A program made the translations under genes and the position numbers. Below the pieces are notes generated by a model, which worked only from the letters and a program-made list of their open reading frames with translations, was not told where the DNA came from and ran no database searches. A stretch of 64,000 nucleotides of DNA from Bdellovibrio sp. 28-41-41. Lineage in GTDB: Bacteria; Bdellovibrionota; Bdellovibrionia; Bdellovibrionales; Bdellovibrionaceae. This document shows, in pieces, positions 1 through 64,000 of the stretch (within the stretch, counting starts at the first letter, position 1; each line of letters begins with the position of its first letter). The stretch is from the NCBI GenBank assembly GCA_002256935.1, contig NCGL01000024.1, positions 1 to 64,000 on the forward strand, given 5' to 3'.

Positions 1-106
1 CTCTGAGGTCAACCACAATTCTAATTGCAAAGTCTTTTGCTCTGTCGGGATTCGAAATTAAATCGGTCTCATTCGATGTAACAGTTAGAACTAGATTTTC
101 TTTCAA
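1..106 (-). CDS. Partial gene of unknown function, 3' part beyond the left edge
   Basis: An open frame runs on the minus strand from a TTG codon at 104-106 off the left edge, with about 35 codons visible. The TTG is preceded by a strong AGGAG ribosome-binding site with about 4 nt spacing, and a stop codon lies directly upstream in frame, so this looks like a true translation start. The visible peptide begins M-K-E-N-L-V-L-T-V and contains no motif I recognise. Function unknown. It is transcribed away from the neighbouring minus-strand gene's stop, in the same direction. Confidence 0.45.
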   Translation of the reverse strand, partial: MKENLVLTVTSNETDLISNPDRAKDFAIRIVVDLR

Positions 107-247
107 TTAGCTCCTAAGAAAACACGGTCCAGCCTGTTGCAAAGATTGGCCATTATTTACGGTTGTCCGATGAAATCGAAACCCAGTGCGAGAGGTGTCA
201 GATCGAGTTTAGGTTTTTACAAATAAGTTAGAATTACAAGTAATTAA

Positions 248-721
248 CTAATGCGGGACATGTGTAAGGCAGTAGGCTTCGCACTGAATAGATTTGTCTT
301 TTCCTGCATTGGCACCTAGTACAGTAGCAACGTAATCCGCCTGTTCAAAATGACTATCTAAACTGCAATCAGTGACATCTTTCAATTCTTTATACCATGC
401 TAAGTAATCTGAAGTGTTATAGTTAATACTTTGGCTTAATCGGCAGCCCATATAGCAATGAGCCACTTTATCGTGCCCGAAAGAATTAGCCTTAGCTTTT
501 TCTTTGGAATAGAGTCTAAATGCTTTAGCCAAGTTTACGATATTTGTATTTGAATGGCTTTTCATTTTCCATGCGATAACGTCGTTATCCCATTCTTCGT
601 GTGACGTGTAGGGTTGTTTTGTCGCAGGATTTTCTTCTTTGGTCCAACACCAATCGTTGGCTTCACTGCTTGCTAACGCCAAATTCGAAAGAGCTATTAG
701 AGTTAGTACAGATTTTAACAT
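248..721 (-). CDS. Small cysteine-containing secreted protein, unknown function
   Basis: 157 residues with a clear Sec signal peptide (hydrophobic residues 4-17, likely cleavage after A-L-A-S). The mature part has six cysteines, including W-C-W near the start, an H-C-Y-M-G-C motif and a C-E-A-Y-C pair near the C-terminus, which suggests disulfides in the periplasm or outside the cell. The central segment loosely recalls C-terminal domains of RHS-type proteins, but I cannot assign a family. The ATG is preceded by GAGG at a normal distance and follows directly on the stop of the upstream minus-strand frame, so the two may be translationally coupled. Confidence 0.7.
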   Translation of the reverse strand: MLKSVLTLIALSNLALASSEANDWCWTKEENPATKQPYTSHEEWDNDVIAWKMKSHSNTNIVNLAKAFRLYSKEKAKANSFGHDKVAHCYMGCRLSQSINYNTSDYLAWYKELKDVTDCSLDSHFEQADYVATVLGANAGKDKSIQCEAYCLTHVPH

Positions 722-940
722 TTAAGGACCTCGCGAAAATCTATTTAATACTATTTTTCCGGGATAATTTGGAAATTCTTTGCATTTGAATGTAAATATT
801 TTACCGCCATGGCATTTAGTGACTAAATCTAAGTCATTTTCTGGCGTTGCGTTTAAGGAAAACCTATCCCCTAAGTCGAGTGTCAAAATTTTATAGGTCG
901 GCCAAAAATATTTTGGTCCTGATTGACCGAAGAGGATCAA
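722..940 (-). CDS. Possible small gene or remnant upstream of the secreted protein
   Basis: 72 codons from a TTG start; its TAA stop abuts the ATG of the next gene with no gap. The frame is open for only a few more codons upstream (to a TAA near 955) and there is no strong ribosome-binding site, only GGA about 5 nt before the TTG. The peptide is unlike anything I recognise. It could be a real coupled gene, or the 3' remnant of a longer gene that has lost its start. Confidence 0.3.
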   Translation of the reverse strand: MILFGQSGPKYFWPTYKILTLDLGDRFSLNATPENDLDLVTKCHGGKIFTFKCKEFPNYPGKIVLNRFSRGP

Positions 941-969
941 AATTCCGTCATAGATGAAAGGTTATGTGG

Positions 970-1046
970 TCTGGATGGCTCCGTGGGCTTGCGATTGGTC
1001 CAGATATTCTGGTCTTTCGAATGGAAAGTAGGAAAAAAAGTCCAGA
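970..1046 (+). promoter_or_regulatory. Candidate activator sites upstream of the fliL promoter
   Basis: The pentamer CCAGA or its complement TCTGG occurs at 970-974, 1000-1004, 1008-1012 and 1042-1046. The middle two form a perfect inverted repeat CCAGA-TAT-TCTGG (1000-1012) about 35-45 nt upstream of the sigma-54-type promoter. Sigma-54 promoters need an enhancer-binding activator (FleQ/FlrC/NtrC type) bound upstream, so these repeats are plausible activator sites. The motif is seen; the binding is inferred. Confidence 0.35.
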
Positions 1047-1062
1047 TGGCACTTTGATTGCT
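1047..1062 (+). promoter_or_regulatory. Sigma-54 (RpoN) type promoter of the flagellar operon
   Basis: TGGCAC-N5-TTGC at 1047-1061 matches the -24/-12 consensus, with exactly 10 nt between the invariant GG (1048-1049) and GC (1060-1061). Transcription would begin near 1073, about 40 nt before the fliL GTG. Many polar flagellar systems place middle-class genes (fliL onward) under RpoN with a FleQ/FlrC activator, so position and sequence agree. Not experimentally shown here. Confidence 0.75.
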
Positions 1063-1114
1063 GCTAAAGGTTTTAAGGGGAAAAGTGTCATTTCTTCGTT
1101 AGAGGGAGGATGAA

Positions 1115-1666
1115 GTGGCTGAAGACAAAGCAGCAGCGGCAGCGCCGGCACCAGCGGCAACGCCAGCATCAGGTGGATCTAAGACGAACATTATTTATGT
1201 CGTTCTTATAGTTATTAATATGTTCTTCTTAGCCGGCGTAGGATGGATGATCTACCAAGGAAAGAAAAAGGACAATGCCGAGCCAAAGATCGAGCACGTT
1301 ATTAAAGGCGAGCACGATGCACAAGAGGCAGAGCATAAAGAGGAAAAGCAATTCATTGGGAAAGTTGTTCCGTTGGAAACCTTTATCGTAAACTTGGCAG
1401 GCTCGAAAGGCCGCAAAGTCGCAAAGGTTATGATGGAGTTAGAACTTAAAGACAATGAGGGCAAGAACGTCGCTGACGAGATCGACAAGCGTAAAGCGCA
1501 GGTTCGTGACATTATTATCATTATTCTATCTTCCAAAAAGTATGAAGAGGTTGCCAACAAAGAAGGAATCGAGAACTTGAAGGGCGAAATCAAGGACACT
1601 ATTAATTCATTCCTTACAAATGGAAAAATTTCGAACGTGTTCTTCACTGAGTTTATTTACAACTAG
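1115..1666 (+). CDS. fliL: Flagellar basal body-associated protein FliL
   Basis: 183 residues. FliL is a single-pass inner-membrane protein around the stator and helps torque generation. An Ala/Pro-rich cytoplasmic N-terminus (residues 1-22) is followed by one membrane helix (about 26-46) and a periplasmic FliL domain with the conserved V-P-L-E-T-F-I-V-N-L region. The GTG start at 1115 has an excellent AGGGAGGA ribosome-binding site at 1101-1110. It is the first gene of the flagellar export operon, directly behind the sigma-54-type promoter, and is followed after 12 nt by fliM. Confidence 0.93.
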   Translation: MAEDKAAAAAPAPAATPASGGSKTNIIYVVLIVINMFFLAGVGWMIYQGKKKDNAEPKIEHVIKGEHDAQEAEHKEEKQFIGKVVPLETFIVNLAGSKGRKVAKVMMELELKDNEGKNVADEIDKRKAQVRDIIIIILSSKKYEEVANKEGIENLKGEIKDTINSFLTNGKISNVFFTEFIYN

Positions 1667-1678
1667 AGGGAATGTTGA

Positions 1679-2658
1679 ATGAATCAAGTACTATCTCAAA
1701 ACGAAGTTGATGCTCTCTTAGCCGCGGTTTCCGACGGCGATGTGGGCACTCCTGAAGTCGCAAAAGAGAGCACCGGTTCGGTCAAATCGTCGGACGACAA
1801 AAAAGTCGTATCGTATGATTTAACCAGCCAAGACAGAATCATTCGCGGTCGACTGCCGCAGCTTGAAGTTATTTATGAAAAATTCATGAGAGCGTTCCGG
1901 GTATCATTGTCATCGTCTCTTAGAAAAATTGCATCGATCTCTTTAACAAGCACAGAGTTTTTAAAATTCCGATGCCCACGTGCATGAGTGTTCTACGTTT
2001 CAATAGTCTACGTGGTTCGGCTTTAATGGTTATCGAAAGTAAACTGGCTTACGCGTTAGTGGATTCTTTCTTTGGTGGTGCAGATCGTCCGTACACTAAA
2101 ATTGATGGTAAAGATTTTACGCCAATTGAACTAAGTATTGTTCGCAAAGTTGTCGAGCTTGCGATTCATGATCTAGAAAATGCATGGGCTAGTGTTGAAA
2201 AAATCGGTTGTAGCTTTGTCCGTACAGAGGTTAATCCTCAGTTCGTGGGTATTGTTCCTCCGACAGACGTAGTTATCGCATCGACTTTCGACGTCGAGCT
2301 GGAAAACGCGACAGGCACGATTTCTATGGTTATTCCCTACGCAACGATCGAGCCTATTAAGCAAAAGTTATCTACGGGTTTCCAAGTTGAGTCGGATCAA
2401 ACAGACAAAAAACTTTGGACAGCGATTATCAAAGAACAATTAATGGATACTGAGTTAGAAATCCGCGTGAATCTAGGCGAGACATCAATCTTGCTAGAAG
2501 ACTTAATGAGTTTAAAAGTAGGCGATGTAATTCCTTTAACTCAAGATGCTACAGGCGAACTCGATATCAATGTTGAAAATGTTAAGAAATTTAGAGGTTA
2601 CTACGGCAATCACCATGGAACGACGGCAGTGCAAGTCACTAGACCAATTATAAAGTAA
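1679..2658 (+). pseudogene. fliM: fliM, flagellar switch protein, broken by a frameshift
   Basis: FliM is the C-ring switch subunit that binds CheY-P and connects to FliG and FliN. The first frame (1679-1987) carries the N-terminal CheY-binding motif (L-S-Q-N-E-V-D-A-L-L) and the start of the middle domain, then runs into a TGA after E-F-L-K-F. The rest (from about 1964, ATG at 1972, to 2658) is in the -1 frame: M-P-T-C-M-S-V-L-R-F, then L-R-G-S-A-L, then a C-terminal SpoA domain. About seven residues normally between F and P-M-P-T (G-E-F-x-x-S-L in relatives) are absent, so a deletion of roughly 22 nt is the simplest cause. A T-TTA-AAA heptamer at 1960-1966 would allow a -1 slip and rejoin the frames, still minus the seven residues. 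All neighbours in the operon are intact. Confidence 0.85.
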
Positions 2659-2671
2659 AAGGAGTTAGAAA

Positions 2672-3055
2672 ATGTCTGACGATCAATTAGATAATTTAGC
2701 CGCGCAATTGGTACAAGAAGCCGAAGCCATGACTTTGTCTGCAGAAAAACCAGCAGCGCCTAAAGCGGCGGGACGAAACGAGCCGAAACAAAACGATAGA
2801 AACCTTCAATTAATTTTAGATATCCCTCTAAAATTATCGGTGGAGCTAGGTCGTACAAAGATGCCAGTGAGCGAATTGCTAAATTTGACTCAAGGTAGCG
2901 TTATTGAGCTAAATAAACTAGCCGGTGAACCAATGGAAGTTATGGTTAACGATAAGCTCATTGCACGCGGCGAAGCGGTTGTAGTGAATGAAAAATTCGG
3001 TGTGCGTTTAACAGATGTGATCTCGCCAGCTGAACGCGTTGAGCAATTGAAGTAG
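2672..3055 (+). CDS. fliN: Flagellar motor switch protein FliN
   Basis: 127 residues. FliN sits at the base of the C-ring with FliM and helps dock export substrates and set rotation direction. An Ala/Pro-rich N-terminal 45 residues precede the SpoA domain (about 46-120) with the typical L-D-I-P-L-K-L-S-V-E-L-G-R-T start and the later G-E-A-V-V-V-N-E-K-F-G-V-R motif. AAAGGAG lies 8 nt before the ATG. It is 13 nt downstream of fliM. Confidence 0.95.
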   Translation: MSDDQLDNLAAQLVQEAEAMTLSAEKPAAPKAAGRNEPKQNDRNLQLILDIPLKLSVELGRTKMPVSELLNLTQGSVIELNKLAGEPMEVMVNDKLIARGEAVVVNEKFGVRLTDVISPAERVEQLK

Positions 3056-3085
3056 AAATTAAATTAATTAAATAGGGAACGACCA

Positions 3086-3832
3086 ATGAAATGGATTTTA
3101 GCGGTTTTCTTTCTAGCATTTAACGTAATGGCAGCCTCAGGAATCTCTGAGCTTCCGACTGACGTTCAAAACGAAATAAAAACGACAGAAGCAGCACCAA
3201 AAAAAACGGTCGCGGCGACGGTGACGGAAACGGAAATGGAATCGGCCGCGGTTACGGCAGCGGACACGGTTACTGAGTCTGCCCCAGTCTTGAACAAGGC
3301 AACAGCAAAAGAGAGTGAAATCCCTTTAACCCTAGAGGCGACAAAAAAAATTAGCTCTAGCGAAAGCACTTACTTCCGCATCATCATGGTGGTGGCGCTA
3401 CTTGGCATTTTAGCATCGGGTATGTGGGTTTTTGTTCGTAAAAATAAAACCCAAAATATCAAAAGAAACAAAAACGAAATCAAAGTTCTGGCTCAACATT
3501 ATTTGGGTCCAAAGAAGAGCCTTGCTGTTGTACGTGTAGCCGGCGAATCAATTTTGGTGGGTATCACGGATGCACATATCAATATGATTAAAACATTGTC
3601 TTTGATGGACGATGAATTGCCAGAAGTTACAAGTCAAAACTTCAGATCTGAATTGGATGACCGTTTGGAAGACGAAGAAATCAGCGCTCCAAAATCTGCA
3701 TCTAATACGTACAATAGAAAATCACAAATCAATACGAAGTCGGCAGAGGCAGAAGAAGAAATGGATGAGTTTTCAATCAAGGGCATCAAGGACCTAGTTT
3801 CTTCTAAATTAAAAAACATGAGGTCGATCTAA
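3086..3832 (+). CDS. fliO: Flagellar export protein FliO
   Basis: 248 residues; FliO assists assembly of the FliP ring of the flagellar type III export gate. A Sec signal peptide (residues 1-17) is followed by a Thr/Ala/Glu-rich periplasmic stretch to about residue 90, one membrane helix (about 95-113), and a cytoplasmic FliO domain containing V-L-A-Q-H-Y-L-G-P-K-K-S-L. The Lys/Glu-rich tail is poorly conserved. It is longer than enterobacterial FliO because of the periplasmic linker. Its stop overlaps the fliP start by one base (TAATG). Confidence 0.88.
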   Translation: MKWILAVFFLAFNVMAASGISELPTDVQNEIKTTEAAPKKTVAATVTETEMESAAVTAADTVTESAPVLNKATAKESEIPLTLEATKKISSSESTYFRIIMVVALLGILASGMWVFVRKNKTQNIKRNKNEIKVLAQHYLGPKKSLAVVRVAGESILVGITDAHINMIKTLSLMDDELPEVTSQNFRSELDDRLEDEEISAPKSASNTYNRKSQINTKSAEAEEEMDEFSIKGIKDLVSSKLKNMRSI

Positions 3833-4602
3833 TGTTTAAAACTGGGAAGTCATTTTTAAATGAAAGTATATTTTGGAAGATTTTATTAGTCTTCTTAGTG
3901 ACTTCGCCATGGACATTTGCCCAAGTGACTCTACCATCCGTTAATTTGGGTTTTAAAACAACTGATAACCCAAGTGAAATTGTAAGCGCGATCAAAATCA
4001 TCATGGTTATGACTGTATTAACGTTGGCGCCTGCTATTTTGATCATGATGACCAGTTTTACGCGTATCATAATCGTTTTTTCGTTTTTACGTCAGGCATT
4101 GGGCGTAAATCAAATGCCTCCAAATCAGCTACTAGTAGGGCTTTCACTGTTTCTAACATTTTTCATCATGGGCCCAACATTTGAAGAGTTAAACTCAAAA
4201 GGTGTTCAGCCTTTCCTAGCGAACAAAATTTCCCAGGATCAAGCGATCACCGAAACATTGGCGCCCTTACGTCGCTTCATGTTTACCCAAACTCGTGATC
4301 AGGACCTTGGTCTGTTCGTAAAATTAGCAAAGATTGAGAAGCCTAAAACGCGCGCAGACGTCCCTACCTTAGTTTTAATCCCTGCGTTTGTACTGTCTGA
4401 ATTAAAGACAGCATTTCAAATCGGATTTATTATTTTTCTGCCTTTTTTAGTAATCGATATCGTCGCATCGAGTGTCTTAATGGCAATGGGTATGATGATG
4501 TTACCACCAGTCGTAATTTCGATGCCGTTAAAAATTATGCTTTTTGTTTTAGTAGATGGTTGGAGCCTGCTCGTTGGCTCAATGGTTAAAAGCTTCGGAT
4601 AA
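3832..4602 (+). CDS. fliP: Flagellar export gate protein FliP
   Basis: 256 residues, standard length. FliP forms the pentameric core of the FliPQR export gate. A cleavable signal peptide (to about residue 30) is followed by four membrane helices, with the family signature M-M-T-S-F-T-R-I-I-I-V-F-S-F-L-R-Q-A-L-G and the N-Q-M-P-P-N-Q motif. It is translationally coupled to fliO, and fliQ follows after 9 nt. Confidence 0.97.
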   Translation: MFKTGKSFLNESIFWKILLVFLVTSPWTFAQVTLPSVNLGFKTTDNPSEIVSAIKIIMVMTVLTLAPAILIMMTSFTRIIIVFSFLRQALGVNQMPPNQLLVGLSLFLTFFIMGPTFEELNSKGVQPFLANKISQDQAITETLAPLRRFMFTQTRDQDLGLFVKLAKIEKPKTRADVPTLVLIPAFVLSELKTAFQIGFIIFLPFLVIDIVASSVLMAMGMMMLPPVVISMPLKIMLFVLVDGWSLLVGSMVKSFG

Positions 4603-4611
4603 GGAATTAGA

Positions 4612-4884
4612 ATGACAGAAGAGTTGATTTTAAAATTAGGACAAGATGCTTTAAGAACAACAGCGATGCTGGCGGCGCCACTTTTGGTAAGCACTCTAGT
4701 CATCGGTTTGTTAGTGAGTATTTTCCAAGCCTTAACACAGATTAACGAGGCTACTTTAACGTTTGTTCCGAAGATGATTTTGGTGGCGCTGATCTTGGTC
4801 TTTGCCGGCCCTTGGATGTTAGACATTTTATCTTCTTATACGATCGACCTATTTGAAAATATAGCCGTAATGGTGAGAGAATAA
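4612..4884 (+). CDS. fliQ: Flagellar export gate protein FliQ
   Basis: 90 residues with two long membrane helices (about 15-40 and 50-75), the normal size and topology of FliQ, which wraps the FliP/FliR core of the export gate. The conserved S-I-F-Q-A-L-T-Q-I-N-E motif links the two helices. AAGGAA precedes the ATG. The last base of its stop is the first base of the fliR ATG. Confidence 0.97.
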   Translation: MTEELILKLGQDALRTTAMLAAPLLVSTLVIGLLVSIFQALTQINEATLTFVPKMILVALILVFAGPWMLDILSSYTIDLFENIAVMVRE

Positions 4885-5654
4885 TGTTTCAAAATTTGTT
4901 TATGAACGAAAGCTATGTGATCGTATATGTTTTGATTCTAATTAGAGTCACTTCGTATCTTTTATCATCTAGTATATTCAACTCATCACAAATTCCGGCT
5001 CCTCTAAAAATTTTATTCTCGCTGATTATATCTCTTGTAGCATTTGAAGCCTACAAAAACACAAGTGTACCACTAGACAGTTTAATTATCATTTTGGCAG
5101 CTAAAGAAGTGTTCTTGGGTGTATGTCTGGGAATGTTGACTCGCTTTTTCTTTTACGCACTTAACATGGCCTCTGAGTTAACGTCTCAGGCTTTAGGATT
5201 AGGTTCAGCATCAGTTTACAATCCTTTAAGTGGTATCAATTCAAGTTTGATTGAGCAATTCCAAGGAACACTAGCGATTTTGATTTTCTTTGCAGTACAA
5301 GGACACCACTTAGTGGTTTCGGCCGTGTTTCAAAGTTTTGAATTAGTTTCTATTTCGCAAATGACATTAAAGTTTAACGGCCTGGGTGAATTCGTTCGTT
5401 GGTGCCAAATGCTTTTTGAAATTGCATTAAAAGTGGCAGCCCCGATCGTCAGTTCGTTATTTTTAGTGAATTTGGGTATGGGGATTTTAGGTCGTGCCGT
5501 TCCGCAAATTAACGTATTTGTAACCAGTTTTCAGGTCACAATCGTAGTTGGCTTCCTGATCTTGTTCGTTTCAATGCCTCTTTATATAAACGAAGTAGTA
5601 CATATTTTGGATTTAACACAATCACAGATGAATAAACTAATGGGGTCCTTTTAA
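4884..5654 (+). CDS. fliR: Flagellar export gate protein FliR
   Basis: 256 residues, all membrane (six predicted helices). FliR is the single-copy subunit that completes the FliPQR gate and contacts FlhB. The conserved early segment L-I-R-V-T-S-Y-L and a C-terminal N-L-G-M-G-I-L-G-R-A-V-P-Q-I-N-V-F motif identify it. Coupled to fliQ upstream and to flhB downstream through one-base TAATG overlaps. Confidence 0.96.
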   Translation: MFQNLFMNESYVIVYVLILIRVTSYLLSSSIFNSSQIPAPLKILFSLIISLVAFEAYKNTSVPLDSLIIILAAKEVFLGVCLGMLTRFFFYALNMASELTSQALGLGSASVYNPLSGINSSLIEQFQGTLAILIFFAVQGHHLVVSAVFQSFELVSISQMTLKFNGLGEFVRWCQMLFEIALKVAAPIVSSLFLVNLGMGILGRAVPQINVFVTSFQVTIVVGFLILFVSMPLYINEVVHILDLTQSQMNKLMGSF

Positions 5655-6721
5655 TGGCTGACGACAGCGACAACGAAAAGACCGAAGAAGCGTCGGATTC
5701 GAGGCGGGAAGAGTTCCGGAAGCAAGGGAACGTACCGCATACTCGTGAATTATCGACAGCAATGATGTTAATGGGCGTGGCAGGCCTAGTAAGTCTATTT
5801 GGTGGATTCTATCAACAGCAATTTCGTGAATTGTTTCAATACACTTTTGGTGATCAATTAGTCTATTTCGTTCGCGAAGGAAATTTCACGGAAGCGACTA
5901 GTTTAGTCGGAACGAAATTGTTTATTCTGGTTTTCCCAATTGTGTTAGTCGGTGCTTTATTAGGTTCTCTATCCAGTGTGATCCAGATTGGTTTCATGTC
6001 CGTCGAGGATGCTCTGTCACCGAACCCTGATCGTTTAAATCCGATTGAAGGTTTTAAACGGATTTTCAGTCTTCGTGGTTTGGTGGAAGGACTTAAGTCA
6101 CTTATTAAAGTTGGTCTTATCGGTGTCGTTGTTTATACAACATTAGAAAAAGAAGTAAATACGTGGCCATATTTACAAACCTATTCAAAAGAACAATTGA
6201 TGGTTTATATCGGGTCTATGATTACGAAACTTTTCTTTGGTATCGGCATGGTTATGTTGGTTCTTGCTGCTGGCGATTATTTTTTCCAATGGTGGGATTT
6301 GGAACAAAAGATGATGATGACTAAAGAGGAAATTAAAGAAGAAGTTAAGCAACGCGAAGGGGATCCAATGATCAAGGCCCGCATTCGCAAAATTCAAAGA
6401 GAAGTAGCGAATCGTCGCATGATGGACAAAGTTCCAAAGGGTGACGTTGTTATCACGAATCCAACTCATATCGCTGTTGTACTTAAATATAGTGACGATT
6501 TGCCGGCGCCTCAATTGATTGCCAAGGGCGGGGATTTGATCGCCGAAAAAATTAAAGAGCTTGCGCGGGAACACAACATTCCAATCATAGAAAACAAACC
6601 GTTAGCACGAACTATTTTTAAAACCATGAAATTAGGACAAGTTATTCCTAGAGAATTGTACGTAGCAGTAGCTGAAGTATTGTCATACGTATTCAAGTTG
6701 AAGAGAAAGGCTAAATTATGA
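5654..6721 (+). CDS. flhB: Flagellar export switch protein FlhB
   Basis: 355 residues. FlhB switches export specificity from rod/hook to filament substrates after self-cleavage. An N-terminal D-N-E-K-T-E-E-A-S motif, four membrane helices (about 30-210) and a cytoplasmic domain are visible. The autocleavage motif N-P-T-H is at residues 269-272, the same position as in enterobacteria, so cleavage is expected between N269 and P270. The ATGA overlap with flhA implies coupled translation. Confidence 0.97.
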   Translation: MADDSDNEKTEEASDSRREEFRKQGNVPHTRELSTAMMLMGVAGLVSLFGGFYQQQFRELFQYTFGDQLVYFVREGNFTEATSLVGTKLFILVFPIVLVGALLGSLSSVIQIGFMSVEDALSPNPDRLNPIEGFKRIFSLRGLVEGLKSLIKVGLIGVVVYTTLEKEVNTWPYLQTYSKEQLMVYIGSMITKLFFGIGMVMLVLAAGDYFFQWWDLEQKMMMTKEEIKEEVKQREGDPMIKARIRKIQREVANRRMMDKVPKGDVVITNPTHIAVVLKYSDDLPAPQLIAKGGDLIAEKIKELAREHNIPIIENKPLARTIFKTMKLGQVIPRELYVAVAEVLSYVFKLKRKAKL

Positions 6722-8829
6722 ATGATTTTTTAGAGCCTGTATTTCAGTTTCTGAAAAGATTTGAAAAGGTCACCAAAAATACCGATCTTTTGATCGCATT
6801 TGGTGTATTAGGAATTTTAACGGTAATGATCATTCCATTGCCACCGATAATGTTAGATATTTCGTTAACGTTTTCATTAGCGATCAGTGTACTTATTCTT
6901 CTAGTTTCAATTTATTCTAAAAATGTTTTAGAATTTTCATCTTTTCCTAGTTTACTGTTATTGACGACACTATTTCGTTTGTCATTAAACGTAGCTACGA
7001 CCCGTTTGATTTTAAGTCACGGGCATGAAGGTCCAAAAGCGGCCGGTGATGTGATTAATGCGTTCGGTAACTTTGTGGTTGGCAATAACTACGTTATCGG
7101 TTTTATCGTATTCATGATCTTGATTGTCATCAATTTCATCGTAATCACAAAAGGTTCGGGTCGAGTGGCCGAGGTCGCAGCTCGATTCACTTTAGATGCG
7201 ATGCCTGGTAAACAAATGTCGATTGATGCCGATCTTAACGCCGGGTTGATCAACGAATCAGAAGCTCGCAAGCGCCGTAAAGAAATTGAACGAGAAGCTG
7301 ACTTTTACGGATCTATGGATGGTGCCAGCAAGTTCGTACGTGGTGATGCTATCGCAGGTATCGTTATCATGATTATCAATGTTGTCGGTGGTCTACTAAT
7401 CGGTGTGATCCAAAAAGACTTGGATTTTGCAACGGCAGCTAAGTACTACACAATGTTAACGATAGGTGATGGTTTACTAGCCCAGATTCCAGCACTTATT
7501 ATTTCTACAGCGGCCGGTATGATCGTAACTCGTTCTGCGGGTAACGACGATAATATGGGTCAAGAAGTGGTGTCTCAGTTATTTATCAGCACACGTGCAG
7601 TTTATATTTCTGCTGCGGTATTGTTACTGTTAGGTATTGTGCCAGGGTTACCTACAGTTCCTTTCTTTGCTATTGGTTTGTTCCTAGCTACGATGGCTTG
7701 GGTTATTGATAAATATAAAGCAGAATCGATTTCGGAAGAGAAAAAGAAAAAAGAAGCCTCTATCGCGGCTCCGAAAAAAGAGAATGTCGAATCTTTGTTG
7801 CCGCTAGATTTAGTAGAATTGGAAGTCGGTTATGGACTTATCCAAGTTGTGGAATCGAATAAGAGCGGTGACTTGCTTGAGCGTATCGTCTCTATTCGGA
7901 AACAGTTTGCATTGGATTTAGGTATCATTGTTCCTAGCGTGCATATTCGTGACAATTTACAGTTAGGCCCGGGTGATTACCAATTGATGATCAAAGGTAA
8001 TCGCGTTGGCGGTGGCACTTTGAAATCAGATTATATGTTAGCAATGGATCCAGGAAATGTATCAGACCCTATCGAAGGTATTCCAACAAAAGAACCTGCG
8101 TTTGGACTGGATGCTTTGTGGATTCACCCATCACGCAAAGAGCAAGCTGAAATGTCTGGATACACAGTGGTCGATTTGCCAACAGTTATGGCGACTCACT
8201 TAACAGAGATTTTACGTACGCATGCGCATGAATTACTTGGTCGCCAAGAGGCCAGCCAATTGATCGAAAACTTCAAGAAGATCAATCCAAAAGTGGTGGA
8301 AGAGCTTATTCCAGATATGTTGCCACTGGGTTCAGTTGTTCGTGTTATGCAAAACTTGCTTAAAGAACAAGTTTCAATCCGTGATTTGTTAACTGTGTTT
8401 GAGACTTTAGCTGACGAAGCACCAAAGCAAAAAGACGTTGAGGTTTTAACTGAAGGTGTACGTAAAGGTTTATCACGTGCCATCACAAGAAAATACACGA
8501 ACGATGCGGGTCGTATTCCAGTGATGACTCTGCATCCGAATATTGAAGAAAGCATTGCGAACTCTCTATTACAAACAGAGCAAGGGGTTCAGTTAGTAAT
8601 GGATCCGCAAACAGCACATCATCTAATTAATCAAATTGCTATCACTGTAGAGCAAAATCCAGAGATCGCCGGACAGCCAATTCTATTGGCGTCGCCAATG
8701 TCGCGACGCCATCTGTTCAAGCTGACTCATCGATTTATTCCTCAGCTAATTATTTTGTCACACAACGAGCTTAGCAATGATGCTCACATTCAATCCGTAG
8801 CCACTGTGGAGATAACACATGCAAGTTAG
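6718..8829 (+). CDS. flhA: Flagellar export gate protein FlhA
   Basis: 703 residues. FlhA forms the nonameric ring of the export apparatus; its cytoplasmic domain docks chaperone-substrate complexes. The N-terminal half has eight membrane helices, with the FHIPEP-family loop G-S-G-R-V-A-E-V-A-A-R-F-T-L-D-A-M-P-G-K (residues 144-163) between helices. The C-terminal ~350 residues form the cytoplasmic ring domain. Length and motifs are complete. flhF starts inside its last codons (11-bp overlap). Confidence 0.97.
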   Translation: MNDFLEPVFQFLKRFEKVTKNTDLLIAFGVLGILTVMIIPLPPIMLDISLTFSLAISVLILLVSIYSKNVLEFSSFPSLLLLTTLFRLSLNVATTRLILSHGHEGPKAAGDVINAFGNFVVGNNYVIGFIVFMILIVINFIVITKGSGRVAEVAARFTLDAMPGKQMSIDADLNAGLINESEARKRRKEIEREADFYGSMDGASKFVRGDAIAGIVIMIINVVGGLLIGVIQKDLDFATAAKYYTMLTIGDGLLAQIPALIISTAAGMIVTRSAGNDDNMGQEVVSQLFISTRAVYISAAVLLLLGIVPGLPTVPFFAIGLFLATMAWVIDKYKAESISEEKKKKEASIAAPKKENVESLLPLDLVELEVGYGLIQVVESNKSGDLLERIVSIRKQFALDLGIIVPSVHIRDNLQLGPGDYQLMIKGNRVGGGTLKSDYMLAMDPGNVSDPIEGIPTKEPAFGLDALWIHPSRKEQAEMSGYTVVDLPTVMATHLTEILRTHAHELLGRQEASQLIENFKKINPKVVEELIPDMLPLGSVVRVMQNLLKEQVSIRDLLTVFETLADEAPKQKDVEVLTEGVRKGLSRAITRKYTNDAGRIPVMTLHPNIEESIANSLLQTEQGVQLVMDPQTAHHLINQIAITVEQNPEIAGQPILLASPMSRRHLFKLTHRFIPQLIILSHNELSNDAHIQSVATVEITHAS

Positions 8830-10255
8830 AAAATTCGAAGCACGCACGATGAAAGACGCTTTGGAGATGGTCAAGAAGCAACTTGGTCCCGATGCGATCA
8901 TTTTGGCGGCCAAAGATAATAGCAATAAATACGGATTAGTTGGTGAAAGTAGTTTTGAAATCACTGCCGCTGTCAGTGAAGAGACACTTCACAAAAAGAA
9001 GTTTGTTGAGTCTCGTATGGCTGAAAATGACAAACAGCAATTTCAAAACAGCTCGGCACGTACTCAAAAAGAAATTATTTCTAAATTTGTAACTCGTCAT
9101 ACAACTCCTGTAACTAAGCCAGTGACGACGCAAAAATATATCGATATCAATGATGAAAAGAACGCGGCTGAAGAACGTATTAAAAATGCAGTTCAACGTG
9201 CATTCGATGCCGGGACATTATTGAATGAGCGCACTAATGCCGTTCCAAAGCAAACAGCTAAGCAAGCTCAAGTTAGAATGCAGGCGGAAGTAAAACATCA
9301 GGTTGAAACGCAAATGCTGGCTCAGTCCGACAGTGAGCTAAACTCGCTACGTTCCGAAATCGCCTCATTAAAAGCAATGATTAAGAGCATTAATACTCCA
9401 GCGGAATCGCGACCACAATCGCACTATCCAGGCGAGAATTATGGAATTCACTACGAATTATCTTCGCAATTTCAAGGTTTAGTAAAGGAAGGCGTATTAG
9501 AAGAACTGGCTGCAGAAATGATTTTAGAATTGCAAAATCAAGTTCCTGTAACACGTTTGAAAAATAAGCCTCTAGTAGAGGGCTTTTTAGCTAAACGAAT
9601 TTTAGAAGACATCGTGATTTCAACGGGCGAGACCAAAAAATTTCATTTCTTCGTTGGCCCAAGTGGTGGCGGCAAAACATCAGCGATCATCAAGATGGCG
9701 TCGCAATTGATCGTTCGTGACAACAAGAAAGTGGCGCTGCTGACGCTAGATACTCAGAAAGTAGGCGCGGTAGAACAGCTTAGAATTTATTCGCAAATCT
9801 TAAATGTTCCTTTCGCGGTTATCCGTGGTCGTGGCGATTGGAAAGAGATTTTAAAATTCATCAATTCCATCGACTATATTTTGATCGATACCCCGGGGAG
9901 CAATTTGAAAACTCAGGAAGAAGTGTCTTTCTTTGAAAGCATGATCTTGAAAGAGATTCCTTCAAAAAGTGTTCATTTGGTTCTGTCAGCACGAAATAAA
10001 TACGAAGATCTACAAGGTGTTTTAAATAATTTTGTGCCGCTCAATGTGACTGACGTTATTTTTAATCATCTGGATGAAACAGCACAGAACGGCAATGTAT
10101 ATAGTTTTAATAAAATAAATAAGATTCCACTTTTTGCTTTTGGCATCGGTCAAAGAATTCCTGAGGATTTCGAATACGCCACTAAAGAGCGACTAGTAGA
10201 CTTGATTTTCCACATCACCCAAAAGAATAACACTAATAATGAGGCTTCAATATGA
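8819..10255 (+). CDS. flhF: SRP-type GTPase FlhF
   Basis: 478 residues. FlhF directs the flagellum to the cell pole. The N-terminal basic domain (1-60) begins with the usual M-Q-V-R-K-F-E-A; a variable linker (about 60-205) is followed by the NG GTPase domain with P-loop G-P-S-G-G-G-K-T-S (280-288) and a D-T-P-G G3 motif. The first G3 position reads I-D-T-P-G-S, as in FlhF. It overlaps flhA by 11 bp and flhG by 4 bp, so all three are coupled. Confidence 0.94.
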   Translation: MQVRKFEARTMKDALEMVKKQLGPDAIILAAKDNSNKYGLVGESSFEITAAVSEETLHKKKFVESRMAENDKQQFQNSSARTQKEIISKFVTRHTTPVTKPVTTQKYIDINDEKNAAEERIKNAVQRAFDAGTLLNERTNAVPKQTAKQAQVRMQAEVKHQVETQMLAQSDSELNSLRSEIASLKAMIKSINTPAESRPQSHYPGENYGIHYELSSQFQGLVKEGVLEELAAEMILELQNQVPVTRLKNKPLVEGFLAKRILEDIVISTGETKKFHFFVGPSGGGKTSAIIKMASQLIVRDNKKVALLTLDTQKVGAVEQLRIYSQILNVPFAVIRGRGDWKEILKFINSIDYILIDTPGSNLKTQEEVSFFESMILKEIPSKSVHLVLSARNKYEDLQGVLNNFVPLNVTDVIFNHLDETAQNGNVYSFNKINKIPLFAFGIGQRIPEDFEYATKERLVDLIFHITQKNNTNNEASI

Positions 10256-11070
10256 GTTTTCGCTACCCAACTAAAACCATCAGTGTGACATCAGGCAAAG
10301 GCGGAGTCGGCAAGACAACACTTGCTTGCAACCTAGCGTACAAATTGTCTCGCTATGATAAGAAAGTCCTTATTTTTGATGCCGATTTAGGTATGTCAAA
10401 CGTGGATATTTTTTTCGGTACTCGCGCTGAAACGACTATTTTTGATGTTATGTCTGGAAAGAAAACTATCGAAGACGCGTTGGTGCGATTAGATAGCAAT
10501 TTATACTTAATTTCTGGTGGCCACGGTATCGATCAGATGCAGAATCTGGATGCCTATGCTAGAAGAACGGTTTTGGATTCGTTAAAAGAGTTACCAATGT
10601 CTTTTGATTATATGGTGATCGATACCTCTCCAGGTATTTCACAAAATGTTCTCCATATGAATGCGGCTGCTAAAAATAACATTGTAGTTATTACTGCAGA
10701 TCCGTCAAGCTTTGCTGATTCTTATGCTTTGATTAAAGTTTTGAATCAAAAATACAAAGTGAATCGTTTTTCTATCGTTTCAAATTGTGTGAAAAATCAA
10801 GAAGACGGGTTTTACCTATTTAAGCGTTTCCAAGATGTCGTACAAAAGTTTCTATTCGTAAGTCTAGACTACTTGGGCGCGATTCCTCAGGACTCTCAGT
10901 TGAAATCAGCTAACATCAACAAGCGTATCATTCTGAAACAGGACCCAACCTCAGATGCGGCTATTGCGATTTCTCAAATTTCTTCTGAAATTTTAAAATC
11001 ACAATATAAAATAAACTCCAGCGGTGGTCTTGAGATGTTTTGGGATAACCTAGCACGAGCAACGTCCTAA
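10252..11070 (+). CDS. flhG: MinD-like ATPase FlhG (FleN)
   Basis: 272 residues of the ParA/MinD superfamily. FlhG limits the number of flagella, acts against FlhF and, in some species, inhibits the FleQ activator. The deviant Walker A motif K-G-G-V-G-K-T is at residues 16-22, followed by the D-A-D-L-G-M-S-N switch and the I-D-T-S-P-G motif. It starts within the flhF stop (ATGA). The pairing with FlhF supports single polar flagellation; the regulatory link to the sigma-54-type promoter upstream is inferred. Confidence 0.93.
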   Translation: MSFRYPTKTISVTSGKGGVGKTTLACNLAYKLSRYDKKVLIFDADLGMSNVDIFFGTRAETTIFDVMSGKKTIEDALVRLDSNLYLISGGHGIDQMQNLDAYARRTVLDSLKELPMSFDYMVIDTSPGISQNVLHMNAAAKNNIVVITADPSSFADSYALIKVLNQKYKVNRFSIVSNCVKNQEDGFYLFKRFQDVVQKFLFVSLDYLGAIPQDSQLKSANINKRIILKQDPTSDAAIAISQISSEILKSQYKINSSGGLEMFWDNLARATS

Positions 11071-11074
11071 TTGT

Positions 11075-11089
11075 GAAAGTTGGACTTTC
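11075..11089. promoter_or_regulatory. Inverted repeat between flhG and fliA
   Basis: Perfect inverted repeat GAAAGT-TGG-ACTTTC in the 79-bp gap between flhG and fliA. It is too short and lacks a T-run to be a good terminator; it may be an operator or an mRNA processing hairpin. I see no convincing sigma-70 promoter after it, so fliA may be read through from the operon. Confidence 0.3.
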
Positions 11090-11149
11090 CCGAACTCTGA
11101 CATTTGTTACACTGAAATAAGACACGACAATCCATGGAAAGGGTACTGA

Positions 11150-11932
11150 GTGAAGAATTTAGCTTTGCTGAAGAAGTATAAAGAAGATCCTAAGCGTTTA
11201 ACTCAGCAACAAAAAGACAGTCTAATTAAAGAGTACGCTCCGTTAATTAAATTTATTGCACAAAAAATTGCGGCTCGTTTGCCATCAAACATTGAACTGG
11301 ATGATTTAATTTCTTCAGGTGTTATTGGTTTGATGGACGCGATCGATAAATATGATCCGTCACGTGACAACAAGTTTAAAACTTACGCTGAATTTCGCGT
11401 GCGTGGTGCCATTCTAGATGAATTGCGTTCGCAGGACTGGGTTCCTCGTTCTATCCGTGACAAATCTAAAGTTTTGGATCGAACGATTGCGCAACTTGGG
11501 CAAGATTTGGGTCGATCGCCTACGGATGAAGAAATCGCTAAGACTTTGAATATCAATCAAGATGAATTTCATGATTTAATAAATCAAGTTCGTCCGGTGA
11601 GTTTACTGTCGATCGATGATTCGCAAACGTTCAGTAATACGGATAAAAAATCTATCCTAAATTTACTAGAGGGTTCAAAACTAGCGAACCCTTACAATCA
11701 GCTGAATTTGAAAAAAGTAAAAGATATCGTAGCGAAAGCGATCGAAGATCTTCCGGAACGTCAGCGTTTAGTTCTGTCGTTGTATTACTACGAAGATTTA
11801 AATTTAAAAGAGATTGGACAAGTTCTAAAAGTTACAGAAAGCCGTGTGTCGCAATTGCACGCACAAGCTGTAACACGTCTGCGTGCTAAGTTAGCGGCAA
11901 CAATTGGATCTGGTGAAATTGAACTTGTTTAG
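11150..11932 (+). CDS. fliA: Flagellar sigma factor FliA (sigma-28)
   Basis: 260 residues; directs RNA polymerase to late flagellar and motility promoters. Region 2 is seen at about residues 25-95 (D-D-L-I-S-S-G-V-I-G-L and the F-K-T-Y-A-E-F-R-V-R-G-A-I core), region 3 at 95-150, and region 4 at 190-245 with L-P-E-R-Q-R-L-V-L-S-L-Y-Y-Y-E and the helix-turn-helix. The GTG start follows GGAAAGGG. It closes the flagellar operon and its product likely reads the motA promoter at 29.4 kb. A FlgM anti-sigma gene is not in the window. Confidence 0.95.
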   Translation: MKNLALLKKYKEDPKRLTQQQKDSLIKEYAPLIKFIAQKIAARLPSNIELDDLISSGVIGLMDAIDKYDPSRDNKFKTYAEFRVRGAILDELRSQDWVPRSIRDKSKVLDRTIAQLGQDLGRSPTDEEIAKTLNINQDEFHDLINQVRPVSLLSIDDSQTFSNTDKKSILNLLEGSKLANPYNQLNLKKVKDIVAKAIEDLPERQRLVLSLYYYEDLNLKEIGQVLKVTESRVSQLHAQAVTRLRAKLAATIGSGEIELV

Positions 11933-11938
11933 ACGGGG

Positions 11939-12289
11939 TTAGTTAATTGGTAACGCCGTTAAAGTTTTAGCGCCACCTTCAACATAAAATGCATTAATGT
12001 AGCCAGCTGACTCTAAATCACTGGCTATTTTTTTTGAATCGTCACCAGAATCACAAACAATCACCACCGGCGCATCTTTAGGTAAAGACTGAAATTTCTC
12101 GGTCGATTTGTACTCGGCCGCTGTCGTTTTCAAAATTAGATTTTTGAAGAAGTTTAAGTAGTAGGAATTTAAATGTTCAAATGGCGCAATCACATTGGCT
12201 TCGTTAGTTAAATCCAGCAAAGTAAATGGAACACGTTGTAAGATAAGATTTTCGATTTGATAAATTCCGATTTGATTAGTGGCTTCCAC
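11939..12289 (-). CDS. Rhodanese-like domain protein
   Basis: 116 residues, one rhodanese domain. Such proteins carry sulfur as a cysteine persulfide or act as sensors. The active-site loop begins at C79 in V-I-V-C-D-S-G-D-D-S, followed by the A-S-D-L-E-S-A-G-Y helix and F-Y-V-E-G-G strand typical of the fold. The loop lacks the usual basic residue and has two Asp, so the substrate may differ from thiosulfate. No signal peptide, so cytoplasmic. It overlaps the upstream MFS gene by 14 bp and converges on fliA with a 6-nt gap. Confidence 0.8.
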   Translation of the reverse strand: MEATNQIGIYQIENLILQRVPFTLLDLTNEANVIAPFEHLNSYYLNFFKNLILKTTAAEYKSTEKFQSLPKDAPVVIVCDSGDDSKKIASDLESAGYINAFYVEGGAKTLTALPIN

Positions 12290-13532
12290 TGGTTTTTCCT
12301 TTGTTTGGGATCTGCTGATTTAGCACAATCACAATTAGAAAAGCAATGAACCCAAGGAGTCCGGCCAAAACAAACGGACTTTGTATAAAAAATTTATGAA
12401 ATGCAAAACCACCGAGCGCTGGGCCTAGTATACGTCCTAGCGACGATAAGCTTTGAGTTACACCGAGTGTGCTGCCTTGCTCTGTACTGTCCGTTAAATT
12501 GCTAATTGAGCCTAATATGGACGGATTAGACATGCCATTACCCAACGCCACTAGAGTCATCGCGACGGCCATTATCCAGATATTAGGCGCTAGCGGAATC
12601 AGAATCATTCCCAAGAAAAAGGAACCAGTTCCTAATTTTAAAACCAGGCGCTCGCCCCATTTAGGTAAAAACTTACGGATCAAGTAGCCTTGAGTGATTA
12701 CAATAATTACACCTATATAAGCAAATCCATAACTGACTTCCTTAATACCCCAAGAAAATATTTCGCCCATGTACAAAACTAAAGTCGCTTCCATCGCAGA
12801 CATTGAGAATGATAAAAGAAAGAACGCGATAGTTAAATGGCTAACGATAGGGATCTTCAGTTTTTCAAAAATGATAAGAAAGCGACTTTTTGAAGATCTT
12901 GGAGGCGCTTTCGTCGTTAAGCTTTCTGTTAGGAAGAAATAGCCAAAGACGAATGTGAAAAAACATAAACCTGAAACTACGTACGATGCGAACGAAGTAT
13001 TGAAAAACGGTTCTGTCGAGATATGTTTTGAGTATTCGGTTAACAATCCACCTATGGCCGGGCCAAAAACAAAGCCTAAACCAAATGCAGCCCCTATCAG
13101 AGCCATGCCTTTAGAGCGCTGGTCCGCTGGAGTGATATCTGAAATATACGCTGATGCAGTAGAAATGCTGCCACCAAAGAATCCGGCTAGCATTCGAGCA
13201 ATAAACAGCATCTGCAGATCCCGACTTACGGCAAATAGGATGTAGGAAAACGTCTCGCCTAAAAGACAGGAGAGCAAAACAGGCTTTCGGCCATAGCGAT
13301 CGCTCAAACGACCCCAAAAAGGTGAAAACATAAACTGCATCAGTGAATACACCGACATTAAAAGCCCTGTCTCTGTAGCGTTTGCTCCGAAATCTCGACT
13401 AAGGATGGGGAGGATTGGAATTATGATTCCAAAACCTAAAAGATAAATAAATACCGTTAAGAAAATCAGAATGAGTTGAGTTTTTCTTTTTGAAGAGGAC
13501 ATTTGCTTTACCTCTTCCGTGTTGTTGGTCAT
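12276..13532 (-). CDS. MFS transporter, drug-efflux type
   Basis: 418 residues with 12 predicted membrane helices. Major facilitator superfamily exporter of the DHA1/TetA-like group, exchanging a small molecule for protons. Motif A between helices 2 and 3 is intact (G-R-L-S-D-R-Y-G-R-K-P-V-L-L), as is the G-x(8)-G-x3-G-P-x2-G-G motif C in helix 5. Substrate cannot be told. A related but shorter copy lies at 31874-32965. The start codons of this gene and the plus-strand outer-membrane gene lie within 15 bp of each other, so their promoters must overlap the coding starts. Confidence 0.9.
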   Translation of the reverse strand: MTNNTEEVKQMSSSKRKTQLILIFLTVFIYLLGFGIIIPILPILSRDFGANATETGLLMSVYSLMQFMFSPFWGRLSDRYGRKPVLLSCLLGETFSYILFAVSRDLQMLFIARMLAGFFGGSISTASAYISDITPADQRSKGMALIGAAFGLGFVFGPAIGGLLTEYSKHISTEPFFNTSFASYVVSGLCFFTFVFGYFFLTESLTTKAPPRSSKSRFLIIFEKLKIPIVSHLTIAFFLLSFSMSAMEATLVLYMGEIFSWGIKEVSYGFAYIGVIIVITQGYLIRKFLPKWGERLVLKLGTGSFFLGMILIPLAPNIWIMAVAMTLVALGNGMSNPSILGSISNLTDSTEQGSTLGVTQSLSSLGRILGPALGGFAFHKFFIQSPFVLAGLLGFIAFLIVIVLNQQIPNKGKTSGSH

Positions 13533-13542
13533 AATATCCTTA

Positions 13543-14679
13543 ATGAACCATTCAAGTTTTGTAAAAAATCTGGCACTGCCTTTAGGGCTACTTCTGTGTT
13601 TAATATCTCAGAACGGTTATAGTTTCAATAAACTTAAAACATATGAGCCAAGAACGTTTGAAATGTCGGGTGGCGCTACGTATTTCGAAACGACTTCAAA
13701 CTTTAATGACGTCGGTTCAAAGGTAAATTTAATCAGCTCAAATAAATACGCTTTACTAGATATGTTCCTTGAAACACGCTATGTTTTTAAAGATTTTTGG
13801 TCCGTTCGTGCCAAAGCCTTCATTAGTAATGCAGAAAGTAAAAATACAGATTTTAACCGCTCTAACTCTACACTAAACACGCTAGAAGCCAGTGGCGACT
13901 GGATGGTTTACCGGGGATTTATGGATGTCATGCCTGAGCTAACGATGCGTTACTCGTTGGATCAAATCTCTAATACTCAAGATTCCGTAATTACGAATGA
14001 AGGTGTGCTAGAAATTACGGCGATGTTGAAGGCTCAAAATAACTACCAATGGTTTTCGTACTATGCCGGCGGCGGGTATAATTTCCGTAGCGAGCGATCT
14101 AGCGTGATGCCGTGGTATGTTGGTGGTGGCATGCAATGGAAGCATTCTTTCTTTGGATTAGAACTTAATGGTTTTCAAACGATCACTGACGATAGCGATA
14201 AAGGCAATACGAACGAAGCTATACGTAATACATTGATTCAAAGAGTGGATGGCGGAAGTTACAAATTCTATTCAATAAATCCGTCTCATATCCAAATTCA
14301 AGCGAATCTTGACGTCGGTTTTTCGAGTGGTTTTGTTGTTAAGTCCTACATCGCCAATTCAATTTCTGGACAGAATTATGCGAACGGTTTGACAGTGGGT
14401 ATCGCGGTGAATTTATTGTTTGATACGTTCTCGAACAACCCGCATAAAGAGGCGCTTCCTGGAAAGCATATTGAACCTGTAAAACAAGAAGAGAACTATC
14501 AGATTCAAACGCAAGATGGCGTTGATCAAAACCTATTTAAAAAAGAACCCGAAGTACCTGTAGTGGCTCCCGTTAAGAAGCACACTAAGGTGCCTAGTGA
14601 CGATGATATCCAAGATCAATTGGATCAAGCCGAAATGTCGATCAAGCTAAAAGCTAAAAAACGTAAAAAGAAAAATTAG
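13543..14679 (+). CDS. Outer-membrane protein with lysine-rich tail, unknown function
   Basis: 378 residues from ATG 13543; a GTG 24 nt upstream is possible but would overlap the divergent MFS start, and neither has a clear ribosome-binding site. Signal peptide in residues 1-27. The mature part is a run of alternating aromatic/polar strands (Y-Y-A-G-G-G-Y-N-F, W-Y-V-G-G-G-M-Q-W) typical of an outer-membrane beta-barrel, to about residue 310. The final 60 residues are hydrophilic, with a Pro/Val stretch and a K-A-K-K-R-K-K-K-N end, probably periplasmic. No family recognised. Confidence 0.75.
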   Translation: MNHSSFVKNLALPLGLLLCLISQNGYSFNKLKTYEPRTFEMSGGATYFETTSNFNDVGSKVNLISSNKYALLDMFLETRYVFKDFWSVRAKAFISNAESKNTDFNRSNSTLNTLEASGDWMVYRGFMDVMPELTMRYSLDQISNTQDSVITNEGVLEITAMLKAQNNYQWFSYYAGGGYNFRSERSSVMPWYVGGGMQWKHSFFGLELNGFQTITDDSDKGNTNEAIRNTLIQRVDGGSYKFYSINPSHIQIQANLDVGFSSGFVVKSYIANSISGQNYANGLTVGIAVNLLFDTFSNNPHKEALPGKHIEPVKQEENYQIQTQDGVDQNLFKKEPEVPVVAPVKKHTKVPSDDDIQDQLDQAEMSIKLKAKKRKKKN

Positions 14680-14930
14680 TCGGAGACGCTGAAAAAAGTG
14701 GTCATTGTTTGTGGCAAAGCTTGGTCGAAAATGTTTTACCGATACCGAAGTGAAAGCACAGTTTCCCTCTTTTAGTGCTTCCTCTCCTCATCTAAAAATC
14801 ACCTTTGCAATTTGAAGTGAACTTGAAAGCTCTGGTAAAGCTCATTTGTCTATTTTATTTTTTATTTAGAACAAGGCGAGAAGTTTTTGCCATTGATTCA
14901 TCTTTCCCGTGGCTAGTCTTTGTAACAACG

Positions 14931-14974
14931 TAGAGGACATTTTTCGGCAAATACCTAAAATGTCCTCTATTTTT
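14931..14974 (+). terminator. Rho-independent terminator
   Basis: Perfect 13-bp stem: TAGAGGACATTTT (14931-14943) pairs with AAAATGTCCTCTA (14957-14969), followed by TTTTT. Because the stem ends in A/T runs it could work from both sides. It separates the outer-membrane gene from the Fic gene. Confidence 0.85.
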
Positions 14975-15042
14975 GCGTTTAAATTTATTTGATCGTAAAC
15001 AATTTAAACAGCCAAATCTTGTCACTGACTATTTCTCTACAG

Positions 15043-15079
15043 TTGAAGTAAAAATCTATTTTACTGTATATTCGTACAG
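15043..15079 (+). promoter_or_regulatory. Promoter with overlapping inverted repeats, upstream of the Fic gene
   Basis: TTGAAG (15043-15048) and TATATT (15067-15072), 18 bp apart, resemble a sigma-70 promoter; transcription would begin near 15080. A perfect inverted repeat AGTAAAA-ATCTA-TTTTACT (15047-15065) fills the spacer and a second, CTGTA-N6-TACAG (15064-15079), covers the -10 and start point. Such placement suggests repression by a dimeric regulator. GAGGAA precedes the ATG. Seen in sequence; regulation is inferred. Confidence 0.55.
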
Positions 15080-15102
15080 TCATTAAAAATAGAGGAAATA
15101 CC

Positions 15103-17796
15103 ATGTCTTATCCAAAATTCCCCCGCGTTGCTTTATCGTTCACATTGGTTAGTTTAATGGCCAGTACTGTGCTGGCTGAACAAAACAGCTGTCAGTCTTT
15201 CTACACAGGCATCAAGGCTTACACTCAAAAAGATATGGATCGTCTTCGCAAGAAGTATCAAGGCCTCGAACAAAAACTATATTGGAAATCGTTCGTTGAA
15301 GACGTGAGCGATGTCTCGCAGTTGATCCACACGAGGTTCCAACAAGAGAACATTGCCAATGGTGCACCTATAAAGAATTTCGAGTTATTTGGTCTTGAAA
15401 ACTATAAGGTATTTGTTGCGGCTCGAGAATTTTTGAATCGTATTCCTGAAGGATCTTTCGTGATAAGCCCAGAACTGATTAAAGAAGTTCATGAACGAAG
15501 CGCGTCCGGTTTGCAGAAAGAGTTGCCTTTGTGGAAACGTGCTCTTGGGAAAGATGCCTTTGTTGAAGCGGGCGTATACAAAAAAAGAAATAATCGCGGA
15601 GAGGATCCGTTATTAAATCCACTGACTGAAGAACAATATCAAGTTCTTATAGCCAATCCCTTTACCAAATTCCGCGAATTACCTTGGCCACTAAGCCGCG
15701 AAAACGCTCGTAGAGGTTGGATTCTTTATGGTAATAAAGACAGCGTAGAACGCGACGTTCAAGAGCTAAGCGTATGGGTTAATAAGCAAATGGCCTTAGT
15801 AAAAGTCGGAAAAGCAGATCCCGTCCGCGTGGCTGCTGAGTTCCAATGGAGATATGTTTCAATTCACCCAATGGTCGATGGTAACGGTCGTACATCTATG
15901 CTTCTAGCTAACCGAATTTTGGAAGAAGCTGATCTTCCACCAATTATGATGACCATGTCAGGCTACGATATCTACTATAAGCCGGAAGTATGGGCAGAGA
16001 AAATCAGACAATCTATCTTTGATTTTGAAACATTAATCAACGATGCTCAATTCAAAGAATACATCGACAAAGAAACTCCAAATTTGTACAAGGCGAACTT
16101 CAGCGACGGTCCTCGTTTAGGCTTAACCCCGGAGACATTCGCAAACGCAGGTGCGCGCAGCGAGCTAAACAAATTGAACTCAGCGATCTCTAAACGTTGG
16201 CCAACAATTAAAAGAGAATTGTTTGCTGAAAATGAATCACAAGAGGTTAATCTTGGAAACCAACGGTTTGTTGCAATGATGGACGGTTTCTTTTACAACA
16301 AGCACGGCGTTCCCCATGTTTTACATAAAGATAGCAGTGGAACCTATAAATTGTACCCAATGGCTGAAGAAGCACTATCGCTGTATTCACTAGGCGGAAA
16401 GACTGCTCAAACCGGCGAAGCAGATCAGAGCAAGCGTTTCTTCAAGCGTGGAATGAGTGTACCCATGCGTGATAACTTCCGTACATTCTTTGGATTCATG
16501 AAGCAGTACACAAATCGCACGTTCGATACGGCTTCTATCGAGGTGTTAGATTATAGTATGATCGCTAAAGCAAATAAAGAAGGTTTGCTATTCCTATACG
16601 ATTGGCAAAAACCAATGTTACAGGGCTTAATGAAAATCACCGATACAGATCCTATTAAAGTATTGGCGCCAACACGTGGTTATCAAACTAACTACGAAAA
16701 ATCAGTTCACTTTGGCTACAAAACAAACTTACATGAAATCTTAGCTCAATACCAATTAATGGATCTTAAGTATTCCAATGTGGCTGAGTATGCTCAAGCA
16801 AATGGATTACATGCTGAACTAGCTGAAATTACAGCAAGTCGTAAGAAACTTTTCGATGCCGCCAAGTCTTTATTAGCTGATCGTGCTGTTGAGCTAGAAC
16901 AAGCGCTAATAGCATACCCAGAAAAATTTCCGTCGTCTCAAGAATGGAATTTCTTCCTAGCTTACTATAAAGCCTCTCCTTTAAAGTATTCGTCTTTTGA
17001 AGAATACAACTCGTCAAAAGATAAGGACTACGTTGTCCTGTTACGCGCAGATCAAGGGATGAGTAAAAGAATTGGATTTATATCTAATACTTTGTTCCGT
17101 GAAATTGTAGATAAAGTCCCTGGCGAACAGGCATTTAAAGCTCACTTAAATAAGTTGGTGACTGCATTAGGTAAAGCGTCCAAGACACCAGATGATGAGG
17201 CGTTTATTAAATTGAGCCCTGTTTATAACTTAGTAAAAGTTAAGTACAAGGATGCTAACCGAATGTTACGTAACTTAAACAATGTGTTGCAAATGTCGAA
17301 GTACGATACTCGTAGTATGGCTGCTGAGTTCGATCGAATCTTTGTTGAACATGCGCTACATGCCGTAAATGATCCATTCAAAACTAGTATTTCATTTTCA
17401 ACAAATACTAGTATTTATATACGATCTAAGAAAGTAGAGGCTCCTGCAGAAGCCAAAGCAGATGGCGAAACAACCATAGCCGCAGAAACTACTGAAGCTG
17501 CTAAAGACATCATACCTTTTACATTTGATGCAGACGACGCTCAGGTTTACTTTGTTAAACTTAAAAAATCTGACGTAGATGCGAACGAAGCCTCTAAGTA
17601 CTTCAGACAGTATGAAGTATTAAAGCCTAAAGTAGCGTCTCCGTTTGCGATCATCAAAAGTTTTGGAAACGATTTCTTCGCCCTTGACGGAGCTGGCCCG
17701 ACGACTAAACAAGAGTTGAAAGACAGAACGACGTTCGAAGAACAATTTGTAGCTTTGGAACTAGCGCTAGCCAAACCAGCTAAAAAGAAAAAGTAA
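15103..17796 (+). CDS. Large exported Fic-domain protein
   Basis: 897 residues with a Sec signal peptide (hydrophobic residues 9-24, A-x-A cleavage near 26). A Fic domain is centred on H-P-M-V-D-G-N-G-R-T-S starting at H255, which keeps the catalytic His, the acidic residue and the G-N-G-R nucleotide loop. Fic enzymes usually transfer AMP from ATP to a hydroxyl of a target protein. The 600 residues after the Fic domain match nothing I recognise; an Ala/Glu/Thr-rich linker lies at about 785-805 and the end is A-K-K-K-K. I see no clear S/T-x-x-x-E-G/N inhibitory helix. An exported Fic enzyme needs ATP, so it probably acts in another cell; in a predator the prey is the obvious candidate (inference). 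Confidence 0.85.
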   Translation: MSYPKFPRVALSFTLVSLMASTVLAEQNSCQSFYTGIKAYTQKDMDRLRKKYQGLEQKLYWKSFVEDVSDVSQLIHTRFQQENIANGAPIKNFELFGLENYKVFVAAREFLNRIPEGSFVISPELIKEVHERSASGLQKELPLWKRALGKDAFVEAGVYKKRNNRGEDPLLNPLTEEQYQVLIANPFTKFRELPWPLSRENARRGWILYGNKDSVERDVQELSVWVNKQMALVKVGKADPVRVAAEFQWRYVSIHPMVDGNGRTSMLLANRILEEADLPPIMMTMSGYDIYYKPEVWAEKIRQSIFDFETLINDAQFKEYIDKETPNLYKANFSDGPRLGLTPETFANAGARSELNKLNSAISKRWPTIKRELFAENESQEVNLGNQRFVAMMDGFFYNKHGVPHVLHKDSSGTYKLYPMAEEALSLYSLGGKTAQTGEADQSKRFFKRGMSVPMRDNFRTFFGFMKQYTNRTFDTASIEVLDYSMIAKANKEGLLFLYDWQKPMLQGLMKITDTDPIKVLAPTRGYQTNYEKSVHFGYKTNLHEILAQYQLMDLKYSNVAEYAQANGLHAELAEITASRKKLFDAAKSLLADRAVELEQALIAYPEKFPSSQEWNFFLAYYKASPLKYSSFEEYNSSKDKDYVVLLRADQGMSKRIGFISNTLFREIVDKVPGEQAFKAHLNKLVTALGKASKTPDDEAFIKLSPVYNLVKVKYKDANRMLRNLNNVLQMSKYDTRSMAAEFDRIFVEHALHAVNDPFKTSISFSTNTSIYIRSKKVEAPAEAKADGETTIAAETTEAAKDIIPFTFDADDAQVYFVKLKKSDVDANEASKYFRQYEVLKPKVASPFAIIKSFGNDFFALDGAGPTTKQELKDRTTFEEQFVALELALAKPAKKKK

Positions 17797-17841
17797 TATT
17801 AAGCGGTTTTATGGTGCCCAAGTTGCTGAAGAGCCGGAATC

Positions 17842-18117
17842 CTAGGAAAAGAATTTCTGAAGGTCCTCTCGACTGAGGGCCCTATCAAACGACAGCGCTA
17901 CGCGCTTTCTGCGGGCTAAATGCCCGCTTACTATTTCTACCTGATTCTTTCTTAACGAGAAAAAACTAGCGATAAATCGGATGACTTCATCGTTGGCTTT
18001 GCCATCTTCTGGCGGAGCGTGGACTTTAAGTTTTATTTGATCGTCGTGGATTTTTTCGAATGCGGTCTTGCGGGCGTTAGGTTGGACATAGGGAAAGGTG
18101 AGCCTGTACCAAGGCTT
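17842..18117 (-). pseudogene. DUF167 (YggU family) remnant without a start
   Basis: The minus strand encodes 91 residues in one frame with the YggU/UPF0235 hallmarks: Y-V-Q-P-N-A-R-K-T, then H-A-P-P-E-D-G-K-A-N, then V-E-I-V-S-G-H-x2-R-x-K. The frame opens at a TGA (18118-18120) inside the divIVA coding sequence and contains no ATG, GTG or TTG before the conserved core, so it cannot start by itself. The family's usual N-terminal strand is missing. The simplest reading is that a deletion fused the end of divIVA to the middle of this gene out of frame (junction near 18087-18092). The family has no firm function. Confidence 0.75.
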
Positions 18118-18514
18118 TCAAGTTAGCTTCAAACTGAAGACGAGTACGTTTTAAATCATTCACTTCTTGATATGATTTTCTAAGTGAGTCTTTAGAGTCT
18201 CTTAAAATCATTTCCGCTTTTTGTTGAGCATCTGTGATGATCAGTTTGGCTTCGCGTTCTGCATCGATTTTCAATCTATCCGACATTTGTGAGGCTGCGG
18301 ACATTGTTTCTCGAAGCATTTTGTCTTTTTCTTTATATTCTAGAAGAGATAATTCTTTTTCACGCAGAACTTCTTTTAAATGATTGCGCTCATATATTAA
18401 GGCTTCAAGTTGCGCCGAAATTTGTTGCATGAAATCTGAAACCTCTTGGGGGTCACAACCCATAATTTTTTTAGAAAACGTTTTGTGTGCGATATCGATG
18501 GGCGTAACTTTCAC
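18077..18514 (-). CDS. divIVA: DivIVA-family protein, C-terminally truncated
   Basis: 145 residues. DivIVA proteins form coiled-coil scaffolds at curved membrane (pole, septum) and recruit growth or chromosome-positioning proteins. The N-terminal membrane-targeting domain (residues 1-45: M-K-V-T-P-I-D-I-A-H-K-T-F, then D-P-Q-E-V-S-D-F) and a long coiled coil (45-135) are clear. The conserved F-E-A-N-L-K-A-L-V-Q-A-H-L-S-L is followed at once by C-P-T and stop, where relatives continue; see the overlapping DUF167 remnant. A GGAGGT ribosome-binding site precedes the start, which is GTG. Confidence 0.85.
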   Translation of the reverse strand: MKVTPIDIAHKTFSKKIMGCDPQEVSDFMQQISAQLEALIYERNHLKEVLREKELSLLEYKEKDKMLRETMSAASQMSDRLKIDAEREAKLIITDAQQKAEMILRDSKDSLRKSYQEVNDLKRTRLQFEANLKALVQAHLSLCPT

Positions 18515-18527
18515 GAGACCTCCTTGT

Positions 18528-18554
18528 CTACGGTTTCAGTATACCAAACCGTAG
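18528..18554 (-). promoter_or_regulatory. divIVA promoter inside an inverted repeat
   Basis: On the minus strand an extended -10 element T-G-G-TATACT lies at 18538-18546 (reading leftward). It sits in the centre of a perfect 9-bp inverted repeat CTACGGTTT (18528-18536) / AAACCGTAG (18546-18554). Transcription would begin near 18531, just before the GGAGGT of divIVA. The repeat flanking the -10 resembles a repressor operator, or it could form a 5' hairpin in RNA. No good -35 is visible. Confidence 0.45.
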
Positions 18555-18675
18555 TCGGGAATTAAATATTTGGTTTCGCGGCTGAGCTTTGGTCTTGGTC
18601 TAGGGTCGGGAGGGAAACCCCCGTTTTTATGATTGGGGTGGTTTGGTCTGGTCGTTGCAATACTATAAAGACAGA

Positions 18676-18758
18676 AGCAGCCACAAAGTCTTTCCCCCCA
18701 AAGACGGTTGTTTCATCCCCCCCCCTAAAACCCTGCTTCCCCCAGCGGGGTTTTTTCT
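18676..18758 (+). ncRNA. Candidate small RNA with C-rich loops
   Basis: No coding frame is credible here, yet a strong plus-strand terminator ends the segment. Upstream are a TATAAA (18664-18669) with only a weak -35, and inside are three C-tracts (UCCCCCC at 18693-18699, nine C at 18717-18725, UUCCCCC in the terminator loop). The hexamer AAAGAC occurs at 18667 and 18700 flanking GTCTTT (18688-18693), so two alternative hairpins could form. C-rich loops that pair with Shine-Dalgarno sequences are known in small RNAs of other bacteria. Purely predictive. Confidence 0.25.
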
Positions 18759-18760
18759 TT
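18727..18760 (+). terminator. Strong hairpin terminator, probably bidirectional
   Basis: An 11-bp stem with one G-T pair, AAAACCCTGCT (18727-18737) and AGCGGGGTTTT (18744-18754), is followed on the plus strand by TTCTTT to give a long T-rich tail. On the minus strand it lies just after the stop of the frameshifted gene at 18770 and would end that transcript, with a shorter T-run. Confidence 0.75.
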
Positions 18761-18769
18761 TGGGGCAGG

Positions 18770-19175
18770 CTATTTTGGTTGGGTTTGTTGGGATTTAATT
18801 GAACTGTCTTTCTTTTCTAGGAATTGATCGCAGAATTTTTTGTACGAGAACTTTTCGGGAGTTGGCGGGAAATCCATACTGGCGGCTAAAGTTTTGGCTC
18901 TTAACTCTGGAGAGCCGATGTCAGAAGGTTTTGCGATTGGATTTGAATTTAGGTTGGCTAATTTTAAGCGCGCGTGAAATTCAACTTTTTCTAAGCGTTC
19001 TTTTTCGAGTTCTAGCTCGGCACGCTCTTCATATACAGTTGTTTTTTTATAGCCAAATAGGCCTGTTCTCGCTTTCGCTGATTTTCTAGTGAATTGCGAT
19101 AAGTGTCCTGAGTTAATTTGTCGGCGAATAAAATGCTAGAAATAAAAAGATAAAGAAAGAAGTGATTTTTAACAT
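18770..19175 (-). pseudogene. Exported coiled-coil protein broken by two frameshifts
   Basis: Reading the minus strand from ATG 19173-19175 (GGAG 11 nt upstream) gives a signal peptide M-L-K-I-T-S-F-F-I-F-L-F-L-A, then the frame ends. One base added near 19134 restores I-L-F-A-D-K-L-T-Q-D, an ideal signal-peptide end, and a charged helix. A second one-base shift near 19032 restores E-E-R-A-E-L-E-L-E-K-E-R and runs to a TAG at 18770. The joined product is about 134 residues: a secreted, charged, probably coiled-coil protein of unknown function. It directly follows the metalloprotease gene (stop and start overlap region), so likely the same transcript. Confidence 0.7.
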
Positions 19176-19178
19176 CTG

Positions 19179-19988
19179 CTATTTAGCTCCATATATTTTT
19201 TGAATTAGAACTTGGTCACCGGCGCTAAGCTTTGTCGCATAACCCATGACTGAGGCGAATTTTTCAAAGCCAGGACGAGGAACCATAATTAGTTTTCCAT
19301 TTATGCTATAGGCTGCGTTCCAGTAGTGCATTATTGATAAGAAATCATAAGGCCCGCTGTTATCCATACTTCCCAAAGAGAGTTTATCGTACGAGTATGA
19401 CATCTCTCCTGCATTTTCTGGAAAGACTTCTATATATTGATCGCGATCTGGGCGTTGATGTTCGTGAATCAATCCCAACACATGGCCTAACTCATGTAAC
19501 AGCGATACCGGATTCCAGCACCAATCGGCTGCAAAATTAAAAACGCGTTCGCCACCAGAGTTTCCGGCACCGAGTTCTGTCCAGCAACGATTAGCGGCTT
19601 TGGTATTTGTGACTAAAAGATAGCTTGATTCAAATAAACTTTTCGCTCGACAACGGACTTTGGCGACCTTGCTCCATTCTGCACAGGCCTTCCAAAATAG
19701 ATCTTTTTGGGCTTCTGTGATGTTCGAATGAAACTTTACTGGAACTATTCCGTTCTTCCATGACTTTGATGTGTAGGCCTGAAATCCGGTAGCGCCTTTT
19801 TCTACAACCTGTGACGAAGCATCGATATGATAATCGCCATAATCAATTGTGTTTTTTATTTCTTCCTTTTCGATGGGTACGCCCGGTGGGTAACTGATTC
19901 CTTTTTGGCAAGAAATGATCCCGATGAAAAAACTAGTAAACGCACTTATAAAGGCAAAGACTAGTAGGATCTGTTTTAGGTAAGTCAT
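19179..19988 (-). CDS. Astacin-like zinc metalloprotease lipoprotein
   Basis: 269 residues. The N-terminus is a lipoprotein signal: hydrophobic residues 6-25 and lipobox G-I-I-S-C with C27. The zinc site H-E-L-G-H-V-L-G-L-I-H-E-H-Q-R (H165, E166, H169, H175) matches the astacin/M12A signature HExxHxxGxxHExxR, and a Met-turn S-I-M-H-Y lies at 218-222. Two cysteine-containing motifs (R-C-W-T, W-C-W-N-P) are likely disulfide-bonded. It would be anchored to a membrane facing the periplasm or the outside, and a role in digesting prey protein is plausible but inferred. Confidence 0.93.
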   Translation of the reverse strand: MTYLKQILLVFAFISAFTSFFIGIISCQKGISYPPGVPIEKEEIKNTIDYGDYHIDASSQVVEKGATGFQAYTSKSWKNGIVPVKFHSNITEAQKDLFWKACAEWSKVAKVRCRAKSLFESSYLLVTNTKAANRCWTELGAGNSGGERVFNFAADWCWNPVSLLHELGHVLGLIHEHQRPDRDQYIEVFPENAGEMSYSYDKLSLGSMDNSGPYDFLSIMHYWNAAYSINGKLIMVPRPGFEKFASVMGYATKLSAGDQVLIQKIYGAK

Positions 19989-20099
19989 TCCTTAATATTA
20001 CCATCAGCGACTAGTGCCGTCTGCGCGTCAAAAGTAGTGATCGTGGTAGAGAATATAGATAGACCTTTTTACAGGTCGGTCTGGAATCAATAATGTGAA

Positions 20100-20570
20100 T
20101 TAGCTTTTTTCAATTTTAGACACGATCGATGTTGTTGATTTTCCATCGATAAACACTAACGAAAGCACTTGTCCGCCGTAGCCCTGAACAAATTCGCCGC
20201 CAACGATCTGGTTGATTTTCCAGTCGCCTCCTTTAACAAGGACATCTGGGTGAACCATCTTGATCAAATTTTCTGGTGTATCTTCTGTAAAGATGACCGT
20301 GGCATCAACCGACTCTAGAGCCGCAAGAATTTCTGAACGATCATTTTCATTTTGAATTGGACGAGTCGGGCCTTTTAAACGTTTAACAGATGCATCGGCA
20401 TTGATTCCAACAATTAGAAAATCGCCTTTGGATTTAGCTTCTTTTAGATATTTAACGTGACCGACGTGCAATAAATCAAAACAACCATTAGTGAAAACAA
20501 CTTTTTTATTTTTTCTAATGGCGTTTATTTTTTCTAATAGATCTTTAGAATTGGAATAGAATTGGCCCAT
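20100..20570 (-). CDS. hldC: Heptose 1-phosphate nucleotidyltransferase (RfaE2/HldC type)
   Basis: 156 residues, the normal size for a stand-alone domain II of RfaE. It transfers a nucleotide from ATP to heptose 1-phosphate, giving the ADP-heptose needed for the LPS inner core. Signature T-N-G-C-F-D-L-L-H-V-G-H (residues 27-38), V-G-I-N-A-D-A-S-V-K-R-L-K-G and the C-terminal G-K-S-T-T-S are all present. The partner kinase is encoded separately at 58836. Last gene of the minus-strand group prmA-rsmE-RDD-hldC. Confidence 0.94.
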   Translation of the reverse strand: MGQFYSNSKDLLEKINAIRKNKKVVFTNGCFDLLHVGHVKYLKEAKSKGDFLIVGINADASVKRLKGPTRPIQNENDRSEILAALESVDATVIFTEDTPENLIKMVHPDVLVKGGDWKINQIVGGEFVQGYGGQVLSLVFIDGKSTTSIVSKIEKS

Positions 20571-20584
20571 AACAATGTATCCGG

Positions 20585-21442
20585 TTATTTTCTGCGAACT
20601 AGGGGTAAATCCAAAAACTCACCCATGAAATCACGATCAAATGCCCATGATACTAACGGAACGATAAATCCGCCGCTAATCAGGATTAAAATACTTCGCA
20701 GAGCAATTTTAGTTAACGTAAAGAAATCAACCTTGTCGCCGCGAACCTGGATTTTTTGATCGTAAGCCCATTCACCCGGCGTGTAACCAAGGAAAGAACG
20801 GAACGTAACGTAGTAAATAAAACCAACACTGCAGAATAATAGGAACAATGAAATGTACACTGAGCCTTGATCATCTGGGTTTCTGATATTTTGTAATAGA
20901 TCGATTTTAGTAATCGCTAGCAGAGCTACTAAGAATAACAAACTAGAGGCTACCACTAACATTAAATCTAAAAACATCGCCGTTGCTAGGGGGCCTGAAG
21001 CTTTGTAAATCGGTTCTGTTTTAGATGTGATAATTTTCGTAACTTGATTTTTTGGAATCTCGAATTGCTGATTCGCTTTTTGCTTTGACGTTTCGATGTT
21101 TTTCAAAATCTCGTCCACGATATCGTGAGTTTGACCTTGAGCCAGTGATGCACGTGTTTGATAGATATCAACATCCGATGTATTGGATGTATTAACTGTT
21201 GCGGTCGAATTTGATTTTTTATTTGGTAGTGGCGTTGAAAACATAGTCGCCACTGAGTCACTTGTAAAAGACTTGCTAGCCACAGACTTAGTCTGTTTTG
21301 ACGACAATTGAGTCGTTGAAGATCTTTGATCATTCAAAGTCGGTGCTTTTTCATTAAGAGGCTTTTGGTTTCTATGGAAACCTAGACCATCCGTAATGGG
21401 TTTGAATTCAAATTCTTCGAAGGGGTCTACTTCATTGTTCAT
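20585..21442 (-). CDS. RDD-family membrane protein
   Basis: 285 residues. A long polar N-terminus (1-150, Ser/Thr-rich, cytoplasmic) precedes an RDD domain with three to four membrane helices (about 153-178, 190-213, 235-262). The G-Y-T-P-G-E-W-A-Y-D-Q-K-I-Q-V motif is the conserved loop of the family, and A-F-D-R-D-F follows. RDD proteins are of uncertain, possibly transport, function. The start overlaps the rsmE stop by one base and hldC begins 14 nt beyond its end. Confidence 0.85.
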   Translation of the reverse strand: MNNEVDPFEEFEFKPITDGLGFHRNQKPLNEKAPTLNDQRSSTTQLSSKQTKSVASKSFTSDSVATMFSTPLPNKKSNSTATVNTSNTSDVDIYQTRASLAQGQTHDIVDEILKNIETSKQKANQQFEIPKNQVTKIITSKTEPIYKASGPLATAMFLDLMLVVASSLLFLVALLAITKIDLLQNIRNPDDQGSVYISLFLLFCSVGFIYYVTFRSFLGYTPGEWAYDQKIQVRGDKVDFFTLTKIALRSILILISGGFIVPLVSWAFDRDFMGEFLDLPLVRRK

Positions 21443-22212
21443 CAGGCCTCCATAAGATCAAATTCATACTTTAGGATGGACAGTCCAGTAAGGCAAGCCG
21501 TTTCAACCCTCAGAACCTGAGCTCCTAAAGTGACAGGACTTAAGCCAAGGCTCTCTAAGCCATTGATTTCATTGGTGGAAAATCCGCCCTCACTGCCAAT
21601 GACTAATCCTATGTTTTTGATCGGTTTGTGTTTCTGTTCGTCCTTAAACTTTGCGACCGCTTGCTTCGCATTGAGGGCTGATTCCCCCTCATAAAAGAAT
21701 AGACACTGATCAATCGCTAACTGGTTAATTTTCTGTGAGAAGTCTTTCCATGCGAATGGTTTTTCAAGGCGCATCAGTTCCCCGCGGCCCGATTGCTGAG
21801 TCGCTGAAACGATAATTTTTTGCCAGCGCTCTTGTTTATGGGCCAAATCCTTGTCCTGCATACTTTTAACAAATGAGTATTCGGAATAGAACGGGTGGAT
21901 GGAATGAACACCCATTTCCACGGCTTTTTCCATAACGGATTCAAGCGTAGAGAATTTTGGCATCGACATGAACATATGAATATGAGGATGTTTTAATTCT
22001 GGAATTTTTCTAACTTCAACGACGGTAACACTAGCGCGTTTTTTTTCAACGGTATCGACGTGAACTAAAAAACCTTGGCCGGTGGAATTGATTAACTCAA
22101 AATGCTGATCTTTACCGACTCGGCATACATCAAAGATATGATGAAAGAGATCTTTATCGATAACTAGCTGTTCACCAACTTGTAAATTGATGTCGAGCCA
22201 GTATCTACGCAT
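21442..22212 (-). CDS. rsmE: 16S rRNA m3U1498 methyltransferase RsmE
   Basis: 256 residues, SPOUT-family methyltransferase with a trefoil knot. N-terminal PUA-like domain (residues 1-65), then the SPOUT domain with the AdoMet-binding motifs L-V-I-G-S-E-G-G-F-S-T-N-E-I and L-G-A-Q-V-L-R-V-E-T-A. Methylates U1498 of 16S rRNA at N3. It overlaps prmA by 8 bp, a pairing common in many bacteria. Confidence 0.95.
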   Translation of the reverse strand: MRRYWLDINLQVGEQLVIDKDLFHHIFDVCRVGKDQHFELINSTGQGFLVHVDTVEKKRASVTVVEVRKIPELKHPHIHMFMSMPKFSTLESVMEKAVEMGVHSIHPFYSEYSFVKSMQDKDLAHKQERWQKIIVSATQQSGRGELMRLEKPFAWKDFSQKINQLAIDQCLFFYEGESALNAKQAVAKFKDEQKHKPIKNIGLVIGSEGGFSTNEINGLESLGLSPVTLGAQVLRVETACLTGLSILKYEFDLMEA

Positions 22213-23113
22213 GCTTTACCCAGAAGCCGACCCAGTCGTCTTTCTCTAAACGCATTTCAATTTTCAATTTTTGATCTTCGATAAAATCAGTAAGGAAGTA
22301 AGATTCGTGTTCTTTTAAGATCCCAGTTAGGATCATAGAACCATTAGGTTTCATGCATTTCACAAGGCTAGTTCTAATTTTTACTAAAACGCCGTCGATG
22401 ATGTTAGCAACGACTAGATCATAGTGTTCACGGATATCTTCTATCGGAGTTCCAGAAACTTCAAAATGAGTTGTCTTATTGATCGCAACATTTTCACCCG
22501 CAACGCGAATAGCTTCTTGATCCACTTCTAAACCTTTGACGCCAGCAAAGCCTTGATGGCGAGCTAGAATTCCAAGAATCCCTGTGCCAGTGCCGACATC
22601 AAGTAATGTTTGCGTATTTAGGTTAGATTGCTGTTTTCCATATTTAACGATTAAGTAGGACGCCATTTGAGTCGTCGCGTGTGTGCCAGTACCAAATGCC
22701 ATTCCAGGGTCGATGAATATAGGCACTGGGCAGTCTGCGGGAACGGGTTCCCAGCTAGGAACAACCCAATATTTATCGACAAGTTTAAATGCCTTGAAAC
22801 CTTTTTTCCATTCTTCTAACCAATCTTTAGTTTCTTCTTCACTAATTTCCCAATCAATATGCGGAGCCATTTCTGTAAGACCATCAAAAAAATCGCATCC
22901 CGGGCGTTCGTTGAAAAATACATCTACTGAAAAACTCTTTTGATAAAGAACTTTGGGCTCATAAACTAAACTTGGTTGTGTAAAACTTAAAGCTTCTGAT
23001 ACGCCAAGAGCGCCGCAATCAAAGCAGTGCTTGGTTACAGTTGATTCTGAATCAGAGCTAATGTTTTTTAATTTGATTTTAAAATAGGTAGTTGCCGGTG
23101 CTGTTGTCGTCAT
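22205..23113 (-). CDS. prmA: Ribosomal protein L11 methyltransferase PrmA
   Basis: 302 residues from the ATG at 23113; an in-frame GTG 27 nt upstream adds nine residues unlike the family, so I prefer the ATG. N-terminal substrate-binding domain (about 1-105) and a class I methyltransferase domain with L-L-D-V-G-T-G-T-G-I-L-G (motif I), L-E-V-D-Q-E-A and the V-V-A-N-I-I motif (N-I replaces the more common N-I-L). A conserved F-G-T-G-T-H-A-T-T segment lies before motif I. Methylates Lys and N-terminal groups of L11. First gene of the group down to hldC. Confidence 0.93.
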   Translation of the reverse strand: MTTTAPATTYFKIKLKNISSDSESTVTKHCFDCGALGVSEALSFTQPSLVYEPKVLYQKSFSVDVFFNERPGCDFFDGLTEMAPHIDWEISEEETKDWLEEWKKGFKAFKLVDKYWVVPSWEPVPADCPVPIFIDPGMAFGTGTHATTQMASYLIVKYGKQQSNLNTQTLLDVGTGTGILGILARHQGFAGVKGLEVDQEAIRVAGENVAINKTTHFEVSGTPIEDIREHYDLVVANIIDGVLVKIRTSLVKCMKPNGSMILTGILKEHESYFLTDFIEDQKLKIEMRLEKDDWVGFWVKHA

Positions 23114-23224
23114 ATGGCACCACAAGTAGCAGCTTCCCACAACGCGGTCAAAAACGTTTTTCTTAAGTGCTGTTCACTAGTTACAGATTACAGGGTAGGG
23201 GCGGTGGACGGGGGTAGAAAGCAA

Positions 23225-23602
23225 TTAGTTGGTTTCTAGAGAATCGCCAATCATAAACCAAGGATTATCTAGCATAGGAAGTTCTTCACGAGTGAATACT
23301 TTCACTTCGCGAGCCACAGCTATTTTTCCATAGACAGCGATAATTTTGAGTTGGCCAACGGGGGACTGGATTTCACCCATCACTTGCGAGCCAGAAGCAT
23401 CTCTCAACGTAACTTTGCGGGTAACGGTGTAAACTTGATTCTTCTTAAGTTTGGCGCCGTCGCCATTCTTAACATAGAAATCCTTATAAACAGGGTCCGT
23501 GTCAGATAACGGGATGTTCCTGCGTACTTCAAATATTGAAATTTCATCGGCCGAAGCTAAAGAGTGCATTGCTAGTAAGGCCAGAACTAAAATCCATTTC
23601 AT
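23225..23602 (-). CDS. Small secreted protein, unknown function
   Basis: 125 residues with a Sec signal peptide (1-18, ending L-A-S-A). The mature domain is short and beta-rich, with a V-Y-T-V-T-R-K-V-T-L-R-D-A-S-G strand pair and an I-A-V-A-R-E-V-K-V-F motif resembling small SH3-like or OB-like barrels, but I do not recognise a family. Only 60 nt separate it from the downstream rluB stop side, same strand. Confidence 0.7.
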   Translation of the reverse strand: MKWILVLALLAMHSLASADEISIFEVRRNIPLSDTDPVYKDFYVKNGDGAKLKKNQVYTVTRKVTLRDASGSQVMGEIQSPVGQLKIIAVYGKIAVAREVKVFTREELPMLDNPWFMIGDSLETN

Positions 23603-23661
23603 ACTAGCTCTATCGGAGTCTCATTTTTAGACTTCACAGAACCTAGGACTAGATTTAACGC

Positions 23662-24597
23662 TTATTTCTCGGTAAACATCTTGTTGAAGTCGCGGTTTTG
23701 CTTGTGAGTCGCTTTAAACGCGCGCTTGCCGACATGCTTGCCTGGGACGGGTTTAGCCGGTTTGCCCTTAACATTGGGTTTGGCATTTATTCTTGGTTTC
23801 ATATCTGTGGGCAAGTCTTTGATAAAAACTTTTTTAAGGTCGGTTTCATCAAGGTAAGTTAACTCACCACGATCAAGTTTACCAATTTTCAACTGGCCGA
23901 TAGCCACGCGTTGAAGCTTCATCACGTCATAGCCGATTTTTTCAAACATGAAACGGATCTGACGATTTTTACCTTCGTTGATTACAATTTTGATCCAGTT
24001 ATATTGCTTAGAACCTTCCTTGCGACTGATTTTCTCTACATGAAGGGCCCGTACACGGCCACCAGGAATAGAGACACCCATGCGCAGACGATTCAGATTT
24101 CTGTCGTCAGGTTGGCCATCAATTTTTACTAAGTATGTCTTTGTGATGTCGTTCTTTGGCTGCATCACTTTATTTGCGAATTCGCCATCGTTAGTGAATA
24201 GTAATAAACCTTCAGAATCCCAATCCAGGCGACCCACTGGAAATACACGTTTAGAAATTGCACCTAGGTACTGAGCCACCGTTGGGCGACCCAATTCATC
24301 TTCCATCGTTGTTAGGATGCCTTTAGGTTTGTGAAGCATTAAGTATATTTTGTCGTGATCTTGTTTGATCGGCTTGCGGTCAACAGTGATGCGATCTTCA
24401 GTAGGGTTTACTTTGATGCCTAACTCGAACACCTTTTTGCCGTTAACTAGGACGCGACCGTCAGCGATGATACCATCGGCGGCTCTGCGGGAACAAATAC
24501 CAGAATCGGCTAAGAACTTGTTAAGTCTTACAGTTCCCGTGGTGTCTTGGTGTTTAACTGTGGATTTAGCTGTGGTTTTATTTGATTTTTCTGCCAT
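23662..24597 (-). CDS. rluB: 23S/16S rRNA pseudouridine synthase, RluB/RsuA family
   Basis: 311 residues. N-terminal S4 RNA-binding domain (about 23-70: R-L-N-K-F-L-A-D-S-G-I-C-S-R-R) followed by the RsuA-type catalytic domain with G-R-L-D-W-D-S-E-G-L-L-L-F-T-N-D-G, the D being catalytic, and G-K-N-R-Q-I-R-F-M. The Lys/Pro-rich tail after residue 260 is typical of RluB proteins. RluB makes pseudouridine 2605 in 23S rRNA; assignment within the family is by overall shape. Its start overlaps the upstream gene by 70 bp. Confidence 0.9.
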   Translation of the reverse strand: MAEKSNKTTAKSTVKHQDTTGTVRLNKFLADSGICSRRAADGIIADGRVLVNGKKVFELGIKVNPTEDRITVDRKPIKQDHDKIYLMLHKPKGILTTMEDELGRPTVAQYLGAISKRVFPVGRLDWDSEGLLLFTNDGEFANKVMQPKNDITKTYLVKIDGQPDDRNLNRLRMGVSIPGGRVRALHVEKISRKEGSKQYNWIKIVINEGKNRQIRFMFEKIGYDVMKLQRVAIGQLKIGKLDRGELTYLDETDLKKVFIKDLPTDMKPRINAKPNVKGKPAKPVPGKHVGKRAFKATHKQNRDFNKMFTEK

Positions 24598-25553
24598 GGT
24601 TCGCCGCTCTTTGCTGGATCGTTTTGTGTCGTCACAAGTAAGTGACGGACTTTTCTTATCAAGTCCTCTAGGCGCTTGTCACCTACATACACGTTTTCCA
24701 GAGCGGATTCGGATTGAGAGAGTAAAATAGTAATATAGTTCTGCCAAGATTCTGAATTTTTTTCCCAGAAACCAAGGGTAATATCCTCTAGCTTCTTAAC
24801 AATATCGCCATAGAACGGATCTGTGCCTCTAGACACAAAGAACTGCTCTATGCGCTTAACCGGCCAGAATAGCTTTGGGATATCGTGCAATTTGGCGTTT
24901 TGGATGTCCTGAGACTTCTGGAACATGTATCCGCGAGTCAGGGCGCCCGTGATAAGGCCATTTTTGATCGTAAACTGCATCAAGTGATGGGCGCTGACTT
25001 CCAGAGTGTGGACAAACTGAGAATCAAGTTCCATAGACGAATCAAAAGAAATTTTAAGCTGAGTACGTAAGGGCTCTAGAACGCCATTTCGGATAGTGAA
25101 CTTACGATCCAATTGAAGAACGTCGATACCGCTGCCATCTTTCAAAATAAACGCGAACCATTTTTTCTGTTCAGTGAAGATTTTGAATTTTACTTCTTTT
25201 ACGTAACGAGCGCGGATGTATCGAGTTAGAATTTCTTCAACGGCCTTGGGAGATTCCACTTCGATGATCTGAATTTGATCAGGAAAAGTAATCTTCGATA
25301 GATCAAAGTGATTCTGATAAAAGTCGTTAAAGTTTTTTAATAATATTTGAATTTCGTGGCTCAGATGCCCGCGATTCGAGTACCAGTGCGAGTATTCAAG
25401 GCATTGATAAAAGAACTCGCTGATCAATCCATCGGAAAGTTCTTCTTCTGGCGAGTGAAAGGCTTTTAAATAGTTATACAAAGCCAAACGCGTTGGAGAC
25501 GTGTGTGGATTGATTTCGGTTAAAAACTTGATTAAATAGGCAACTTTCAACAT
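24528..25553 (-). CDS. Conserved-looking cytoplasmic protein, unknown function
   Basis: 341 residues, no signal peptide or membrane helix. Mixed alpha/beta composition with no motif I recognise; the last 30 residues are Gln/Asn/Pro-rich and may be disordered. The 70-bp overlap with rluB means the tail and the rluB start share DNA; the true rluB start could lie further in, but its ATG at 24597 is the best available. Divergent from the coiled-coil gene at 25624. Confidence 0.7.
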   Translation of the reverse strand: MLKVAYLIKFLTEINPHTSPTRLALYNYLKAFHSPEEELSDGLISEFFYQCLEYSHWYSNRGHLSHEIQILLKNFNDFYQNHFDLSKITFPDQIQIIEVESPKAVEEILTRYIRARYVKEVKFKIFTEQKKWFAFILKDGSGIDVLQLDRKFTIRNGVLEPLRTQLKISFDSSMELDSQFVHTLEVSAHHLMQFTIKNGLITGALTRGYMFQKSQDIQNAKLHDIPKLFWPVKRIEQFFVSRGTDPFYGDIVKKLEDITLGFWEKNSESWQNYITILLSQSESALENVYVGDKRLEDLIRKVRHLLVTTQNDPAKSGEPWQKNQIKPQLNPQLNTKTPREL

Positions 25554-25623
25554 AAGAATAAAATAGGAATTTTTTAGTGATTAGTCTAGCATTATCTTCT
25601 ATATATTTACTTCAGGAGGCTTT

Positions 25624-26130
25624 ATGAAAAAAGAGCTGAATTACACATTTTTTGATATCAACGCTGGCCTGCCCGCGAAACCAGTATTTAATCAACCTCC
25701 TCCCGCCAATTGGAATTTTGCTCAAGATCAAGAAAAACTGGCATTAACCAGCGTTCCGACTCCAGAAATTTCGGGCAATCAAAATGAGATGGCTGACGTG
25801 AAGATGGAAATCATAGAAATCCAGAAGGCATCTAAGTTACGTACAGATCGTTACAACCTGTCGCTGCAACGCTTAGAAGCACAGCAAAATCAAATGGCTA
25901 ATGATATCTCGGAAAAGTTTGCTTTGTTGCTACAAAAAATGAATGAACAAAAAAAGTACGATCAAAAAGTTCAAGACATCGTTGATCGTCACAATAATTT
26001 GCTAAAGGGCTACGAAGTTCGTTTGAATCAAATGCAAAAACTATTGATGCAAAAAGAACAAGACTACGTTGAAGCCGTGACGTCATTAAAAGAATTGAAA
26101 GCTGAAATCGGACGCTTAAAACGTTTATAA
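25624..26130 (+). CDS. Coiled-coil protein, unknown function
   Basis: 168 residues. A Pro-rich N-terminus (1-50) is followed by a long Gln/Leu/Lys heptad region (55-166) predicted as coiled coil. No membrane segment. The ATG is preceded by AGGAGG at ideal distance, so high translation is expected. The lipoprotein gene starts 4 nt after its stop, so the two are probably cotranscribed. Confidence 0.75.
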   Translation: MKKELNYTFFDINAGLPAKPVFNQPPPANWNFAQDQEKLALTSVPTPEISGNQNEMADVKMEIIEIQKASKLRTDRYNLSLQRLEAQQNQMANDISEKFALLLQKMNEQKKYDQKVQDIVDRHNNLLKGYEVRLNQMQKLLMQKEQDYVEAVTSLKELKAEIGRLKRL

Positions 26131-26134
26131 AAAA

Positions 26135-27430
26135 TTGAAACAACTGGGATTGTTTTTTATTTTAGGATTGTTTTTAGTCGGATGTACGACAGGACAAATC
26201 ATCGAGAAAAAAGAATACGCACCCGCTATCGAAGCTCTAAAAACGGATAATCGCAAATTAGCTCTAAACCGTTTTCCAAATAAAGAAGAAAGCCATTTCA
26301 TTCCTTTGCTTGAAAAAGTTTATTTGCAATTGATTGATGACGTCGATGTCATCAGCAAAGCTTCAAAAGAAACTCCTGAATTTACGCAACTATTGCGTGA
26401 GTCCCGCGAGATCGAACGTAATGAAAAATTGTCGGTGTCCAATGAAATCGGCCAATTGTTTTTTATCAAAACTGATGAAGGTTACTATCCAGCCAATCAC
26501 GAGATCTTTTGGATGCACTATTTGCTGGGCTTAACATTTGTTAAAAGAAACCAAATCGCTAGCGCGCGCGTAGAAGCCAAACGTATTTCAGAATTGTTTA
26601 CCCGGGTGGATATGAGTGGAAAACCATTTTATGATAATGCTGGCACTCGCATACTGTCGGCCTCTCTATGGGCGATGTGCGGAGAAAAAGAAAATGCAAT
26701 CGTAGATCTTCGTAAAGCCGAAGCGATGGGTGGTTTTGTCGGTGCCAATCAATACGAAACAAAACCGCTAAATTGGAATTTACTTTTTAAAGGGACTGGC
26801 TTCAATCCAGACAGTAACTCGAGTTCCTTTTCCGACAAGATCAGTGGGTTTAAAACAATTCAGTTTAGTTCTGACATTCCTCTGAAAGATGTTCCTGTCT
26901 CGAAGGCGGGTAGTTCACGAATTGTTTTCTCTTCGAAACCGTGGCATTCTGAAAATCTAGTTCGGAATGAATCGTTCAAAGAAACTATTCAAAAATCAAA
27001 ATACATGTCACGTATGTTTAAGAGTGAGCTTGAATATCAGTCGTTGAATTTGATAACGAGTGTTGCAACAGGCGTCGTTTTGGCGACGGGAATTACCGTC
27101 GGTGTTGCGATTGTAGGCGGTGGAATATATTTGCTAGCTCAGTCCGGAGCTTCGGGCGGGGCGACTGAAGGTATAGCGCAAATTATGGGTATTGGACTGA
27201 TCGCGGGGACTGAAATTTATAGCTCAGGCATGCGATTTTATGATTCTACTCAGCTGAAAATTCAAAGTGAGCGTAAAGAGTTTCAAGATGTGAGTCGATT
27301 TTATCGTTATGTCCGATTTGTTCCCGACTATTTTGTTTTAGATGCAGATCTTTCTTCAACAACGAAAAAACCTGCATTTTTGCAGAACGAAAGCTCTAGT
27401 GGTCGTATTAGGCTACAGTTTGAACCCTGA
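26135..27430 (+). CDS. Lipoprotein, COG3014-like
   Basis: 431 residues from a TTG start. Lipoprotein signal with lipobox L-V-G-C (C17). The region 35-215 has the helical repeat-like pattern of COG3014 proteins (Y-P-A-N-H-E-I-F-W-M-H-Y-L-L-G, then A-R-V-E-A-K-R-I), and 305-360 holds a Gly/Ala/Val-rich hydrophobic stretch that could insert in a membrane. Function of that group is unknown. The stop codon is the first base of a 38-bp inverted repeat shared with dsbD. Confidence 0.7.
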   Translation: MKQLGLFFILGLFLVGCTTGQIIEKKEYAPAIEALKTDNRKLALNRFPNKEESHFIPLLEKVYLQLIDDVDVISKASKETPEFTQLLRESREIERNEKLSVSNEIGQLFFIKTDEGYYPANHEIFWMHYLLGLTFVKRNQIASARVEAKRISELFTRVDMSGKPFYDNAGTRILSASLWAMCGEKENAIVDLRKAEAMGGFVGANQYETKPLNWNLLFKGTGFNPDSNSSSFSDKISGFKTIQFSSDIPLKDVPVSKAGSSRIVFSSKPWHSENLVRNESFKETIQKSKYMSRMFKSELEYQSLNLITSVATGVVLATGITVGVAIVGGGIYLLAQSGASGGATEGIAQIMGIGLIAGTEIYSSGMRFYDSTQLKIQSERKEFQDVSRFYRYVRFVPDYFVLDADLSSTTKKPAFLQNESSSGRIRLQFEP

Positions 27431-27550
27431 AAACAAAGATAAATTCTTCAAGCGAATTGAAGATGATATTATCGAAGACAGCTGTCTTAATATGAGATAG
27501 CCAGTTATTTAACATCTTCAATTCGCTTGAAGAATTTATCTTTGTTTTCA
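27428..27550. repeat. 38-bp inverted duplication between lipoprotein gene and dsbD
   Basis: 27428-27465 and 27513-27550 are perfect reverse complements over 38 bp. The right arm encodes the last residues of DsbD on the minus strand, so the left arm is a copied, inverted piece of dsbD placed exactly at the TGA stop of the lipoprotein gene. The 47-nt spacer holds a second perfect palindrome AAGACAGCTGTCTT (27475-27488), itself flanked by ATATT (27466-27470) and AATAT (27489-27493). RNA from either side would fold into a long hairpin and probably end or protect both transcripts. Confidence 0.95.
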
Positions 27551-29292
27551 AACTCAGTCAGGGTCTTTGCTTTTATCCAAGTGCCGGTCGAATCGAAAAA
27601 TAGAATCGTTGGAAGTCCGACAATGCCGTATTTTTTCTTTAACTCATTAAGTGATGTAGAGTCTTTGGTTGCGTCCATTTTTAGAAGAACTATATTTTTT
27701 GCACGCTCTCTGAATTCAGCAGTCGTGAACACTTTTTCTTCTAGTTCCCAGCAGGCAGCGCACCAGTCGGCAAAGAAATCTACGATCACTGTTTTCTTAT
27801 CTAGCTTGGCTTGCTCAAGTGCGGACTCTGAAAATGGTTTCCATAGGTTGTCTTTATTGAATTTCACGTCCTGAAACTCGATATTAGGACCTGATTTTCC
27901 ATCAAGCCCAGTGACACCCATTACAAAAAAGGCGAAACCTAAAATCAGAGCGGCTTGCATAAAGCCTTTACGAATTAAATCACGTTTCTTGTTGCCTGGC
28001 TTTAAGAATGCACCATACAAACTGGCTAAGGTAACGAGCGCTACGCCAAGTACGCTTTGGAAAACCCGCATAGGAACTAATAACTCGAAATAATAGAAAA
28101 ATCCCACTAACATCAATGTACCAAGAATCACTTTCGTTGTTTCCATCCACGGACCTGAACGCGGTAGCTTGCGCAAAAGTTCGGTTGAAGATCCCAAGAC
28201 GATGAAAATTAGACCCATCCCCATCGCATAGGTAAATAGTAGAAAGAAACCAAATACAGAGCTTTGCTGAGTTGATACATAAGTCAAAATAGAGACCAGC
28301 ACGGGCCCCACGCACGGACTGGCCACGATACCGGCAAATAAACCAGAAAGATATGCGCCAAGGTATCCTTTTTGTTTTGGGCCTTGGCCAAATCGCTGGG
28401 TAATAAAACTAGGCATTTGTAATTCGAATGCACCGTACATCGATAGCGCCATTAGAAAAAATAAACCGCAGATGAAAGATAAAACATAAGGATTGGATAA
28501 TATCGAGCCAAACAACATTCCAGACTTCGCGGCGAGCAATCCCAGAATAGAATAGGTCGTTGCTATACCAAGAACGTAGATAATACTTATCAAAAAGTTT
28601 GTTAAGCGAGTTCGTCTTTCAGAATGATTATTTAAAATAGCCAGCGTAATAGGGATCATCGGAAAAATACACGGCGTGAAGCTAGTCACGATCCCAGCTA
28701 AGAATGCCAAGATCAGTGCTAGCCATAAACTTTGCCCTAAGAAGTAACTAAATCCTTCAGTAGAAAAAAGAGACATATCTTTTGGCATATTAGCCGGTGT
28801 CGCTTTTTCTTTGCCTGTGAACGTGACGGGAATAGAAACATCTTTGCTTTTTGGGAATAAACAAAACGCATCAGAGCATGCTTGGTACGTGAGTTCAAAA
28901 ACAAGCTTTCCGTTGTCATCTACAAAGCGATCAGGTGTTTCCAGAAGTATCGTCATAGACGAGTTGCCCTCAATACCGGTGCGATCTTTTTTTGAAAATT
29001 TATCAAACCATTTCTTTAAAGGATTTAATGTAATTGTTTTTGAAATAATTCCTGATGGCTCAAGAACGGTAACCTTGAATTGATCTTCATAGGCGTGAAA
29101 ACCTTTAGGAAGTTGTAAATTTAATTGAACAGAGTATTCATTTTTAGGTTTGATTTCAGATGGGCTGGCGGCAACCTGTATACTGAGGGGATCTTTTGCA
29201 CTCTCTTGCGCTTGAATATGGTTCAGGCCCAAAAGGCTAGATGCCAGAGCGAAAAATACCAGTACTGTGGTTGTCAGTCGAGTGTTGTGCAT
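27505..29292 (-). CDS. dsbD: Thiol:disulfide interchange protein DsbD
   Basis: 595 residues from ATG 29292 (a GTG one codon upstream is also possible). DsbD moves reducing power from cytoplasmic thioredoxin to the periplasm. Signal peptide, N-terminal DsbD-alpha domain (about 30-150), central eight-helix domain with the conserved S-F-T-P-C-I-F-P-M-I-P and a second cysteine in A-S-P-C-V-G-P, and a C-terminal thioredoxin-fold domain with W-C-A-A-C near residue 512. All three redox units are present. AGGATAGG precedes the start. Its 3' end supplies one arm of the 38-bp inverted repeat. Confidence 0.94.
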   Translation of the reverse strand: MHNTRLTTTVLVFFALASSLLGLNHIQAQESAKDPLSIQVAASPSEIKPKNEYSVQLNLQLPKGFHAYEDQFKVTVLEPSGIISKTITLNPLKKWFDKFSKKDRTGIEGNSSMTILLETPDRFVDDNGKLVFELTYQACSDAFCLFPKSKDVSIPVTFTGKEKATPANMPKDMSLFSTEGFSYFLGQSLWLALILAFLAGIVTSFTPCIFPMIPITLAILNNHSERRTRLTNFLISIIYVLGIATTYSILGLLAAKSGMLFGSILSNPYVLSFICGLFFLMALSMYGAFELQMPSFITQRFGQGPKQKGYLGAYLSGLFAGIVASPCVGPVLVSILTYVSTQQSSVFGFFLLFTYAMGMGLIFIVLGSSTELLRKLPRSGPWMETTKVILGTLMLVGFFYYFELLVPMRVFQSVLGVALVTLASLYGAFLKPGNKKRDLIRKGFMQAALILGFAFFVMGVTGLDGKSGPNIEFQDVKFNKDNLWKPFSESALEQAKLDKKTVIVDFFADWCAACWELEEKVFTTAEFRERAKNIVLLKMDATKDSTSLNELKKKYGIVGLPTILFFDSTGTWIKAKTLTEFENKDKFFKRIEDVK

Positions 29293-29396
29293 CACCTATC
29301 CTATCGGTTTTTTAGTATTATAGCTTAGTTCTGAAGAAACGTTGAGAGTGTTTTCAGACCTAGGTCCGGAAAATTCAAACTTTTTTCGCCTTAGAC

Positions 29397-29423
29397 TCAA
29401 TATTTTACAGCAGGCACCGATTA
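29397..29423 (+). promoter_or_regulatory. FliA (sigma-28) like promoter of motAB
   Basis: TCAA (29397-29400), 15 nt, then ACCGATTA (29416-29423) resembles the sigma-28 pattern TAAA-N15-GCCGATAA with one mismatch in the -35 and two in the -10. Transcription would start near 29430, leaving only a short leader before GAGG and the ATG at 29441. It fits expression of motAB by the FliA encoded at 11150. A palindrome GACCTAGGTC lies further upstream (29357-29366). Confidence 0.5.
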
Positions 29424-29440
29424 GACACGCGAGGTAAAAT

Positions 29441-30307
29441 ATGGGATTTGTAGGTGTTATAGTCGTTTTCGCAATGGTGTTCGGCGGCTTTATTTTAGCT
29501 GGTGGACATTTAAGTGTTATCATAAGCGCTGCGCCACTCGAGTTGATGATCATCGGGGGGGCCGCACTGGGAGCGTATATCATCGCCAACCCAATGAAAA
29601 TTATCAAAGCTGGATTCAAGCTTGGTATGCACGCGATGACGGCAAAAGGTCCCCAGAAAAAAGATTATTTAGAACTATTGCAATTATTGTTTCAGATATT
29701 CCAAGTCTTCCGTAAAGAGGGACCTCAAGGGATCGAGAAACATATCGAAGATCCATCTAAGAGTGATATTTTTAAAGCGTATCCAAATTTTATGAAGAAT
29801 CATCATGCCGTACATTTTCTGTGCGACACGATGAAGATTACATTGTCAGCCGAGTTATCTCCGTACGACGTAGATGATTTATTAGATGGAGATATTAAAG
29901 CGATTCACGCAGAAGAGCACATGGCTCAGCATGCGGTTCAAGCGGTAGCCGATGGGTTCCCGGGACTAGGGATCGTTGCCGCCGTTTTGGGTATCGTTAA
30001 AACCATGGGACATTTAACTGAAGGTACTGAAGTTATCGGTCGATTAATCGGTAATGCCCTTGTTGGAACGATGTTGGGGGTTTTCGGAGCCTACGGGATG
30101 ATCGGTCCAGTGGCGTCTAAAATGGCCGCTGATATCGAAGCCGAAGGTAGATATTTAGGATGTATTAAAGCAGCTATGATTAGCTTACAGCGAGGCGCCC
30201 CTCCCTTAGTGTGCGTAGAGTTTGCTCGCCGTGGAATCATGCCTGAAGAAAGACCGACGTTCGAAGAAATGGACAAAGCAACGAAAGATATTAAGAAAGC
30301 CGCCTAA
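29441..30307 (+). CDS. motA: Flagellar stator protein MotA
   Basis: 288 residues, full length. MotA forms the pentameric ring of the proton- or sodium-driven stator. Four membrane helices (two near the N-terminus, two at about 170-225), a large cytoplasmic loop, and the conserved A-D-G-F-P-G-L-G-I-V-A-A-V-L-G-I and L-V-G-T-M-L-G-V-F motifs are present. Followed by a stem-loop and motB. Confidence 0.96.
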   Translation: MGFVGVIVVFAMVFGGFILAGGHLSVIISAAPLELMIIGGAALGAYIIANPMKIIKAGFKLGMHAMTAKGPQKKDYLELLQLLFQIFQVFRKEGPQGIEKHIEDPSKSDIFKAYPNFMKNHHAVHFLCDTMKITLSAELSPYDVDDLLDGDIKAIHAEEHMAQHAVQAVADGFPGLGIVAAVLGIVKTMGHLTEGTEVIGRLIGNALVGTMLGVFGAYGMIGPVASKMAADIEAEGRYLGCIKAAMISLQRGAPPLVCVEFARRGIMPEERPTFEEMDKATKDIKKAA

Positions 30308-30327
30308 ATAATTTAGGAGCTTTAGAA

Positions 30328-30355
30328 AACAGAGTCGCCCTTAGGCGACTCTGTT
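30328..30355 (+). other. Stem-loop between motA and motB
   Basis: Perfect 12-bp stem AACAGAGTCGCC / GGCGACTCTGTT with a CTTA loop in the 65-bp motA-motB gap. There is no T-run after it, so it is more likely to stabilise the motA message or attenuate read-through, giving more MotA than MotB as the 5:2 stator needs. Function is inferred. Confidence 0.7.
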
Positions 30356-30372
30356 AGCAAGCGAAGGAACCA

Positions 30373-31314
30373 ATGGCTAAAGAAAAACCAATGATCGTTA
30401 TCAAAAAAGTCATCGTGGTCGGAGCCGGCCACCATGGCGGTTCGTGGAAGGTGGCCCTTGCCGATTTCATGACCGCGATGATGGCGTTCTTCTTGGTTAT
30501 GTGGCTATTGGGTCAGTCAGAAGATACTAAGAAAGCGATCTCTGATTATTTCTCGACTCCGTCGGTGATAGAATACAATTTTAAAAACTACGGAGCCACA
30601 ATAACTCTTGAAAAATTATTTTTGGATTTGGTGAATGAACCTTTGCAAGCGTTTGAATCATTCATGGAACCGATGGATAAGACTCCCAATTTATTGGATA
30701 TGGGATCGGCCAGTGTCGTGGCTGGATTTTTAGCTGATTCATTAGCAGAAGACGCTCAAAATGTTAAGATTGATCAAACTGGATTCGAATTTGATATTCC
30801 AGAAACTATTTTATTTAGTAAAGGCACGGCTCAACCAAGTGCACGTTTCATTGAAGTCATGGATAAAATTAAGGGTGTCACAACTGGCTTAGAAGATGCA
30901 AAAATTGAATTGAAATCAGTTGTTACAACAGGGACTTTATTAGACGCGCAGGAAAAAAATGCGTTGGATGTGGCGCAGGCTCGTCTAGATTTAGTATCAA
31001 ATAAAGTAAAAGCGGGTTTAGAAAGCACGACCGTTGATATCAATGGTGCGACCAGCGTCGTAAATACAAAAGGTGATTCTGCATCGGAAAAGAAAATTGG
31101 TTTTGTTCGTATTTCTATCAAACAGAAAGAGCTTAAAGCTAATGGTCAGCCGCAAAGAAAATTGGAAACAGCATTTGGTCCCGCAAATCAAGATGCAAAT
31201 GTTTACGATGACTTTGTGACCCAATTAGCGACTCAAAAGAAAAAGTCAGCCGAAGCTGCACCCGAAAAAGGTGACAATAAAGGCAAGGCAAAACCAGAAT
31301 CCATCAAAAAATAA
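30373..31314 (+). CDS. motB: Flagellar stator protein MotB
   Basis: 313 residues. MotB anchors the stator to peptidoglycan and carries the ion-binding Asp. The plug/membrane region S-W-K-V-A-L-A-D-F-M-T-A-M-M-A-F-F-L-V-M-W (residues about 26-46) contains that Asp. The C-terminal OmpA-like domain is divergent: the usual G-H-T-D motif is absent, though the N-A-L-D-V-A-Q-A-R-L helix resembles the normal N-x2-L-S-x2-R-A. The tail is Lys/Pro-rich. Peptidoglycan binding may differ from the standard. Confidence 0.9.
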   Translation: MAKEKPMIVIKKVIVVGAGHHGGSWKVALADFMTAMMAFFLVMWLLGQSEDTKKAISDYFSTPSVIEYNFKNYGATITLEKLFLDLVNEPLQAFESFMEPMDKTPNLLDMGSASVVAGFLADSLAEDAQNVKIDQTGFEFDIPETILFSKGTAQPSARFIEVMDKIKGVTTGLEDAKIELKSVVTTGTLLDAQEKNALDVAQARLDLVSNKVKAGLESTTVDINGATSVVNTKGDSASEKKIGFVRISIKQKELKANGQPQRKLETAFGPANQDANVYDDFVTQLATQKKKSAEAAPEKGDNKGKAKPESIKK

Positions 31315-31328
31315 AATTCGAGGGTGTT

Positions 31329-31828
31329 GATACTAATGGCATTTCTCAGATTGAGACAGGGCCATTGGTTTGCGCTGATTTAGTCTGAATGAATCGGTTT
31401 CAACTCGTATTCACTTTGCTTCTGAAAGATCGTGATGAGTATTTCCAGCAGAACTCTGTACCGATTGTGCAAGGTCCGGACGGTAAAGTTTATATGATCG
31501 ATCATCACCATTTTACTATGGCTGCGGCTGAAGCTGGCTATGACCAAGTTTATGTCAATTGCCTCGATACATAACGTGGTTAAAAAATGATCCGTATCGT
31601 GCGTTAGCGGGCAAAGTGAGACAAAAAGACGGCTTTAAAAAAACAGAAATACCATTTGCCGAATTCGAATGGGCCGATTTTTTTCGATCACGTATTTCAG
31701 AAGAGTTAGTTGATAAAGACTATAATAAAGCTGTGGCCATTGCTCTAAGACTTTCAAAGACCGACGAGGCGAAACAATTGCCTGGTTACAATGGGAATGC
31801 GCTCTGTATCGAAGTATACGCTAACTAA
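31329..31828 (+). pseudogene. ParB-like nuclease (ParBc_2 family) remnant
   Basis: Pieces of one protein are spread over two frames. The first piece, G-I-S-Q-I-E-T-G-P-L-V-C-A-D-L-V, hits a TGA at 31386 and continues as K-D-R-D-E-Y-F, then V-P-I-V-Q-G-P-D-G-K-V-Y-M-I-D-H-H-H and V-Y-V-N-C, ending at 31574. The second piece, from about 31559 in another frame, reads L-P-R-Y-I-T-W-L-K-N-D-P-Y-R-A-L-A-G and later F-A-E-F-E-W-A-D-F-F-R to 31828. These match PF08857-type proteins, but the middle segment of roughly 35-40 residues is missing and no start is left. The gene is dead or mis-assembled. Confidence 0.8.
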
Positions 31829-31873
31829 TATCTGGCAGTTGAAATTCAAATTAAGTTCATCAATACTAAGCGA

Positions 31874-32965
31874 ATGACAAACTCGGCACCTAAATCAAAA
31901 AACCCCATATACTTTATCTTCGCAACTATAATGCTAGACATGATTGGTATTGGACTGATTATACCGGTGCTACCGGATGTAATTAGACGGTTCATTGCTG
32001 ATCCCGGGCAGGTCACTGAAAACTTCGGCTACTTTATTGCGGTCTATGCTGTCATGCAGTTTGTGGCATCACCTATTTTGGGCGGTTTCTCTGACCAGTT
32101 CGGTCGTCGCCCCATTTTACTGGGGTCATTGTTAGGTGCAGGAATCGACTATATTTTTATGGCTCTAGCGCCGACGTTGAATTTACTTTTCCTTGGGCGA
32201 ATTATCGCAGGGCTTACCGGCGCAAGCATGACGGTTGCAAATTCTTATATTGCTGATATTTCCGATGATAGTAATCGTTCTTCAAATTTTGGAATGATCG
32301 GCGCTGCATTTGGAATCGGTTTTATCGCAGGTCCTATCATTGGAGGGTTACTGGGTCAGTTGAGTCCTCAAATGCCATTCTACGGAGCCGCGGTTCTAAA
32401 TATTTTAAATTTTTTATTCGGTTTATTTATTTTGCCTGAGTCTTTGAAAAAAGAAAATCGTCGCGTAGTTAACTGGAGAAAATTAAATCCTAAGTTTGGC
32501 TGGAATTCTATTCAAGTCGGCGTTTCCCTTAGTTTTGTGGGGCTAATCTACGGAATGAGTCAGTCGCTTTTAACATCAAAATTAGTTCCGAAGTGGGGCG
32601 AGTCAAAATCCCTAGTCATTGGGATTTTCTTTAATGCGTTTGGTTTTTTGCTCTATGGAATCGCGCCGTATGGTTGGATGATGTATGGAATTATGGTGGT
32701 GTCAGCGCTGCAGGGATTATCGATGCCGTGCCTTCAATCCATCATGACTAAAAAAGTAGATGTCCGTTATCAAGGCGAACTGCAGGGCGGACTGGTTTCT
32801 GTAGGCAGTGTCACAGCAATTCTATCACCCTTGATCTACACGCATAGCTTCAATTGGGGATCGCAATCGGGCGAATACATACTTTTAGGCGCTCCGTATT
32901 TTGTGGCCTCTGTGTTTGGATTGTTGTTAGACGATTTCGATGCGGAAAATTGGCGGGTTGACTAA
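31874..32965 (+). CDS. TetA-type MFS transporter lacking one helix
   Basis: 363 residues, against about 400 for the family. Related to TetA-class proton antiporters: L-D-M-I-G-I-G-L-I-I-P-V-L-P in helix 1, motif A F-S-D-Q-F-G-R-R-P-I-L-L, motif C F-G-I-G-F-I-A-G-P-I-I-G-G. After the central loop (E-S-L-K-K, then K-L-N-P) the sequence jumps straight to K-F-G-W-N-S-I-Q-V-G-V-S-L, which in relatives lies about 41 residues later; helix 7 is therefore missing (junction near 32488-32497, in frame). The remaining C-terminal helices would be inverted, so the product is probably inactive. First gene of a likely operon with the next two. Confidence 0.85.
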   Translation: MTNSAPKSKNPIYFIFATIMLDMIGIGLIIPVLPDVIRRFIADPGQVTENFGYFIAVYAVMQFVASPILGGFSDQFGRRPILLGSLLGAGIDYIFMALAPTLNLLFLGRIIAGLTGASMTVANSYIADISDDSNRSSNFGMIGAAFGIGFIAGPIIGGLLGQLSPQMPFYGAAVLNILNFLFGLFILPESLKKENRRVVNWRKLNPKFGWNSIQVGVSLSFVGLIYGMSQSLLTSKLVPKWGESKSLVIGIFFNAFGFLLYGIAPYGWMMYGIMVVSALQGLSMPCLQSIMTKKVDVRYQGELQGGLVSVGSVTAILSPLIYTHSFNWGSQSGEYILLGAPYFVASVFGLLLDDFDAENWRVD

Positions 32966-32980
32966 ATCTCTACAGGTGAA

Positions 32981-34984
32981 ATGAAATTCAAAATTTGGTA
33001 CATTTGTTCGATGCTTAAAAACGCAACGGTATTCTTTTTCCTTTCACTTTCAGGATATGCTTACGCAGGCGCTGGCGCCTGTATCGAAGTTTATAATGTA
33101 GTACCTAAAATTACTCGCTTCAGTAAAATCGAAACACAAAATCCACTATTTAACGAAGCTCAGGCTAAACAAATTGGTCAAGTTCTAAGGGAATCACCGG
33201 CATTCGAAAAAAAAATTCAAGCGATGCTTAACCCGTTTAAGCGCTATGAAATGGAAGCTTTATTTTTCAGACAACGCAATCAAAAGGGTGATCCTTCTTA
33301 TTTTACATTGAATCGAAATGCTGACTTACTAGCGGAAGCAGAGCTTGTTGTGATTACTAAATTCCCAAAGGGAGTTTCACTGACGAATGTTGAGTTTGGC
33401 TATCAAAATCAACATAGTAAGAAGGTGCAGAATTTGGGCGTTATACCAGGAATCATGCTTGATGCTAATGGTTTACCGACGCGGTTTTTATTTTATAATC
33501 AAGAACAACTGGAAGTTTTTCGTGCCCACTATTTTGGTCGACCTTTCTCAACAAAAATGAGAACGGCTATTTTGGATATCAACACGGCTTTATTTAAATA
33601 TTTAGAAACTCAACCGGTAGCGCTCGAGAAAGTAGCTGAGTTTGAAAAAAAGCGCGGTTGGCCAGAAGGAACTGCGAAAAAAATTGGATTAGTCTATTAT
33701 TCTTCAGAAGCTGTTGATTTACTAGTGTTTGGAAAAAAACATGGGTTTGATTATGCGGATATGGCGTCTGCGGGGTGGCTGAAACCTTACGTTAATAAAC
33801 ATGGAAGTATCTCGTATCGCGAGAACTACAATGATTCGATCAAAATTCCTTTTTACGATGAAACTAATCCTAGCAAAATTGCATTTTGGCGAACTAGAAA
33901 TCTTAGGTCGGGAGCACCCAAATACCTAAGTTGGCCAAAAGATCGCAGTTTGTTTGAAGAAGCACCCTTGTTCGAGGAATTTTATAATTCTTGGAATTTA
34001 AACAAAGTCAAAGGCAAGCGTATCATACTAACTGAAGGTGAGTTCAAGTGTGCGATCGGTGAGCTTACGACTGGAGTTTTTCACATAGGTGTTCCTGGCA
34101 TCGGGCAGTTTTATACTTCGATGTTAGACAAGATCGTAAAAGCTCAGCCATCCGAAGTGGTTGTTCTATTTGATAGAGATCCCATCGGCAAAGCTTTGCT
34201 TCGCCTAGATGAAGTTACTGACAGTCAAAGAGCCTCTTATTTAATTGCGAAGCAATTGGAAGCTGCGGGAATTTCAGTCAAAGTTGCGACGTTGCCGGAT
34301 GTTTATAATGGTAAGAAGATTGGAATCGATGATTTATTGTTAAGTCACGGGACGGCTCCTTATACTCAAGCGTTAGATCAAGCTGTAACTGCCGATGCCT
34401 ATGCAAAGGCTTTCAAGATCGATGTGCCGTTGTCACTCCTTACAGACCGCCGAAATAAAATACGAAGAGCCGTGCAGAAGTATGATACAGCCAATTCAAG
34501 TGCTGCGGGATTCATGAGTATCGACCAGCGAGCGATTCACATTGATTTGCAAACGTATTTGACACATGTAGAGGACGCGCTTCGTCAATACATGAAAGTC
34601 AAATACCCAGAACGTAGCCAAATGCTGGATCCAAGCGATCGATTTGTAGTGATAAAGCCGGGAACAACGTTAGATCCGGTAACCATACAAACGGTAGAAG
34701 GTAATTTTGATGTGTCCTCGCCGATCATAAAAATCTCGATGACGACCTCTGATGTTAAGAATTGCACAAGTTTGTCCTGTTTTTCTATCAGCAGAGACAG
34801 CAGTCAATGGAGTCACCTGACGGAAGCAGAAAAATTCAAAGCTTTATCGGCCGCACTTGGGGCAATTTTCCCAAAAGATGACTATACCTTTATTAGTAGC
34901 CCGGTGTTTGAAGATCGGCCCCATGCTTTGTTAGTAATTCGTAAAGAAACGCGAACGCCCGTAGCTATAGTTGAACAGTTTTGA
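32981..34984 (+). CDS. Exported DnaG/Toprim-like protein
   Basis: 667 residues. Hydrophobic signal at residues 11-29 (V-F-F-F-L-S-L-S-G-Y-A-Y-A, cleavage near A31), with the ATG at 32981 or 33011 as start. Residues 235-345 resemble the N-part of DnaG-type catalytic cores (A-D-M-A-S-A-G-W-L; I-K-I-P-F-Y; G-A-P-K-Y-L-S-W-P). A Toprim domain follows: T-E-G-E-F-K (E352), V-L-F-D-R-D-P (D398, D400) and G-I-D-D-L-L (450-454), close to DUF3854 of phage and plasmid primases. The catalytic acidic residues are kept. The N-terminal 230 and C-terminal 200 residues are unknown. A primase-like fold outside the cytoplasm is highly unusual. Confidence 0.75.
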   Translation: MKFKIWYICSMLKNATVFFFLSLSGYAYAGAGACIEVYNVVPKITRFSKIETQNPLFNEAQAKQIGQVLRESPAFEKKIQAMLNPFKRYEMEALFFRQRNQKGDPSYFTLNRNADLLAEAELVVITKFPKGVSLTNVEFGYQNQHSKKVQNLGVIPGIMLDANGLPTRFLFYNQEQLEVFRAHYFGRPFSTKMRTAILDINTALFKYLETQPVALEKVAEFEKKRGWPEGTAKKIGLVYYSSEAVDLLVFGKKHGFDYADMASAGWLKPYVNKHGSISYRENYNDSIKIPFYDETNPSKIAFWRTRNLRSGAPKYLSWPKDRSLFEEAPLFEEFYNSWNLNKVKGKRIILTEGEFKCAIGELTTGVFHIGVPGIGQFYTSMLDKIVKAQPSEVVVLFDRDPIGKALLRLDEVTDSQRASYLIAKQLEAAGISVKVATLPDVYNGKKIGIDDLLLSHGTAPYTQALDQAVTADAYAKAFKIDVPLSLLTDRRNKIRRAVQKYDTANSSAAGFMSIDQRAIHIDLQTYLTHVEDALRQYMKVKYPERSQMLDPSDRFVVIKPGTTLDPVTIQTVEGNFDVSSPIIKISMTTSDVKNCTSLSCFSISRDSSQWSHLTEAEKFKALSAALGAIFPKDDYTFISSPVFEDRPHALLVIRKETRTPVAIVEQF

Positions 34985-35041
34985 CTTTAGTGTTTTAACT
35001 CTAATATGATTACATCATCTATTTATATATAGGGGTGTGCG

Positions 35042-37276
35042 ATGAAATTATTGGTGGGGTTGTTTTTATTAACATGGAATGTTTATGCTTTAGATTCACG
35101 AAGTACGCCGCCGGCAACAAAGCCGCCAGCAGATCGTTCCGCTGATTTAGATCGTGTGAATGTATTTGCAAATAAAAATTCGATGGATCAAGTCTTGAGC
35201 GATCAGAAGTTTCAAGAACGATTCGCGGTTATTTCGAATTCGTTAGATCAACAATGGCCAGTAATAACTACAGACTTAAAAAGTCGCTTCAGTCGCGAGA
35301 TAGATCGTTACAATTTCTCTACCGTTTTTGGGCTTCAAGGTAACAAACTTAAAATTCTAGGCAGCAATGTTGCTGATATTGAATTGAATATTAAAAACTT
35401 TCAAATATCTGCCGATGCCTACTATCGTTTGGAATTAAAACCTTCGTTTCGCGAAGGTAAACAAATGCGGAGAGATATTTACGTTATTGGTCTGAAAGGC
35501 TCTAGTACGATCTCTTTCGGTTCAGAAGTGAGAATCACCTTCTTCCGTGAGTTCGATTCTAAAGCTGACGCTTTATCAAATTTAAAACCTTACGGGTTAG
35601 ATCGTATTCCTAAAAATGCCGAAGATTTGGTTAAGAAAATTAATGTAGATGATGGTGTTCGCGTTGAAGTCATGGGGAATCTAGAAATCTCTAAAGAATT
35701 TAATGATATTGCTAACAGCACTAATTTATCAGCCATTTTAGGTTACGATTTATTCCAAGGATTATTCACAGTAAATATCTATCGCTACAACGTAAACGAT
35801 GTGCGTGTACGTTTCATGGGAACGATCAATCGCGGAACAGTGAAAGCTAAAGTGGGATTGAATTGGCTCTACAGCTTTAAGGGTTCTAAAATTTTGCCAA
35901 GATGGCTAAAAGAACTTTTTGAAGTTAACTTAGATATTAATATTTCAAAGTCATTTAATTTTTTCGACAAATACCCTATCGAAACACATGTAGCCGATTA
36001 CTTTTTCAGATTTAACAGTACGACATTGATGCAAGCATCGGTTCCCCGCGGTTGTGATTTCCAAGTTCCAACAGGAATTGCCTCTATCGATAATGCGGGC
36101 TTAAGCCCCGAATCTGCATTCGACGAAGTTCTTTCTAATGTGCGCACCGGCAAGTTCATGGCCGTATTTAACCCTAACATCGAAGAAGCGGCTCTGTCGG
36201 CTTCGTTTTTAAGAAATGCATCGCGAGCAGAAACAATTGCATGTATGGATGCCTCACTTCCTAACTATAAAAAACGTGTTCAGCATTTTTTCAAAGGCCG
36301 TATGTTGTCCGATGTATTCTCGTTAGGCTTCGGACCAAAGATCAGCCATCTATTGCGCAGTACACATACAGAGGGGAATTCTGAAGTTTATGTAGCATCC
36401 TTAGAAAAAGGCCAAGAGTTTAAGTACTACATCTTATTAAACACGGCGATGAAATCAGTGAATTCATTTTTGTTTGGCCGTTGGGAAAACGAATATGAAA
36501 CAGACTTGGATGCTTTATACCAATCGGATAAAGACAGAAATATTCAAGGCTTCTTAGATTTCGTAAAACGTATTCAGTACCGTGACAAAGTTATGTCGGT
36601 ATCTAAACTCAACGATATCCGCAGTACTCTGAATAGATCGATCCCTGTGAATTTTCCGGATCGCAACAAATTATTAGATTTAGTACCTAAGACTGAACAA
36701 CGTGATGCGTGGATTTCTTTTGTTTATACATTATCTAGCCAGGTTATTTTTGAACTTGAGAAAATGGACAAATCAGTTCTTTATACGAAGCTTTCTAATT
36801 TTATTTTGAATCATCCAGAGAAAAATAAAATGGCGTTACCGGCAGATAATTCAGACAGCGGTGTTCAGAACCAGACCGATTACATTAACGAGATGTATTA
36901 CCGTTTGGTGAAATTGGCGGATTCTATGCAGGACTCAAAAGACCGTTTCCGGGCGCTAGAACAATTAATGAGCGATAAAGTATTCACAGAGTACGTATTC
37001 CGCGAATTCTTCCCATCATTAATCACGACAGACATCACCCCTGATGAAATGAGCATCGCAATGAGCGTGACATCAAAAGACATCACATTAGCTGAAGACC
37101 GCATCGGCAAAAACCAATACTCACCAGTCTACAGCGCAGTGCTATTACTAAGATCCATCCTAAACGACAGATCCCTAGATCTACGCTTAGAAGGCGCCAC
37201 TGCCGTAGATCCAACCTCGGACGCCCTATCATCCGCCGGAAACCCAGTAAACATGAAGGGCTTTAAAGTCTATTAG
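35042..37276 (+). CDS. Large secreted protein, unknown function
   Basis: 744 residues with a Sec signal peptide (1-16, ending V-Y-A). Residues 75-340 are rich in amphipathic strands (I-E-L-N-I-K-N-F-Q-I; V-R-I-T-F-F-R-E-F; V-R-V-R-F-M-G-T-I) as in lipid-facing or outer-membrane proteins; 380-720 are mainly helical. No family recognised. It lies 57 nt after the exported Toprim gene, on the same strand, with AGGGGTG before the ATG. The last ~60 codons switch to A/C-ending codons unlike the rest of the gene. Confidence 0.75.
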   Translation: MKLLVGLFLLTWNVYALDSRSTPPATKPPADRSADLDRVNVFANKNSMDQVLSDQKFQERFAVISNSLDQQWPVITTDLKSRFSREIDRYNFSTVFGLQGNKLKILGSNVADIELNIKNFQISADAYYRLELKPSFREGKQMRRDIYVIGLKGSSTISFGSEVRITFFREFDSKADALSNLKPYGLDRIPKNAEDLVKKINVDDGVRVEVMGNLEISKEFNDIANSTNLSAILGYDLFQGLFTVNIYRYNVNDVRVRFMGTINRGTVKAKVGLNWLYSFKGSKILPRWLKELFEVNLDINISKSFNFFDKYPIETHVADYFFRFNSTTLMQASVPRGCDFQVPTGIASIDNAGLSPESAFDEVLSNVRTGKFMAVFNPNIEEAALSASFLRNASRAETIACMDASLPNYKKRVQHFFKGRMLSDVFSLGFGPKISHLLRSTHTEGNSEVYVASLEKGQEFKYYILLNTAMKSVNSFLFGRWENEYETDLDALYQSDKDRNIQGFLDFVKRIQYRDKVMSVSKLNDIRSTLNRSIPVNFPDRNKLLDLVPKTEQRDAWISFVYTLSSQVIFELEKMDKSVLYTKLSNFILNHPEKNKMALPADNSDSGVQNQTDYINEMYYRLVKLADSMQDSKDRFRALEQLMSDKVFTEYVFREFFPSLITTDITPDEMSIAMSVTSKDITLAEDRIGKNQYSPVYSAVLLLRSILNDRSLDLRLEGATAVDPTSDALSSAGNPVNMKGFKVY

Positions 37277-37336
37277 CAAAAAGTCAGCTGCTGCCTTTTT
37301 GGAATTCGATGCGTTAGATTTTGCTATCTACAAATG

Positions 37337-37365
37337 AAAAAGCCACCTTGCGGTGGCTTTTTTTT
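37337..37365. terminator. Bidirectional Rho-independent terminator
   Basis: AAAAAGCCACC (37337-37347), loop TTGC, GGTGGCTTTTT (37352-37362) then TTT. With A-run on the left and T-run on the right it can end transcripts from both the plus-strand secreted-protein gene and the minus-strand helicase gene. Confidence 0.95.
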
Positions 37366-37368
37366 AAC

Positions 37369-39117
37369 TTATTCGAAAGTTCGAGTTCGTCTTTGTGGAG
37401 GAGCTGCATCCGTTCGGTTGCGTGGTGGAGGTGTTGTTCCACCAGCGCGAGGACGGCGGCTGTAATTGCCTCTGTCGCTGCGCTCACCACGTTCAGCGCG
37501 TTGTTCAGTGCCGCTGCGTTCAGCGCGCTCTGGGCGGTCGCCGCCGCGATCGTCGCGGAATGATTTTGGTGCTTCTTCACCGCGTTGAGAGAAACGATCT
37601 TTAGCAAAGTGAATTGCATTTGAACGTTCACGACGGCGATCACCGCGCATGAAACCTGGGCGTGAATCCGTACGAGGACCACGGCTACCAGCGTATCCGC
37701 TGCCAGCTTTAAAGTCTGGATCCATCTCGCGAGGAATACGACCATTTAAGAAGTCGAACGGAATATCGTAGTCAGAAGCCGAAGCATCTACTTTTGACGC
37801 CAAGAATTTAAAGATTAACTCTTCTTTAGTTAATTCATTCAATGCTTGGAATTCAGGTGTAACTTTGAAGTTTTCTTTCAACGTTGGAGTTAATCCACCA
37901 TTTAAAGCTAACACTATTTCACTGGCTGTTTTTAGTTTGTGATTTAATACATCAGCTAATGTTGGAATGTGGCCTTTGATTAAATTAGCTTTTGTTTTCT
38001 GCTGAACTGTTTTTAATAAAGACAATTCACGAGGAGAACATAAAGTATAAGAGAAACCTGTTTTACCATTACGGCCAGTACGACCGATACGGTGAACATA
38101 CGATTCTGCATCCCAAGGAAGTGAGTAATTCACAACGTGAGTTAAATCAGAAATATCAAGGCCACGTGCTGCTACGTCTGTAGCCACGATAACTTTAACA
38201 TCTTTGTTTTTGAAACGTTTAAGTGTCCACTCGCGCTCTTTTTGACTCTTATCGCCGTGAAGAGATTCTACGTGGTAACCTTTTTTATTTAACTCTTGCT
38301 CGATCTGAGCACATTTCATTTTAGTTTCGCAGAAGATGATTCCGTAGAAATCATTCAAAGCATCTAATAAATGAGTTAACGCTTTCAATTTCAAATCTTC
38401 TTTTACCGTGAAGTAAAGCTGAGTGATTTGCTCTGACAAGTTACCTTTTCTTTGAACTTCAACCATTGTTGGATCATTCAAATATAGGCTAGTGATCTTT
38501 TTGATCGCCGGACTCATCGTTGCTGAGAATAACCATGTTCGGCAACCAGCGCGACGTTGTTTTGCACCTTTCTCTTCGCCAGCTTCCTTTTCTTTATGAG
38601 TTTGTTCCAAGATTTCTTCTAAAGAATCACGGAAGCCCATAGAGATCATTTCATCAGCTTCATCTAGGACTAAGGTTTTTAATTCACGAATATGAAATAC
38701 ACCTTGATCTAATAAATCGATCAAGCGACCTGGCGTTGCTACGATTACGTGAGCACCACGTCTAACTTCGTCGATTTGTGTGCGGTAACTAGAACCACCG
38801 TAAATCGCCGCTACTTTCATTTTTTTGAAACTAGAGAGGGCTTTTAGCTGCTCAACGATTTGTAATGCTAATTCGCGTGTTGGACTCAAAATTAAAGCTT
38901 GCGGAACTTTTTTTGACATGTCCAATTGCTCGATCATTGGTAGACCGAATGCTGCTGTTTTACCTGTGCCTGTTGCGGCTAAACCGATAAAATCACCTTC
39001 ATGTTTTAGTAATATTGGAATAGCTTTTGTTTGAATTTCTGTCGGAGCGACGAAACCGATACCTTCCAAATGCTTGATTAGCTCAGGCGATAAGCCTAAG
39101 TCTTCGAACGAACTCAT
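37369..39117 (-). CDS. DEAD-box RNA helicase
   Basis: 582 residues from ATG 39117, chosen because AAAGAGG lies 5 nt upstream and M-S-S-F-E-D-L-G-L is the usual N-terminus; an upstream in-frame start adds 26 unlike residues. Q motif, Walker A A-A-T-G-T-G-K-T, D-E-A-D box (V-L-D-E-A-D-E-M), S-A-T and the H-R-I-G-R-T-G-R motif are all present. A DbpA-like region then leads into an Arg/Gly-rich tail of about 110 residues. It unwinds RNA in ribosome assembly or mRNA turnover (CsdA/RhlE/DeaD type). The 185-bp leader upstream may hold cold-shock style control. Confidence 0.93.
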   Translation of the reverse strand: MSSFEDLGLSPELIKHLEGIGFVAPTEIQTKAIPILLKHEGDFIGLAATGTGKTAAFGLPMIEQLDMSKKVPQALILSPTRELALQIVEQLKALSSFKKMKVAAIYGGSSYRTQIDEVRRGAHVIVATPGRLIDLLDQGVFHIRELKTLVLDEADEMISMGFRDSLEEILEQTHKEKEAGEEKGAKQRRAGCRTWLFSATMSPAIKKITSLYLNDPTMVEVQRKGNLSEQITQLYFTVKEDLKLKALTHLLDALNDFYGIIFCETKMKCAQIEQELNKKGYHVESLHGDKSQKEREWTLKRFKNKDVKVIVATDVAARGLDISDLTHVVNYSLPWDAESYVHRIGRTGRNGKTGFSYTLCSPRELSLLKTVQQKTKANLIKGHIPTLADVLNHKLKTASEIVLALNGGLTPTLKENFKVTPEFQALNELTKEELIFKFLASKVDASASDYDIPFDFLNGRIPREMDPDFKAGSGYAGSRGPRTDSRPGFMRGDRRRERSNAIHFAKDRFSQRGEEAPKSFRDDRGGDRPERAERSGTEQRAERGERSDRGNYSRRPRAGGTTPPPRNRTDAAPPQRRTRTFE

Positions 39118-39302
39118 AATACCTCTTTCGAACACGTCGCAACGTGCTCTATGTGCAGAGGGCATTTGAGTCGGCTTCACTATGTAACTTTTCAAACGCT
39201 CTCTTTATTTAATTGAGCGCAATCTACAGTAATATCTAAGAAATTCCCAGTTATAAAATTAGTTTGTCTTTTTTATCGGGTAAAAATGAGAAAAAACAGC
39301 CT

Positions 39303-40025
39303 TTAGAAGCCGAAACCGACGCTAAGGATGCCGAAAACATCACCTGAACCGTTGAATTGGCTAGGGGTCGACGTCGCTGTAACACTAAATTTGTAGGTTA
39401 GATTGTTTGATTTGCCAGCAATGGCGGTCATCAAATCGAAGTAATTTTGTAAGTTTTCCACACTCAGAACTGTATAGCCCAGCTGGTTTTCCCACGTGAA
39501 ACCAGTGCTCAGTTTAAATGATTTGTTAAACGCAAAATACTTGGATTTAGTCTCGGTGCCTTCCCAGTTCGACTCAAGTTCGTGAATGATCAGGTAATCA
39601 AATACATTTAATTGCAAAGTCGTCGTGTTGCCATCACGAATATGGCTTTTATAATACTGATTCCTAGAATAGGCGATAGTCAGATTGACGTCTTTGTTGA
39701 ATTCTAGCTTAAGCTCCACAGGAATTTTAATCAGAATATGGTTATCAAGTCCTTCATAGCTAACATTAGATCCCCATAATCCAATACGGAACTGAGGACC
39801 AACGGACATATACAACGAAGTTTGCAAGCTCGGATCTTTGTTTGTTTGACTTAAACCATGCTGAACAAAATGGGAAAGGATCGAGGCTTTACCTTCTGTT
39901 TGGGAATTAGATTTTTGGTCACGACTAGCTTGTGCTAGGACAGAATGTGATGACAAAAAAATAGCAAATAGTACTAGAGTTAAAACATTGAAAGTGCTAT
40001 TGCTTGTCCGCATGGAAAGGTTCAT
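39303..40025 (-). CDS. Outer-membrane protein, Gcw_chp-like family
   Basis: 240 residues with a signal peptide (hydrophobic 14-30, A-Q-A cleavage). The stretch G-L-S-Q-T-N-K-D-P-S-L-Q-T-S-L and I-G-L-W-G-S-N-V-S-Y resembles the TIGR02001/Gcw_chp family of small beta-barrel proteins, and the protein ends in G-F-G-F with a C-terminal Phe, as outer-membrane barrels do. Function of the family is not known. Divergent from the exonuclease gene, 42 nt apart. Confidence 0.75.
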   Translation of the reverse strand: MNLSMRTSNSTFNVLTLVLFAIFLSSHSVLAQASRDQKSNSQTEGKASILSHFVQHGLSQTNKDPSLQTSLYMSVGPQFRIGLWGSNVSYEGLDNHILIKIPVELKLEFNKDVNLTIAYSRNQYYKSHIRDGNTTTLQLNVFDYLIIHELESNWEGTETKSKYFAFNKSFKLSTGFTWENQLGYTVLSVENLQNYFDLMTAIAGKSNNLTYKFSVTATSTPSQFNGSGDVFGILSVGFGF

Positions 40026-40067
40026 GACTTAATTATTTATCAAAATAGTCGAGTTTAAAAGAAAAAA

Positions 40068-40985
40068 ATGAACAAACAGAACAACAATTCATCAGATACT
40101 CAGACCATAGTACCTAACACTTCATCAACAAGCGGTTTGGATACTCAAACAGCGATGAAAACTAAAATTTCAGAACTTACGTTTGTTGCTTTTGATACAG
40201 AAACCTCTGGCGCATTTCCTATCAAAGAAGACATCGTAGAGTTTGGTGCGGTAAAATGGCAGGGGGGAAAAGAAGTCGATCGTATCGAGTTTTTGTTCAA
40301 ACCTCGTCGAACAATGAGTGATTTTATTATCGGTATTCATGGCATCACCAATGAAATGGTCGCAAACGCTCCTTTGCTTGGTACTCATTTACAAGAAATC
40401 AAAAATTTTATGTCCGATGCGATTCCAGTGGCTCATCACGCGCCGTTTGATATGGGATTTTTATCGGTTGAGTTTGAGCGTGCGCGGATGAAGTCACTTC
40501 ATTTGCCAGTCGTATGCACAAGTTTACTTTCAAGAAAATTAATTCCAGAAACCATTGATCATAAATTACAAACGTTAGTGAAGCATTTTCAGTTTAACAG
40601 TTTAGCCGCCCATCGTGCCTATGAAGATGCACGTTCGTGTATGATGGTGTTCAACAAGTGTATTGAACGCATGAGTCCGAATGCGACGTTAGAAGACGTT
40701 GTCGCGGCTCAAGGTAAACGATTGGTTTGGGATAATTTCTTTTTATTGAATCACAAGAATTCAGACGTAAAAACCTTGATCCAAGCGGTTGAAGCAGACA
40801 AGATGGTTTTGCTTCGCTATTCAAAGGGTGAAAAGAAGAATGAAACTCGTAAATTGTTTCCTCAGGGTGTTGTGCGATCTCCAGATGGTGATTACTTACA
40901 GGCGACTGACCCTGAAGATAAAGAACAAAAATCAAAGCGATATAAATTAGAATATATCTCTGACGTTCAAATCGAATATTTATAG
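40068..40985 (+). CDS. DnaQ-like 3'-5' exonuclease fused to a WYL-like domain
   Basis: 305 residues. Exonuclease domain (about 37-200) of the DEDDh type: F-D-T-E-T-S-G (D43, E45), F-D-M-G (D128) and A-H-R-A-Y-E-D (H182, D187). After a linker, residues 232-300 (L-I-Q-A-V-E-A-D-K-M-V-L-L-R-Y, then R-K-L-F-P-Q-G-V-V-R, then Y-K-L-E-Y-I-S-D) have the pattern of a WYL ligand-sensing domain. It could be a repair or RNA-processing nuclease controlled by ligand binding. No good ribosome-binding site before the ATG at 40068; M30 is an alternative start. Confidence 0.8.
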   Translation: MNKQNNNSSDTQTIVPNTSSTSGLDTQTAMKTKISELTFVAFDTETSGAFPIKEDIVEFGAVKWQGGKEVDRIEFLFKPRRTMSDFIIGIHGITNEMVANAPLLGTHLQEIKNFMSDAIPVAHHAPFDMGFLSVEFERARMKSLHLPVVCTSLLSRKLIPETIDHKLQTLVKHFQFNSLAAHRAYEDARSCMMVFNKCIERMSPNATLEDVVAAQGKRLVWDNFFLLNHKNSDVKTLIQAVEADKMVLLRYSKGEKKNETRKLFPQGVVRSPDGDYLQATDPEDKEQKSKRYKLEYISDVQIEYL

Positions 40986-41038
40986 AATTATTTAGGTTGA
41001 ACGTTCGATCGGTTGATGGTCAGAGAAAGTGCGCGATC

Positions 41039-41053
41039 GCCGCCTAAGGCGGC
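41039..41053. other. Hairpin between convergent genes
   Basis: GCCGCCT-A-AGGCGGC is a perfect palindrome between the exonuclease and the transglycosylase genes. No T-run follows, so terminator activity is uncertain. Confidence 0.55.
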
Positions 41054-41082
41054 TCCAGGTTGAGGGATTCTAATTTACGAAT

Positions 41083-42420
41083 TTAATTTGCAATGGGCGT
41101 CGTAGCAATATCTTGTCCGCGCAGGTTCTCTAGCTGAGAAACTTTCTCAGGGTGAATGAACAAAATAAATCCTTTTGGTAACATGGCATCAGCTTGGATT
41201 GATTTACTGATGTCAGGATTTAAATCCATCAATTCTTCTTTTGAAATCGAACCCATCTTAAATATTTTAGATGGCTTCATTCGACGAGTCAGTTTGTACG
41301 GTTGAAATTCGATCGTCGCTAAACGATCGATGTTGGCCCATAAATCATTTGAATACGTTTCAACGTACAATGCTGCCAAAAATTCTGAATAAAAGTTCTC
41401 TGATGCAAAACTAAATTGTCGTGACTGAAAATCATTGATGATTTTAACGATGTTTTTAGTTTTAAGTTTTTTCACTGCCTTCTTAATGCCGCCAGGTCCA
41501 TGATTATACGCTGTGATAGCTAAAGGCCATGATTTAAGCATGATCCTGTAGTTTTCTTTCATTAGCTCAGCCGCCGCTTCCGTAGATTTTAATGGCGAAC
41601 GACGCTCATCAATATGTGAATTGATTACTAGAAATTTTTTACCCGTTCCATCCATAAACTGCCATAAACCGGCAGCTCCGACTTTACTTGTAGCCAGCTT
41701 ATTAAAACTGCTTTCAACTAATGGCAAACGCGCGATCTCTTTAGGTAGGCCGTGTTCTTGAAAAATTCGTTCCATATGAGGAAGATAGCGATTCGCAACC
41801 GCTAAACCCTTAGAGAAAAAATCTTTCTGGCCAGTTTGAATGCGAACTCGTTGCGCCGCTAGACGCGCATTTTTAACTAATGATCCTGGCAATGTTTTTA
41901 GTTGATCTACCCATTGCTGTTCACGCTCAGACAATTCGGGAACATTCTTTCTATTTAATTTCTTTGCAAGTGCACGCAGTTCACCACGAACTACATTTAA
42001 ACGTAGGCGAGTTTCTTTGTCTGCTTTTTCTGGATTAATCCAAGGGAAGCGCTGTGGCCGCGCTAGAATTTCAGAAATATTATAGATTTCAAAATGAATC
42101 CAAGGATAGTCCATGTGATGGATGATCTTATTAGAAGAGTCATATTTTGAGTAAACCTCAAACCAAAAACCAACCCGTTTCTCTAGGCCTTCTGGAACTG
42201 CGAAATCGGGATCAATAAGACTCTTTGGATCCTTTAATATAGCGTCTTTATCTAGAATAGCTGAGATCTCAGGGTTTTGAAGTGTCGGAATTGGAGTCAC
42301 TTCAAAGAGCGCCGTTTCGGCGTCCACGTATGAAGAATTTTCAATGACAATAGTTAAAAACAAGCCTAAAACAAGAAAAACTGCACAGAGAGACTTATTC
42401 GATTTATAAATTTTATTCAT
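41083..42420 (-). CDS. MltD-like lytic murein transglycosylase
   Basis: 445 residues. N-terminal signal or anchor (14-33). SLT domain at about 210-350 with the catalytic Glu in L-V-E-S-S-F (E236), G-A-A-G-L-W-Q-F-M (248-256) and A-Y-N-H-G-P-G-G-I. It cleaves the glycan strand of peptidoglycan with 1,6-anhydro product. A Bdellovibrio-type predator remodels both its own and prey wall, so either role is possible. There is no recognisable LysM repeat; residues 385-445 may be a degenerate one. Divergent from tsaD with start codons overlapping. Confidence 0.9.
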   Translation of the reverse strand: MNKIYKSNKSLCAVFLVLGLFLTIVIENSSYVDAETALFEVTPIPTLQNPEISAILDKDAILKDPKSLIDPDFAVPEGLEKRVGFWFEVYSKYDSSNKIIHHMDYPWIHFEIYNISEILARPQRFPWINPEKADKETRLRLNVVRGELRALAKKLNRKNVPELSEREQQWVDQLKTLPGSLVKNARLAAQRVRIQTGQKDFFSKGLAVANRYLPHMERIFQEHGLPKEIARLPLVESSFNKLATSKVGAAGLWQFMDGTGKKFLVINSHIDERRSPLKSTEAAAELMKENYRIMLKSWPLAITAYNHGPGGIKKAVKKLKTKNIVKIINDFQSRQFSFASENFYSEFLAALYVETYSNDLWANIDRLATIEFQPYKLTRRMKPSKIFKMGSISKEELMDLNPDISKSIQADAMLPKGFILFIHPEKVSQLENLRGQDIATTPIAN

Positions 42421-42442
42421 GCTAGATCATAGAGCAACCAAT

Positions 42443-43495
42443 ATGCCAAAATTTAAACGTGTACTTGCCATAGAAACCAGTTGTGACGATACGTCTGTGG
42501 CTGTCGTGAATTCCGACAATCATGTATTAAATATGCTGGCAGCCAATCAGGACAAGGATCACGCTTTGTACGGCGGTATCGTTCCAGAGATCGCAAGCCG
42601 CAATCATACGTTCACTTTGTTGCCTCTGGTAAATCAGGTTTTAAGCAAAACCGGCATGAAGTTACAAGATATAGATGGAATTGCAGTTACCAACAGACCT
42701 GGTTTGATTGGCGCTCTAATAGTGGGTTTGACGTCAGCTAAAAGTTTAGCGATGTCTTTAGATATTCCGTTTATAGGTGTGAATCATTTAGAGGGCCATC
42801 TGTTAGCGCCTTTCTTGGTTGATGATACCTATGCGCCACCGAGTAATTTTAATTATCCGTTTTTAGCATTGGCTGTCAGTGGTGGTCACACGAGTATGTA
42901 TGTTGTTCACGATTTAGGTAAATATGAAATTATCGGCCGAACCAAAGACGATGCGGCTGGTGAAGCGTTTGATAAGTTTGCAAAGACACTTGGATTTGAA
43001 TTTCCTGGCGGAGTTAAAATTGATCAAATGTCTAAAACGGGTGATGTCACATTTGTTGATTTTCCGCGTGGACTAATTGATTCTAGCACCTTGGACATGA
43101 GTTTTTCTGGATTAAAATCATCGGGCATGCGTTACGTTCAGTCCATCACGGCGGAAGAGAAAGATAAAAACATAAATTCTATCTGTGCGTCTTTTCAGGA
43201 AGCCATTGTCGATACGCTTGTGACTAAATTAAATTTAGCTTTTAAAAAATATAAAATTAAAAATGTTGTGCTTACAGGCGGTGTGAGTGCAAACTCGCGT
43301 TTGCGTGAAAAAACGTTAGAGTGGGCTCGTCGTCGTGGTATCACGGTCGCGATTCCTCCTTTACGTTATTGTACGGATAATGCGGCTATGATTGGTATTG
43401 CAGGCATCCAGCGCTTAAACCGTGGTGAACATTCTGATATGGGTATTGGTCCAATGCCTGACTATTTAAAATCTGACTTTGTGAATGAGTATTAA
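42443..43495 (+). CDS. tsaD: tRNA N6-threonylcarbamoyladenosine transferase TsaD
   Basis: 350 residues from ATG 42443 (M-P-K-F-K-R-V-L-A-I-E-T-S-C-D-D-T), the usual N-terminus; an ATG 24 nt upstream overlaps the divergent gene and is less likely. Metal-binding N-H-L-E-G-H, the A-V-S-G-G-H-T nucleotide motif and C-terminal C-T-D-N-A-A-M-I are present. With TsaB/E and TsaC it makes t6A37 in ANN-decoding tRNAs. First gene of tsaD-rsmA-smpB, with overlapping ends. Confidence 0.95.
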   Translation: MPKFKRVLAIETSCDDTSVAVVNSDNHVLNMLAANQDKDHALYGGIVPEIASRNHTFTLLPLVNQVLSKTGMKLQDIDGIAVTNRPGLIGALIVGLTSAKSLAMSLDIPFIGVNHLEGHLLAPFLVDDTYAPPSNFNYPFLALAVSGGHTSMYVVHDLGKYEIIGRTKDDAAGEAFDKFAKTLGFEFPGGVKIDQMSKTGDVTFVDFPRGLIDSSTLDMSFSGLKSSGMRYVQSITAEEKDKNINSICASFQEAIVDTLVTKLNLAFKKYKIKNVVLTGGVSANSRLREKTLEWARRRGITVAIPPLRYCTDNAAMIGIAGIQRLNRGEHSDMGIGPMPDYLKSDFVNEY

Positions 43496-44312
43496 GATGA
43501 CAGTTAAAGAACGTTTAGATTTGTTTTTCTCAAAGTTTCCGATCGAAGCCAAAAAAGCTTTAGGACAAAACTTTTTAGTATCGGATTTTGCGGTCACTAA
43601 AATGATTTCGCGTCTGAAAGAATTTAAATTCGAACATTTAATTGAAATTGGTCCTGGCCCTGGGGCATTAACGGATGTCTTGCGATCGTTAACGACTCAG
43701 TTTCGAGTCCTAGAGTTAGATAATTTTTTTCATGAATATTGGACGACACAAGGTCTGCAAGCCATTCACACAGATGCTTTGCAATGGAATTGGAAAGCCG
43801 AAGTTCAAGATCCAAAAAATACTGTTTTAATTAGTAATCTGCCGTATCAAATATCGTCGGCAATTGTGATTGATCGGTCAATGGACGAAGTTCCATTACA
43901 TGCCATGATTTTAATGTTCCAAAAAGAAGTAGCTCAAAAAATTAGAATGAAATCAAAAACATCTGATTTTGGTTTGCTCAGTGTAATTGCGCAGGTATTC
44001 TGGGATATCGAGACTGTTTGTGATTTAAGCCCCCGCGATTTTCTACCAGCACCTAAGATCGCCAGCCGAGTTCTTGCGTTTCAATCGAAGACAACAGACA
44101 TTCAGGATAAACGAGCATTTTTAGTTTTTTGCAAAGCGGGCTTTGCGCAGAAGCGAAAACTGTTAAAAAAGAACTTATTGACGCTAAATCAGATGGATCC
44201 CCAGAAAATTATTGCCTCTTTCCAGAATTTAAACTTGAATGAGACATCGCGCGCAGAAGAGCTGTCGCCGGCTCAATGGGTCGCCCTCTACAAAGATTTA
44301 GGTTTTAAGTGA
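43485..44312 (+). CDS. rsmA: 16S rRNA dimethyladenosine transferase RsmA (KsgA)
   Basis: 275 residues. Dimethylates A1518 and A1519 of 16S rRNA. A-L-G-Q-N-F-L (residues 25-31), AdoMet motif I I-E-I-G-P-G-P-G-A-L-T-D, motif IV N-L-P-Y-Q-I-S-S and the Q-K-E-V-A segment are clear. The ATG at 43485 lies inside tsaD; the ATG at 43497 just after the tsaD stop is an alternative. smpB starts within its stop (GTGA). Confidence 0.94.
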   Translation: MSIKMTVKERLDLFFSKFPIEAKKALGQNFLVSDFAVTKMISRLKEFKFEHLIEIGPGPGALTDVLRSLTTQFRVLELDNFFHEYWTTQGLQAIHTDALQWNWKAEVQDPKNTVLISNLPYQISSAIVIDRSMDEVPLHAMILMFQKEVAQKIRMKSKTSDFGLLSVIAQVFWDIETVCDLSPRDFLPAPKIASRVLAFQSKTTDIQDKRAFLVFCKAGFAQKRKLLKKNLLTLNQMDPQKIIASFQNLNLNETSRAEELSPAQWVALYKDLGFK

Positions 44313-44761
44313 GTATTTTAATAATTCAGGACAATAAAAAAGCCAGGTTCGACTACGAGGTCTTAGAAGTCATCGAGGCTGGTATTGTTTTGACGGGCAG
44401 TGAAGTGAAATCTTTGCGAGCCAAAGATGTTCAGTTAAAAGACGCCTATGTTTCGTTTCAAAACGGCGAAGCGTTTTTGCAAAACGCTCATATCAGTCCA
44501 TATCGAGCCAGCAGTTATAACAATCACACCCCAGAGCGTTTGCGTAAGCTGCTGCTCAATCGTAACGAGATCAATAAGCTAATGGGTCAAGTTCAAGAGC
44601 GAGGCTTGTCGATTGTTCCTCTAAAGATATTCTTTAAGAAGGGTATGGTTAAGCTGGATTTGGGATTAGTGCGTGGTAAGAAAGCTCACGACAAACGTAA
44701 CACCATCAAAGAGCGCGAATCGAATAAGTCTTTAAAGCAGACCCTGCGACATTCTCGATAA
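44309..44761 (+). CDS. smpB: tmRNA-binding protein SmpB
   Basis: 150 residues. Binds tmRNA and delivers it to stalled ribosomes. Typical motifs: N-K-K-A-R-F-D-Y, G-I-V-L-T-G-S-E-V-K-S-L-R, and the basic tail G-K-K-A-H-D-K-R. GTG start overlapping rsmA by 4 bp. The ssrA gene itself was not found in the window. Confidence 0.96.
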   Translation: MSILIIQDNKKARFDYEVLEVIEAGIVLTGSEVKSLRAKDVQLKDAYVSFQNGEAFLQNAHISPYRASSYNNHTPERLRKLLLNRNEINKLMGQVQERGLSIVPLKIFFKKGMVKLDLGLVRGKKAHDKRNTIKERESNKSLKQTLRHSR

Positions 44762-44766
44762 ATTAA

Positions 44767-45471
44767 TTAGCTAACTTTTCTATTTTTGGCTTGAGGGCTT
44801 TTTGGGGAGACATTCTCGTTCAATGGGATAACATTTGTTCCCTTGCCATTGACGAATTCATTTTTATTTTTCACCGTTTGATTGTAGTCCAGGCCCAGCT
44901 GTTTGCATTTCATTTGAACCAGTTTTTGCCAAGCTAACAGTGAATCTCGGTTCGCCTGATCGATGTTTAAACTGCGCAAAATTTCCAGTTCTTGTTCCGT
45001 ATTACTGCGCAACACTCGATAAAAATACTCGTAGTTGATTTTGATAGAATTCAATTCGCTTTTATTCGAATCAAAAACGATGGGGTCTTTAAAGTTACCG
45101 ATCATCAACTGCTGAAGATGGTCTTCTATTTTTTTAATTGGTTTAATAGTGTTAGATGTAAATTTCTTTCCGAAATATAAAATAAGCGAAAATGAAAGTA
45201 CGCCGCCACTGATGCAGTAAATCCATAACCAAGACTTTTCTTGATATAGGTTTGTAATCAAAGTCGGATAGGTATTAAACGCGATCGATTCAAAGAAATA
45301 GTAGTTGCGAGAGAAGAAGAAGATCAGTGGAATCGAAAATAGCGCAAATGCAAAAGCAGAAATGCAGGCGAAAATCAAGACGTAGTTCCATTCGAACTGA
45401 TTGTCATGCCAGCTTTGTTGCGGCTTGTGATGAACATTTCTATTAAGCAATTTCCTCGGACCTTGAAGCAT
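44767..45471 (-). CDS. Two-helix membrane protein with HAMP-like linker
   Basis: 234 residues. Two membrane helices (about 30-53 and 82-103) around a short extracytoplasmic loop, then a HAMP-like segment (103-155: N-T-I-K-P-I-K-K-I-E-D-H-L-Q-Q-L) and a coiled region, with a polar tail. There is no kinase, cyclase or receptor domain after the HAMP, so it may signal to a partner or be structural. Convergent with smpB (5-nt gap) and divergent from the lipoprotein at 45501. Confidence 0.7.
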   Translation of the reverse strand: MLQGPRKLLNRNVHHKPQQSWHDNQFEWNYVLIFACISAFAFALFSIPLIFFFSRNYYFFESIAFNTYPTLITNLYQEKSWLWIYCISGGVLSFSLILYFGKKFTSNTIKPIKKIEDHLQQLMIGNFKDPIVFDSNKSELNSIKINYEYFYRVLRSNTEQELEILRSLNIDQANRDSLLAWQKLVQMKCKQLGLDYNQTVKNKNEFVNGKGTNVIPLNENVSPKSPQAKNRKVS

Positions 45472-45500
45472 ACTAACTAATCGGAAAGGCCGGATAAAAG

Positions 45501-46247
45501 ATGATTGCCAGACGTCAAGAAAAGGCTAAACTAGACGTTATGACTAAGCACTTTATTTTTATATTTGGACTTTTATTCCTACTCAATTGCTCTTCAACAG
45601 AAGAGAAAAAGACGACACAGCCTTTGGTCGAGGACAAATACAGACTTAAGGAAGATCGCGAAGAGATCGGTAAATTGCGTTCGGAAGTTCCAGAAGAAAA
45701 ACGACAACAGAATGACGAAATCGCACTCAATTTAAAATGGATGAATGAGAAAAGTCTAAGTCCTTCCGAGGTGCGCAATCGTTTCTCGCAGGTTGCTTCA
45801 AGGAAGCGCCGCGTATTCAACCAAGACATAAACAAAGGTCGCCAAGAGTTTTCAAACGAAGAACGCAAATCACGTAAAGAATTTGATGCGAAAATGAAAG
45901 ACGAGCGAGATTCTATAAAGAGCTATACTAAACGTACGACCAAAGAAAAAAAAGAATCAATGGATGAGCTAGAGTTGAAAAGAAAAGAATTTAACTCGAA
46001 TCAAAAGTCTCAACGAGACGCTTTTGAAGAGGAAGTGAAAGACAAAAAGAAAAACTTTGAAGACTACATGAAGCAAAAACAAGACGAGTTCAACGCCGAC
46101 TTAAAAACATATACTTCTGAATACAATGATAAAAAGAAAGAAGAAAAAGACAAAGCTAAGCAAAAAGAAAAAGAAAAATTAGAAAGTAAATCGGTTGAAA
46201 AAAAATCGGAATTAAAAAGAATCCATTTGGAAACAGACGGTCAATAG
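45501..46247 (+). CDS. Lys/Glu-rich lipoprotein
   Basis: 248 residues from ATG 45501 (GGATAAAAG upstream); an ATG at 45540 is an alternative. Lipobox L-L-N-C at about residue 30. The mature protein is nearly all charged helix, with loosely repeated phrases such as K-E-F-D-A-K-M-K-D-E-R-D and R-D-A-F-E-E-E-V-K-D-K-K, reading as one long coiled coil of about 200 residues. It would reach across the periplasm from its membrane anchor. Function unknown. Confidence 0.7.
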   Translation: MIARRQEKAKLDVMTKHFIFIFGLLFLLNCSSTEEKKTTQPLVEDKYRLKEDREEIGKLRSEVPEEKRQQNDEIALNLKWMNEKSLSPSEVRNRFSQVASRKRRVFNQDINKGRQEFSNEERKSRKEFDAKMKDERDSIKSYTKRTTKEKKESMDELELKRKEFNSNQKSQRDAFEEEVKDKKKNFEDYMKQKQDEFNADLKTYTSEYNDKKKEEKDKAKQKEKEKLESKSVEKKSELKRIHLETDGQ

Positions 46248-46254
46248 AAATTGG

Positions 46255-46956
46255 CTAGCTACTGATTTTCTGCAGAAATGTTCGATATAGTTCCATGTTA
46301 ATGCGGGATAAACTTTTTTCATTTCCCGAGCTTAAATTGTGGAACTGAAAGCCATAAAAAAATAAGTCAAATTTTCGATCGTTAATTATTTCACTGCCTT
46401 CATTGCGATGGCGCAAGTGAGATTTCAAAGTCATTGTTTCGTGGCCTGGTACTTGGATTTCCATATCGACTTCGTCACCCATCTTGATTGAGCGCGTATT
46501 TTTGTGCGAAGCGACCCGTATTCCAGTAGTACTTAAATCAAAGACTCGCCCGGTGAAGAGTTCACCCTTGGTGCTGATTGTAACTTTCGAGGGTTGCCCT
46601 ACCGGGAATTTCAATCGATAGTTTTCACGTCGTTGGATCATGTAAAAATCAGTATCTAGAGTTAGGCATGGTAAATTTGCATCCGTATTGTAGTGGCATT
46701 TAAAGATGTAGAGATTTTCTTTTTTAAATAGAAACTGACAAATTAATTCGTCCCCATTTAAAACGACCGGTTCTTTCTTTGTAAATTGGATCTGAAGTAG
46801 GTTCGGTAATTTAAAAGCTTGAGGGCGTACGACAAAAAGATCACTTGTTGACTTGCACAGTATATCTTCTGGATTAGAAACAAGGTCACGAAGGACCTTG
46901 TTCTTCTCTTCGATAGTCAATTTTTTAAACTGATCATCTCTATTGAAGGTATCCAT
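46255..46956 (-). CDS. PilZ-domain protein, YcgR-like
   Basis: 233 residues. N-terminal YcgR-like domain (1-115) and a PilZ domain (about 118-225) with the c-di-GMP-binding R-R-E-N-Y-R and D-L-S-T-T-G motifs. Such proteins relay c-di-GMP to flagella or other machinery, and in predators c-di-GMP controls the switch between attack and growth. No catalytic GGDEF or EAL gene is in the window. Stop is 7 nt from the convergent lipoprotein gene. Confidence 0.88.
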   Translation of the reverse strand: MDTFNRDDQFKKLTIEEKNKVLRDLVSNPEDILCKSTSDLFVVRPQAFKLPNLLQIQFTKKEPVVLNGDELICQFLFKKENLYIFKCHYNTDANLPCLTLDTDFYMIQRRENYRLKFPVGQPSKVTISTKGELFTGRVFDLSTTGIRVASHKNTRSIKMGDEVDMEIQVPGHETMTLKSHLRHRNEGSEIINDRKFDLFFYGFQFHNLSSGNEKSLSRINMELYRTFLQKISS

Positions 46957-46963
46957 AGTTCAT

Positions 46964-47263
46964 TTAAGCCGCTTTCGGTGGCGTTGCTGGTTGGCATATG
47001 CCTTTTTGACCAAGAACGTTCCCTAATGTAGCCCAAAATGATTCTTTGTGCTTAGTTTCGTTTGGAGTGAATTTGATTTTAGGAAAATCATTTTTTGTGT
47101 AGTGCTCACAAAAAGTTTCCTTATTCCCATTCCTTACGATTTTAAGCATCATACTGAAGTGGTCATTTGTGAAAGTTTTGTTATCGACAAGAATTTGTCT
47201 TAATCCTTTTTCCGGGGTCATCGATAAAAAGTCATGCATTTCACTTGGATCATATTGAGACAT
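46964..47263 (-). CDS. Small protein of unknown function
   Basis: 99 residues from ATG 47263, which has GGGAGGA at ideal spacing; a start 15 nt upstream would place the ribosome-binding site inside the gene. Soluble, no signal peptide, one H-x-S-M-M-L-K helix and a Pro/Ala tail. It is 7 nt upstream of the PilZ gene, same strand, so the two are probably cotranscribed and may work together. Confidence 0.65.
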   Translation of the reverse strand: MSQYDPSEMHDFLSMTPEKGLRQILVDNKTFTNDHFSMMLKIVRNGNKETFCEHYTKNDFPKIKFTPNETKHKESFWATLGNVLGQKGICQPATPPKAA

Positions 47264-47349
47264 AGTGTGTCCTCCCATATAGACCTATCGGAGGATTTAT
47301 AAAAATTTGGAGTGAAAATGAAATTTTTTTCGGGCAGACTCTATTTGCT

Positions 47350-48213
47350 ATGCATAATATTGAAAAAACATCTAACGTCATTCGTTCACTCAGTGGTCTA
47401 GTCGATTACCAGGACTTGGTCCTAGGCGTCAGTGATGAGTATCATGGTCTATTTGTTAGAGGATCTGGCGTAGATCAATTCTATAACTTTTCGGGATATC
47501 CGGCATCGATCACCTATAAAGACCAAAAGAAAGTTAAGCCAGATCAGGAAAGTATTTCACTTGTTTCGCTGGATAGGAAAGACTATGTGATTGCATTTCC
47601 GTCGTTGTCAAAATTGAATCGTGATGAGCTCGGCGTGTTTTATATTTCCGCAGAGAATGCCCAATTTCAGATTCATTCACATAAGCGATTTAAATTAGAA
47701 AAACTTTTTAAGCAGCTGCAGGGGCGAGAAATCAATATTGAAGGACATGTGTTATTTGGTAATGATCTACTGTTACTGAACCGAGGTAACGAAACTTCCA
47801 GCAGTGAATTGATAACAGTTTCGAATGGGGCATCGTGGATCAAGAATGCTTTAGCTAAAGACTCAGATAGTGATTTTGATTACTCATTTTCTAAAGCGAC
47901 CGTTGATTTGGGTCGGTTCGATGGGCATTCGATTCACTGGACAGATGGAATGCGAGAGACCGGTCAAACGATGTTATTTTTAGCCACTGTCGAGAAAACA
48001 GATAATGCTTATGATGATGGTGTTGTTCTAGCGAGCTTTATGGGACGTTATGACGTTAAAGCCGGTAGAGTTTTAAAAATTAAGAAAATTTTAGATTCAA
48101 AGAAGGCGGAAGGTATTTGTCGCTGGAATTCGCGCTACTTAGTCTCTATTGATTCCGATTCTCCAGAGATGATTAATGAGTTCTATAGTTTTCCTCACGA
48201 TGTATTAGATTGA
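47350..48213 (+). CDS. DUF6929-like beta-propeller protein
   Basis: 287 residues without an obvious signal peptide. Repeated short strands (L-F-V-R-G-S-G, V-I-A-F-P-S-L, L-L-L-L-N-R-G-N-E, M-L-F-L-A-T-V-E) and the motifs I-H-W-T-D-G-M and K-A-E-G-I suggest the DUF6929 propeller group of unknown function. Start ATG at 47350 has only a weak ribosome-binding site. Confidence 0.65.
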   Translation: MHNIEKTSNVIRSLSGLVDYQDLVLGVSDEYHGLFVRGSGVDQFYNFSGYPASITYKDQKKVKPDQESISLVSLDRKDYVIAFPSLSKLNRDELGVFYISAENAQFQIHSHKRFKLEKLFKQLQGREINIEGHVLFGNDLLLLNRGNETSSSELITVSNGASWIKNALAKDSDSDFDYSFSKATVDLGRFDGHSIHWTDGMRETGQTMLFLATVEKTDNAYDDGVVLASFMGRYDVKAGRVLKIKKILDSKKAEGICRWNSRYLVSIDSDSPEMINEFYSFPHDVLD

Positions 48214-48293
48214 GTAGGACTTGGGAAAAATGGTTTTGACAACGCAAGCCGGCTCTCGTTAGCCTTAAAGGGAGTTGGGATAAGGAGATCCAT

Positions 48294-48788
48294 ATGATTA
48301 AAATTTTAGGCGCATTGTTATTACCTTTGATGTTACAGGCGGCTCTGCCTCCAGCACAAAAAATTCAGAAGAGTTTGATCGTAGATCAAGGTGCTATCAG
48401 CGGTGGTATTGCAGGAAATGGATTTTCAATGCTTAAAATGCAATTGGTATCTATGCCAAACGTCAAAATGGAAAGATACATTTTTGATATCGGTGATTTA
48501 AGAGGCAAAAAAATTAAAGGCCTTCCCGGCTTCTACCACGTTCAATTGGTTAAAAACCCGCCTCAAATGGTAATTGATTTCTCTCAGATGCCCGTTTCTA
48601 GAGTATTTGAGAATGATTTAACCAAAACGATCAAAAAATCCGTCTTAGTGTCAAGCGGTAAATTGATTTCAGATCCTACGGATAAAACATTAACTATGGT
48701 TTTGAATTTGAAAAAACCGGGTAAAATGAAAGTAATGCAAGTTAAGGGTGAAAAAGACACTAGTAAACTTGTAGTGGATTTATATTAA
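48294..48788 (+). CDS. Small exported protein, AMIN-like
   Basis: 164 residues, signal peptide (1-16, ending L-Q-A). The mature domain has several short beta strands (R-Y-I-F-D-I-G-D-L, M-V-I-D-F-S-Q-M, L-T-M-V-L-N-L-K) like AMIN domains, which bind cell wall or secretin complexes. Strong ribosome-binding site AAGGAG. A TTGACA lies 50 nt upstream (48236) but without a good -10. Cotranscription with the next gene (18-nt gap) is likely. Confidence 0.65.
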   Translation: MIKILGALLLPLMLQAALPPAQKIQKSLIVDQGAISGGIAGNGFSMLKMQLVSMPNVKMERYIFDIGDLRGKKIKGLPGFYHVQLVKNPPQMVIDFSQMPVSRVFENDLTKTIKKSVLVSSGKLISDPTDKTLTMVLNLKKPGKMKVMQVKGEKDTSKLVVDLY

Positions 48789-48806
48789 TCTCTCCTCGAG
48801 GTAACT

Positions 48807-49538
48807 TTGTACGCGAAGATAATAACTGCCATTTTCTTTTCCGCACTTTTCTGCCAAGCTCGCGTACTTAGTTTAAGTGACGAAAAATTTGCTAGCTATT
48901 TCGCCGTTGAGGGCGGTAGCTCGCTATTAAAGACAACTCCATTTGATGAAAACATAGCGAGCGTTGATTCTTATTCCGATGAATATAAAGTGGGAATGGG
49001 TGGTGAGTTTGGTTTTGTGTATTCCTCTCCGTATTTAGCTTGGCGCTTTTCATTTGAGATATTAAAGCCATCAAAATTAAAAGAAGTTCAAGGGTTGGCC
49101 AGTGCGACAGCGCAATACACTGTTGATTCTGATGTTACAGCTGTCGCGCCGAAGCTCGGTTTAGAAATTCATTTAAATAAAAAAACCAATAATCGATTTT
49201 ATTTGTTTGGCTATTATGGTTCGTCGAATTTGACGATGACTCATGCCTATACGGGCGTCGTATCGCCTAATTCAGACCATACGGTCGAGGCTAAAGGTAG
49301 CGCTGCCGAGATGGGCGGAGGATTGGGTTTTGAGATGAGCTTTGTGGATACGACGTCTTTTGTTATTGAAGTGGGATATCGAAGTTTAATATTTAAAGAA
49401 ATTAAGTACTCTAAAGATGTCACAACATTTCAAGGCGCTAAAACAGTTGGTGAAACCCTAACGAATTTAAATGGCGAAAATCGTAGTTTAAATTTTTCAG
49501 GTTATACGGCGTCTATTGGTTTTCGCTTCTGGCTCTAG
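48807..49538 (+). CDS. Outer-membrane beta-barrel protein
   Basis: 243 residues from a TTG start preceded by GAGG. Signal peptide 1-18. Alternating strands (F-A-V-E-G-G-S, G-M-G-G-E-F-G-F-V-Y, F-Y-L-F-G-Y-Y-G, F-V-I-E-V-G-Y-R) and a final G-F-R-F-W-L indicate an OmpA/OmpW-like eight-stranded barrel. Function unknown. It overlaps the convergent acyl-CoA ligase by 4 bp. Confidence 0.75.
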   Translation: MYAKIITAIFFSALFCQARVLSLSDEKFASYFAVEGGSSLLKTTPFDENIASVDSYSDEYKVGMGGEFGFVYSSPYLAWRFSFEILKPSKLKEVQGLASATAQYTVDSDVTAVAPKLGLEIHLNKKTNNRFYLFGYYGSSNLTMTHAYTGVVSPNSDHTVEAKGSAAEMGGGLGFEMSFVDTTSFVIEVGYRSLIFKEIKYSKDVTTFQGAKTVGETLTNLNGENRSLNFSGYTASIGFRFWL

Positions 49539-51304
49539 TATAGGCTTTCGACCACGTCGTGATATTTTTGATCCAATAATTTTCGTTTTACTTTTAATGA
49601 ATGGGTGAGCAAGCCATTTTCAACCGTAAATTCATCTGCGATCACTAGATATTTCTTAATAGATTCATGATTGGCTAGCTCCGAATTCACTTTCATAATA
49701 TGATGACGAATCTCGTCCGCAAATTTTGGACTATTGATAATTTTACTGATGTCAGAGGAATCAACTCCATTGGAGTCTGCCCATTTTTCCGCTTGCTGGT
49801 GATCCAAACTCAAAAGTGCGATGATATATTTTTTCTGGTCACCGTGAATCAAAACGTTAGCAATCAGCGGATTCAATTTTAGCAGACCTTCTAGTTTTTG
49901 AGGCGCTACGTATTTTCCGTTGGCTGTTTTAATTAAGTCTTTTTTGCGATCGGTAATTCGTAAATGTCCAGTGGGCGTTAGCTCGCCAATATCGCCGGTT
50001 TTAAACCAGCCATCTTCAAATGCGGCAGCCGTCGCTTGGGGGTCATTATAGTATTCTGTGGCGATCTTATCACTTTTAAGGAGGATCTCGCCGTCGGCTG
50101 CAAACTTAACTTGAACATCGCCAATCGGCCTACCGACAGTGCCGATTTGAAAATCAAATGGGGTATTAACCGCTATAGCTGCTGTGGTTTCTGTCAAGCC
50201 ATAGCCTTCTAAAAGCATGACCCCACATTGTGCAAAAAACTCAGCAATAACCGGATTAAGTGGAGCGCCGCCGCTGACACAAAATCGCAATTGGTTACCG
50301 AATGCAAATTTTACTTTATCTAATATTAAACGCTGTGCTAGCTCAGCTAGAGCCCAATCTTTGAGTGGGACCATTTCAAATTTACGAGTTTTATCTAGTT
50401 TGTTTTTGGCTTGTTTAAGAGCCCAATCAAAAGCCATCTGTTTAATTTTGTTGTTTTCGATAGTCGAGATTACGGCGATATAGACTTTTTCAAAGATTCT
50501 TGGAACGGCAAAAACAAATGTCGGGTTTATTTCGACCAGATTGCTTTTGATTTTTTCCATGCTTTCGGCAAATGCCATTTCGTAGCCAAAATGCGCATGG
50601 GCCCAGTTTTCAATGCGTCCAAATACATGAGCAAAAGGAAGAAATGTCAGCGTTCGATCGGCCGCTGTGGCTTGGCAGCTGTTAAATGCTTCAACAACTT
50701 CGCTAATAATTTGTCTATGGGTCAGTACGACACCCTTAGGACTTCCGGTCGTTCCACTGGTGTAGACGATGGAGGCCATTGTATCGATTTTGATGGAGTT
50801 AATAGAGCGTTTAATAGACTTTGTATCTTCTGGAGATATTTTTTCATCCAGAATTTTATCCCAGCTAATAATCGGTGAATCTAGCAGATCAAATTTATCT
50901 ATAATAACCACAGTGTTAACAGACGGGCAGGATTTGCTTATTTTTTCCCACACTCGGACTTGGTTTTTGTTTTCTAAGAACAAAACTTCAATTTCTGAGT
51001 GGTTGATGATGTAGGACATTTCTTCTGGAGTGACTGCTGGATAAATAGGAACTAGGACTCGTTTTGCGCATTGAGCGGCTAAATCGGTAGTGCTCCATTC
51101 ATATCGAGTGCTACAGACGATGCCCACTTTGGCGAATTCGACCTTAGTGTGTGTGAGTAAAAAGTGACTGATTTTGAAAATGTCTTTTTGGTATTCTGTC
51201 CACGACGTTTTAGTCCACTCGCCTTTGGCTTTAATTAAAAACGCGTTCGTCTCTGACCGTAAATGAAAATCGGCGATGGTGTAGGGCAGTGGTTTGGCTA
51301 GCAT
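49535..51304 (-). CDS. Long-chain fatty acid-CoA ligase
   Basis: 589 residues of the AMP-forming (ANL) superfamily, FAA1/FadD15-like. Activates fatty acids to acyl-CoA for breakdown or membrane lipid synthesis. The phosphate-binding Y-T-S-G-T-T-G-S-P-K-G motif, G-Y-G-L-T-E-T and the hinge region T-G-D-I-G, then I-T-D-R-K-K-D are present. It starts 2 nt after the Ser/Thr kinase gene stop, so the two form an operon; prey lipid use is a plausible role. Confidence 0.9.
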   Translation of the reverse strand: MLAKPLPYTIADFHLRSETNAFLIKAKGEWTKTSWTEYQKDIFKISHFLLTHTKVEFAKVGIVCSTRYEWSTTDLAAQCAKRVLVPIYPAVTPEEMSYIINHSEIEVLFLENKNQVRVWEKISKSCPSVNTVVIIDKFDLLDSPIISWDKILDEKISPEDTKSIKRSINSIKIDTMASIVYTSGTTGSPKGVVLTHRQIISEVVEAFNSCQATAADRTLTFLPFAHVFGRIENWAHAHFGYEMAFAESMEKIKSNLVEINPTFVFAVPRIFEKVYIAVISTIENNKIKQMAFDWALKQAKNKLDKTRKFEMVPLKDWALAELAQRLILDKVKFAFGNQLRFCVSGGAPLNPVIAEFFAQCGVMLLEGYGLTETTAAIAVNTPFDFQIGTVGRPIGDVQVKFAADGEILLKSDKIATEYYNDPQATAAAFEDGWFKTGDIGELTPTGHLRITDRKKDLIKTANGKYVAPQKLEGLLKLNPLIANVLIHGDQKKYIIALLSLDHQQAEKWADSNGVDSSDISKIINSPKFADEIRHHIMKVNSELANHESIKKYLVIADEFTVENGLLTHSLKVKRKLLDQKYHDVVESLY

Positions 51305-51306
51305 TA

Positions 51307-53307
51307 TTATTCAACTTTCTTAAGTACCATATCCAGTGTGCGACGAGTGTTTTCTTGAACGTTAACTACCTCTCGCGCTTTGAATCCCAAAGAATTTGTT
51401 ACCTCGACAACCAAGTTTTGATTTGCCGGGACCTTAATTTCTTGTCTTAGCTCGTAGGTGCTTTTGTTTTCATTGTTTATTACAATTTTGTAATCGGCAC
51501 CAGCATTAAATGAATTGATTATGAGTCGCGCATACTGCTCTTCTTGCAGATTTTCCTTGATAATCATGTTATCGCCGTTGATTAAAACGGATCTATCGAC
51601 ATCAAAGTAACCTTGCTTTCTAAATTTAATACGAACATCACCTTTAGACGCGATATCCAGTTTCATAGGAGTGCGACCTTGGAATACGTTATCCAAATAA
51701 ATCTCAGCTTGTTTTGGCTCAGAATCAAAATGGACAGCAAACTTTCTAACTGCTGGAACTGATACCGGTTTAGTGATCGCACCAATCGCTTCACAGACTG
51801 ACTTGTCGCCATCTTTACATCTAGAAACACACTCTTTCAGTTTTGGTTGTGCTTTACACAATGCAACCGGAGATGGACCGGTATCGACCAGGTTGTTCGA
51901 TGAATTATGACTTTCGCCTTTGTAAACAAATTGATACCAAGATAAACCACCGATAACCATGGCGGCCATTAATACGGGCGTAAGGAAACTAGAGTCTTTT
52001 TTAGTTCTAGTTTTTTCAAAATTATACCTAGTCGCACGCGTTTTCGGTGACGACGAGTGTGACAAAGACGTAATCGATGTTTTGCTTTTATTTGACTCTT
52101 CTTGACGGCCATCACGTTTTTTCAACTTTACATCAATGTTTTCATTGATATCTACATTCAGGTGCAAATTTTCAACGTTATTCTCTGACATACCAGAGTT
52201 AACCAAAATTGGACTGCCTTCTGATTTTTTAGAATTCGAATCATGGCCTGAGTGATTTTGATTTTGATTTTGATTCTTGAATTTCTCATTTACACGCGTA
52301 ACGGTGTTAGAATCAACGCCGTCTGGATTCGCATGGATATGAGAGAATTCAACCAGTTTCCCTTTCTGTTCAGAGTACGCATCAGCAAATGCATGCTTGA
52401 TGAAAACGCTAAAATCTTGTGGAGAAAATTCAGGATAATGTGTATTTAAAAATCTATTTAAATCTCGGTGCAAAGCAGCTGATGTTTGGTAGCGAAGATT
52501 TTTGTCTTTCGCTAGCGCCTTACTTACGATTTTATCTAACTCTGGATGAATTGAAGGATCGATTTTTCTTAAGGACGGAATATTTGATTCACGAATTTTT
52601 CTTAAAATAGCGGCTTCTGAGCTGCCAGAGAATAGACGATCTTTTGCTAGAAGTTCCCAAAGAACGATACCTAACGAGAATACGTCAGTCCGCAAGTCGA
52701 TGTTTTGTCCATCCGCTTGCTCGGGACTCATGTAGCCAAATTTACCTTTTAATGTACCCGCTTTAGTGGCTTCTAATTGAGTTTCCGCCTTAGCGATACC
52801 AAAATCGATGATTTTGATTTCACCTTCAAAGCTGACCATAACGTTTTGCGGACTCATATCACGATGAGTGATATTAAGAGGCTTACCAGTTGTTCCATCT
52901 AAGCAACGATGTGCGTGATCCAATCCCGCGGAAACTTCCTTGATGATGTAAACGATTTGATCGACTTGAAAATGATTAGCTTTCTTTTTTAGTTCATTCA
53001 GAATTTGTCGTAAGTTTCTACCTTCGACGTATTCCATAACCAAGTAGAATTGATTTCTTTCAATACCGAATTCGTGGATGTGAACGACGTTACTGTGATT
53101 TAGATTCACGGCAATCTTCGCTTCTTCCTTAAACATCTCGATGAATTCTTCGTTATCAGAATATTGGGGAAGGATACGTTTGATAGCTACGAACTTACTT
53201 ACGCCATTGGCACCTGAGTTCTTAGCCAAATAAACTTCGGCCATACCGCCGGAGGCAAGCTTCTCAAGGAGTACATATTTACCAAAACGTTCAAAAGTGT
53301 GCGCCAT
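51307..53307 (-). CDS. Membrane Ser/Thr protein kinase with PEGA domain
   Basis: 666 residues. Kinase domain 8-290: glycine loop L-A-S-G-G-M-A-E-V-Y, K43 (V-A-I-K), H-R-D at 148-150 with N155, D-F-G at 168-170 and M-S-P-E-Q. A Ser/Thr- and Asn-rich linker (320-440) with runs of Q-N-Q-N leads to one membrane helix (about 450-468), then a Cys-containing segment (R-C-K-D-G-D-K-S-V-C) and a PEGA-type domain (from about 540). It would sense outside and phosphorylate cytoplasmic targets. Operon with the acyl-CoA ligase. Confidence 0.93.
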   Translation of the reverse strand: MAHTFERFGKYVLLEKLASGGMAEVYLAKNSGANGVSKFVAIKRILPQYSDNEEFIEMFKEEAKIAVNLNHSNVVHIHEFGIERNQFYLVMEYVEGRNLRQILNELKKKANHFQVDQIVYIIKEVSAGLDHAHRCLDGTTGKPLNITHRDMSPQNVMVSFEGEIKIIDFGIAKAETQLEATKAGTLKGKFGYMSPEQADGQNIDLRTDVFSLGIVLWELLAKDRLFSGSSEAAILRKIRESNIPSLRKIDPSIHPELDKIVSKALAKDKNLRYQTSAALHRDLNRFLNTHYPEFSPQDFSVFIKHAFADAYSEQKGKLVEFSHIHANPDGVDSNTVTRVNEKFKNQNQNQNHSGHDSNSKKSEGSPILVNSGMSENNVENLHLNVDINENIDVKLKKRDGRQEESNKSKTSITSLSHSSSPKTRATRYNFEKTRTKKDSSFLTPVLMAAMVIGGLSWYQFVYKGESHNSSNNLVDTGPSPVALCKAQPKLKECVSRCKDGDKSVCEAIGAITKPVSVPAVRKFAVHFDSEPKQAEIYLDNVFQGRTPMKLDIASKGDVRIKFRKQGYFDVDRSVLINGDNMIIKENLQEEQYARLIINSFNAGADYKIVINNENKSTYELRQEIKVPANQNLVVEVTNSLGFKAREVVNVQENTRRTLDMVLKKVE

Positions 53308-53473
53308 TTATTCCCTTCAACTGCTTTTATTTATCGGTTTTTCTATAGGTAGCTTAAGAAAAGATTGGCCTTTTCGGCCTTGACCATAGTCCAAAAAAAA
53401 TTCAATTGACCAAAATATTTACAGGACAGACTGGGCGATGATGTCTCATACTGGGAATAGTGCAGGAGGTTGA

Positions 53474-54082
53474 GTGCTTTGGATCGGGATCACTGGTTCT
53501 ATTGGGACTGGTAAATCTACATTTTCAGATTTGCTTCGAAAAAAGGGACGCTTTGTTCTGGACGCAGATGTATTGGCGAAACAAAACTTGGAAAAATCGA
53601 GCCCGGCGCATGCCAAGATCGTTGCAGAGTTTGGACCGTCTATCTTGGGACCGGATGGAAATATTGATCGTGCAGTCTTAGCCAAGATCGTTTTCTCGGA
53701 TCGGCAAAAATTAGAAAAACTAGAATCTATCACTCACCCGGAAGTTCGCTTGTCTGTTGAGAAAGCGAAAGATGAGCATGAAAAAAATAATCAAAAGTAT
53801 TTGTTTTACGATGTGCCATTGCTGTTTGAAAAAAACATGGAAAAGTCGTTTGATTTGGTTGTGATGGTTACGTGCAGTGTTGAAAATCAAATAAAAAGAA
53901 TTAAATCTAGAAATAATTGGTCCGATGAGGAAATAGAAAAACGTTTAGCGGCGCAGATGCCAATATCTCAGAAAGAAATCAAAGCTCACGTTTTAATTAA
54001 TAACAATGGTGACCTTAAAGACTTATCCAGAGAGGTTGATGGATTTGTGTTGTGGTTAGAATCGATTCAAAACCAAGACTGA
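53474..54082 (+). CDS. coaE: Dephospho-CoA kinase CoaE
   Basis: 202 residues, the last step of coenzyme A synthesis. P-loop G-S-I-G-T-G-K-S-T (residues 8-16), D-A-D (30-32), and V-P-L-L-F-E with the R-N-N-W-S-D-E-E lid motif. GTG start with AGGAGG 4 nt upstream. Its 3' end overlaps the convergent gene by 16 bp. Confidence 0.95.
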   Translation: MLWIGITGSIGTGKSTFSDLLRKKGRFVLDADVLAKQNLEKSSPAHAKIVAEFGPSILGPDGNIDRAVLAKIVFSDRQKLEKLESITHPEVRLSVEKAKDEHEKNNQKYLFYDVPLLFEKNMEKSFDLVVMVTCSVENQIKRIKSRNNWSDEEIEKRLAAQMPISQKEIKAHVLINNNGDLKDLSREVDGFVLWLESIQNQD

Positions 54083-54609
54083 AACGAGATCGAGTAAGCA
54101 AGACCTTTTAAGCCATAGTAGGCTTGCACTTGAAAGTACGTTGCAAAATCAGCATAGATATTTAGTTTTGATTGGTTAATATTCACCAAATTAGAAACGC
54201 CGTCGCGACCCCAAATAAACTGGCTAAAGCCTATCCCGTAATCTTTCCACATCGGATCCATCAAAAACAAACTTGAAAAATCAGATTGCAATTTTAGTTC
54301 AATGCTTTCATTCGATGCTAGTGAAGCGCCCCAAACAAAAGGCCGCTCAAATTCAAATTCAGTTCGTCGTGCTATTCCAATCAAGCAATGCCAGTCCGAT
54401 TCATGGTTGTCGTTAAATGCTCCACTGAGTCCACCAAGCTGCAAACGGAAGTTATGCGGTGAGGACGGAGGGAAGAAATCATCGTTTTCATGTTTCAACA
54501 CAGATTTGTCGTCAATGGGCGATACCGTCGTTGGTGCCGATTGGGGAGCTGCATTACTCCCGTTTAGCACGACAAAGGTCAAAAAAATGAAAATTATAAA
54601 ACTACGCAT
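54067..54609 (-). CDS. Small exported protein, probably outer membrane
   Basis: 180 residues, signal peptide 1-20 (ending N-A-A). After a polar linker come aromatic strand-like segments (F-R-L-Q-L-G-G-L, F-V-W-G-A-S-L, Y-F-Q-V-Q-A-Y-Y-G) and a terminal S-F-Q-S-W-F with a C-terminal Phe, as in small outer-membrane barrels. No family recognised. Divergent from the FadL-like gene, 56 nt apart. Confidence 0.65.
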   Translation of the reverse strand: MRSFIIFIFLTFVVLNGSNAAPQSAPTTVSPIDDKSVLKHENDDFFPPSSPHNFRLQLGGLSGAFNDNHESDWHCLIGIARRTEFEFERPFVWGASLASNESIELKLQSDFSSLFLMDPMWKDYGIGFSQFIWGRDGVSNLVNINQSKLNIYADFATYFQVQAYYGLKGLAYSISFQSWF

Positions 54610-54665
54610 ACTAAAAAGTATAAATTGTTTTTACAATTTTTGTGAAGTGCTATGATGGAGGATAA

Positions 54666-55844
54666 ATGAAAAAGTTAATACCTTTCGTAGGGGTCTGCCT
54701 TTTATGGTGCCAGCTGAGTTTGGCGGCCTATGACGGTGTTTCTTATCGAATTCATCAACAATATCAGTCGCCACGCGCACTAGGCATGGGGAATGCGTTC
54801 GTTGCTGTCGCAAATGACTACTCGGCTTTGTTTTACAATCCTGCAGGGTTGGCATTTCGTGACAGCCACGAGGTCAATCTATCCTTCGATTTGGGTGCGA
54901 CCGACGCATTTGCTACATTTAGCAAAGAAATCTCTGATGCGTCTTCGACCAAGGGATCCGAAACAGACAAACAGAACGCCATCTTTACTGCGATTCAAAA
55001 ACAGTACGGAAAGTCCTTTGGTGCGCGCTTTACGGCTCCAAACGGAATTTGGGTAGGGCGAGGTTGGGGGATCGGTTTCATCCCCGCAGACCTGTCGCTA
55101 GAGCTAACACCGAATCAACCGGTTTCTATTAGCTCAACAATGTACCTAGATACAACGTTAGCGTTAGGCTATGCAGATACCTTCAAGGACATCGAAAACG
55201 CCAAGGTCGCTTGGGGGATTACCGGTAAGGTAATTAACCGAGGTTACTTCAGTAAATCTGTGGATGCGATTGAGTTAGCTGCTGACTCTAATGTGATTAA
55301 AACTTCCGATTTGAAGGAAGGCTATTTTATTGATGCGGACATTGGCTTACTTTACAAACCACATATTCCTGACGACGACAGCTTGTTTTCGTGGTTTCGT
55401 TTAGCTAGACCAACGTTTGGTGCCGTTATCAAGAACGTTGTAGATGCGGACTCGATAGGAAGTCTAAAACTATTTAACAAAGAAGCCAGTGCGGACTCAA
55501 AGCCAGCTAAACTGACTCGAGTCATCGATATCGGTACGCGCTGGGAATATCCCAGCATGTGGATTTTCGGCGGACGCGGAACTCTAGATATTAAAAATAT
55601 TTTGCATCCAGCCTTCAATTTGCACAAAGGTTTAAACTTAGGCTTTGAGTTTGATTGGGCTGTCACAAATTGGTGGAAAGGTAGTTATCGTGTTGGTTTG
55701 GGCCAAGGTTACCTATCAGCGGGATTATCTGCGATGTTTACATGGTTTAATTTAGATTTAGTTACGTACGGTGAAGACGTGGGTACGTACAACACGCCTA
55801 AAGAAAACCGTTTGTTTCTATCTAGATTCTCTATGAATTTCTAG
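54666..55844 (+). CDS. Outer-membrane protein, FadL/PorV-like
   Basis: 392 residues, signal peptide 1-20. The start of the mature protein, R-A-L-G-M-G-N-A-F-V-A-V-A-N-D-Y, then L-F-Y-N-P-A-G-L-A, is the hallmark of the FadL/OmpP1 and PorV-type group. Strands throughout and C-terminal S-R-F-S-M-N-F. FadL members move hydrophobic molecules; given the acyl-CoA ligase nearby, lipid uptake is possible but not shown. It overlaps the convergent gene by 4 bp. Confidence 0.85.
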   Translation: MKKLIPFVGVCLLWCQLSLAAYDGVSYRIHQQYQSPRALGMGNAFVAVANDYSALFYNPAGLAFRDSHEVNLSFDLGATDAFATFSKEISDASSTKGSETDKQNAIFTAIQKQYGKSFGARFTAPNGIWVGRGWGIGFIPADLSLELTPNQPVSISSTMYLDTTLALGYADTFKDIENAKVAWGITGKVINRGYFSKSVDAIELAADSNVIKTSDLKEGYFIDADIGLLYKPHIPDDDSLFSWFRLARPTFGAVIKNVVDADSIGSLKLFNKEASADSKPAKLTRVIDIGTRWEYPSMWIFGGRGTLDIKNILHPAFNLHKGLNLGFEFDWAVTNWWKGSYRVGLGQGYLSAGLSAMFTWFNLDLVTYGEDVGTYNTPKENRLFLSRFSMNF

Positions 55845-56479
55845 GACTGAATATTATATTTCTTCGCCCTTTCTGAGAGGGCGCTGAGCTCTTTTACTAA
55901 ATATTCAATTTGCTTTGGATCTGAGGACTGGCCAGAGTTCACCTGGGCTAGTGATAGCGTCAGCGAATCTAACTCATTCAAGGCTTTTTGATTAATCGAG
56001 TACAGCTCTTCAAAATGAGTCAGATACTTTTTATTGATCTCAAGTTTGTTTTTCTCTTCGACGGACAAAGAATCAGACGATTTCTTTGAGAGTTCTTTTG
56101 CGCTGGTCGCATTGTTGCCAATGAAAATAGTTACGTCCTTTAGTTTTTTAAAGTTTTCATACAGACTTTGTTGAACTTGTTGCACAGGTTGAAGGTAGCG
56201 ATCATACGTGATCTCGCTTGGGTTAAATTTCTGGTTTAGAGTCTGTAAGTAAGAGTTATATTTTTTCTCGAGTTCATCAAATTGTTGAGAAATTTTTTCT
56301 CCGAATTTCTCGGCGTTTTCGGTGAACTGAAGCTTGAACAGATCTGATTTTAAGACCTTAGTAGCATCATTCACGTTTTTGATTCCAGACGCACTTGAAT
56401 AGCCACGACTTTTTTTGACCAAGGTCATGCTGATTAAAATTAACGCAGCTAAACCGCCTAATATAAGGAACCAAGTCAT
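55841..56479 (-). CDS. Membrane-anchored coiled-coil protein
   Basis: 212 residues with one N-terminal membrane helix (3-20) and a cytoplasmic or periplasmic helical region, 35-210, with coiled-coil character. No motif assigned. It is divergent from the SPFH and TelA genes (150-bp gap), with which it probably shares a function in membrane stress; this link rests on position only. Confidence 0.65.
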   Translation of the reverse strand: MTWFLILGGLAALILISMTLVKKSRGYSSASGIKNVNDATKVLKSDLFKLQFTENAEKFGEKISQQFDELEKKYNSYLQTLNQKFNPSEITYDRYLQPVQQVQQSLYENFKKLKDVTIFIGNNATSAKELSKKSSDSLSVEEKNKLEINKKYLTHFEELYSINQKALNELDSLTLSLAQVNSGQSSDPKQIEYLVKELSALSERAKKYNIQS

Positions 56480-56628
56480 AGATAATCTCCTTGATGAAAA
56501 CTGGCTCCTATTAAAGCCGTTATTCAGCGTTTTGCAACAAGTTAAGCGTACCGAAGCCGTATAAGAAGTTTATTGTCATTATTTTTAACTCCCGATATAT
56601 TTTAGGGGCAACTCTATAGGAGGCGGGA

Positions 56629-57603
56629 ATGGTTTTTGGGTTTTTTAAAAAGCAAATGCTTGATGTAATCGAATGGCCAGATGAAGCCCCAGGGGTATTA
56701 GCCTACCGGTACCCAATGCAAGATCGCGAAATTCAAAACGGAGCTCAGTTGACAGTTCGTCAGACACAATTAGCCTTATTCGTGAATGAAGGTGTAGTGG
56801 CCGACTTGTTTGGCCCGGGTATGCACACGATTGAAACACGCAACTTGCCTATGCTGACCAATTTGCAAAATTGGGATAAAATGTTTCAATCGCCATTCAA
56901 ATCAGATTTGATTTTCTTTTCAACGAATGAACAGATCGATCAAAAGTGGGGAACAGCTTCTCCGATCACAGTACGCGACAAAGATTTTGGTGTTGTTCGT
57001 GTTCGCGCCTTTGGAACCTACAGTTACCGTGTTAAAAACCCAAAAGTATTTTACCAAAAACTTTCTTCTAACAAAGAAGTTTTCATGTCGGGTGATTTAG
57101 AAGGACAGTTGAAATCTACGATCTTGACGTCACTAGCGACATACTTCGGAAAATCACAAGTTTCGTTTTTGGATATGGCCGCTAATCAGCAAAACTTCTC
57201 GCAAACATTGAAAGCGGAATTGGCCGATGATTTTGAAAACTATGGTTTAAGTTTGGAATCTTTCTATGTTCAAAGCGTTTCGTTGCCCGAAGAAGTTCAA
57301 GCACAAATTGATAAAATGGGTTCGATGAAAATTACGGGCGATATGAAACAGTACACGCAGTTTCAAGCAGCGGATAGTTTGACGAAAGAAGGCAATGGCA
57401 GTTCTGCTGGTGTAGAACTCGCAACAGCATTAGCTCTTGGTCAGAACGTAGCCAAATCGATAGGTTCTGGCGATTCTAGTGGGCCAACGAACGATGACGT
57501 TTTAAAAACAATCGGGCAACTGCATGATTTAAAAACTAAAGGTGTAATTTCAGAATCAGAATTTGAATCTAAAAAATCAGAACTATTAAAGCAAATTAAG
57601 TAA
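56629..57603 (+). CDS. SPFH-domain protein with SHOCT tail
   Basis: 324 residues. YdjI-type SPFH (band-7) domain (about 10-235), with V-I-E-W-P-D-E-A-P at the start, an internal P-M-L-T-N-L and R-V-R-A-F-G-T-Y-S-Y-R-V. A Gly/Ser linker (258-283) leads to a C-terminal SHOCT motif (G-Q-L-H-D-L-K-T-K-G-V-I-S-E-S-E-F). No membrane helix, so it may associate peripherally. In other bacteria SPFH proteins of this group accompany TelA and stress proteins. TelA follows after 11 nt. Confidence 0.87.
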   Translation: MVFGFFKKQMLDVIEWPDEAPGVLAYRYPMQDREIQNGAQLTVRQTQLALFVNEGVVADLFGPGMHTIETRNLPMLTNLQNWDKMFQSPFKSDLIFFSTNEQIDQKWGTASPITVRDKDFGVVRVRAFGTYSYRVKNPKVFYQKLSSNKEVFMSGDLEGQLKSTILTSLATYFGKSQVSFLDMAANQQNFSQTLKAELADDFENYGLSLESFYVQSVSLPEEVQAQIDKMGSMKITGDMKQYTQFQAADSLTKEGNGSSAGVELATALALGQNVAKSIGSGDSSGPTNDDVLKTIGQLHDLKTKGVISESEFESKKSELLKQIK

Positions 57604-57614
57604 AAGGAGTTTTT

Positions 57615-58820
57615 GTGGACACTAAAACAGCAGAGAATACCCGCATTGATGATATTTTTTCTACGGAAACGATTAAGAAAGATTTAGCTATATCGAACGC
57701 TAACCAACAGTTGCAAGCCAGCCCGACGGTGCAAGCAAATATAGAAACAAAAGCCACCGAGTTCATTGATCGCATTTTGAATTTAAATCCTCAGGACTAT
57801 AAAGGTCGTGAAGACAACAAAGCCGCAGTCGATACCTTTGGATTAGATTTGCAACGAGAAGCCGCAAAGAAGAGTGAATTACTAAGACAACCCGTTAAAA
57901 AACTATCTGATCGTTCTCAAGAGGGCGGCGAAGTCGCTAACTCATTAATCAACTTGAAATTGAAAGTTGAGGAATTAGACCCTTCTAAGTTTAGTTTCGA
58001 ACCGGGTTGGGTTTCAAGAACTCTTGGTTTTTTGCCTGGTATAGGTGATCCTCTAAAAAAATATTTTTCTAAATTTGAATCGGCTCAAGATGTAATTGCG
58101 GCGATCATAAAATCTTTAGAAAATGGCCGTGATCAATTACAACGTGATAATATCACACTGATTGAAGATCAAAAAAGCATGCGTGAGATTAGCGATAAAT
58201 TGACTCAAATGATCGCGCTATCTCAAGTGATCGATAACAAACTTCAGTACAAACTGGAGCGTGAAGTAGCGCCGGGTTCGGATCAAAATAAATTTTTAAG
58301 CGAAGAAATTCTGTTCCCATTACGTCAACGAATCATCGATTTACAGCAACAGCTCGCCGTAAATCAGCAAGGTGTGATCGCCACAGAGATCATCATGCGA
58401 AATAATAAGGAATTGGTTCGCGGCGTGAATCGCTCGCTGAACGTAACCGTGAGCGCTCTGCAAGTGGCGGCGACTGTGGCGATGGCCTTAGCTAACCAAA
58501 AAATAGTATTAGATAAAATCAACAGCGTTAACCAAACGACGAACGATCTTATCGCAGGCACGGCGTCTCGTTTGAAAACTCAAGGCGTGGAAATTCAAAA
58601 ACAGGCTTCGTCTGCGAGTCTGGATATGAATACATTGAAAGTGGCTTTCCAAGACATGAAAACAGCGATGGACGATATCTCTACATTCCGTCAGAAAGCT
58701 TTGCCGCAAATGGCTCAGGCAGTGATTGAAATGGACAAATTGACTACTGAGGCGCAGTCGTCTATAGCAAAAATGGACAAAGGCAACCAGGCAAAACCAA
58801 CGCTGGCAATTGATACATAA
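57615..58820 (+). CDS. TelA-family protein (toxic anion resistance)
   Basis: 401 residues, mainly helical. The TelA family domain spans about 80-370, with the G-F-L-P-G-I-G-D-P-L-K-K-Y motif and V-A-A-T-V-A-M-A-L-A-N-Q. First linked to tellurite resistance, the family is also tied to cell-envelope stress; actual activity is unknown. GTG start after AAAGGAG. It follows the SPFH gene by 11 nt and is 15 nt before hldA, so likely cotranscribed with both. Confidence 0.88.
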   Translation: MDTKTAENTRIDDIFSTETIKKDLAISNANQQLQASPTVQANIETKATEFIDRILNLNPQDYKGREDNKAAVDTFGLDLQREAAKKSELLRQPVKKLSDRSQEGGEVANSLINLKLKVEELDPSKFSFEPGWVSRTLGFLPGIGDPLKKYFSKFESAQDVIAAIIKSLENGRDQLQRDNITLIEDQKSMREISDKLTQMIALSQVIDNKLQYKLEREVAPGSDQNKFLSEEILFPLRQRIIDLQQQLAVNQQGVIATEIIMRNNKELVRGVNRSLNVTVSALQVAATVAMALANQKIVLDKINSVNQTTNDLIAGTASRLKTQGVEIQKQASSASLDMNTLKVAFQDMKTAMDDISTFRQKALPQMAQAVIEMDKLTTEAQSSIAKMDKGNQAKPTLAIDT

Positions 58821-58835
58821 GGATTTGAGGCTTCA

Positions 58836-59867
58836 TTGAAGACAAGTTTTAATATTGAAAAAATAGAATTAGATAACACACGCAAAACCCAGATCCTTAA
58901 CAAGATCCCGCAAATGGCTAGCAAGAAAGTTTTGGTAGTCGGCGATGTGGGATTAGATGAATACATCATCGGTGCAGTGAAGCGTATTTCTCCGGAAGCT
59001 CCTGTTCCGGTCATGGACGTGGAATCTGAAGAAAAACGTTTAGGACTGTCTGCGAACGTGGCTCAAAACATCACGGCATTAGGTGCGCAGGTGGGTATTT
59101 TATCGGTCGTGGGTGATGATTTCGGCGCCGATTTATTAAAACCATTGTTTAAAGATGCTAAAATTCCGTGGGACCTTATGCAAGTTGATGATTCTCGCCC
59201 GACCACTCGTAAATCACGAGTTATGGCGGGTCCTCATCACATCGTACGTATCGATTACGAATTAAAAAAATACTTATCTGAAACGGTCAGTGCCCGTGTG
59301 TTTAAAGTCTACTCTGAGGCATTACCTCAGTATGATGGTGTTATCCTTCAGGACTACGCTAAAGGTATTTTTGATGAATCTTTAATCCAAAAAATGATCG
59401 AAGAAGCTAATCGGGTAAAGGTACCGGTATTCGTCGATCCACATCGTACTCAGCCATTAGGTTTCTATCGTGGAGCTTCGCTATTTAAGCCTAATTACGA
59501 TGAGTCTCTTGTTCTTGCCGGGTTCAATTTTGAAGATCTTCGTGAAAACCCAAATAAAGTATACGAAATCGGTCAAACTTTACAAAAAAAGTTGAACACT
59601 AAAGACATCGTTATCACCCGAGGTAAAGAAGGTATGACGATTTTCTCGGGTGAAAGAATTACCGAAGTTCCTACTTTTGCTAAGCGAGTTTTCGATGTTA
59701 CGGGTGCTGGGGATACAGTTATTGCGACTATAGCGCTGTCACAGGTTGCTGGCTTTTCATTAAATGAATCCTGCCTTTTAGCAAACGTGGCCGCCGGTAA
59801 CGTCGTCAGCAAAGTGGGCTGCGTTCCTGCTGACCTCAAAGAGATGATTGAATTTATTTCACACTAG
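58836..59867 (+). CDS. hldA: D-glycero-beta-D-manno-heptose 7-phosphate kinase (RfaE1/HldA)
   Basis: 343 residues, PfkB-family kinase: V-V-G-D-V-G-L-D-E-Y-I-I-G at the N-terminus, R-I-S-P-E-A-P-V-P-V substrate motif and V-T-G-A-G-D-T with the catalytic Asp. It phosphorylates heptose 7-phosphate at C1; the nucleotidyltransferase partner is encoded at 20100. TTG start preceded by GAGG. The stand-alone kinase domain, not fused as in E. coli HldE, suits a split pathway. Confidence 0.92.
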   Translation: MKTSFNIEKIELDNTRKTQILNKIPQMASKKVLVVGDVGLDEYIIGAVKRISPEAPVPVMDVESEEKRLGLSANVAQNITALGAQVGILSVVGDDFGADLLKPLFKDAKIPWDLMQVDDSRPTTRKSRVMAGPHHIVRIDYELKKYLSETVSARVFKVYSEALPQYDGVILQDYAKGIFDESLIQKMIEEANRVKVPVFVDPHRTQPLGFYRGASLFKPNYDESLVLAGFNFEDLRENPNKVYEIGQTLQKKLNTKDIVITRGKEGMTIFSGERITEVPTFAKRVFDVTGAGDTVIATIALSQVAGFSLNESCLLANVAAGNVVSKVGCVPADLKEMIEFISH

Positions 59868-59900
59868 CTTTTTAAGTCGAAAACAGGCATATCTCTGTCC

Positions 59901-61079
59901 ATGCAAACAGAGTCTCAAACTACAGAAACATCAGAGGTAACTGCACCAATCGCACAATCAAGCGTGCAGACAACTTCTAGAAATTTCTTTGCCTTAACTT
60001 TGGCGGATTTAGAGACTCTTTTTAAGTCATTCGGTAAAGAAAAATTCCGTGCACAACAAATCTACAAATGGGTCTACGATAAAAACGTTACTGACCCTGA
60101 ACAGATGTCTAATTTGTCAAAAGACTTCCGTATCGAATTGAAAAACATGATCCAATTCGACCTTCCATCCGTTGTTAAACATTTAAAAAGCAAAGACGGC
60201 ACTCAAAAATTCTTATTCGATGTTGGTGACGGCAAAACGGTTGAGTCCGTTGTTATCCCCGCTGAAGATCGTCAGACTCTGTGTATCTCGTCTGAAGTGG
60301 GCTGTAACATGGCCTGCAAATTCTGCTTTACGGGTAAACAAAAACTACAAAAGCGCCTAACAGCAGACCAAATCGTCGGTCAATTTTTGCAAGTTCAAAG
60401 AGCCATGGGTGAGGGGCAACGTTTAACGAACGTGGTATTCATGGGTATGGGCGAGCCTTTAGATAATTCCGATGAAGTGTTTAAAGCGATCGAAATCTTG
60501 AATTCGCCATGGGGAACTAATTTCTCTCGTCGTCGCGTAACGGTGTCGACATCAGGTATCGTTCCTGAAATGTGGAAAATCGCGGCGAATAGAACTCGCT
60601 TAGCGGTTAGCTTGAATGGCTATGATGATGAAAGCCGTACGTCGGTTATGCCGATCAATAAGAAGTATCCACTTAAAGATTTGTTAAAAGAATGTGAAGT
60701 GTACGCTAAAGAAACGGGCGAGCGCGTAACGTTTGAATATGTATTGCTTAAAGGCATTACGGATCAAATCGAACATGCGCAGAAGTTGTTCCAGTTAACA
60801 AAGCACATCCCATGCAAAATTAATATTATTCCATTTAATGAACATCCAGGCTCAGGGTTTGAGCGTCCCTCAGATTCGCAAGTGATGAAGTTCCAGCAGT
60901 TGCTTATTGGTAAAGGTGCGCACGTATTGTTACGTCGTACTATGGGCCGAGATATCTTTGCAGCGTGTGGACAATTACGAAGTGAATTTGAAAGTCATCC
61001 ACAGCAAATGGACACATCGAATTCTAAATTGATTCGTACTTTACATTTAAAACCTAATTCAATATCGTCACATACATAA
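59901..61079 (+). CDS. rlmN: Dual-specificity RNA methyltransferase RlmN
   Basis: 392 residues. Radical SAM enzyme that makes m2A2503 in 23S rRNA and m2A37 in some tRNAs. The cluster motif C-N-M-A-C-K-F-C is C135, C139, C142. V-F-M-G-M-G-E-P-L-D-N and the C-terminal R-D-I-F-A-A-C-G-Q-L (the methylated Cys) are kept. The first 30 residues are a Thr/Ser/Gln-rich extension; a later start is possible. PfkB gene follows after 25 nt. Confidence 0.95.
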   Translation: MQTESQTTETSEVTAPIAQSSVQTTSRNFFALTLADLETLFKSFGKEKFRAQQIYKWVYDKNVTDPEQMSNLSKDFRIELKNMIQFDLPSVVKHLKSKDGTQKFLFDVGDGKTVESVVIPAEDRQTLCISSEVGCNMACKFCFTGKQKLQKRLTADQIVGQFLQVQRAMGEGQRLTNVVFMGMGEPLDNSDEVFKAIEILNSPWGTNFSRRRVTVSTSGIVPEMWKIAANRTRLAVSLNGYDDESRTSVMPINKKYPLKDLLKECEVYAKETGERVTFEYVLLKGITDQIEHAQKLFQLTKHIPCKINIIPFNEHPGSGFERPSDSQVMKFQQLLIGKGAHVLLRRTMGRDIFAACGQLRSEFESHPQQMDTSNSKLIRTLHLKPNSISSHT

Positions 61080-61104
61080 ATTTAAGAAACAGAAGGGGAC
61101 TCGA

Positions 61105-62028
61105 ATGTCACAATTATTAGTTGTTGGCTCATTAGCGTATGATTCAATCCAAACTCCGTCAGGTAAAGCCGATAAAACTCTAGGTGGCTCAGCTAACTAC
61201 TTTTCATTGGCAGCCAGTTTATTTGCCAGTGTTCGCGTTGTAGGCGTTGTTGGTGAAGACTATTCACAGGCGGATAAAGAGATGGTGCTGGCTCGTAAAG
61301 TGGATTTATCTGGACTAGAAACGGTTCCTGGAAAGACGTTCCACTGGGAAGGTAAATACGAAGGCGACATGAATGAAGCTAAGACTTTGAAAACGGAATT
61401 GAATGTGTTTGAACACTTCAATCCAAAATTGCCAGCGGCATTCACTGAAACTCCGTTCGTATTTTTAGCGAACATTGCTCCTGAATTGCAAACTCAAGTT
61501 TTATCTCAGATTAAGAATCCAAAATTTGTTGGTATGGATACAATGAACTTCTGGATCCAATCTAAAAAAGAAGCCCTGTTAAAAGTTCTAGCTAAAGTTG
61601 ACGTTGTTCTAATCAACGAAGGTGAAGCCGATCAATTAACAGGTGCGAAAAACGCGATCGAAGCGGCTCCTAAAATCTGTGCGTTGGGAACACAGTACGT
61701 TGTGATCAAACGCGGTGAATATGGTTTCGTATTGTACTCCAAAACGGATGGTTTCTTCTTGTTACCGGCGATGCCAATACCAAACGTAGTTGACCCAACA
61801 GGCGCGGGTGACACGTTCGCAGGTGGTTTCTTTGGTTATCTAACTTCATTCAACCAAAAACCAACATTCGAAGATCTTAAAAAAGCCTGCGTAGTAGGAA
61901 CAATGTGTTCCAGCTTCACAATCCAAAACTTCGGAGTAAAAGCCATCGTGGAAGTAAACAAAGAAAAACTAAAAGCAAGATACGCTGAATTTAAAAAATC
62001 AGTAGGACTAATCGAACCAAGTCTGTAA
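61105..62028 (+). CDS. PfkB-family carbohydrate or nucleoside kinase
   Basis: 307 residues. G-G-S-A-N-Y-F near residue 30 and D-P-T-G-A-G-D-T-F-A-G-G-F at about 230 with the catalytic Asp define the PfkB (ribokinase) family. Substrate not clear; adenosine kinase-like and sugar-kinase members look similar. AGAAGGGGA precedes the ATG. The last ~55 codons are A/C-rich compared with the rest, as in the 744-residue gene. Ends before a 25-bp hairpin. Confidence 0.88.
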   Translation: MSQLLVVGSLAYDSIQTPSGKADKTLGGSANYFSLAASLFASVRVVGVVGEDYSQADKEMVLARKVDLSGLETVPGKTFHWEGKYEGDMNEAKTLKTELNVFEHFNPKLPAAFTETPFVFLANIAPELQTQVLSQIKNPKFVGMDTMNFWIQSKKEALLKVLAKVDVVLINEGEADQLTGAKNAIEAAPKICALGTQYVVIKRGEYGFVLYSKTDGFFLLPAMPIPNVVDPTGAGDTFAGGFFGYLTSFNQKPTFEDLKKACVVGTMCSSFTIQNFGVKAIVEVNKEKLKARYAEFKKSVGLIEPSL

Positions 62029-62035
62029 CCAGAAG

Positions 62036-62088
62036 GGTGCCAGGCTACTTTTACGGACGCACAGCGTCCGTAAAAGTAGCCTGGCACC
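62036..62088. repeat. 25-bp perfect palindromic element
   Basis: 62036-62060 and 62064-62088 are exact reverse complements, with a 3-nt ACA loop. It begins GGTGCCAGG and lies between the convergent PfkB and protease genes. The stem is far longer than a normal terminator and no T-run follows, so it looks like an inserted palindromic repeat (REP/MITE-like) that may also end transcription. No second copy was found in this window. Confidence 0.9.
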
Positions 62089-62093
62089 GTTTC

Positions 62094-64000
62094 CTACTTC
62101 CCGCCGTAGACGCGGATGCAGAGGATGTTTGATTTTTTAATAGTGTCTAGTTCGCCCTCTAAAGCTTTGTTTTTCTTAGACTGTGGCGATTCTTTTTCAA
62201 ATTCACTTAAAGTAGTATATTTAATTTTGCTTGCATCAGGCGCTGGTTCACCGATGAGAGTCCATTTGCCAGCCGACTGCATACGCTTAATAATATCTGA
62301 AGGAAGAAAGCCTTCTTTGCCATAGGCTTCTGCTTCGCCAACGGCCGCGCCATTCAATGCCGTCGATCTATGCTTCAGCTCATGTTCGCCAGTTGTCGAG
62401 GCAGATCTCGGAGAAGCCATTGATGTTCCGTCCATTCTTAATGTCCCATCATTTCCTTTTAGACCTAAATGTAACATCTCGGCTCGGATAGCTTCGATAA
62501 TTATTCCTCGGTTTTGCAAAATGTCTTCTGTTGTTAAGTTGAAAACTGTCTTGATGTCGTCAAGACGTCCATCTTCTGGATCAAGTGTTGAGAGCATTCT
62601 CATCGCATTGGATAACCATGGGGCTTTAGTCGCAACGGTATTTATTGCACCGCCAAGATTGTATCTGAAAGTTTGAGATAAAACATCTTCACCGCGAATC
62701 GCAAAAATCGCTTTGTTTGTAAAAATGGCGTTAGTGAAATTTGATAATTTTCCATTTTCATTCGAACTCATTACAATGGCAACGTTATCTGTTTTTTCAC
62801 CGGGAACAAAGTCTCCAGCCTTAGCATGTTCATTCAACCATTTCGAGCGTAGGTCGGCTGGGTAGTTTGATCGGATGTCTGCATCAGCGAAGTTATTGCT
62901 GTTTCCTGCGGCCATGAAGAATAGAGTGTTTTTGCCCTTGGTAACAACAGCTTCTGCAATCGTATATTTTTGGAATTCCATAAAAATGAAATCCAATTGA
63001 CTAGCAAATTTTTCTCCAACGGTATCCATAGTCGGTCTAAGTTCCGGTTGCTGGCCAATTCCTCCAAGAGAAAGGTTGGCAATTGTAACTTTCTTTTTAG
63101 CGATTTCTTCAATGGCGCTAGAAATCTCCCAATGCAACACCTGGCCAACGATTCCGCTACCAGAAACATCGGCTTTTAAATTGCCTCGGTATTGTTGGAC
63201 CATAAATTTTGCAAGTTGTTCAGCGCCAGTTCCGGTTTCAACATCGATATGATTCAAATTTATACCTATTTTAGTTAGTTGAGCCTTAACGGCGCGAGCA
63301 ACAACTGGCTTTTTAAACCACACTTCAAGTGCTGCTAGATTTTTTTTAACCATTTCTTGTTGGATATTTTTATTCGCTCGTACTAATCCCAAATTTACAC
63401 GGAAAGGTAGAATTCGATATCTGTCGCCCATATAGGGGATAGCTGTTCCCGAAACATGAGTACCATGATCCGATTCGATACTTTCTCTATGTAGTAAGGG
63501 ATGCAACGCTCTGATAGAACGTCTTCGAATTTCAGAGCTTATTCCTTTTACCCAAGCCCAGATTCCTTTCTCATTTAAACTGTCGACTTGCTTATCGTAG
63601 TTAAAATCTTTATTACGCTCTAATAAGAACTTCTCAACTTCATCTGCACTTTGAAAAGCGGTAACGAAAGCGGAAACTTCACTGAATTCACGCTGGCTAT
63701 CAGGGTGTTGAGCCATTCCAACAAAGACTTTCCTGTAAACCATAAGGGCATTTTCAACTAGTACTGTCCAATCAGCCTTTGGGTTTCTAATTTTTTGCGC
63801 CCGTAGTTCTAAAAGCAGATTATAGGAATTATCGGTTGCCATTGAACCTTGCTTTTTGATTGCGATTTGCTCACTAAATTTAGCGTATGCATAGTTTTCC
63901 AGTTGCATTTTATTTGCGCCGGTTGAGAAATGATGAATTTTGAAATATCTACTTACAAGATCAACATTTTTTTTGAATTCAGAATACTTTTCGTTTTCCT
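62094..64000 (-). CDS. Subtilisin-family (S8) serine protease, 5' part beyond the window
   Basis: Open from 64000 to a stop at 62094 (about 635 residues visible); an internal ATG at 63906-63908 is only a possible start, since the frame continues open upstream with coherent sequence to the edge. The catalytic His is in D-H-G-T-H-V-S-G, the oxyanion Asn in M-A-A-G-N-S-N-N and the Ser in G-T-S-M-A-S-P. The catalytic Asp motif is not seen in the ~175 residues before the His; it probably lies beyond the edge, implying a long Asp-His insert. Likely exported and digestive, but the signal peptide is not visible. Confidence 0.88.
   Translation of the reverse strand, partial: ENEKYSEFKKNVDLVSRYFKIHHFSTGANKMQLENYAYAKFSEQIAIKKQGSMATDNSYNLLLELRAQKIRNPKADWTVLVENALMVYRKVFVGMAQHPDSQREFSEVSAFVTAFQSADEVEKFLLERNKDFNYDKQVDSLNEKGIWAWVKGISSEIRRRSIRALHPLLHRESIESDHGTHVSGTAIPYMGDRYRILPFRVNLGLVRANKNIQQEMVKKNLAALEVWFKKPVVARAVKAQLTKIGINLNHIDVETGTGAEQLAKFMVQQYRGNLKADVSGSGIVGQVLHWEISSAIEEIAKKKVTIANLSLGGIGQQPELRPTMDTVGEKFASQLDFIFMEFQKYTIAEAVVTKGKNTLFFMAAGNSNNFADADIRSNYPADLRSKWLNEHAKAGDFVPGEKTDNVAIVMSSNENGKLSNFTNAIFTNKAIFAIRGEDVLSQTFRYNLGGAINTVATKAPWLSNAMRMLSTLDPEDGRLDDIKTVFNLTTEDILQNRGIIIEAIRAEMLHLGLKGNDGTLRMDGTSMASPRSASTTGEHELKHRSTALNGAAVGEAEAYGKEGFLPSDIIKRMQSAGKWTLIGEPAPDASKIKYTTLSEFEKESPQSKKNKALEGELDTIKKSNILCIRVYGGK

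Follow-up and report, generated by a model that had tools for sequence, protein, structure and literature searches.

The window analysed here, a stretch of 64,000 nucleotides from a contig of Bdellovibrio sp. 28-41-41, encodes a protein that joins a predicted Sec-type signal peptide to a primase core of the DnaG/DUF3854 type. We hold, with about even confidence, that this is a secreted enzyme based on that core and most probably an effector acting on the nucleic acid of prey or host. As judged from profile comparison and modelling, the protein carries the fold of the DnaG RNA-polymerase domain with its metal- and NTP-binding residues intact. DnaG-type primases are known as replication enzymes of the cytoplasm or as proteins that travel with DNA during conjugation. 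If the interpretation is true, a conserved Sec-exported primase in Bdellovibrionota and Omnitrophota would form a new class among secreted nucleic-acid enzymes, and the exported primase core would be a concrete, testable candidate for predator manipulation of prey nucleic acid.

The open reading frame and its parts are listed in Table 1. Alignment with the closest homologues showed that these start at the position corresponding to Met11 (33011). The window gene probably begins there as well, and its residues 1-10 may be untranslated; with either start a signal peptide is predicted, ending in ...SGYAYA and followed by GAGAC. The neighbouring genes on the contig, named by sequence, encode MotA/MotB, an MFS protein, an exported protein and a DEAD helicase, and the source genome also holds its own normal DnaG (L002).

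Table 1. Position of the exported primase-core gene and of its predicted parts in the window.
Feature	Position	Strand	Description and basis
DnaG-like Toprim ORF	32981-34984	+	667 aa; conserved orthologues
Sec-type signal peptide, residues 1-29	32981-33067 (33011-33067 from Met11)	+	Hydrophobic segment and A-x-A; predicted cleavage after AYA (residue 29)
Cys34, first Cys past the signal peptide	33080-33082	+	Alignments; invariant in Bdellovibrionota members
N-terminal region, residues 35-200	33083-33580	+	No known family (no Pfam match); in the AlphaFold2 model a beta-rich part followed by a helical one
DnaG-core N-terminal subdomain, residues 216-320	33626-33940	+	Weak DNAG_N, PHROG_47, hhalign to DnaG, Foldseek
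Toprim/DUF3854 domain, residues 348-458	34022-34354	+	PF12965 above cut-off; E352 G353, D398 D400, D450 D451
Cys357, proposed disulfide partner of Cys34	34049-34051	+	Alignments; joint absence with Cys34 in the Omnitrophota member
C-terminal region, residues 480-667	34418-34981	+	No Pfam match; helical hairpin, then beta domain in the AlphaFold2 model
C595-x4-C600 pair, proposed disulfide	34763-34780	+	Cysteine census and alignment; jointly lost in L005 and L032

A DnaG-core-like region close to DUF3854 had been recognised in a preliminary description of the sequence, and Pfam, PHROGs, hhalign and Foldseek all agree with it. In Pfam, the window protein matched DUF3854 (PF12965) over residues 348-458 at 29.5 bits, above the gathering cut-off of 23 (distant family members: 14.8-22.9 bits, under the cut-off, or no match), and DNAG_N weakly over residues 216-320 (E 0.05); PHROG_47, annotated 'DNA primase', matched residues 220-434 (E 1.2e-11), and the NCBIfam search returned no match. 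Structure prediction, proposed in the same description as a check, led to the same fold. With an AlphaFold2 model built from 10 family members (mean pLDDT 78, pTM 0.76; first 46 residues unordered), the first 20 Foldseek matches in the PDB were all DnaG RNA-polymerase domains (E 7.7e-14 to 3e-10), headed by 5guj (E 7.7e-14; TM-score by target length 0.67) and including S. aureus DnaG with ATP/Mn and E. coli DnaG with ssDNA. Twinkle and T7 gp4 were listed after DnaG, the RNase M5 Toprim ranked far below it, and DnaG-like phage primases were matched among viral structures. By hhalign, the family aligned with DnaGs of the same bacterial family over 252 columns (E 1.2e-6), and a comparison restricted to the cores, with E. 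coli DnaG included, gave E 1e-8. Since structure search and profile-profile comparison both find DnaG, the likeness is not attributable to chance. About 430 residues had been described as belonging to no family: residues ~35-190 and 480-667 are indeed unmatched, but the stretch is shorter than that, DnaG homology beginning near residue 190. The zf-CHC2 zinc-binding domain was not matched in the window protein at E-values up to 10 (Pfam), residues 480-667 gave no Pfam match to a helicase-binding domain, and the protein does not have the architecture of the OLD or RNase M5 Toprim nucleases (Toprim with ABC ATPase, or a small stand-alone Toprim).

The hhalign alignment places R146, R221, K229 and Y230 of E. 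coli DnaG opposite R225, R306, K314 and Y315 of the window protein, and E265, G266, D309 and D311 opposite E352, G353, D398 and D400. All of these are invariant in the 10 aligned members, with the sole exception of K314 (Arg in L033); the Toprim acids singled out beforehand (E352, D398, D400) were exact, and a third acidic site, D450/D451, is invariant across the family alignment as well. In E. coli DnaG, K229 and Y230 are basic-ridge residues that affect the use of the initiating substrate (PMC7367122). At the position of DnaG D269 the exported family has an invariant Lys (K356), and K241 of DnaG has no conserved counterpart.

Signal peptides were scored with a simple home-made rule that asks for a positive start, a hydrophobic stretch and an A-x-A-like site. 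It was satisfied by 11/11 family members, L005 with a weak score, and by none of 14 cytosolic relatives and DnaGs. By this rule, the export signal first noticed in the window protein is kept across the whole clade, with cleavage predicted; neither of the outcomes that the preliminary description had named as refuting it was encountered. Because a stricter rule was passed by 82 of the 325 ORFs sampled from stretches of the source genome, which served as the secretome base rate, 11/11 lies well above that rate, the members not being independent of one another. The cysteines are also informative: mature Bdellovibrionota members with complete sequence contain either four (34, 357, 595, 600) or two, and a census of the complete members found even numbers that vary in pairs. 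Cys595 and Cys600 are both missing from L005 and L032, Cys34 and Cys357 are both missing from the Omnitrophota member, and L032 has, in place of Cys357, a Cys at another position of the Toprim domain. We propose from this pattern that Cys34-Cys357 and Cys595-Cys600 are disulfides, which would imply an oxidising compartment outside the cytoplasm. A lipoprotein reading of Cys34 was rejected, there being no lipobox around this conserved residue.

A motif of the form C-x-x-[FVI]-[YF] recurs a few residues past the signal peptide in exported Bdellovibrionota proteins (window 15103 and 32981; L107:133-1341, L144:8345-8962, L149:228-1403, L019:8891 and 10897, L143:3872), its carriers being Fic, primase-core, Exo_endo_phos and protease proteins together with unassigned ones. 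With ~8 carriers among 217 predicted signal-peptide proteins and a background of ~1% for a slightly looser motif, a post hoc and weak comparison, it is perhaps a sorting tag. At window positions 15103-17796 (+), the carrier is 897 aa long and combines a signal peptide with a Fic/DOC domain (PF02661, E 6.5e-8; motif HPMVDGNGR), a further case of a usually cytosolic enzyme domain bearing an export signal.

The exported primase-core family comprises 11 members, ten from Bdellovibrionota, where they occur in 10 of the 369 genomes searched (five families, six genera), and one from Omnitrophota. A scan with conserved peptide patterns across the genomes of 84,980 species, which could miss divergent members in other lineages, added the Omnitrophota protein and cytosolic relatives from Bacillota, Chloroflexota and others, many of them opening with a zinc-finger-like CxxC...CxxC segment. 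No other member was found in 193 Omnitrophota genomes, and phage, plasmid and viral-contig collections gave no match. The preliminary description had suggested a search for homologues limited to predatory bacteria, and the distribution fits this limit insofar as both phyla hold known or proposed predators; according to a published proposal, Omnitrophota are for the most part predators or parasites (PMC10066038). Its presence in so few Bdellovibrionota genomes argues against a core predation factor. In the phylogenetic tree, the 11 exported members form one group relative to seven cytosolic relatives (support 99/98), and the Omnitrophota protein nests among the Bdellovibrionota proteins, within a group of six rows (support 92/95), which suggests that the exported primase core moved between phyla.

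Identity among members is ~27-57%, with the catalytic acids invariant throughout. Comparison of the two closest species, G059 and G060, gave a dN/dS of 0.075 for the primase-core gene, which shows that it is functional; its dN is ~3 times as high as in the adjacent MFS and exported genes. The window protein is 58% identical to its G059 counterpart, against 82-90% for the neighbours; within the protein, identity is 73% in the core and 39% in the N-terminal 110 residues, and alignment shows that conservation of residues ~135-190 (FGY...LG...GRxF) extends to the Omnitrophota member. Within the genus, the primase-core gene is missing from G061 and G062. On these comparisons, the gene is accessory, fast-changing and under purifying selection.

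Relaxase/T4SS or transfer genes were not found next to the primase-core gene, nor was any plasmid match, and no competence genes adjoin it in the contexts examined. A nearby phage or plasmid origin was rejected on the lack of any match in phages, plasmids or viral contigs. In one genome only (G065), the gene overlaps by 4 bp that of an Exo_endo_phos-family protein with a signal peptide; DNase I-like nucleases belong to this family. On the opposite strand next to the L032 gene lies that of a methyltransferase-family protein with a signal-like N-terminus (L032:5702-6472, -). Downstream of the window gene, positions 35042-37276 (+) encode a 744-aa exported protein of no assigned family. G062 has two homologues of it, one more distant than the other, and G061 a distant one. 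The primase-core gene and that of the 744-aa protein stay together in G059 and G060; in G062 the 744-aa protein adjoins a DEAD-box helicase, with no Toprim-gene match or MFS nearby, and in G063/G065 the Toprim gene has other surroundings, without the 744-aa protein. General linkage of the two was rejected, the pairing being confined to these closest species.

The Omnitrophota member (L038) is a protein of 1856 aa in which an exported N-terminal module of ~350 residues precedes the primase core. The core is followed by what reads as a second, degenerate Toprim-like stretch and by a tail that is dsRNA-binding-like (dsrm E 2e-4, just under the cut-off; best phmmer match DRB2, E 0.005, with TARBP2 also listed), for which a fold model reached a pLDDT of 38, too poor for use. 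The N-terminal module (L038:4453-5500) occurs ~60 times in that 1.7-Mb genome (G369) and is present at 2-84 copies per genome in 20/20 genomes of the Omnitrophota family, in proteins of very different lengths. In the 14 proteins scanned the module itself had no Pfam match, and the cargo of some was assigned to PPDK, radical SAM with histidine phosphatase, phosphoglucomutase (PGM/PMM), WD40 or ATPase P-loop. The primase-core family has in this way led to a far larger family of exported Omnitrophota proteins, whose cargo is swappable and often enzyme-like.

If the protein is a secreted effector, it would leave the cytoplasm via Sec, lose its signal peptide and fold with one or two disulfides. 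Release would be into the envelope or the outside and, if the life cycle is predatory, into bdelloplast and prey, where Mg-dependent nucleotidyl transfer on prey DNA or RNA could take place and prey nucleic acid would be interfered with or processed. The retained NTP-initiating basic ridge makes primer-type synthesis somewhat likelier than cleavage, and such synthesis would need access to the NTP-containing prey cytoplasm. A bolder form of this proposal, speculative and on balance unlikely, is that a secreted primase-type polymerase, shared through horizontal transfer between predators belonging to two phyla, enters the prey and uses prey NTPs on prey nucleic acid, and that in Omnitrophota it is one cargo of the large exported family with the shared module. 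The proposed Cys34-Cys357 disulfide would lie beside the catalytic Glu, and its reduction in the prey cytoplasm might perhaps switch the enzyme on.

Among the other explanations, a secreted Toprim nuclease, with the primase core turned hydrolase and digesting prey or environmental DNA or RNA for nutrition, deserves serious weight even though we think it rather improbable. The metal site is intact, no NTPs would be needed outside the cell, an Exo_endo_phos-family protein is the neighbour in G065, the RNase M5 Toprim is also among the structure matches, though far under DnaG, and early predation involves exported nucleases (PMC2797640). A plain nuclease, however, would not need the entire N-terminal subdomain of DnaG, nor its NTP/template residues, which are invariant here, and the DnaG match in Foldseek stands far above that of any nuclease. 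The protein might instead serve the bacterium itself, as a periplasmic housekeeping or DNA-uptake factor handling, for example, incoming single-stranded DNA. The sporadic distribution, with absence even from close relatives, the divergence faster than that of neighbouring genes and the lack of adjoining competence genes make such a role quite unlikely, although Sec export alone reaches the periplasm and disulfides would suit that compartment.

The family has lost the zinc-finger domain that binds template, together with the D269 and K241 equivalents, which would fit a pseudo-primase that only binds and, outside the cytoplasm, captures nucleic acid, NTPs or alarmones; with all catalytic acids invariant despite the wide divergence, and with purifying selection, we give this very little weight. 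An ordinary cytosolic mobile-element primase whose signal-like N-terminus is non-functional is scarcely credible. The nearest cytosolic relatives found do include DUF3854-type primase proteins with a zinc finger, but the exported family keeps its signal peptide in quite different chromosomal surroundings, shows cysteine pairing, lacks zinc finger, helicase and transfer genes, and has no match in the phage, plasmid and viral collections. This last explanation was rejected on the conserved signal peptide and the missing zinc finger.

In open-licence full-text literature, no description of a Sec-exported DnaG-type primase was found, and the closest known systems each share only part of its features. 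With the DnaG RNA-polymerase domain (S. aureus 4edg, B. subtilis 5guj, E. coli 3b39) the window protein has in common both subdomain folds, the metal acids and the Arg/Lys/Tyr of the NTP site; it differs in its signal peptide, disulfide-type cysteines and new N- and C-terminal regions, and in the absence of zinc-binding and DnaB-binding domains. DnaG is moreover a cytoplasmic replication protein, whereas the signal peptide of the exported family is conserved and the genome has a separate DnaG. DUF3854 proteins of plasmids and integrative elements, cyanobacterial CyRepA among them, share the window protein's version of Toprim, with an EGEFK-type motif; CyRepA couples DUF3854 to a helicase in cyanobacterial plasmid replication (PMC10079941). 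The described DUF3854 replication proteins are cytosolic, whereas the window protein is predicted to be exported, single-core and chromosomal. The conjugative primases TraC1 (RP4) and SogL (R64), which pass into recipient cells (PMC5512222), are Toprim primases acting in another cell, as is proposed here; unlike them, moved as they are during conjugation, the window protein has a Sec signal and no accompanying transfer or relaxase genes. Finally, early predatory endonucleases of Bdellovibrio are predicted to be exported (PMC2797640), and Sec signals send proteins into the medium or supernatant in B. bacteriovorus (PMC12622784). The window protein would resemble these nucleases as a secreted enzyme aimed at nucleic acid in predation, and differs from them in its fold and in an active site of the primase type.
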